A stretch of DNA of 35,629 bases from the NCBI GenBank assembly GCA_947624365.1, contig CANQJY010000003.1, positions 1-35,629 of the forward strand, written 5' to 3'. The notes beneath the pieces are model-generated. The model saw only the letters and a program-made list of their open reading frames with translations, did not search any database and was not told where the DNA came from. This document shows, piece by piece, positions 1-35,629 of the stretch. The position numbers were made by a program, and so were the translations under genes. How positions within the stretch are numbered: position 1 is the stretch's first letter; the number at the start of each line of letters is the position of its first letter. This DNA is from an uncultured Clostridia bacterium (GTDB lineage: Bacteria; Bacillota; Clostridia; TANB77; CAG-508).

Positions 1-66
1 CAGTGACGATAATTGATCACTGATTTTATAAAAAATTTTAATTTTAAAAAAAATTACACACTTTAC

Positions 67-95
67 TTGACAAAGTCCTTTGCATTAAATATAAA
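67..95 (+). promoter_or_regulatory. Candidate sigma-A promoter at the left edge
   Basis: TTGACA (67-72), 17 nt, TATAAA (90-95). Confidence 0.5.
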
Positions 96-189
96 AAGAA
101 TGAATAAAAAAGATATAGAAAAAAATAAAGAAACGGCAATAGCAAAAACTATTTCTTCATCAAAAAATATAATTAAAATTTTATACACA

Positions 190-222
190 AAAATTCCAGC
201 GATTTCTCACTGGAATTTTTGC
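190..222. terminator. Bidirectional intrinsic terminator downstream of rpoC
   Basis: AAAATTCCAG (10 nt loop) CTGGAATTTT with T5 on either strand. Confidence 0.75.
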
Positions 223-271
223 TTTCGGGTTCCTATTTTAGGACACCCTCTTTATTGCTTTTTTAAACTCT

Positions 272-320
272 GTCCCAAAGTGGACACAATGTCCAAAAAA
301 GGACCGTCCCAAAATGGACA
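272..320. repeat. Palindromic REP/MITE-like element, truncated copy 1
   Basis: GTCCCAAAGTGGACACAATGTCCAAAAAAGGACCGTCCCAAAATGGACA: right arm plus a partial second right arm, ending immediately at the rpoC stop codon. Confidence 0.9.
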
Positions 321-3300
321 TTATTCTGTTAGTTCTGTACTGATGCGGATGTCTTGGTATTTTTTCATTCCTGTTCCTGCTGGAATTAGTTTTCCTATTA
401 TTACGTTTTCTTTTAGTCCGATTAGGTCGTCTGTTTTTCCTTTGACTGCTGCTTCTGTTAGGACTCTTGTTGTTTCTTGGAATGATGCTGCTGATAGGAA
501 ACTGTCTGTTGCTAGTGAGGCTTTTGTTATTCCTAGTAAGACTCTCTTTCCTGTTGCTGGTTTCTTTCCTTCTGCTATTGCTTGTTTGTTTCTGTCTTCA
601 AATTCGTACATGTCAATTAGTGATCCTGCAAACATGTCTGTTTCTCCATTGTCTTCTATTCTTACCTTTTTTAGCATTTGCCTTCCTATTACTTCTATGT
701 GCTTGTCATTGATGTCAACACCTTGGTTTCTGTACACTTTTTGTACTTCTGATATTAAGTATTCATACACTCCTTCTGGTCCTTTAATTGCTAAAATTTC
801 AGCTGGGTTGATTGAACCTTCTATTAATGGTTGTGCCACTTCTACCATGTCTCCGTCACTTACTTTCATTTTTGAACCAAATGGGATTGTATATGTTCTA
901 GAGTCATCTTTTGATGTTACAATGACTTCTTTCTTTTTCTTTGTTTCTTTGATTTTTACTTTACCTGCAATTTCTGTGATAATTGCTAGTCCTTTTGGTT
1001 TTCTTGCTTCAAATAGTTCTTCAACTCTTGGTAAACCTTGTGTAATATCTGCTACACCTGCAACACCTCCTGAGTGAATAGTTCTCATTGTTAATTGTGT
1101 TCCTGGTTCTCCAATAGATTGGGCTGCAATTATACCAATAGATTCTCCTATAGATACTAAATCTCTTCTTGCTAAGCCCATTCCATAACATTTTTGGCAT
1201 ACACCATGTTTTGAATGGCATCCTAGTACAGAACGTACTTCTACTCTTTCAATTCCTGCTTCTACAATTTTTTCTGCGATTGGTTCTGTAATCATTGTGT
1301 TTGTGTCTACAATTAGTTCTTTTGTTTCTGGATTTATAATATCATGTAATGCAAATCTACCAATTAGTCTTTCTTGTAATTTTTCAATAATTTGATTTCC
1401 ATCCTTGATGTCATATATTATAATTCCTTCTTCTGTTCCACAATCTTCATCTCTTACAATGATATCTTGTGATACATCAACTAATCTTCTTGTTAAATAT
1501 CCTGAGTCTGCTGTTCTTAGAGCTGTATCTGAAAGTCCTTTTCTTGCTCCATGGGCTGATATAAAGTATTCTAAGGCGTCTAATCCATCTGCAAATGATG
1601 ATTTGATTGGTATTTCAACTGCTTTACCTGTTGTACTTGCCATTAATCCTCTCATACCTGCAATCTGGCGTAATTGGTTCATATTTCCACGGGCTCCAGA
1701 TTTTACCATCATGTAAATTGGATTCAAATTATCAAAGTTATCTTCCATAGCTTTACTTACATCATTTGTTGCTTGTTCCCAAACTTTTATAACAGCATTA
1801 TATCTTTCATCTTCTGTTATTAAACCTCTTGCATATTGCTTACGAATAGTTTCTACTTGTTTATCTGCATCCTCTAATATTCCTTTTTTTGCAGATGGTA
1901 CTTCTACATCACTCATAGAGAATGTAATACCTGCTAATGTTGAATATTTAAATCCTAATGCTTTTATATAATCAATTACTTCTGCTGATTCGGTTAAGCC
2001 ATGTAGTCTGATAACTCTTTCTATTATTGTTCCCATTGTCTTTTTTACAACTGGGAAATTAATTTCATATTGGAATGGATCTTCTTCCCTGTTTATAAAT
2101 CCTAAGTCTTGTGGAATTCCTTGGTTGAAAATAATTCTTCCAACACTTGTTTCAATTTTTTTGTGTTGAATTTCTCCGTTAATTTCCTTTTCAATTCTTA
2201 CAAAAATCTTTGCGTGAATTCCAACATCATTGTTTTCAAATGCCATAATTGCTTCATCTGGGTCACGATAATATGAGCCTTCCCCTTTTTCACCATCTAT
2301 AATCATTGTTAAATAATAACTTCCTAAAATCATATCAAGTCTTGGTACTGCTACTGGTTTTCCGTCTTGTGGTTTTAATAAGTTATTTGTTGATAACATT
2401 AAATATCTTGCCTCTGCTTGTGCTTCTGGTGATAGTGGTAAATGGATTGCCATTTGATCACCGTCAAAGTCTGCATTAAATGCTTCACATACAAGTGGGT
2501 GAAGTTTTATTGCTCTACCTTCTACTAATACTGGTTCAAATGCTTGAATTCCAAGTCTGTGTAGTGTTGGTGCACGGTTTAGCATAACTGGATGATCTTT
2601 TATAACTTCTTCTAGAATTCCCCATACTTCTGGATTTAATCTTTCTACCATTCTTTTTGCATTTTTTATATTTTGTGCAAGATTTCTTCCTACTAATTCT
2701 TTCATAACAAATGGTTTGAATAATTCAATTGCCATTTCTTTTGGAAGTCCACATTGATAAATTTTTAGTTCTGGTCCTACAACTATAACAGAACGTCCAG
2801 AATAATCAACACGTTTTCCTAATAAGTTTTGACGGAAACGTCCTTGTTTTCCTTTTAACATATCTGATAAAGATTTTAATGCTCTGTTTCCTGCTCCTGT
2901 TACTGGTCTTCCACGTCTACCATTATCTATTAATGCATCTACTGATTCTTGTAACATACGCTTTTCATTACGTACAATTATTTCTGGAGCTCCTAATTCT
3001 AATAATCTTTTTAGTCTGTTATTTCTGTTTATAACTCTACGGTATAAGTCATTTAAGTCAGATGTTGCAAAACGACCTCCGTCTAATTGTACCATTGGTC
3101 TTAATTCTGGTGGAATAACAGGAATAACTCCCATAACCATCCATTCTGGACGGTTACCAGAAATCCTAAAAGATTCTACTGTATCTAATCTTTTTATTAA
3201 TTTAGATTTCTTTTGCTCACTTGCTTTTTCAATTTCTTTTTTTATTGAAGCTGATAGTTTGTTTATATCAATTTCTGCCAACAATGTTCTAATTGCTTCT

Positions 3301-3818
3301 GCACCCATTTGTGCTTTAAAACTATCTTTTCCATATTTTTCTTGTGCTTCATGATATTCTTTTTCATTTAGCACTTGACATTTTTCTAGACCAGATGTTC
3401 CTTTGTCTACAACTATATATGATGCAAAATATATAACTTTTTCTAAGTTTCTTGGTGAAACATCTAACATTGTTGCAATTCTACTTGGAATTCCTTTAAA
3501 ATACCAGATATGTGCAACTGGGGCTGCTAATTCAATATGCCCCATTCTTTCACGTCTTACTTTTGATTTTGTTACCTCTACTCCACATCTGTCACAGACA
3601 ATTCCTTTATATCTTACTCTTTTATATTTTCCACAATGACATTCCCAGTCTTTTGTTGGTCCAAATATTCTTTCACAAAATAGACCATCTTTTTCTGGTT
3701 TTAACGTTCTGTAGTTTATGGTTTCTGGTTTTTTTACTTCTCCTTTTGACCATTCTCTTATTTGTTCATCTGATGCAATTCCTATTTTTAATTTGTTAAA
3801 AATCTCTAATTCGTCCAC
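321..3818 (-). CDS. rpoC: DNA-directed RNA polymerase subunit beta'
   Basis: 1165 aa ORF with recognisable RpoC motifs, including [23 protein letters not shown] zinc site and NADFDGDQM catalytic motif; lies directly after rpoB. Confidence 0.99.
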
Positions 3819-3829
3819 TCTTTTCCCCC

Positions 3830-6800
3830 CTATTCAATGATATCATCATCTTCAGAATCAAAAATTGCTTCATCATCTTCATCATCTAATTCATCAAAAA
3901 GTGCATCACTCTCATCATCTTCTATCATTATGTCATCATCTTCTAATGTTTCATCTATAAAGCCTTCTTCAAATTCATCTTCTTCTGCAAAATCTTCTGC
4001 TGATAACATCTTTTTCTCTTGTTCTGGATCATATTCGATACCATCTTCTATATTTTCTTTTAGTTCTAATTCTTGGTTGTCTTCTGAATATAGACGTACA
4101 TCTAATCCTAAAGATTGTAATTCTTTCACTAATACTTTAAAGCTTTCAGGAACGCCTGGTTCTGGTATGTTTTCTCCTTTAACAATTGCTTCATAGGTTT
4201 TTACTCTTCCAACTACATCGTCAGATTTTACGGTTAACATTTCTTGTAGTGTATATGCTGCTCCATATGCTTCTAATGCCCAAACTTCCATTTCTCCGAA
4301 ACGTTGTCCACCAAATTGTGCTTTTCCTCCTAATGGTTGTTGAGTAACTAATGAGTATGGTCCTGTTGAACGAGCATGGATTTTATCATCTACTAAGTGA
4401 TGTAATTTTAACATGTACATAACACCAACTGTTACTGGTTTTGCAAATGGGTCACCTGTACGGCCATCATATAAAATAGATTTTCCATCTGCACTCATAT
4501 TAGCTTCTTTTAAGATTTTTTCAACATCTTCTTGTGTTGCACCATCAAATACTGGTGTTGATACATGCCATCCTAATGCTTTTGCTGCTCCTCCTAAGTG
4601 TACTTCTAGGATTTGACCTAAGTTCATACGAGAAGGTACACCTAATGGGTTTAATAAAATATCTATTGGAGTACCATCTGGTAAAAATGGCATATCTTCT
4701 TCTGGTAATACTCTTGATATAACACCTTTGTTACCATGACGTCCTGCCATTTTATCTCCTACAGAAATTTTTCTTTTTGTTGCAATATAACATCTAATAA
4801 TTTGATTTACTCCAGGTCCTAATTCATCTGAATTGTCTCTTGTAAAGATTCTAACATCAACTATTGTTCCTGCTTCACCATGTGGTACACGTAGAGATGT
4901 ATCTCTTACTTCTCTTGCTTTTTCTCCAAAGATTGCTCTTAATAATCTTTCTTCTGCTGTTAATTCTGTTTCTCCTTTTGGAGTTACTTTTCCAACTAAT
5001 ATATCTCCTGGTCTTACTTCTGCACCAATTCTGATAATTCCGTTTTCATCAAGGTCTTTTAACACATCATCACCAACATTTGGAATATCTCTTGTGATTT
5101 CTTCTGGTCCTAATTTAGTATCACGACACTCACAATCATATTCTTCAATATGGATTGATGTGAATACATCTTCTTTTACTAGTCTTTCATTTAGTAAAAT
5201 AGCATCTTCGTAGTTATATCCTTCCCATGTAGAAAATGCAACTAATACATTTTTACCTAGTGACATTTCTCCATCTTTGGTTGCTGGTCCATCTGCGATG
5301 GCATCTCCTTTTTTAACTATTTCACCTTTTTTTACAATAGGTTTTTGGTTGATACAAGTACCACCATTTGTTCTTTTGAATTTACGTAATTTATGTACTA
5401 CTGTTTTTCCATTTTGATATTTTACTGTAATTGCATCTCCTGCTACTTTTTCAACAACTCCATCATCTTCTGCTAATACTAAAATTCCAGAGTCTTTTGC
5501 TGCTCTATATTCTATACCTGTTGCAACAATTGGTCTTTCTGTTATCATTAATGGAACTGCTTGACGTTGCATGTTTGCTCCCATTAATGCTCTTTTTGCA
5601 TCATCATGCTCTAAAAATGGTATCATGGCTGCAGCAATTGATACTAATTGTTTTGGTGAAACATCTACATATTGTACTTGATCTTTATCTACTTCGATAA
5701 TATCATTTCTATAACGAACTCTTATTCTGTCATTTATGAATTCACCTTTTTTGTTCATTGGTTCTGAAGCTTGTGCAATCATATAATTATCTTCAACATC
5801 TGCACTCATATATTCTACTATATCAGTTGCTTTGTGTGTTTTAGGGTCAATTTTTCTATATGGTGTTTCTATAAATCCATATTCATTGATATTAGCAAAT
5901 GAAGAAAGTGCTGATATTAATCCTATGTTTGGTCCTTCTGGTGATTCGATTGGGCATAATCTACCATAGTGTGTATAATGAACGTCACGTACTTCGAAAC
6001 CTGCTCTTTCTCTTGTTAGTCCACCTGGTCCTAATGCTGAAATTCTTCTTTTATGTGTTAATTCTGAAAGTGGATTTGTTTGATCCATAAATTGTGATAA
6101 TTGTGAACTTCCAAAGAATTCACGAATTGCTGATGTGATTGGTTTTGTGTTTATTAAAGTTTGTGGTGTTACAACATCTAAGTCCTGAATTGTCATTCTT
6201 TCACGTACAACTCTTTCTAGTCTTGCTAAACCAATTCTAAATTGATTTTGTAAAAGTTCACCAACACAACGAATTCTACGATTTGCTAAATGGTCTATAT
6301 CATCTGGTTTTCCAATTCCATGTGATAAATTTAGTAAATAGTTTACTGATGCAATCATATCATCAATTGTGATATGTTTTGGCACTAGTTCATCATATCT
6401 TTCTTTCATCATTTTTACTAAATCTTTTTTGTCAGTATTGTCAATGATATTTTTTAAAACTTCATAGTAAACATCTTCTTTGAAATGTAAACTGCTTAAA
6501 TCTACATCTGGTAAAACTTTGTGTGGATTTACAGTTGCATTTCCTATAATTCTTACTTTTCTTTCTCCAATCATAACGTCAACTATATTAATTCCTGCAT
6601 TTTGGATATTTTCTGCTACTTCTTCAGAAATGATTTCTCCACCTTGAACAAATACTTCCCCTGTTTCACTATCTACTATGTCATTTGCTGATATTTTTCC
6701 TTTTATTCTTCCAGCTAGTCCTAATTTTTGATTAAATTTATATCTTCCTACTTTTGCTAAATCATATCTTTTTCCATCATAAAATAAACCATTGAATAGG

Positions 6801-7570
6801 TTCTTTGCAGCTTCAACTGTTGGTAATTCACCTGGTCTTAATTTTTTATATATTTCAATTAGGGCTTCATCTTGATTTTTTATTGGGTCTTTTGCAATTG
6901 TTGCTGTTAACATTTCTTCTTCACCAAATAGTTCTCTAATTTGGTCATCACTTATTACACCAATTGCACGTAATAATGTTGTTACTGGTACTTTTCTTGT
7001 ACGGTCAACACGAACCCAGAAAATGTCGTTACCATCTGTTTCATATTCCAGCCATGCTCCTCTTAGTGGCATAACTGTTGATGTGTATGTCTTTTTTCCT
7101 GTTTTTGTGTCAAATATTTCGTCATAGTAACATCCTGGTGAACGTACTAATTGGCTAACAACTACCCTTTCTGCTCCATTGATAATAAATGTTCCACTGT
7201 CTGTCATAAGTGGGAAATCACCTAGATAAATTTCTTGTTCTTTGATTTCGCCTGTTTCTCGATTGATTAGTCTGACTTTTGCATGTAGTCTGCTAGAGTA
7301 TGTTGTGTCTCTTTCTTTTGCCTCTTCTAATGTATACTTGGTTTTGTCTTCCATATAATAGTCAAAAAACTCAAGAACTAGATTTCCAGAATAATCTTCA
7401 ATTGGTGATATATCTTTTAATACCTCTCCTAATCCTTCTTCTATAAACCAGTCATATGAGTCTTTTTGTACTTTGATTAGGTTTGGCATTTCGATAAAAT
7501 CTCCAACTTTTGCGAAATCTTTTCTTGAGGCTTTTTCGTATTGGATTTCTTTTAGTTTCAAAAAAATCAC
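3830..7570 (-). CDS. rpoB: DNA-directed RNA polymerase subunit beta
   Basis: 1246 aa ORF with RpoB motifs ([54 protein letters not shown]). The ORF start is GTG; the RBS AAGGAG position favours a TTG start at about 7561. Ends in a very acidic tail. Confidence 0.99.
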
Positions 7571-7757
7571 TCCTTAATATTTTATTGAAGCAGAATGAAT
7601 TTATTTGATTTTAAGGAAAGTCCCTCTTAGCATATAGTTCTTATAAGATATTTGAAAGTGTCTGCTTTTCACCACAAATTTTCTTATGGGGTTCCTATAT
7701 CTAATTCCTCTTTTCTTAAAATTAAAATCTTAATTTGAAATAAATGTTGCAAATGTT

Positions 7758-7787
7758 ATTATATCAAATTTTGCTTACGGATGTCAA
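7758..7787 (-). promoter_or_regulatory. Sigma-A type promoter for rpoBC
   Basis: Minus strand TTGACA, 18 nt spacer, TATAAT; exact consensus hexamers upstream of rpoB. Confidence 0.85.
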
Positions 7788-7830
7788 GGTTTTTGAGAAT
7801 TTTTTTTGATTTTTTTTGAGATTATTTTAA

Positions 7831-7859
7831 TTGACAAAATTATGTGAGTATGATATATA
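7831..7859 (+). promoter_or_regulatory. Sigma-A type promoter for the 7900..8400 gene
   Basis: TTGACA, 17 nt spacer, TATATA on the plus strand, followed by AAAGGAT-like RBS and ATG at 7900. Confidence 0.7.
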
Positions 7860-7899
7860 CAAAATAAATTGTTAAAGTAAAAAGCGAAAGGATATAATT

Positions 7900-8400
7900 A
7901 TGGCTAATTTACCGATTTTGATTAAATATTTATTGACAGCTTTTATAGGTATGATACCTATTGTTGAATTAAGGGGTGCAATTCCAATAGGTGTTTTTAC
8001 ATTCCACTTAAACTATTTAGAATCTTTTGTTTGTAGTTTTATAGGAAATATTATTCCTGTATATTTTATTGTTAAGTATATTAGACCTTTGTTTGATTTT
8101 TTTGGAAGGTGGAAACCTTTTAAAATTGTTATTGATTGGGCTTCTAATAAAGCTACAAAAAATATTGAAAATAACCCAAGATTGCAAAACTTTGCAGCAC
8201 TTGGATTATTCTTGTTTGTTGCTATTCCATTACCTGGTACAGGTGCTTGGGTTGGTTCTTTAATTGCTAATTTTCTAGATTTACCTCCTAAAAAAGCTAT
8301 CCCTCCAATTATTGTTGGGGTTCTTACTGCTGGTATTATTATTTTGATTTTGACAGCTGTTGCAAATGGTGGTATACAATACCTATTGCAAAGAATATAG
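7900..8400 (+). CDS. Small multidrug export family membrane protein (COG2426-like)
   Basis: 166 aa membrane protein with IPIVELRGAIPIG and PLPGTGAWVGSLIA motifs typical of the family. Confidence 0.85.
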   Translation: MANLPILIKYLLTAFIGMIPIVELRGAIPIGVFTFHLNYLESFVCSFIGNIIPVYFIVKYIRPLFDFFGRWKPFKIVIDWASNKATKNIENNPRLQNFAALGLFLFVAIPLPGTGAWVGSLIANFLDLPPKKAIPPIIVGVLTAGIIILILTAVANGGIQYLLQRI

Positions 8401-8497
8401 TGTCCATTTGGGGACGGTCCTTTTTTGGACATTTTGAAACAAATGTCCAAAAAAGGACCGTCCCCAAATGGACAAAAGGACCGTCCCCAAATGGACA
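8401..8497. repeat. Palindromic REP/MITE-like element, copy 2 with duplicated right arm
   Basis: TGTCCATTTGGGGACGGTCCTTTTTTGGACATTTTGAAACAAATGTCCAAAAAAGGACCGTCCCCAAATGGACA (8401-8474), then AAAGGACCGTCCCCAAATGGACA again. Confidence 0.96.
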
Positions 8498-8499
8498 TT

Positions 8500-9633
8500 C
8501 TATCGTTCTTTGACAAAGTCTTCCATTATTAATTTTATTACTGCTGCTACTGGTACTGCTAGAAACATACCCATAATTCCAAAATATGCTCCTCCTACTG
8601 TTACTGAGAAAATTACTAGTAGTGGGCTTATTTTTAATGAGTTTCCTATGATTTTTGGGTTTATTATGTTTGCATCTATTTGTTGTAATATGATTACAAC
8701 AATTGCCATAAGTATTGCTTGCCCAATTCCTCCTGTTATTAATGTTATAATTACTGCTATTATAACTGCTATAATTGCTCCAATATATGGAATGATGTTG
8801 AATAATCCTATCATAAATCCTAATAATGGTGCATATTTTACCCCTATTATACTCATTGCAATTGTAGTTAATATTCCGACTATCATTGCATCTAACACTT
8901 GGCTACTAACAAATTTGAAAAATAATTCATTTGCTTGTCCAAAATAATTATCTAAATGTTGGTATGTTTCTTCTTTTAGTATTCTTTTTGCTAACTTTTT
9001 TAAGAATCCAATTATTGATTCTCTTTCTAATAAAATATATACAGATACAACAATTGATACAAATATATCAAATATTGCTGAAAATACATTAAATAAATTT
9101 TGTACATATTCTAGTATTCTTTCATTGTTTAAGCTTAATAATTCTGTTATATTAATTTGTTGAATTCTTTCTACTATACTCATCGCAATATCGCTTTTTA
9201 AAATAGAATCTTCTGGTAAATCTGTAATTGCTTGAACAGCATTTTCATAGTATATTTGAATATTTCCGACTAATTCTATTATGCTATCTCTTAATACTGG
9301 GAATATAACATTTATTATAATCATTAATATTAAAGCTACAACAACAAATGTTGTTAATACACTAAGACCTCTTGCTCGTTTAGTAATAAATTTGCTTTTA
9401 CTTTTTTTGAATGCTTTTTCAATTGATCTTGCTGGCATTATTAGGATATATGCTATAAATATACCTACAAAAAATGGCCTTAATACGCGGAAAAATGTGC
9501 CAAACCATTCTTGTATATTTCCGAAATTATCAAATATTTTATATACAATAATAGCACTCACAATTAATAAAAACCATGATAGCCACTTTTTCCAATTACT
9601 TCTGATTTCTTCCATAAATATTTTCCTTCCCAT
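8500..9633 (-). CDS. AI-2E family transporter (PerM-like permease)
   Basis: 377 aa multi-TM protein; C-terminal region GLFNIIPYIGAIIAVIIAVIITL matches the AI-2E_transport family. Confidence 0.9.
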   Translation of the reverse strand: MGRKIFMEEIRSNWKKWLSWFLLIVSAIIVYKIFDNFGNIQEWFGTFFRVLRPFFVGIFIAYILIMPARSIEKAFKKSKSKFITKRARGLSVLTTFVVVALILMIIINVIFPVLRDSIIELVGNIQIYYENAVQAITDLPEDSILKSDIAMSIVERIQQINITELLSLNNERILEYVQNLFNVFSAIFDIFVSIVVSVYILLERESIIGFLKKLAKRILKEETYQHLDNYFGQANELFFKFVSSQVLDAMIVGILTTIAMSIIGVKYAPLLGFMIGLFNIIPYIGAIIAVIIAVIITLITGGIGQAILMAIVVIILQQIDANIINPKIIGNSLKISPLLVIFSVTVGGAYFGIMGMFLAVPVAAVIKLIMEDFVKER

Positions 9634-9634
9634 T

Positions 9635-10390
9635 TTATATTTCTATTTCTAACCCTACTGGGCAGTGGTCACTTCCATATACTTCAGGATAAATAGTTGC
9701 TTCTTTTATTTGTTCTTTTATTTTATCTGATACTATAAAATAATCTATTCTCCATCCAACATTTTTCTCTCTGGCATGCCCCATGTAAGACCACCAACTA
9801 TATGCTTCTTCTTTATTTGGATATAAATAACGAAATGTATCTATAAATCCTGCTTTTAATAGTTCTGTCATTTTCTCTCTTTCTTCATCAGTAAACCCAG
9901 CATTCCCTCGATTTGATTTCGGATTTTTTAAATCTATTTCATTATGGGCAACATTTAAATCTCCACACATGATAACTGGCTTTTTAGTATCTAGTTCTAA
10001 TAGATATCGCCTGATTTCATCTTCCCATACTTGTCTATATGCAAGCCTTTCTAGCTCTCTTTTTGCATTTGGTGTATATATTGTTACCATATAAAAGTTT
10101 TCAAATTCTAATGTTATTACTCTTCCTTCTTTGTCATGTTCTTCTATTCCAATTCCATAACTAACTGATTTGGGCTTTATTTTTGTGTATATTGCTGTTC
10201 CTGAATATCCTTTGCGTTCAGCACTATAGTAATATGCCTCATATCCTTTAAATTGTAAATCTATTTGCTCTGGTTGGCACTTGGTTTCTTGAATGCAAAA
10301 AATATCTGCATCTATTTTTTCAAAAAAATCTTCAAATCCTTTGTTTACACATGCTCTTATTCCATTTACATTCCATGAGATTAGTTTCAT
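9635..10390 (-). CDS. xth: Exodeoxyribonuclease III
   Basis: MKLISWNVNGIRA, DIFCIQETKCQ, GDLNVAHNEIDL, WRIDYFIVS, GSDHCPVGLEI: ExoIII/AP endonuclease signature. Confidence 0.95.
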   Translation of the reverse strand: MKLISWNVNGIRACVNKGFEDFFEKIDADIFCIQETKCQPEQIDLQFKGYEAYYYSAERKGYSGTAIYTKIKPKSVSYGIGIEEHDKEGRVITLEFENFYMVTIYTPNAKRELERLAYRQVWEDEIRRYLLELDTKKPVIMCGDLNVAHNEIDLKNPKSNRGNAGFTDEEREKMTELLKAGFIDTFRYLYPNKEEAYSWWSYMGHAREKNVGWRIDYFIVSDKIKEQIKEATIYPEVYGSDHCPVGLEIEI

Positions 10391-10463
10391 GTTGATTTCT
10401 CCGTTTCTTTGATTTTCCTCTATTTTACTATATTCTTCTTAAAAAATCAACCATTATAAAATA

Positions 10464-10501
10464 AAAGAGTTGGCAATTATACCAACTCTTGATATTTATT
10501 T
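10464..10501 (-). terminator. Intrinsic terminator downstream of the G5/SleB-like gene
   Basis: AAGAGTTGG..CCAACTCTT inverted repeat followed on the minus strand by TTTTATTTTATA. Confidence 0.75.
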
Positions 10502-11512
10502 TTAAAAATATACATTTCCTCCGATATATACACCAGAATGTGTTCCTGCTGCTCTAAATGATAAATAACTATGATTTCTTTTTCCATTTAAAGCATCTGT
10601 TACGGCTTGCTTTACAGCAGATGAATAGTTTCCATTTAAACGTCTTTTCCAGTGGCTATCTATTGAATAACAGAATTGACCTCTTGCTTTATATTGGCTT
10701 AGTGGGTCTGTTCCATTTCTTCTCCATTTAGCACTTTCTGCCCTGTTACATGCACAAGTAATAACAGCTAATGCTCCTGTGTAACTTGATCCACATTCTT
10801 GTGCTGTTATAGCACATAATAGGTCAAAATCACTTGCTGAATAAGACCACTTTCCTCCGCCATAAGAAACGGCTGATGTTCTTGCATCAGTTGAACCTCT
10901 TGTTGTTACTACTTTTTTATTAACTTGTACAATTTTGTTTACTGGTTGCTTTATAATAACTTCTGATAAAACTGTTTTTTCAATCTCAATATTATTTTGG
11001 TATTTTACTTTATAAGTAATTTCTTTTAATCCTTCTACACCTTTTTGTACTACTTTGTTTTCAACATTAGTATCTGTTCCTGCTGTGTTTTTTGTGATTG
11101 TTTCATAAGGAATAGCTACTTGTTCTACTACAATTTTTTCTGTTATCGGTGCATAGTTTTGCATTAGTTCATCTAAAGATGTTTGTACACCTTGTTCTGA
11201 TACTTCTGCTATTTTTACTTCATTATATGTTTTATCTGTAATTTTTATTACTGTTCCAGAAGATATTGGTTCTTCTAAACCTGGTGTTGTTTTTTGTGTG
11301 TCTTCCAAAATGATGTGATTTTCTTCTAAAACCTCAGCTACAGTTTGTTTACCTGTTAATGCTGTTAATTCATATCCGTTTTGTAATGTAATTTTTACAT
11401 CTGCTAAATTTGTATTTACCGCTAAAACACTAATTCCTGATATTAAGATTAAGATAATGCTTACACATATAATCTTGATGATTGAAAGTGAAGCGTTCTC
11501 TTGATTTTTCAT
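10502..11512 (-). CDS. DUF348/G5-domain protein with C-terminal SleB-like cell-wall hydrolase domain
   Basis: ORF 10502..11575; RBS AAAGGAGG supports the ATG at 11512. N-terminal TM, DUF348-like VKITLQNGYELTALTGKQTVAEVLEEN, G5-like region, and C-terminal DFDLLCAITAQECGSSYTGALAVITCACNRAES like Hydrolase_2/SleB. Confidence 0.8.
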   Translation of the reverse strand: MKNQENASLSIIKIICVSIILILISGISVLAVNTNLADVKITLQNGYELTALTGKQTVAEVLEENHIILEDTQKTTPGLEEPISSGTVIKITDKTYNEVKIAEVSEQGVQTSLDELMQNYAPITEKIVVEQVAIPYETITKNTAGTDTNVENKVVQKGVEGLKEITYKVKYQNNIEIEKTVLSEVIIKQPVNKIVQVNKKVVTTRGSTDARTSAVSYGGGKWSYSASDFDLLCAITAQECGSSYTGALAVITCACNRAESAKWRRNGTDPLSQYKARGQFCYSIDSHWKRRLNGNYSSAVKQAVTDALNGKRNHSYLSFRAAGTHSGVYIGGNVYF

Positions 11513-11546
11513 ATCTTTTCTTACCTCCTTTGGCAATACAGTTATT

Positions 11547-11575
11547 ATTATAACATATATTGGACAATTTGTCAA
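11547..11575 (-). promoter_or_regulatory. Sigma-A type promoter for the G5/SleB-like gene
   Basis: Minus strand TTGACA, 17 nt, TATAAT. Confidence 0.8.
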
Positions 11576-11650
11576 ATTTTGCTACTTCTTGTCCTATTTG
11601 TGTTTAACGTTTTATAATATTATATTATGCTACGGAAATACGGGATATGC

Positions 11651-12436
11651 TTAAATTTTAAAAATTTTACATGTATTTTCAAATGTCATTTTGGCAACTG
11701 TATCTATTGGTAATTCTTTAGCTTCTGCAATTTTTTGTGCTACATATCGCACATTTCTTGAATCATTTCGTGTACCACGTACTGGTTCTGGTGCTAAATA
11801 TGGGCTGTCTGTTTCAATTAGTATTTTATCGTTTGGCACTAGGTTAATCATTTCATTTGCATTTTTAGAGTTCTTAAATGTAATTGGACCTGCAAAAGAA
11901 ATATAAAAACCTAATTTAAGAGCTTCTTTTATTAACTCTCTGTTTTGAGGGCAACAATGGAATACTCCTTTTTGGCTTACAGGGTTTTCTTTTAAAATAC
12001 TAATTGTATCTGTTATAGCATCTCTTGTATGGATAACTATTGGTAATTCTAACATATTTGCAAGTTGTATTTGTTTTATAAATGCTTTTTTCTGTAATTC
12101 TCTTTTGCTTTCATCTTTTTCCCAATAATAGTCTAGACCTATTTCTCCAATAGCTACTACATTTTGTCTGTTTGTTTTCACTATTTCTTCAATTTTAGAA
12201 ATGGTTTTCCACAATTCTTGTTCTTGTTGTGGAATATCATTTGGAGAAATTCCACATGTTGCATAAATCCAATCATATTTTTTTGCAAAATCAACTGCTT
12301 TTTGAGATGCTTCTAAACTATAACCAGCAGATATCACTTTTGTGATACCTGCTTTTTTTATTTCTTCTATAATTTTATCTCTGTCTACATCAAATTTTTC
12401 ATCATCTAAATGAGCATGACCGTCAAATAGTTCCAT
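11651..12436 (-). CDS. TatD family metal-dependent hydrolase
   Basis: MELFDGHAHLDDEKFDVDRD, GEIGLDYYW, PIVIHTRDA, ILIETDSPYLAPEPVRG: TatD signature. Confidence 0.95.
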   Translation of the reverse strand: MELFDGHAHLDDEKFDVDRDKIIEEIKKAGITKVISAGYSLEASQKAVDFAKKYDWIYATCGISPNDIPQQEQELWKTISKIEEIVKTNRQNVVAIGEIGLDYYWEKDESKRELQKKAFIKQIQLANMLELPIVIHTRDAITDTISILKENPVSQKGVFHCCPQNRELIKEALKLGFYISFAGPITFKNSKNANEMINLVPNDKILIETDSPYLAPEPVRGTRNDSRNVRYVAQKIAEAKELPIDTVAKMTFENTCKIFKI

Positions 12437-12819
12437 TAGTTTTCCCCTTTCTGCAATATGACTACATATGCTACTGCATAATTTTTACAATGTGAAATAC
12501 TAATATCAATACTTTCAAATAAGTCGTTATCTATTCCTTTTAAATGAATACAAGGCTTTCCTTGTTTATTATTTTCTACTTCGATATCTTTCCAACTAAT
12601 CGCATATTTATCTGGTAAATTAGTTGAAATAGCTTTGAAAGTAGCTTCTTTTGCAGCAAATCTTGCAGCATAATGTTGATACTTCTGGCTGTTTTTTGAT
12701 TCGCAATATGCAATTTCTTTTTCTGTATATACTTTCTCTAAAAAGTGTTTACCAATATCTTCTATTGATTTCTTTATTCTTTCTATTTCTATTATATCTG
12801 TTCCACAAAAAATTTTCAT
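12436..12819 (-). CDS. acpS: Holo-[acyl-carrier-protein] synthase
   Basis: GTDIIEIERI, FAAKEATFKAI, SISHCKNYAVAYVV. The called ORF start at 12975 runs back through the palindromic repeat; ATG at 12819 (MKIFCGTDIIEIERI) is the natural start. Confidence 0.93.
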   Translation of the reverse strand: MKIFCGTDIIEIERIKKSIEDIGKHFLEKVYTEKEIAYCESKNSQKYQHYAARFAAKEATFKAISTNLPDKYAISWKDIEVENNKQGKPCIHLKGIDNDLFESIDISISHCKNYAVAYVVILQKGEN

Positions 12820-12848
12820 AATAACACTTCTTTCTGTTTGTTCACTTG

Positions 12849-12926
12849 TGTCCACTTTGGGACGGTCCTTTTTTGGACATTTGTGAAAATGTCCAAAAAA
12901 GGACCGTCCCAAAGTGGACATGGACA
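12849..12926. repeat. Palindromic REP/MITE-like element, copy 3
   Basis: TGTCCACTTTGGGACGGTCCTTTTTTGGACAT..ATGTCCAAAAAAGGACCGTCCCAAAGTGGACA (12849-12920) plus a TGGACA extension up to the WG-gene stop. Confidence 0.95.
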
Positions 12927-14450
12927 CTATTGTTGATTGTAGTAATTCATGTATAGGTCTTCTCCTAAATGCCATTTTCCAATAAAGTTTACTAGTAAGT
13001 AATCTTCTAAGTCATATTTTGGTTCTTGTATCACTTTTCCTGTGCTGTCTATTGAACCCCATTTTCCATCCTTTTTTATTCCTGCATAGCCATAGTCGTT
13101 TTGTTCTGTTGCATCATCATATTCATAATTTACTACAACATTGCCTTCTTTATCCACAAATCCATATTTTTCGTCTTGCTTGCTTACGAATAGTGTTCGA
13201 TTTGGGAAAATTTGATTTTCTTGTTTTTCTTCAAATTGTAATGTATAGTATTTTGTTTGGTCTTCCTCTTTTATTTTTATATAGCCTTCTTCTGTGTTGC
13301 ATTCTAATAACATTCCTGATTGTTTTGTTTTAAATGTATTGTCTAATATATCTGATTCATAATTTTCTTTTTCTGCTATGTATATATCTGCTTTTTTTTG
13401 ATATGTAATATTTGTATATTCTTGTTCTAACTTTTCGTTTCCTTGTAAATCTATTATTCCATATTTGTCATCTTTTTTATAAATTAAAATTCCGGTCTTT
13501 GCTTCTTTTAAATCATCATATTGGGCTTGTAATGTTACTTCTCCTGTTGTTTTCATTACACCATATTGATTTCCTTTTTTGAAAATTACACCATTATCTT
13601 GTAATTTTAATATTTGTGCAATTTCGTCAAATCCTGTTGTTAATACTTGTGTGCCTTCTTTGTCTACTAAAATTTGTTTTTTATTTTGTAAAACTACATA
13701 TAAATTATTTCCATATACTTGTGTTATACCTTCATATTCACATGGTAATATTATATTTGATGAATAGTCGATAATTCCATACTTTCCTTTATCGTCTTTT
13801 ACAATATATCCTGTTTTGCTATCTTCTCCTAATACTGAAATTTCAGCATATTGTGGTTCAACTATTATTTTACCATCATCACTTGCAATTCCATATTTTC
13901 CATCTTGTTTTATAAGAAGAGCATTTTTTATTCCTAAAATAGGTGTTATTTCATCATATTGAGGTAATAGTAGTTCTTTTCCTGTAAAGTCAATAAGTCC
14001 ATATTTCCCTGCTAATGAAACTTTTAAAACATTTTCTTCATACCATAAATGATTGTTGTCTTTGTTTGCAATTGCTTCTATTCCTTGATATTGAATTAAT
14101 ATTTCTTCATTTTTAGAGTTTAATGCTTTTGTTTGATAACTTCCTTTATCATAATCTACATCATATGTACATAAGAATATATCTGTTTTTGGGTCTGGGA
14201 TGACTACCATCTCTTCATATGATGGATCAATTACAATATTTCCGTTATTGTCAATAACTCCCCATTTTTCGTCTTGGTAAATTGGAAAATAGCTTTCACT
14301 TGTAATTTTTGTATTTGGTTCGTTTTTATCAAATAGTCCCTTTATAAAGTATATAAACATTATTACAATTATAATTGCTATTACAACTGCTAATACTTTT
14401 TTTAAATTTAACTTTGGTTCATTATCATATCTTCTTCCTCTATTTCCCAT
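12927..14450 (-). CDS. WG repeat-containing membrane-anchored protein
   Basis: 507 aa; N-terminal TM, then repeated units such as EKWGVIDNNGNIVIDP, GKYGLIDFTGKELLLPQYDEI, GKWGSIDSTGKVIQEPKYD. Confidence 0.92.
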   Translation of the reverse strand: MGNRGRRYDNEPKLNLKKVLAVVIAIIIVIMFIYFIKGLFDKNEPNTKITSESYFPIYQDEKWGVIDNNGNIVIDPSYEEMVVIPDPKTDIFLCTYDVDYDKGSYQTKALNSKNEEILIQYQGIEAIANKDNNHLWYEENVLKVSLAGKYGLIDFTGKELLLPQYDEITPILGIKNALLIKQDGKYGIASDDGKIIVEPQYAEISVLGEDSKTGYIVKDDKGKYGIIDYSSNIILPCEYEGITQVYGNNLYVVLQNKKQILVDKEGTQVLTTGFDEIAQILKLQDNGVIFKKGNQYGVMKTTGEVTLQAQYDDLKEAKTGILIYKKDDKYGIIDLQGNEKLEQEYTNITYQKKADIYIAEKENYESDILDNTFKTKQSGMLLECNTEEGYIKIKEEDQTKYYTLQFEEKQENQIFPNRTLFVSKQDEKYGFVDKEGNVVVNYEYDDATEQNDYGYAGIKKDGKWGSIDSTGKVIQEPKYDLEDYLLVNFIGKWHLGEDLYMNYYNQQ

Positions 14451-14469
14451 TTTGCTCCTCCTTGTTTTT

Positions 14470-16848
14470 CTATTTCTCTAAGAATTTAAATACTAGTATA
14501 CTCATGTCATCTTTTGCAACCCCATAATTATTGTCTATAGCTTCATTTAATATTAAATCTGCAATTTTTTTAGTGTTAGATGTTTCAATATCTTCTAATA
14601 CATATCTTAACCATAATTCTTTATTTTTATATTCTACATTAGAATCTAGAATTCCGTCTGAGCACATTACTACAATGTCTCCATTTATAATGTCTTTATC
14701 ATATACTTGTAAATTGCTATTTGGTACAATCCCTGCTGGAAGAGAATTTGATTTTATTATTTGCACTTTTCCTCCATTTTTTATATATGTAGGACATGCT
14801 CCACTTTTTATGAACTCAATGTTTCCTTTATATAAGTCAATAATTGCAATATCTAATGTTGCAAAAACTTCTTTATTTTGATTCATAAGGCTACTGTTGA
14901 TTAATTCTAAAGATGTTTCTTTTTGAAATCCTGCTAATAATAAATTTTCTAACATTTTTACTGCTTTGCTACTACTATTTCTTGCATCTTTTCCAGACCC
15001 CATGCCATCACTAATTGCAAGTAGATATTTTCCGTCTTTTAAACGAATATTTAATATGCTATCACCTGAAACTTCACTTTTGTCTTTTGCTGTATCTGCT
15101 GTTCCAATTGCCATAATAAATTTATCTTCTGATAAGAAATTTAGCCTATTCCCTAAGCTTTCTTCTTCGTTTAAAACAATTGGTTCTTTTAAAACATCAC
15201 TTAGAATTTTCTCGATTACGTCTATTTTATTTTTATGGATTTCTTCTATATATATTTCAATTAAGTATCTTTCTTGTTGTCTGATAGAAATTTCTTGTAT
15301 TGTAATTTCTTTTTGTTCTAGCAATTCTATAATTTGTAATTTTTCCTTTTCAAACTGACCTTCGCTTGAAATTTCTTTTTCAATATTTTTAGCTAAGCTT
15401 GAAATTGCTTTTGATACACCATTTAATTGGTTTTGCATATTTTTTTTGTTTTCTTCCATCTTCTTTTGCCATACAAAACTTGATTTGCTAATTTTATACG
15501 ACATGTTGATTACTCTAACCATTTGTGTAATGTTATCTTCTAAAAATTCACTAATTTGTTTGTCATCAAATCCAATAATATAGCTATTACAATCTGCAAA
15601 TATTTTTAATAGGTCTTCTCTTTTTATTTCTTGTTTGTCTGTCAAAAAATCAAATATTTTTTCTACAATTTTGCCATCTACATTAGATATATCATCATAT
15701 AACATGTTTTGCTCATAACCCCTTAAGTTATCTAATAATTCTGTGCTAAAAATTTGCAGGTTACTTTCTACAGGCAATTCTTTTTCTTCTTCGTTATATG
15801 ATTTTGCCATTTGTTCTATTGTTTGTGATACATTATTTAGTTTCTCTGCTGTTTTTTTACTCTGTGTTAATGCTCCATTTGGAACAGTTGGTAAATATTT
15901 TGAATTTCCAAAGAAGTCAGAAATATTTATTTCAATTGATTTTGGTATGGCTAATAAGCCTATTGAAGCAATTAGTATCTCCTTAAAATAAATTAATTCT
16001 ACTGTATATCCATTTGATACATATGCTAGTACAACATTTCCTAAACAGAATCCAATAATAACTCCTAATTTTCCAAAGCGATTTAGTATTCCTGCAAACA
16101 TTCCTGAAATTGCATATGTTGCTACCATTAATGGGTCTGCAGATGTGATTACTCCTAGTGTTACTCCTATTGTTACTCCTGCTGTTGTTCCTACTAATAC
16201 TCCATTTTTCCAACCTAAAATTAAAACTATTAAAATACTTAAAATATTGCGAATAGAAAATCCTAATATGTTAAATTCTCCAAAACATGTAAAGCTAATT
16301 GCAAGTAATAAACTTGCTCCTAATACTTCTTCAATTGAAAAGGCTTTGTGTTCTCCTATGCTTTGCAAAACATTTATTGAGTTTACAAATATTTTGTAAA
16401 AAACAACTGATATAATTGAAAAAGAAATTACTGATAATATATCATATATAGTAAATCCACTTAGTCCTATTTTTGCAATTCCTATTATTAATGTTGCAAT
16501 AAATATGTGTTTTGATAGGCGCATGTTTTCGTTTTTTTCTTCTTGATACATTGGTTTTATTATAAATGTTGAAATTATTAATAATATTGAGATTAATAAA
16601 TAATTTACTGCTCCTTCTACTCCAAATCCTATAATATTGCCTATTAGTCCGGTTAAAATTATTCCTAGAATGGGAACGGAGTTTGCCATACATGCTGACA
16701 TCATACTTATGCTAAATGGAGATACTTGTCCTCCTATTCCTACAATTGATATCATGAATGAAATGATATATAGTGGGATATATTGTAAAGAAAATACATT
16801 TGAAAAAATTGTTGTTTTTCTTTGTTCTATATTTATGTTTTGAAACAT
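14470..16848 (-). CDS. spoIIE: Stage II sporulation protein E-like PP2C phosphatase
   Basis: ORF 14470..16923; RBS GAGGTGG supports ATG at 16848. Multi-TM N-terminus and C-terminal PP2C/SpoIIE domain (LLAISDGMGSGKDARNSSSKAVKMLENLLLAGF, VVMCSDGILDSN). Confidence 0.93.
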   Translation of the reverse strand: MFQNINIEQRKTTIFSNVFSLQYIPLYIISFMISIVGIGGQVSPFSISMMSACMANSVPILGIILTGLIGNIIGFGVEGAVNYLLISILLIISTFIIKPMYQEEKNENMRLSKHIFIATLIIGIAKIGLSGFTIYDILSVISFSIISVVFYKIFVNSINVLQSIGEHKAFSIEEVLGASLLLAISFTCFGEFNILGFSIRNILSILIVLILGWKNGVLVGTTAGVTIGVTLGVITSADPLMVATYAISGMFAGILNRFGKLGVIIGFCLGNVVLAYVSNGYTVELIYFKEILIASIGLLAIPKSIEINISDFFGNSKYLPTVPNGALTQSKKTAEKLNNVSQTIEQMAKSYNEEEKELPVESNLQIFSTELLDNLRGYEQNMLYDDISNVDGKIVEKIFDFLTDKQEIKREDLLKIFADCNSYIIGFDDKQISEFLEDNITQMVRVINMSYKISKSSFVWQKKMEENKKNMQNQLNGVSKAISSLAKNIEKEISSEGQFEKEKLQIIELLEQKEITIQEISIRQQERYLIEIYIEEIHKNKIDVIEKILSDVLKEPIVLNEEESLGNRLNFLSEDKFIMAIGTADTAKDKSEVSGDSILNIRLKDGKYLLAISDGMGSGKDARNSSSKAVKMLENLLLAGFQKETSLELINSSLMNQNKEVFATLDIAIIDLYKGNIEFIKSGACPTYIKNGGKVQIIKSNSLPAGIVPNSNLQVYDKDIINGDIVVMCSDGILDSNVEYKNKELWLRYVLEDIETSNTKKIADLILNEAIDNNYGVAKDDMSILVFKFLEK

Positions 16849-17028
16849 CCTTACCACCTCTAAAACTTTTTTATGTGTATATTTTACTACTTGTCCTTTG
16901 TGTTTTTTGTCTTTTTTAGTCACTTAATTTAAAAAAGTTTTTTACAAAAAGTGATTCTTTGCAATTTTATTTTATTATATTTTATATAAAATTGCAATAA
17001 ATTTGAAAAATTTCTCAATGATATCGAC

Positions 17029-17059
17029 AAAAAGAGATATCTTATCGATACCTCTTTTT
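17029..17059 (-). terminator. Intrinsic terminator of the surface-protein operon
   Basis: AAAAAGAGATATC..GATACCTCTTTTT inverted repeat just downstream of the stop at 17074. Confidence 0.8.
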
Positions 17060-17073
17060 ATATTGAGTTATTT

Positions 17074-20000
17074 CTATTTAGTTAATTTTTTTCTTATGAA
17101 ATATACTCCTCCTGCAATTGCTACAAGTGCTGTTATTGCTACTCCAATGTATGGAATGTAATTTCTGTTACCACCTGTACTAGCTACAACTAAGACAGAT
17201 TCTGCCATACTACTATCTGGTTCATCTGCATTTTTAGCTTCTAAATCTGTTGTTTCTCCAGATGATGTGGTAGTTCTTTGAACTGAAGGTACATAGTTTC
17301 CACATGTAATATATTTACCATCTTCTGGATTTATTAATGGCATTCCTTTAACTTGCATTTCATTGTTGCTTTCATCTGTTTTTTCAACTTGTACAATTTC
17401 TACTTGGTTAACTACATTTGTATCAGATTGATCTTTTGCAGATGTCATACGTCTTTCTACTTCCATTTGAAGAGTTGTATTATCTCCTGGTGCTATTTTT
17501 TCGTTACCCAATTTTTCTGTTTTATATACAGATGTTTGTTTGATGTTCTTTGATTTAAGGACATCATCCATTACAATATCTTTTAAGCTATTTAAATCTG
17601 TTACTATAGTCCATCCATTATTTTCATTAGCTTCACTAGTTATTGCATAATTGGTTTGTTTATCTAAATAATCTACTATATTTGTAGGTGATATTTTAAT
17701 TACGTTTTCATCAAATAACTGTGATGCTGTTGTACCATATCTATAGAATTCAACTGTACTATAATCTTTTTCACTGTTGTTTGTAACTGTGAAATTGTAT
17801 GTTACTTCTAGCCTTACGTTTTGTAGCAATTCATCATCTAATTCTGATTTGATTTCAGTATTTCTACGTTGTGTCTGATCATCATTACCAATATAGGTTG
17901 TGTATGGTGCATCTTTTATAGCTGTACTTATACTAGGATCTGTTGGTCTTTTTTGTGCATTGATTATTTCCTCTTCTGATGATTTGCTTATTTTAAGTTT
18001 GCTTACACGTTTGTCTATCTCTATTGCTTGTATTGGTCTCTTAATTATTCCTAAGTTAATACCATCAACATCAAATTTTAATTGCCCATTCTTATGATTA
18101 GCATTTTTTATTTCTGAAGGGTCAATTTCTACTCCAAATACTAGAATTGGTGTATATGAATCCATAGTTTTTGGTATAGTATCTGGTATTATGTTATTTC
18201 CATTTGATATTGCATCATCAATCTTTTCCCTAATATATTCATTATCTACTGCATGTGTTAAATTTTTAGCCCTATTTTCATCTCTATAAAATGTTGGGTT
18301 TCTTGACTCATACTCATATCTATCTCTTGCAAAGATTGTTGATTTGTATGCTACAACTGAATATTTGTCATCTCCCCAAGTAAATTTAATACGATATTTA
18401 CCTGGTGTAAAGCCTTCTAGACTATATGTTCCATTTCCACTTGTTGTACTTACTATGTCTTTATTATTTTCATAATCTTTTGCTGTTTCGTAGTCACCTC
18501 ATTGATTTTCTTCTTCTAATGTTACTTTCACATTATTTATTATATCTTCACTTGCATCATATGCTCCATTACCTTGACGTATCTTTTCGTCATCTAATAA
18601 TTCTTGGATTGCTTCATCTTCAAATACATAACCACTAATTTGTCTTGCATCTTTTATCTGAAGTTTTACTGCTGGTGCTCTTCTTGTATCATCTTCATCA
18701 TCTAATGGATCTCCTGCAAGATCTACATTATCTAGAACTGCATCTTGGTCAACTGCCGCTGTAAGCAATTTTGTTCCTGTTCGTTCTCCTGTATTCTCAT
18801 TTATTTCATATTCATATGATGTGTAAGATGTGATTTCGGCTATACTTTCAAATTTATATTCATCTGCTATGTCATTTATTATTTCTGCAATTGCATCTCT
18901 TGATAATCTAAATTGAATGTATATAGATTTGATACCTAGGTTCTCTAATAACATTCCATCTCCTAGTGAGATATCAACAGCTTTATATTTTCCTCCAGCC
19001 ATTGTCCTTTCTTTATAGTTAGAAATTTCTGTACCTGCTTTTATATTACCGTTTTCATCAATCTCCGTTCCTATTTTTTCAATGCTATAGTTTCTATCAT
19101 AGTACTCTGCTATACTATTAATTCTTGAAGAAAGTATATTGCTTTGATTTTTTAGTCCTATTTTATATGTTAGTGTCATTGTTAATTCTTGATTTTTATT
19201 ACCTGTTTGATACATAGCATCTGCTTTGTATACTGGTTGTGCATAATCGTCATATTTTACACCAACATTCCATACTAGATCTTCATCGTTTTTAAAATCT
19301 TCTCCATTTAATAATGAACCATGTTTGTATACGTAATTATATCCTTTGATGCTTACCGTTGTACTTCTTAAGTCTTGAGCTACAGCTACATCAGCTTGTG
19401 GTCTTCTGTATAATCCTAAATTGAATCCTGTCAATTCTGTAATAACCTCTGGAGCTTCAGCATAATCATATTCTATTGGGCATTCTGCTCTGTTAGTGTC
19501 TGATGTGATATAACGCTCTGAATTTTCTATAAATGTTTTTTTGCCTCTTTCAGAAGTAGGCTCATATTCCACTTCTACTGTATTATTTTTTCCTTCGTCT
19601 TGAGCTTGTACTTTTCTGTTGCCATCCCTTCCTACTACATATGCAAACATATCATTATATTTAGAACGCATGTCTCCTTCTTTTGCTTTTGAACCATAAT
19701 TTTCAAGTAAATTGCTATACCATTCGCTTTCTGCTTCTCCTCCAAATGGTATTTTTTCACCATTCTCTTTTGCTAGTTCTATTGTTCTTGTTTTTATCTC
19801 TTCAGTTCTATCTGAGTATGCACGATTGCCTGCTAATTCATTCCATGGAATAACATTTTGATAAGTTAATCCATCATATTCAAACTGAATTTTGTAATGT
19901 CCTAATTCTTTTATTTCTAGTTTGCTAAATTTATATTTACCGTCAGCCCCTGTTGTTGCTGTAAATGGTCCTCTATTCAAATTTCCAGCAACTTCACCAT

Positions 20001-22401
20001 TTTCATTATATATTGGTGTTGAGTAAGTTACCTCTTCTCCATTTTCATATAATAGTTTTACTGTTATTCCTTCCATTAATTTATCATGGTCTTTAGCATT
20101 TGTTTTATAATATACATTATTTCTTACACTTGTTTTTCCTTCTGCTACATCTTCCCATACAAATCCAGATAGGTCAATATATTTTTGCTCATTTTCTATT
20201 ACATGATGCATTATTTTTCCATCTTTTGTCTCTATCTCATTACCATTTTTATCTAATATTTGTTCATTTATAAAATTTTTAGTTTCAATTGCTAGTTCAT
20301 TATCATATGTCTTAGTTATACGTATTGGTGTGTTTGGATCAAATTCATAATATCCATTTGGATTTTCTACTTCATATATTTCGAACATCTTATGCTCATC
20401 GTTTATATCCAAATTATAAATTGTTAACTCACCATTATCGTTTGTATGGAATCTTGTTGCTTCGCTTCTATTTTTAGTGTATTCTGTTACAGCATCATCG
20501 TTTTGATTATATTCTTGTCCATCCTGTTTTATGTATTCATTTGTAAGTACACTTCTTAATATAAATCCTACATTTTTTAATTTAGTTTCATGATGATATT
20601 TATCTACTTTTACTATACTGAAATTTGCTCTTGCTCTTATATTTTCTGCAGTTACTTCTGTTGGTTTTTCTGTATTCGGTATAACCGTGGCTTCCCATGG
20701 GTCATCTGGAAGGTCGTAGTCTTTCATCCATGTATATTTATCAGTAGGTAGATATACTTCATATATTAGATATTTACCCTTTATTAAACCTTTAATTAAA
20801 CTCTCTGAATTTTCATCAGTGTAGAAAATTGTTGCTTTATTTTCATTTTGAATGTAATTGTATCCTTCTTCTCCTTCTGGTTTTGTTTGAACCCATCCAT
20901 TAAACGATTCATATTGTTCATCTGCTCTCTTTAATTTAAATCCTACTCCTTCAAATTCTATTTCCTTATTATATTTATCTTCCTTAATTATTTTTAGGTC
21001 TCCTATTTGCTTTTCATTTTCAACAGAAACTGTTATTTCTGCTCCGAGTGTTACACTAAATGTTTTTAATGGCTTATCTGGATTTTCAATTACATATCCA
21101 TATATTGGATTTTTTGTTTCATAAAACTCATATTCGCCAATTTTAAGATTCCCAATTTTTGTTGGAGTATTTGCATCACTCGTAAATACCGTTGCTTTAT
21201 CTTTATTGGAATCATACTTAATTGTACCATCTTCGTTCTTAATTACCCATCCCAATGTTTTATGTTTTAACTTAAACTCTACTCCACCTATCATTTTTTC
21301 AGTTTTTTTATCAATTTTTTTAATATTTACTGGAGGAGTAGGAATCTCTATTGAATCATCCATTTTTGCGGTTTGTTGGCCATTACCATCCCAAGCTTTA
21401 GCAATTAATAAACCTTGGTTTCCCTTGCCTTGCAAGAACCATAATTCAGCATTTATAATTGGTGTTGTGCTATCTGCTCCAGCTTCAAAATGTATTTGCA
21501 ATTTTTCAAAATCTCTGTCATATATTGCTTTCTTTGTTAAGTATATATAGAAACTTGCTCCTCCTTTCATATTTATATCTCCGAAATTTACAGTTGCAAA
21601 TTGATTATCTTTCCAAATTAATAATTTATATTCATCATTAATCGCAAATTCTTTGCCATTTTCATCTTTTAATGTAAAACTACTCATATTTCCACTACAT
21701 TGATATGCTAGTGGTCCAATTAATAATCCATCTTCATTTTTTTGTATTGTATTTTCTTCTTTTTTAATAAAAGTTTTATTAATTTCAGTAACTAATTTTG
21801 TAATACCAGTAGTAACAACATTATTAAGGCCAGAAGCATACGTACCAGCATCTGCGTCCAAAGAATCTGCATTTGTTGGTTCTCCTCCCCAATACTGATC
21901 CACAAAATAATCATTGGTTAACCCCATATCATCTAACCACGTGTTTTCATTCTTAAATTCATTTTTATATCTCCATAAATTAATTTGAGTCCCATTAGTA
22001 TGATGTGTATATTGATCAGAAGGATCATACATTAGATGCTTTTTTTCCGCTTGTTTTATATAATACGCAAATTTTGCATTAATATCAGCTTCAGTTTTAA
22101 AATTACCATTTATATCATAAGCATCTTTTCCTACTATTTTCATATATCCTTTTAAAGTATACGTATTGTCACCATCAGTATCAATATGTCCCGCCTTTTC
22201 CATACAATATACATTAGTAGAGTTTAAAAATCTTTCAGAACCCACATTTGTTAATGTTATGGTTGACCCAATTCCATATTTTCCATTCAATATCTCATTA
22301 ACTCTATCCATAGATGACGCTTTTGATACTGTAGGCATAAATGTACATATGGATATTATAAATCCAATTATTAATATAATATATTTTTTTATTTTACTCA
22401 T
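17074..22401 (-). pseudogene. Cna_B/SdrD-type surface adhesin, interrupted by one in-frame TGA at 18499-18501
   Basis: ORFs 17074..18165 and 18499..22431 share the same minus-strand frame; I translated 18166-18498 and found it open apart from the TGA. The SdrD-like B domain (ISGYVFEDE..NNVKVTLEEENQ*GDYETAKDYENNKDIVSTTSGNGTYSLEGFTPGKYRIKFTWGDDKY) spans the stop. Signal peptide after RBS AAAGGAGGG, start ATG 22401; C-terminal NYIPYIG + TM + RKK anchor. Confidence 0.85.
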
Positions 22402-22420
22402 TTTTTTCCCTCCTTTCTTC

Positions 22421-25400
22421 TTATATTCCATCTGATTTAATTAATTTTTTCGTTATAACAAGTGCTCCTACTCCAAGAATTGTTATTACTGCTACTACTA
22501 CTAATACTGTTGCAACTACTTCACCTGTTTTTATACTTATAATTAAGTCTGCTGATGCCATATCATCTTCACCTTTTGCTCTATTTCCTTCTGTTGAGTC
22601 TGCATCTTTTAATCCTTGTTCATTATAACTTTCTGCTATTTCTGCTACATTTGTTATAAGTCCTGTGTTATTTTCTGTCATTTGTTTTGTTAATGTTAAT
22701 ATTACTTCTTTACTCTCTCCTGGTGCCAATTTTGTATTCGCTAAACTATTATTATAGATATTTGATCCATCTTGATACCAGTCTTTATTTAGTTCTGAAC
22801 TGAACTTGTAATCTGCTGATACATAATCTTGTATTTTTCTAATATATCCTTCTGTTTCTCCTTCGTTTGTAACTCTAATTTTGTATTCAACTACAACATT
22901 TGAACTGCTTAATTGTTTTGCATGTATATCTATTTTTGCAAGTGTAGAATCTGGGAATTGTGTAGTTTCAGTTCCATTTGCATTTTGTACTATTACTCTT
23001 GTAATCATTTTTTCTAATTTCATATCATAAACTTTACGTTCTTTTAATCCTATATTTATATATGAAATATGCTCATCTTTTACTGGAATCTCTTCTGTTA
23101 CTGCTACTGTTTTTTGTACTCCATCAATTTCCATTTCTCTACTTATTACTTTAGAATTTCTCTCTGATGCTACTCCTTCTTTTTCGTATGTAGTTAATGC
23201 ATATTTAGCATTATCATATTCAAAAACTACCATAAAACTTCCTTGTGGTACTTCTGATAATGTATACATTCCATTTTCATTTGTTGTTGTTTTTATTTGT
23301 TCACCTTTTGCATTATTTTGGAATTGATTTGTTTGTGTATTAAATAATTTTACTGTTATTCCATTTAATAGTTTTTCATTACTATCTCTTTGTCCATTTT
23401 CATTTTCGTCTAACCATGCTGTACCAGATATTAATTTTGTTTGCTTAGTTTGCTCTCCACCTTGTTGCTCTCCACCTTGTTGTTCTCCTCCTTGTTGCTC
23501 TCCTCCTTGTTGCTCTCCTCCTTGTTGCTCTCCTCCTTGTTGCTCTCCACCTTGTTGTTCTCCTCCTTGTTGTTCTCCTCCTTGTTGCTCTCCTCCTTGT
23601 TGTTCTCCATCTGGTTCTTCAGAAGAAAAATCATTATTCCATTCAAATGGTTCAATAATATGAATTGTTTCAGCTTGTCCTAAATGAGTTGACTCAGCAT
23701 ATAAATCTGCTATATTTTTAATTTCAAGTGCTTTATTATTAGCTAGTGTAGGCTCTATTTGAGTAGTAACATAATAACTTTTTGTCTGGTTAGGATCTAC
23801 TGAATCTGTTATTGTTAATTTTGTTGTGTAATCTCTTGATGAATTACTAATCTCATACTTGCTACCTATTAGTTGATCTCCTTCAACCTCTATTGAACTA
23901 AATTCTTCTTGTGGAGATATTATATCTTGCAATCTAATATTTGCTACATTTTTTGTTCCTTTGTTTGTAACATCTATTTTATATGTTACTGTATCTCCTG
24001 CTTTTACATATTGGCTTTCATTTTGAGAAATATTTTCAATCTCTAAAAGAAATGCATTTATTGTAAATTGCTTTCTGTTTGCATAATATTTTTCACGATC
24101 AACTTCTGCTATTGGTTGTATTTGTCCTGTTTTTGTTTCTACATCTGTTATATTATCTATCTTAGCTGTTATAATTAACTTTACTTTTTCACTATTATTT
24201 AATTGTTTTATTGTATATGCATTGCTATCTTCAATACTTTCTAAATTTTCTAAATTAAAAATTTCTTTTATTGTTGCATTTTCTGCATTTAAAATTATTT
24301 TTACATTTTTTAAATCTTTATCAGATATATTTTTAACTGAAATTGTATACATACAAATAGTTTCTGCATTCATAACATCTTTTGCACTTGTACTTGATAT
24401 GATATCAATTTCAACATTGCCTGTTTCTATTTCAGTTTCAACTGTGTTAGATTCTTTTTTGGCCTCTCCATATTGTACTTCTATTTTATTAGATACTGTT
24501 ACTTTATCTGTTCCTTTTTGTACTTTTACCATATATGTTTTTGTTATCTCTTGTCCCGGTTCTAGTTTTATTCCTTCAAATATTACTTCTTTTTTATTTG
24601 TCTGCTCTTGTAAACAATCTTCTAATTCAGAAGTTTCTTCAGCTTCTACCCCTCCTAAGACGAATTCCTCAACATATACTGTTCCTTCTGGTACTTGCCC
24701 TATTAATTTAACATCGCTAACTTCTACAGAACCTGTATTTTTTGCTGTAATTGTATATTCGATTTTTTCGCCTTCTTTTGCTACTTGTCCATCTTTTGAA
24801 CCTACATTTGCTGTTAATGTTGTCGTTACTTCTGGTCCAACTCCTGTTTTTAGGCTTAATGTATTTGCTTCTACTGATTGTTTTTGTGTTTCATTTGTTA
24901 TATATGATACTTTATAATTTTCTGAAACTCCCATGTTGTATTCTAGATTTGCTGGTATGTTCATATTATATGCAAAATCTACTTCTTGTGATGGTTGTAA
25001 TTCATCCATAACTATTGCATATTTCTTTACTTTTGATGTATTTGCTATATTTTCTTCCCATTTATTTGATGCATTATTTATATCTTCTGTTGCATTTGCA
25101 TTTTCTGAATAATATATTTTTACTGCAGATTCATCTGTTCCTGAAACTTGTATGTTGCTTCCTTCTACTTCTATGTTATTTTCTTCCATAGCTTTTTCTG
25201 TTGGGAATGTTCCTAAAATCGTTACATCTTTCATTACTGTTTCATCGTTGTTTATTATTTGTGCAGATACTGTGGCTGTTTTTGCTCCTGTTGCTAATTC
25301 TAATTCTCCTGATTTATTTCCTTCATTATTAATTGTTTCTATTCCATATTGTTCTATTGCATTTGTTGTAATTAATCCTGCATATGATACTATTTTTGTA

Positions 25401-27415
25401 TTAACTACTTCTGTTCCTATATTTGCTCCTTCTGCATAGTGCATTGCTTTTTCGTTTGTATATTGCATTGTAAATGCTGTATCTGCATTTTTTTGTTTCT
25501 TATTTGTTGTTAAATTTGCTGTTATTAAAATTGTTGCACCATCAATTGCTATTCCTTTGTATTTTGTTTGTTCTCCTTGTAATTGTATTTCTATTACATT
25601 TCCTCTTTGCCCTACTGGTCCGATTACCATTTCATCTTCATTGATTAAATTTATTGATGTTACTTCTATATTTTCAAATTCTTGTGGTAATGTTAATGTA
25701 ATGTGTGGATTTTTGTATAATTCATATTTTTCATTATTGCTATGTAAAACTGCTCTAATCTCTACATTTTCGTTTGTGCGCATTGTAGAAAATTCTGTTT
25801 TACTTACACTTAAACTTGCATGTGTTTGTGTTTCTTGTAATTTTACTGTTGCTGTTGCATCTGATACTGTGTTTTCAATTTGTCCTAACATATATGATGT
25901 ATGTAATGCAAAATTTATTTCTGTTACATTTTGCATTGCTTGTCTGTTTTGTGCTGGTATTAACTTTGTTGTTTCTATTTTTAATATTCCTGCTTTTACT
26001 GGTTTTGTTGTCTCTACTGTGATTGCTCCAATTCCTACTGGCATTTCAATAGCAACATTTTGATTTTCATCTGCTCCTGTTGTTGCTGAAATTTGTGCTA
26101 TAATAGCTCCTGTTGCTTGATTTTTTATTGAAATATTTCCTTCTTCTCCTAATATGTCTTTTAAGTTGTTTAGATTTACTTTTATAGATTTTGTTTGGAT
26201 ATTTGATACATTTGTATTTGCATTGTTTTCTTGTATTTTAATTCCTTCTGCAACTCCTGCTAAATTTACTTGTATATCCATTTCTTGTTCTATTGTTCTT
26301 TCTATGCCTTCATATATTGTTCCTTTATATATTTCATTTTCGGTATTATTAAGAGAAACTTCAATAACACTATCTATCTCTTCTGATGATAATGTTGTTT
26401 TTCGATTAAATTTTGCAACTGTCTTGTTACTATCATATAATGATATTTCTGCATTTGCTACTATTGTCTGTTCTTCTATTGACTCTGTTCCTTCATATAC
26501 ATATGTAACAATATATTTGTCAGTTCCTGATTTTTCCCATACCACTTTTCCTTGTTGCTCTTCATTTTCAATAGTAATTGTTAGTTTTCCTGTTGTTTTG
26601 TCATATGTATAATTTCCTTCTTCTAATGTTTTTCCATTTGTTACTAATTGTTCAGGTGATTGTACAGAAACATTTATTGGGTATTTGCCTTGTAATGTCG
26701 GTGCCTGTAATTCTACTTTTTCAGTTTTAATTGGATATAGATTGTTTTCCATTCCTGCTTCTATTTGTAATTGAATTACTCTGTTTTGTGATGCTTCGTA
26801 TTGGAATACTTTATTTGTTAAAACTGATTGGTTTAGTACTATTCCTTTGTTTTCTTCATCATATGGACTTGTCATTTGCAATGTAACTGTTCTAGTTCCT
26901 GTTACTTTTGCTGTATCTGGTCTTTTGCCATATGTGTATGTACCTTCTAATTTTAGCTTGCTTTCCATGCTTAATAAAGATACATCAAAGTTTGTATCTG
27001 TTAAGAATTCAATTCCAACTGGTATTTCAACTGTTTCTCCTGCAGTAATTTGGTTTAATTCAATTGAATTTTCTGTAATGTTATTAATTCTCTCGTCTTC
27101 GCTATTTGTTTTGAATTTAAAATTACTGTTTTGTAAAGAAACTTTTCCATTGAAGTATCCTTCTTGTTTTACTGCAATTTGCAAATATAGCATTAGGTCT
27201 GTTGCATTTGCTTTTGCCCCATATTCTGATACTTGATTTTCTCCTTCCTTGAAATATGCCATAAATTCGATGTTTTTATGGCTTGTCGCTTTCTTTTGTG
27301 CTATCGCATCTACTGCATATGTTACTGCATTTGCGCCAACAAAAATAAAGTTGATGGCTGTTAGTGTGATAATAAGTGCAATAGATATCATGATTTTGCA
27401 TGTTTTGTTTCTCAT
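22421..27415 (-). CDS. Large DUF11-type repeat surface protein with SdrD-like domain and C-terminal TM
   Basis: 1664 aa; N-terminal signal/TM, repeated DUF11-like segments (GDTVTYKIDVTNKGTKNVANIRLQD), SdrD-like domain (ISGTAWLDENENGQRDSNEKLLNGITVKLFN), C-terminal TM plus KK. Confidence 0.88.
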   Translation of the reverse strand: MRNKTCKIMISIALIITLTAINFIFVGANAVTYAVDAIAQKKATSHKNIEFMAYFKEGENQVSEYGAKANATDLMLYLQIAVKQEGYFNGKVSLQNSNFKFKTNSEDERINNITENSIELNQITAGETVEIPVGIEFLTDTNFDVSLLSMESKLKLEGTYTYGKRPDTAKVTGTRTVTLQMTSPYDEENKGIVLNQSVLTNKVFQYEASQNRVIQLQIEAGMENNLYPIKTEKVELQAPTLQGKYPINVSVQSPEQLVTNGKTLEEGNYTYDKTTGKLTITIENEEQQGKVVWEKSGTDKYIVTYVYEGTESIEEQTIVANAEISLYDSNKTVAKFNRKTTLSSEEIDSVIEVSLNNTENEIYKGTIYEGIERTIEQEMDIQVNLAGVAEGIKIQENNANTNVSNIQTKSIKVNLNNLKDILGEEGNISIKNQATGAIIAQISATTGADENQNVAIEMPVGIGAITVETTKPVKAGILKIETTKLIPAQNRQAMQNVTEINFALHTSYMLGQIENTVSDATATVKLQETQTHASLSVSKTEFSTMRTNENVEIRAVLHSNNEKYELYKNPHITLTLPQEFENIEVTSINLINEDEMVIGPVGQRGNVIEIQLQGEQTKYKGIAIDGATILITANLTTNKKQKNADTAFTMQYTNEKAMHYAEGANIGTEVVNTKIVSYAGLITTNAIEQYGIETINNEGNKSGELELATGAKTATVSAQIINNDETVMKDVTILGTFPTEKAMEENNIEVEGSNIQVSGTDESAVKIYYSENANATEDINNASNKWEENIANTSKVKKYAIVMDELQPSQEVDFAYNMNIPANLEYNMGVSENYKVSYITNETQKQSVEANTLSLKTGVGPEVTTTLTANVGSKDGQVAKEGEKIEYTITAKNTGSVEVSDVKLIGQVPEGTVYVEEFVLGGVEAEETSELEDCLQEQTNKKEVIFEGIKLEPGQEITKTYMVKVQKGTDKVTVSNKIEVQYGEAKKESNTVETEIETGNVEIDIISSTSAKDVMNAETICMYTISVKNISDKDLKNVKIILNAENATIKEIFNLENLESIEDSNAYTIKQLNNSEKVKLIITAKIDNITDVETKTGQIQPIAEVDREKYYANRKQFTINAFLLEIENISQNESQYVKAGDTVTYKIDVTNKGTKNVANIRLQDIISPQEEFSSIEVEGDQLIGSKYEISNSSRDYTTKLTITDSVDPNQTKSYYVTTQIEPTLANNKALEIKNIADLYAESTHLGQAETIHIIEPFEWNNDFSSEEPDGEQQGGEQQGGEQQGGEQQGGEQQGGEQQGGEQQGGEQQGGEQQGGEQQGGEQTKQTKLISGTAWLDENENGQRDSNEKLLNGITVKLFNTQTNQFQNNAKGEQIKTTTNENGMYTLSEVPQGSFMVVFEYDNAKYALTTYEKEGVASERNSKVISREMEIDGVQKTVAVTEEIPVKDEHISYINIGLKERKVYDMKLEKMITRVIVQNANGTETTQFPDSTLAKIDIHAKQLSSSNVVVEYKIRVTNEGETEGYIRKIQDYVSADYKFSSELNKDWYQDGSNIYNNSLANTKLAPGESKEVILTLTKQMTENNTGLITNVAEIAESYNEQGLKDADSTEGNRAKGEDDMASADLIISIKTGEVVATVLVVVAVITILGVGALVITKKLIKSDGI
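23461..23610 (-). repeat. 15-bp in-frame tandem repeat, 10 units, encoding (GGEQQ)n linker
   Basis: Ten consecutive CTTGTTG[C/T]TCTCC[A/T][C/T]C-type 15-mers inside the DUF11 protein. Confidence 0.97.
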
Positions 27416-27462
27416 GATAATACCTCCTATGTTTTTTAAATTACATAATATATCTATTATCT

Positions 27463-27491
27463 ATTATACACGGTATTTTGTAGTTTTTCAA
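27463..27491 (-). promoter_or_regulatory. Sigma-A type promoter for the surface-protein operon
   Basis: Minus strand TTGAAA, 17 nt, TATAAT; RBS AGGAGG before ATG at 27415. Confidence 0.75.
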
Positions 27492-27719
27492 GGGATTTTT
27501 CAGATTTTTTAAGTTTTTATGTGAATTTTTGGCTTTTTTATGCTACGGAAAGCGTTTTTTAGGTTTTTTATGTCATTTTTATGAAGTTTTTATTACAAAT
27601 TTGTAATATATTTTTTTCTATTTTAGGGATAATCACTTTTATAGTCTTTTTAGATATACAAGCATTTTTTTTGTTTGATTTCATATCATATAAGTAAATA
27701 GAAAGTAGGGTGGTTTAGA

Positions 27720-28100
27720 ATGGATTCAATTGACCAAAATACTATGAATAATATAAAAAACATGGTAGATAATGGGGATTTAAATGGCGCTATTTCTCAG
27801 ATTTCACCAGAAATGATACAAAATTTTTCTAAGATGTTTTCTAATAATAATTCAAACTCTGAGACGCCCAAAGAGACAAATCAAGAGGTAAATGGTGTTG
27901 ATGTAAATCAAATTATGAAATTGGCTAGTGCCTTTAATAATCAAAAAAATGATCCTAGGAGTAATTTATTAAATTCTTTGAAGCCGTATTTGAGAGATGG
28001 AAAAAAGGAAAAATTAGATAGTTATATTAATTTGATGAACATGAGTAAAATTGCAGATATGATGAAAAACAATCCTAACATAAATAAGGGGAATTCGTAA
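27720..28100 (+). CDS. Small hypothetical protein, Asn-rich
   Basis: 126 aa ORF with RBS-like GTAGGGTGG upstream; ends TAATG, overlapping the start of the next gene. Confidence 0.75.
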   Translation: MDSIDQNTMNNIKNMVDNGDLNGAISQISPEMIQNFSKMFSNNNSNSETPKETNQEVNGVDVNQIMKLASAFNNQKNDPRSNLLNSLKPYLRDGKKEKLDSYINLMNMSKIADMMKNNPNINKGNS

Positions 28101-28369
28101 TGCCTTTCCCTTTTTCTCCTTTTCCTTTTAGATTTTCTCCTCCTTATTATATGCACTCTCCATTACCTGAAAATAATAATAAAAAACGCATTGAAAATAA
28201 TAATTCTCATAATGCGTTTTTTGACCAAGACGAACCAATTTTTGAATTGTTTGGTATTCGCCTGTTTTTTGATGATATTTTAATTATTTGTCTTTTAATT
28301 TTTTTATATCAAGAACAGGTAACAGATCAAATGTTATATATTGTGCTTTTTTTGTTGCTATTGTCTTAA
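28100..28369 (+). CDS. Small hypothetical membrane protein with Pro/Phe-rich N-terminus
   Basis: 89 aa; start overlaps upstream stop; C-terminal FELFGIRLFFDDILIICLLIFLYQEQVTDQMLYIVLFLLLL resembles a widespread clostridial small-protein family (from memory, not searched). Confidence 0.75.
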   Translation: MPFPFSPFPFRFSPPYYMHSPLPENNNKKRIENNNSHNAFFDQDEPIFELFGIRLFFDDILIICLLIFLYQEQVTDQMLYIVLFLLLLS

Positions 28370-28983
28370 TTATTGGATTTCAATTACATCTTGTACAACA
28401 CTAACATATGCTTGCTTGTGAAGTGGTTCTTCATCTCTGTTAATCTCTTTTACTATATTTGCAATTCTCACTTGTACTGTATCTAATATTCCTGCTGCAA
28501 TAATAGCCTGTTTGTTTCCTTTCGCTCCGCGCATGTGCCAATCCTCTTAGTGTTCCCAATATAACAATATTATCAGATGCAATAACCTCTGCTCCTGAAT
28601 TAACATCACCTAAAACAACTATGCTTCCTTCTTTTTCTAATTTTTGGCCGTGAACGTAATGATCCTCTATGGAATGTTGTTTCTGATATTAATGTTTCTT
28701 TTTCAAATGTTTTTGTGATACTTGCTAATCCTAATGTTTTTGGTGTGTCAAAATCAATTACAACATCTAATTCTTTTTGTATTAAATCTTGTATTTCGTC
28801 AATTTCTTTATTTTTTAATACTTTTCCTGTTACTCTTATTGGTGTTTTTTCCTGTTGATATAATTTTTTTAATTCTGGCAGTTTCTTTTTTAATACTTTT
28901 ATAATTTCTTCTTGACCTGCATTTTCTGATATTTTAAATAGAATAACATCTTTTTTTAATTGAACACTAATTACATTTTTCAT
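28370..28983 (-). pseudogene. minC: Septum site-determining protein MinC with two +1 frameshifts
   Basis: The N-terminal frame runs through ..TTFHRGSLRS; one nt later the frame gives GQKLEKEGSIVVLGDVNSGAEVIASDNIVILGTLRGLAHA; one more extra nt then gives GAKGNKQAIIAAGILDTVQVRIANIVKEINRDEEPLHKQAYVSVVQDVIEIQ*. These are consecutive MinC C-domain segments. Confidence 0.9.
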
Positions 28984-28998
28984 TGATACATCCTTCCT

Positions 28999-31119
28999 TT
29001 ACCTAAACATTTCTGTATATGGAATTGCTGTTACGTCTTCTGTAACATTTGTTAAATTCATTCCAAAATATTCTCTCATTATTTGTTTTACTGCATCTGC
29101 TGTATAATAACCATGTCCACCATTTTCTGCCATTACAACAACGGCAATTTCTGGATCATCAAATGGTGCAAATCCTGCAAACCATGCATTTACTTTGTTT
29201 CCTGGAGCTTCTGCTGAACCTGTTTTTCCTCCAACTGCAATTTCAAAATTTTGGAAAATACTTGCTGCTGTCCCTTCCTCCGTAACAGAGCGCATTCCTT
29301 GTAATACTACATTTAAATTTTGTGGTGTAATTGTTACATTTTCATTTTCGTTTTCTTCTAAGCCAAGTTTTTGACTAATAAAGCGGTTTATGTTACTTCG
29401 AGATTCTTCTGTTCCATCTGCTTTTCTAATAGTTTTTATTATACTAACATCTATTGGTTGACCTCCATTTGCCAACATACTTATATATTTTGCCATTTGT
29501 ACTGGACTAAATTCGTTATCTCCTTGACCAATAGCTGCATTTAATGTGTCACCTGGAGCCCAATATGATTCAGTCGGATGTAGTTTTGCTTTTGATTCTT
29601 TATTTGCTAATACTCCTGCTGTTTCGTCTTGCAATTCTACTCCTGTTTTTGTTCCTAATCCAAAATATTTTGCATATTTTTCTAATACGTCTATGCCCAT
29701 TCTATCAGCTGTCTCATAAAAGAAATAGTTACAAGAGTTTTCGATTGCTCCTATTACGTTTAGTGGTCCGTGACCTCTTCCATAATCTGTGTAATACCAA
29801 CAATTCATTCTTGTTCCATATTGTTGATATTTAGTGTATACACCTGTGTCTCTAATAACAGTATTACTATTAATTGCTCCTGATTCTAATCCTGCTATTG
29901 CAGTTACCATTTTAAATATAGATCCTGGTGAATATGATGTTTGTACTGCTTTATTTACTAATGGCTTTGACTCGTCATTAATATATTTATTCCAGTTTTC
30001 TGTGCTAATTCCTCCTACAAAGTCTTCTGGATTATACCCTGGGCAACTTGCTATTGCTAGTATTTCTCCTGTTTTTACATTCATTACTACACAGCTTTCT
30101 GAGATAGCATTATATACTTTTCCAAATCCTCCTGTGCGTATTTTTTCTAGATTTGCTGAAATAGCATCTTCTGTCACTTGTTGTAAATTTGCATCAATTG
30201 TTAAAACAATATCTGCTCCTGCTGTTGCTTCTTCTGCTGTGTATTCTGCCGTAATTGTTCCATCAACTGCCATATCAACTTGTTTTATTCCTTTTCGCCC
30301 TTTTAGGTATTCTTCAAATACATATTCAATTCCTGTTTTTCCGATTATGTCATTTTGGTCATATATGTTTTTTCTTTTTTCGTATTCTTCTGCACTTATA
30401 GTTGAAGCATATCCTAATACATGTGATGCTAAACTTCCTTTTGGATATGTTCTTTCTGGTGTAACAAAAATATTAACTCCTGGAAATTTGTCTGCATTTT
30501 CAGAAAATTCTGCAACTGCTTCTCTTGGAATGTCTTTAGCTATTGTAATAGCTTTAGTGCTACTATATCCTTCTCTTACAATTTCATATCTAATTCGCAT
30601 TATATTTCGTACTTCTACTATATTTTCCTGTGTGATTTCATATTTGTCTTTTATAATAAAAAATGCTTGTTCTGCTGTTGCATTTGTTGGTATATCATTA
30701 CTTTTTTTCCAATTTTCTAATGTTTCTCCTTGTATTGTATATGCATATGGGTCTATTGATATTGGAAAATGATCTGGATATTCGACTTGATATTTTTCTA
30801 ATACTTGTATTATATTCAAAATTGCGGTATTTAATGTGCTAATATCTATTTTGCTCCTATATAATTCTAATCCAAATTTTGTTTTAGAACTTACTAATAC
30901 ATTGCCAGATTTGTCCATTATTGAGCCTCTTGCCGCTTCTAATTCGCTTTCTCTTGTTAATCTAGTGTTTGATTGTTCTCTATACTCGGCTCCATGTACA
31001 ATTTGAAGGTTGAATAATTGTACAATTAGAATAATCCCTATAACGTACATAAATATTGTAAGTATGTTAAATCTTAAATTGGTATTAGCCGAATTATTTT
31101 TAGTTATTCTCTTTGCCAA
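28999..31119 (-). CDS. mrdA: Penicillin-binding protein 2 (elongasome transpeptidase)
   Basis: 706 aa; N-terminal TM, dimerisation domain, YSPGSIFKMVTAIAGLESG active site, GGKTGSAE KTG motif; next to mreD. Confidence 0.95.
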   Translation of the reverse strand: MAKRITKNNSANTNLRFNILTIFMYVIGIILIVQLFNLQIVHGAEYREQSNTRLTRESELEAARGSIMDKSGNVLVSSKTKFGLELYRSKIDISTLNTAILNIIQVLEKYQVEYPDHFPISIDPYAYTIQGETLENWKKSNDIPTNATAEQAFFIIKDKYEITQENIVEVRNIMRIRYEIVREGYSSTKAITIAKDIPREAVAEFSENADKFPGVNIFVTPERTYPKGSLASHVLGYASTISAEEYEKRKNIYDQNDIIGKTGIEYVFEEYLKGRKGIKQVDMAVDGTITAEYTAEEATAGADIVLTIDANLQQVTEDAISANLEKIRTGGFGKVYNAISESCVVMNVKTGEILAIASCPGYNPEDFVGGISTENWNKYINDESKPLVNKAVQTSYSPGSIFKMVTAIAGLESGAINSNTVIRDTGVYTKYQQYGTRMNCWYYTDYGRGHGPLNVIGAIENSCNYFFYETADRMGIDVLEKYAKYFGLGTKTGVELQDETAGVLANKESKAKLHPTESYWAPGDTLNAAIGQGDNEFSPVQMAKYISMLANGGQPIDVSIIKTIRKADGTEESRSNINRFISQKLGLEENENENVTITPQNLNVVLQGMRSVTEEGTAASIFQNFEIAVGGKTGSAEAPGNKVNAWFAGFAPFDDPEIAVVVMAENGGHGYYTADAVKQIMREYFGMNLTNVTEDVTAIPYTEMFR

Positions 31120-31148
31120 TTATATTTTCCTCCTTTTGCTCAATTTTA

Positions 31149-31682
31149 TTAAAAATATCGCGTTAATATTGTACTTTCTTTATATGTGTTTTCTAGATAA
31201 TATCCAAATTTTTGCATTAGTGGGTATAATATGACTGTTAAAATGATATTGTATATTACTTCTATTACTAGTATTTTTATAAATGTCAAAATTTCCAAAT
31301 TTGTTGAAAAAACAATGTAGTTCGCAAAATAGCAAACTATTTCAAAAAAGGCTGTTGATATTCCTATAATCATCATAATTGTAATACGGCTATTTTTTGA
31401 AAAGTTTTTGTCAAATAATTTTGCAATAATCCCTACAACTCCTAAAGTAATTGCACTTATTCCTACTTTGCTTTTAAAAAGATAATCTAATATAAATCCT
31501 AAAATTATTCCATAAGTTACACCCATAAATTTGCTACCAAATAGTCCAATAAATATAATGCAAATTACAAATAAATTTGGCATAACTCCTGCAATAGTAA
31601 ACCAATTGAAAAAGTTGGATTGCAAGAAGTACGCAATAAACAATAATAAAATAACAAATATATGTGTTAATACTTTTCTCAT
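31149..31682 (-). CDS. mreD: Rod shape-determining protein MreD
   Basis: 177 aa multi-TM protein between mreC and mrdA. Confidence 0.9.
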   Translation of the reverse strand: MRKVLTHIFVILLLFIAYFLQSNFFNWFTIAGVMPNLFVICIIFIGLFGSKFMGVTYGIILGFILDYLFKSKVGISAITLGVVGIIAKLFDKNFSKNSRITIMMIIGISTAFFEIVCYFANYIVFSTNLEILTFIKILVIEVIYNIILTVILYPLMQKFGYYLENTYKESTILTRYF

Positions 31683-31703
31683 GCTTTCCTCCCTTTTCTT
31701 TAC

Positions 31704-32516
31704 CTAATTGTTTATAACTAATACTGTATCTAATTTATTAAAATCAACTGCTGTTTCAATTACAGCATATCTGTCTGTAATATTTTTTGATGGGCTTACA
31801 TTTTTAATGCTTCCTACATGTATTCCCTTTGGATAAATTCCTCCTAATCCTGATGTTTCTATACTGTCTCCTTGGATTATATTCGCATCTGTTGGAATAT
31901 ACATTCCTCTTAATTCTGTTGTGTTTTCTAATGTTCCTTTACATACAATACTGTCTTTATTTGTCCCCATCATGCAACTAACTGAACTTGCTGTATCTAT
32001 TATTGTCTGTACCTTTGCAGTTTTGTCTGTAACTGACACAATATGCCCTACTAATCCTTTGTCTGCTATTACTGTCATGTTTTCTGCAATTCCATCTTTA
32101 CTTCCTACATTTATTATTATTGTTTTTGAGTAATTACTTATGTCTTTGTTAATTATGTATGCTGGGATTGTTTTGTATTCTGCATATTTTTGGTTTAGTT
32201 CTAAGTATTCTTTTAGGGTTTCATTTTCTGTTTTTATATTTTCTAATTCTCTTAAAGATTGCTCTAATTCACTATTTTGTTTTTTTAGTTGTTGGTTTTC
32301 TTCTTTTAAGTTTTGGACATCTGTAAAAAAAGCGTCATTTCCATTCATTTTGTTTTTTAAATATGTTAATCCATTTTGAATTGGCATTACTAGTTTGTTT
32401 GCTACGTTTTCAAAAAAAGAAGTGTTACTTTCACCATTAGAAAATATTACTATAAAAATAAGTATTATAATGGTTATAATTATTCCTAAAATGCCTACTT
32501 TGTTCTTTTTTAGCAT
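31704..32516 (-). CDS. mreC: Rod shape-determining protein MreC
   Basis: ORF 31704..32555; coiled-coil then MTVIADKGLVGHIVSVTDKTAKVQTIIDTASSVSCMM typical of MreC. Start at MLKKNKVG (32516) is more natural than the ORF start. Confidence 0.93.
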   Translation of the reverse strand: MLKKNKVGILGIIITIIILIFIVIFSNGESNTSFFENVANKLVMPIQNGLTYLKNKMNGNDAFFTDVQNLKEENQQLKKQNSELEQSLRELENIKTENETLKEYLELNQKYAEYKTIPAYIINKDISNYSKTIIINVGSKDGIAENMTVIADKGLVGHIVSVTDKTAKVQTIIDTASSVSCMMGTNKDSIVCKGTLENTTELRGMYIPTDANIIQGDSIETSGLGGIYPKGIHVGSIKNVSPSKNITDRYAVIETAVDFNKLDTVLVINN

Positions 32517-32548
32517 ATATATTCCTCTCTCTTTCTTTTTGTCGCTTT

Positions 32549-32639
32549 TGTCCATTTTGGGACGGTCCTTTTTTGGACATTTGTCTCAAATGTCCAAAAA
32601 AGGACCGTCCCAAAATGGACAAAACGGGCAAAATGGACA
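32549..32639. repeat. Palindromic REP/MITE-like element, copy 4
   Basis: TGTCCATTTTGGGACGGTCCTTTTTTGGACATTTGTCTCAAATGTCCAAAAAAGGACCGTCCCAAAATGGACA (32549-32621) followed by a degenerate duplicated end up to the mreB stop. Confidence 0.95.
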
Positions 32640-33674
32640 TTATTTTCTTTTTCTAGCATTTACTAATACTGTTTTTAGATTTTCCAAATCTTCTAGTGTT
32701 TTTCCAGTTCCTCTTACTACACAATCAAGTGGTTCTTCAGCAATATATACTGGCATACCTGTTTCAATGCTTAATAATTTGTCTAAATTCTGAATTAAAG
32801 CTCCTCCTCCTGCTAAAACAATCCCTTTTTCCATAATGTCAGCTGCTAGTTCTGGTGGTGTTTTTTCTAATGTTGCTTTTACTATTTCTATAATTTTTTG
32901 AATAGATTCTCTCATTGCTTCTTCCATTTGTGTTGAAGTTATTTGTACATTTCTAGGTAGCCCGTCTATTAAGTCTCTACCTCTTATTTGCATGCTTATT
33001 TCTGTCATAAGTGGCATTGCACAGCCTATTCTCATCTTAATTTGCTCTGCTGTAGTTTCACCTATTGCTATATTTAACTCTCTTTTTATATAATTTACAA
33101 TATCTTCATCTAATTCGTCTCCTGCTATTCTAAGTGAATGGCTGACTACTATTCCCCCTAATGAAATTACTGCTACTTCTGTTGTTCCTCCTCCAATATC
33201 TACAATAATGTTTCCACTTGGTTCTGCTATGTCCAATGATGCACCAATTGCTGCTGCCATAGGTTCCTCAATAAGATATACTTCTTTTGCTCCTGCCTGC
33301 ATTATAGATTCTTCTACTGCTCTTTCTTCTACTTCTGTAATTCCTGATGGTACGCCTACAACTACTCTAGGCTTTCCGAGTTTATATCTTCTATCAATTT
33401 TTTGCATTAAATTTCTTAGCATTAATTGTGTTGCTGTAAAATCTGCAATAACTCCATCTTTTAAAGGTCTTACTGCTTTTATTTGCTCTGGTGTTCTTCC
33501 TAACATTTCTTTTGCTTCTGTTCCTGTTGCTACTATATTTCCTGTTTTCCTATCTATTGCAACAACAGATGGTTCTTTTAAGACAATTCCTCTTCCTTTT
33601 AGTGTTACTAAAATATTGGCTGTTCCTAAGTCAATTCCTACATCTTTTGATCCGATTGTGAAAAGTTTCATCAT
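32640..33674 (-). CDS. mreB: Rod shape-determining protein MreB
   Basis: DVGIDLGTANILVTLKGRGIVLKEPSVVAID, IVDIGGGTTEVAVISLGGIV, GIVLAGGGALIQNLD. Confidence 0.97.
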   Translation of the reverse strand: MMKLFTIGSKDVGIDLGTANILVTLKGRGIVLKEPSVVAIDRKTGNIVATGTEAKEMLGRTPEQIKAVRPLKDGVIADFTATQLMLRNLMQKIDRRYKLGKPRVVVGVPSGITEVEERAVEESIMQAGAKEVYLIEEPMAAAIGASLDIAEPSGNIIVDIGGGTTEVAVISLGGIVVSHSLRIAGDELDEDIVNYIKRELNIAIGETTAEQIKMRIGCAMPLMTEISMQIRGRDLIDGLPRNVQITSTQMEEAMRESIQKIIEIVKATLEKTPPELAADIMEKGIVLAGGGALIQNLDKLLSIETGMPVYIAEEPLDCVVRGTGKTLEDLENLKTVLVNARKRK

Positions 33675-33692
33675 ACCTCATATCCCTTCTTA

Positions 33693-34424
33693 TTAACAAT
33701 TTTGCATTCTTTCTGCTTTTTCTTTTATGTATTGATATACACTTGTATATTGCATATTGTTTCCTATAATGACAGTATCACATAGATCAATTTCAAATAC
33801 GGCTAATGCATTGTATAGTTTGTCCGTAAATTTGATATCTCCTTCACTTGGTTTTACTTTTCCACTTGGGTGATTATGTACTAAAATGACTTTCGAAGCC
33901 TCTGCTTTCATTGCAACTTGTAAAATATTTTTTATTCCTATATCAACAAAGTTGCTTCCTCCAAGCGCAATATCTTCGACTTTAATTATTTTTAAAGCAT
34001 TATCTAGTAATACTGCTTTTGCAATTTCTCGTTTTTGATTTTGAAATTCGCTAAGAAACATTTTTGCTACTTCTTCTGGATTTTTTAGATAGATTCCTTT
34101 GTAATTAGCTGGTTTTGACATTCTTACAGCCAGTTCGCATACGGCTTTTAGTTGAATGGCTTTGACTTTTCCTATCCCTTTTATTTTTGTTAGTTCTGCA
34201 ATACTTAATTTTTGCAAAAATGATAAGTCTTCTCTTCCAGTTTCTCTTAGTTTTAATATTCTTTGTGCTACTTGCACAGAAGTTTCTTCCCTAGTTCCAC
34301 TTTTTATTATAATTGCTAGTAGTTCTGCATTTGATAATGCTTTTTCTCCATGTAATTCTAATTTTTCATATGGTCTTTCTGATTCTGGTAGATCCTTGAT
34401 CTTTATAGACAAATCAAAATACAT
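33693..34424 (-). CDS. radC: RadC/JAB-domain DNA repair-family protein
   Basis: UPF0758 signature: LPESERPYEKLELHGEKALSNAELLAIIIKSGT and VILVHNHPSGKVKPSEGD. Confidence 0.95.
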   Translation of the reverse strand: MYFDLSIKIKDLPESERPYEKLELHGEKALSNAELLAIIIKSGTREETSVQVAQRILKLRETGREDLSFLQKLSIAELTKIKGIGKVKAIQLKAVCELAVRMSKPANYKGIYLKNPEEVAKMFLSEFQNQKREIAKAVLLDNALKIIKVEDIALGGSNFVDIGIKNILQVAMKAEASKVILVHNHPSGKVKPSEGDIKFTDKLYNALAVFEIDLCDTVIIGNNMQYTSVYQYIKEKAERMQNC

Positions 34425-34448
34425 TCCTTTCTTGCATCTGTTTGTCCC

Positions 34449-34706
34449 TTATATTTTTCTATAGATAAAGATTGCAAGTATCATTCCTATAATGCTGGCA
34501 ACGTTTAATTGGAACATTAAGCCAAATGTTAATTTTAAAATACTTAAGTCTAATATTATTGGGCTTTCTAATCCAAATTGTTGCTCATATGACAACCACC
34601 ATAGCCATGGTACATTACTTGCTAACTTTCCTATTAGTCCCCCGATTACCAATCCTGATAATATAAATACAATTAATATCCATATACTTTTATCTCTTGT
34701 GGCCAT
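34449..34706 (-). CDS. DUF4321-like small membrane protein
   Basis: 85 aa, two TM segments, located upstream of radC/mreB as is common in Clostridia. Confidence 0.75.
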   Translation of the reverse strand: MATRDKSIWILIVFILSGLVIGGLIGKLASNVPWLWWLSYEQQFGLESPIILDLSILKLTFGLMFQLNVASIIGMILAIFIYRKI

Positions 34707-34770
34707 TTTTTTGTTTCATTCCTTTCTTTCTTTTTTCTTACGGAAACTCACATTTTTTTGTCATATACGT

Positions 34771-34799
34771 ATTATATATTGATTTTATAAATTTTTCAA
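34771..34799 (-). promoter_or_regulatory. Sigma-A type promoter for DUF4321-radC-mreBCD-mrdA-minC
   Basis: Minus strand TTGAAA, 17 nt, TATAAT. Confidence 0.7.
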
Positions 34800-34916
34800 G
34801 TGATTTGCTATATTTTGCTTGATTTTTTTGAATTACCATATTTTGTGTGTTTCTTTATTTTAAAAAAGGTTGTATAATATATATAGTGATATATCATCAT
34901 TCTAGGAGGGTTTACT

Positions 34917-35552
34917 TTGAAAATTGAAAAATTAACAGAAAATAAAATTCGTATAATTATTAATCAAGATGATTTAAAAGATTCTTCTTTAGATTTACAT
35001 ACTATTATGACAAAAACCATTGAGGCACAAGGACTCTTCTTAGAAATTTTAGATAAGGCTAAGAAGGAATGTGGTTTTGATACAGATGGTTATAAATTAT
35101 TGATTGAGGCTTTTTCTTCTCAAGATGAGGTCATTGTTTTTACTATTACAAAATTCGAATTGAAAGCTGAGGATAAGCCTGCTGTTTCTTCTTTTCCAAA
35201 ACGTCTAAAGGTAAAGCGTAAATTTAATGTATTGCCAATTTACGATTTTTCTATTTATCGTTTTGAAGATTTTGAACAGTTCTGTTCTTTTTGTGCATCT
35301 TTAAGAATGTATAATCAACTTTCTACAAATGGGTTAATGTGCTCTTCTTTATATTCTTATAATAATAAGTTTTTTCTTGTTTTAAGTAGAATTCAGTTGG
35401 AGTATAAATCTTTTATTCTACTTTGCTCTCTTTTGAGTGAGTTTGCTATTTTTTGTACCAATGTTAATAATTTTGAAAATCGTTTAAAAGAATATGGAAA
35501 ATGCTTGATGAGAAAAAATGCTATTTCTACAACTTTAAAGTTTTTTAATTAA
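34917..35552 (+). CDS. mecA: Adaptor protein MecA-like
   Basis: 211 aa; MKIEKLTENKIRIIINQDDL start, FDTDGYKLLIEAFSSQDEVIVFTITK and C-terminal region fit MecA. TTG start after RBS AGGAGGG. Confidence 0.85.
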   Translation: MKIEKLTENKIRIIINQDDLKDSSLDLHTIMTKTIEAQGLFLEILDKAKKECGFDTDGYKLLIEAFSSQDEVIVFTITKFELKAEDKPAVSSFPKRLKVKRKFNVLPIYDFSIYRFEDFEQFCSFCASLRMYNQLSTNGLMCSSLYSYNNKFFLVLSRIQLEYKSFILLCSLLSEFAIFCTNVNNFENRLKEYGKCLMRKNAISTTLKFFN

Positions 35553-35557
35553 CTTTT

Positions 35558-35597
35558 AAGAGAGTTCCTAGAAACTTAGGAACTCTCTTTGATTTTT
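35558..35597 (+). terminator. Intrinsic terminator downstream of mecA-like gene
   Basis: AAGAGAGTTCCTA..TAGGAACTCTCTTT stem followed by GATTTTTC. Confidence 0.8.
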
Positions 35598-35629
35598 CTT
35601 ACTTCTGTTTCTGTTAATTGCATTATATC

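Follow-up and report, generated by a model that had tools for sequence, protein, structure and literature searches.

Palindromic repeats of an uncultured Clostridia bacterium very probably form a REPIN population with its own RAYT

Most of the REPIN-RAYT systems known so far have GTAG-tagged hairpins and come from Proteobacteria. A REPIN, as a pair of inverted REP arms, can be regarded as a non-autonomous miniature mobile element. Among the RAYTs, subclass 2.1 is marked by a C-terminal HTH extension, and no REP-like sequences were identified near its genes in the account drawn on here (PMC6006769), which is also the source through which the RAYT group definitions are relayed. Related genes have been described as TIRYT, with GGGGWSAS inverted repeats, and in REPs of other phyla TAG stop codons are often supplied by the REP ends (PMC3733652). 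The palindromes of the Clostridia genome analysed in this work very probably constitute a REPIN population with its own RAYT, which is a known kind of system in a variant form. What is new is the conserved motif in the hairpin loop, and the occurrence of REPs beside a RAYT that looks to be of a class reported to be without them. The precise term for these elements is REPINs, or inverted REP doublets, of a subclass-2.1/TIRYT-type RAYT.

The window is the whole stretch of DNA that was analysed, 35,629 nt of contig CANQJY010000003.1, in which the first-pass annotation placed four palindromic sites of about 72 bp. The coordinates stand, and three sites (8401-8474, 12849-12920 and 32549-32621) are near-perfect palindromes of 72-74 nt, with arms of 34-35 bp and loops of 3-6 nt, that fold as RNA at -60.6 to -62.1 kcal/mol (z about -14 against shuffles). 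The fourth, at 271-320, is instead one REP arm (288-320) and a truncated remnant (271-286), with a modest RNA fold of -17.3 kcal/mol. The paired differences between the arms of different copies, TTTGGGG/CCCCAAA, CTTTGGG/CCCAAAG and TTTTGGG/CCCAAAA, were correctly described. Outside the palindromes, 8475-8497, 12921-12926 and 32622-32639 are extra arm copies, truncated or decayed, and at all four sites a stop codon is touched or nearly touched by the element. The features are as follows.

271-286, minus strand: truncated REP remnant (TGTCCCAAAGTGGACA)
288-320, minus strand: lone REP arm, immediately 3' of the rpoC stop codon (321)
321-3818, minus strand: rpoC, the TAA stop of which adjoins the element
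7900-8400, plus strand: small multidrug-export family gene, with its TAG end at the element
8401-8474, no strand: REPIN of inverted REP arms 8401-8434 and 8441-8474, loop of 6 nt, in a convergent-gene spacer
8474-8497, minus strand: further truncated REP arm (AAAAGGACCGTCCCCAAATGGACA)
8500-9633, minus strand: convergent AI-2E family transporter gene, with 2 nt between the gene end and the repeat
12849-12920, no strand: REPIN of arms 12849-12882 and 12887-12920, loop of 4 nt, in the spacer of a WG-repeat gene and a holo-ACP synthase gene
12921-12926, minus strand: truncated head TGGACA, immediately 3' of the WG-repeat gene stop codon
31704-32534, minus strand: mreC, the gene downstream of the interrupted spacer
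32549-32621, no strand: REPIN in the mreB/mreC spacer, loop of 3 nt
32622-32639, minus strand: outer REPIN remnant, partly symmetric, immediately 3' of the mreB stop codon
32640-33674, minus strand: mreB, the TAA stop of which adjoins the element

An Rfam search of the window returned no match above gathering score. Away from the repeats, the window contains a 15-bp tandem repeat (23420-23644) within a 1664-aa reading frame (22421-27415, minus strand), which is adjoined by a 1310-aa SpaA-fold protein (18499-22431); both are large surface-protein-like genes.

The genome to which the window belongs is a gut-type Clostridia assembly of 1.05 Mb in 116 contigs, 73.6% complete, in which the stretches around matches were read. 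A search with the 21-nt arm core GGGACGGTCCTTTTTTGGACA, allowing up to three mismatches, gave 89 matches (45 on the plus strand and 44 on the minus), against none for the reversed pattern in the same genome; hence the repeat is not a product of chance. These matches fall into 49 clusters, nearly all of them tail-to-tail doublets with central loops of a few to about 42 nt: about 40 of the 49 read plus-minus (tail to tail), and one reads plus-plus. The cluster on contig C82, a weak three-mismatch match, was dropped from later counts, leaving about 48 sites. Some copies (at L019, L025, L029, L030, L032 and L040) have a longer interior of around 40 nt, which is alike among some of these copies and to that of the copy adjacent to the RAYT gene, and the short-loop copies may be internal deletions of these longer forms. 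Among the papers listed as containing GGGACGGTTC, none, judged by title, has to do with bacterial repeats.

By simple gene calls, 30 of the element-bearing spacers are tandem, seven convergent and two divergent. The median distance from a flanking stop codon to the element is 6 nt, with 14 of 50 such stops directly adjoining it; 11 flanking stops lie at distance 0, where 3.8 would be expected under uniform placement. No fixed target sequence was found at 51 clean insertion boundaries, at which only stop-codon adjacency is in surplus: the boundary trinucleotides include TAG at 8 and TTG at 7 of the 51, with no conserved tetranucleotide and no tag. This adjacency matches that of the REPs reported in other phyla (PMC3733652).

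The genome has one identified Y1_Tnp gene, on contig C84, encoding a 265-aa protein (Y1_Tnp profile E 4.5e-13). On the locus read around it (L009) the gene occupies 689-1486 and has the same repeat on both sides, at 472-502 and 1498-1600; the upstream repeat is a lone arm that immediately follows the stop codon of the preceding gene, and the downstream repeat is a full palindrome. The HUH motif and tyrosine (H61, H63 and Y120) are invariant in 28 sequences. The best NCBIfam family is REP_Tyr_transpos, at 67.5 bits, which is below the equivalog cut-off of 80, with IS200 at 18.3 bits. The sole PDB sequence match, and also the best fold match (E 2.6e-7), is 4er8, the structure of the E. coli RAYT in complex with a REP hairpin. 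C-terminal helices at 226-236, 244-251 and 255-263 are confident in the structure model, and HTH_23/HTH_28 match weakly in the RAYTs of some relatives only; from the modelled structure, the protein looks like a RAYT of subclass 2.1 or TIRYT type with a helical, HTH-like C-terminal tail. On its 3' side, radA (L009:1604-2560) is split into two frames around 2040-2061, by a frameshift that is either an assembly error or real. The first-pass suggestion of RAYT-linked REP/BIME elements is thereby supported, as regards the number of copies, with about 48 sites and 89 arm matches extending beyond the four in the window, their mostly intergenic positions adjoining stop codons, and the existence on another contig of a Y1/RAYT gene flanked by the same palindrome.

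The pairing of the arms was initially read as evidence of a maintained hairpin. Across the genome the covariation itself is strong: in 33 of 38 complete doublets the arms are identical over 31 nt, and in the other five they differ by one base, although arms vary between sites. The resulting five mismatches compare with a mean of 49.5 and a minimum of 34 when right arms were re-dealt among sites, and none of 10,000 such shuffles was as low. Maintenance is a separate matter. In 8 of the 38 doublets palindromic symmetry continues for 7-22 nt outside the conserved arms, as outer shells in which truncated heads, TGTCCATTTGGGGACG among them, have a mirror image on the opposite side. Since the symmetry extends outside the element, covariation alone is no proof of selection on the hairpin, and the shells suggest that fold-back copying from one arm to the other is among the causes of the covariation. 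The corresponding rival explanation, to which we give a little less than an even chance, is that arm identity arises wholly from fold-back template switching during replication, a process that would also make nested shells, without any selection on structure. However, the single arm also has an inner stem that covaries from species to species around an asymmetric conserved loop, a pattern that arm-to-arm copying does not produce, and template switching addresses the upkeep of symmetry rather than the identity of the element. For the REPINs themselves, within-site arm identity probably comes from transposition as a unit together with hairpin-templated copying. The nested shells are relevant to the question of how the two arms of a long palindrome stay identical.

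That inner stem emerged from core-aligned arms taken from RAYT flanks in the genus and in other Firmicutes, which form small hairpins with different stems and a similar loop. The stems include TGTCCA/TGGACA, which is that of the window lineage, TGTGAAA/TTTCACA, TGTCG/CGACA, TTGTCAA/TTGACAA, AAACAGG/CCTGTTT, AATAAGACA/TGTCTTATT and ATGCGACAG/TTGTCGCAT, whereas the loop core is conserved as GGGACG(G/T)T(T/C)C. Mean stem score was 12.3, against an average of 9.3 and a maximum of 10.1 in 200 partner-swapped sets; the pooled test takes in some spurious core matches, with the observed score still above all swapped sets. Hence it is the pairing of the stem that is kept, not its sequence, and the conserved part lies in the loop. 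When the 31-nt arm of the window is folded by itself as RNA, two small hairpins are favoured over one, so it is on the cross-species comparison that the reading as a single stem depends.

A RAYT homologue was found in 50 of 59 genomes of the genus, and a homologue search found a single copy in the window's own genome. The order of upstream gene, RAYT and radA is kept at most genus loci of the closer clade, in which identity to the genes of the window's genome is about 44-52% for RAYT, about 67-82% for radA and about 54-72% for the upstream gene. At these syntenic loci (L155-L176) the RAYT has diverged far more than its neighbours radA and the upstream gene. The RAYT-flanking repeats differ from species to species, and a cross-search of versions from four RAYT flank types against ten genomes gave a near-diagonal matrix. 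The version from G010 had 46 matches, in that genome only; that from G018 had 30 at home and 1 in G004; that from G026 had 87 at home and 1 in G025; and the version common to G007, G020, G025 and G058 had 88, 65, 71 and 83 matches respectively, with 0-4 elsewhere. The window version reached its 89 matches in its own genome only. The nearest relatives, G066 and G075 (MreC identity 89% and 84%), have neither a RAYT nor copies of the repeat; an exception to the pairing is G019, a 79% complete genome that has 22 diverged copies although no RAYT was matched in it. In several relatives (L203, L204, L205 and L126) the doublets are less perfect palindromes than those of the window: their arms are longer and end in ATGTAAAG, and their interiors are unique and a few tens of nt in length. 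In other phyla, RAYT homologues (L079, L088, L095 and L097) have another inverted repeat at their flanks, of type GGGGTCAGGTCTTGACATTTGACA.

The mreB-mreC spacer offers a comparison of occupied and empty sites. It carries the element here (32549-32639), directly after the TAA of mreB, and lacks the repeat in all 28 readable relatives, L231 having been left out because its mreB match was partial. Most relatives' spacers are 6 to about 30 nt, that of the nearest reading TAA followed by AAAGGAGAGTTGAGGATATG. Each species is represented by a single genome, and the closest empty spacer is from a species with 89% MreC identity; the spacers show apparent gain or loss of the element between species rather than within a strain.

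These observations also bear on whether the palindromes are functional RNA elements under selection, such as 3'-end mRNA stabilisers, terminators or translation regulators, the covariation then reflecting selection on RNA structure. Lying mostly a few nt from stop codons and seldom in divergent spacers, with very stable RNA folds and terminator-like matches within the arm, the elements have features such a role would predict, and known REPs are reported at 3' ends with roles in mRNA (PMC3733652). Nevertheless we consider this improbable, as the mreB-mreC copy has no counterpart in relatives and is therefore not a conserved regulatory site, the versions are genome-specific and track the RAYT, and copying of DNA accounts better for the outward symmetric shells. 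As for the terminator-like matches, their short stems lie within the arm and are in competition with the 34-bp hairpin. The terminator reading itself was rejected, these matches being short inner stems and one copy lying inside the mreB-mreC operon. A secondary effect of the elements on mRNA may exist.

Miniature size, terminal inverted repeats and variable interiors (loops of 3-6 nt in the window, and core starts 84-133 nt apart in several relatives) would also suit MITEs of a classical DDE transposon or other insertion sequence, the RAYT having merely received two chance insertions. This is very unlikely, because RAYT and repeat are found together in most of the related species, each time with a different version of the repeat, which chance insertions cannot explain. 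Although some contigs end at an element (C47 and C93) and this metagenome-assembled genome is 73.6% complete, an assembly artefact is refuted in practice by the roughly 45 sites inside contigs with distinct flanks and the analogous families in independent genus genomes.

It is the dispersal of the repeat, its flanking of the RAYT, the version-specific co-occurrence of RAYT and REP, and the occupied and empty spacers that lead to the REPIN-RAYT reading. The repeats are inverted doublets mostly abutting genes, with compensatory arm changes and a RAYT flanked by the same repeat; the protein has the HUH motif and catalytic tyrosine, is nearer to RAYT than to IS200 TnpA, and is encoded by a single, vertically inherited copy at a stable locus. 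The genome's single RAYT would almost certainly spread the REPINs in trans. By analogy with its family, the enzyme's most likely mode of action is to bind REP hairpins in the single-stranded DNA of the replication fork, to cut at the foot of each hairpin and to carry the doublet to new sites. The copies that persist would then be mostly those just 3' of stop codons, where they are presumably least harmful.

Beyond this genome, we lean slightly towards a broader proposal, that HTH-tailed RAYTs across Firmicutes, and perhaps beyond, each keep their own REPIN population. The REPs would be of a third type, with GGGGACG(G/T)T(T/C)C in the loop and a stem free to vary if pairing is kept, and the RAYT would remain at one locus, upstream of radA in the genus, changing together with its REP. 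If true, this extends REPINs to a class reported to lack REPs, and supplies dozens of matched pairs of enzyme and target. With many species having the RAYT at one syntenic locus and a REP version per species, the rule of RAYT-REP recognition could be read from such pairs.

Among known systems, the REP/BIME elements and TnpA-REP of E. coli (4er8) share with this one the HUH/Y1 fold and the preference for gene 3' ends. However, the hairpin of the E. coli REP bears a GTAG tag, whereas no unpaired terminal GTAG was found here, TAG before the arm being confined to the eight boundaries noted above, and the solved E. coli RAYT chain, of 165 aa, is without the C-terminal extension seen in this protein. 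CGTC-tagged REPs (PMC3733652) are likewise palindromic, often dimeric and characterised by a CGTC/GACG tetranucleotide. Theirs is a terminal unpaired CGTC on an 8-9 bp stem with no linked transposase, whereas here the loop contains GACG and the repeat stands on both sides of the RAYT gene.

The TIRtrons with TIRYT, or subclass 2.1 TnpA-REP (PMC3733652, PMC6006769), are alike in their long RAYT-type protein with a C-terminal extension, HTH-like there and apparently so here, in their moderately abundant dimeric repeats, and in flanking inverted repeats with a GGGGWSAS-like motif, which here is GGGGACAG in some relatives and GGGGACGG or GGGGACGT in others. Unlike subclass 2.1 as relayed in PMC6006769, for which no REP-like sequences are given, the repeats of this system are monomeric hairpins whose stems covary; they are dispersed in tens of copies and match the particular RAYT of their genome. 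Finally, the REPINs and RAYTs of Bertels and Rainey (2011, PMC3116915) have the same inverted REP doublets in intergenic positions, long hairpins with compensatory changes, one RAYT bordered by the same repeat, and singlets that are remnants. Those REPINs come from Pseudomonas and other mainly proteobacterial and cyanobacterial genomes, whereas these come from a Clostridia genome, in which the GTAG tag is absent, the RAYT has an apparently HTH-like C-terminal tail, and a conserved core in the loop is carried by near-perfect homodimers with nested outer shells.
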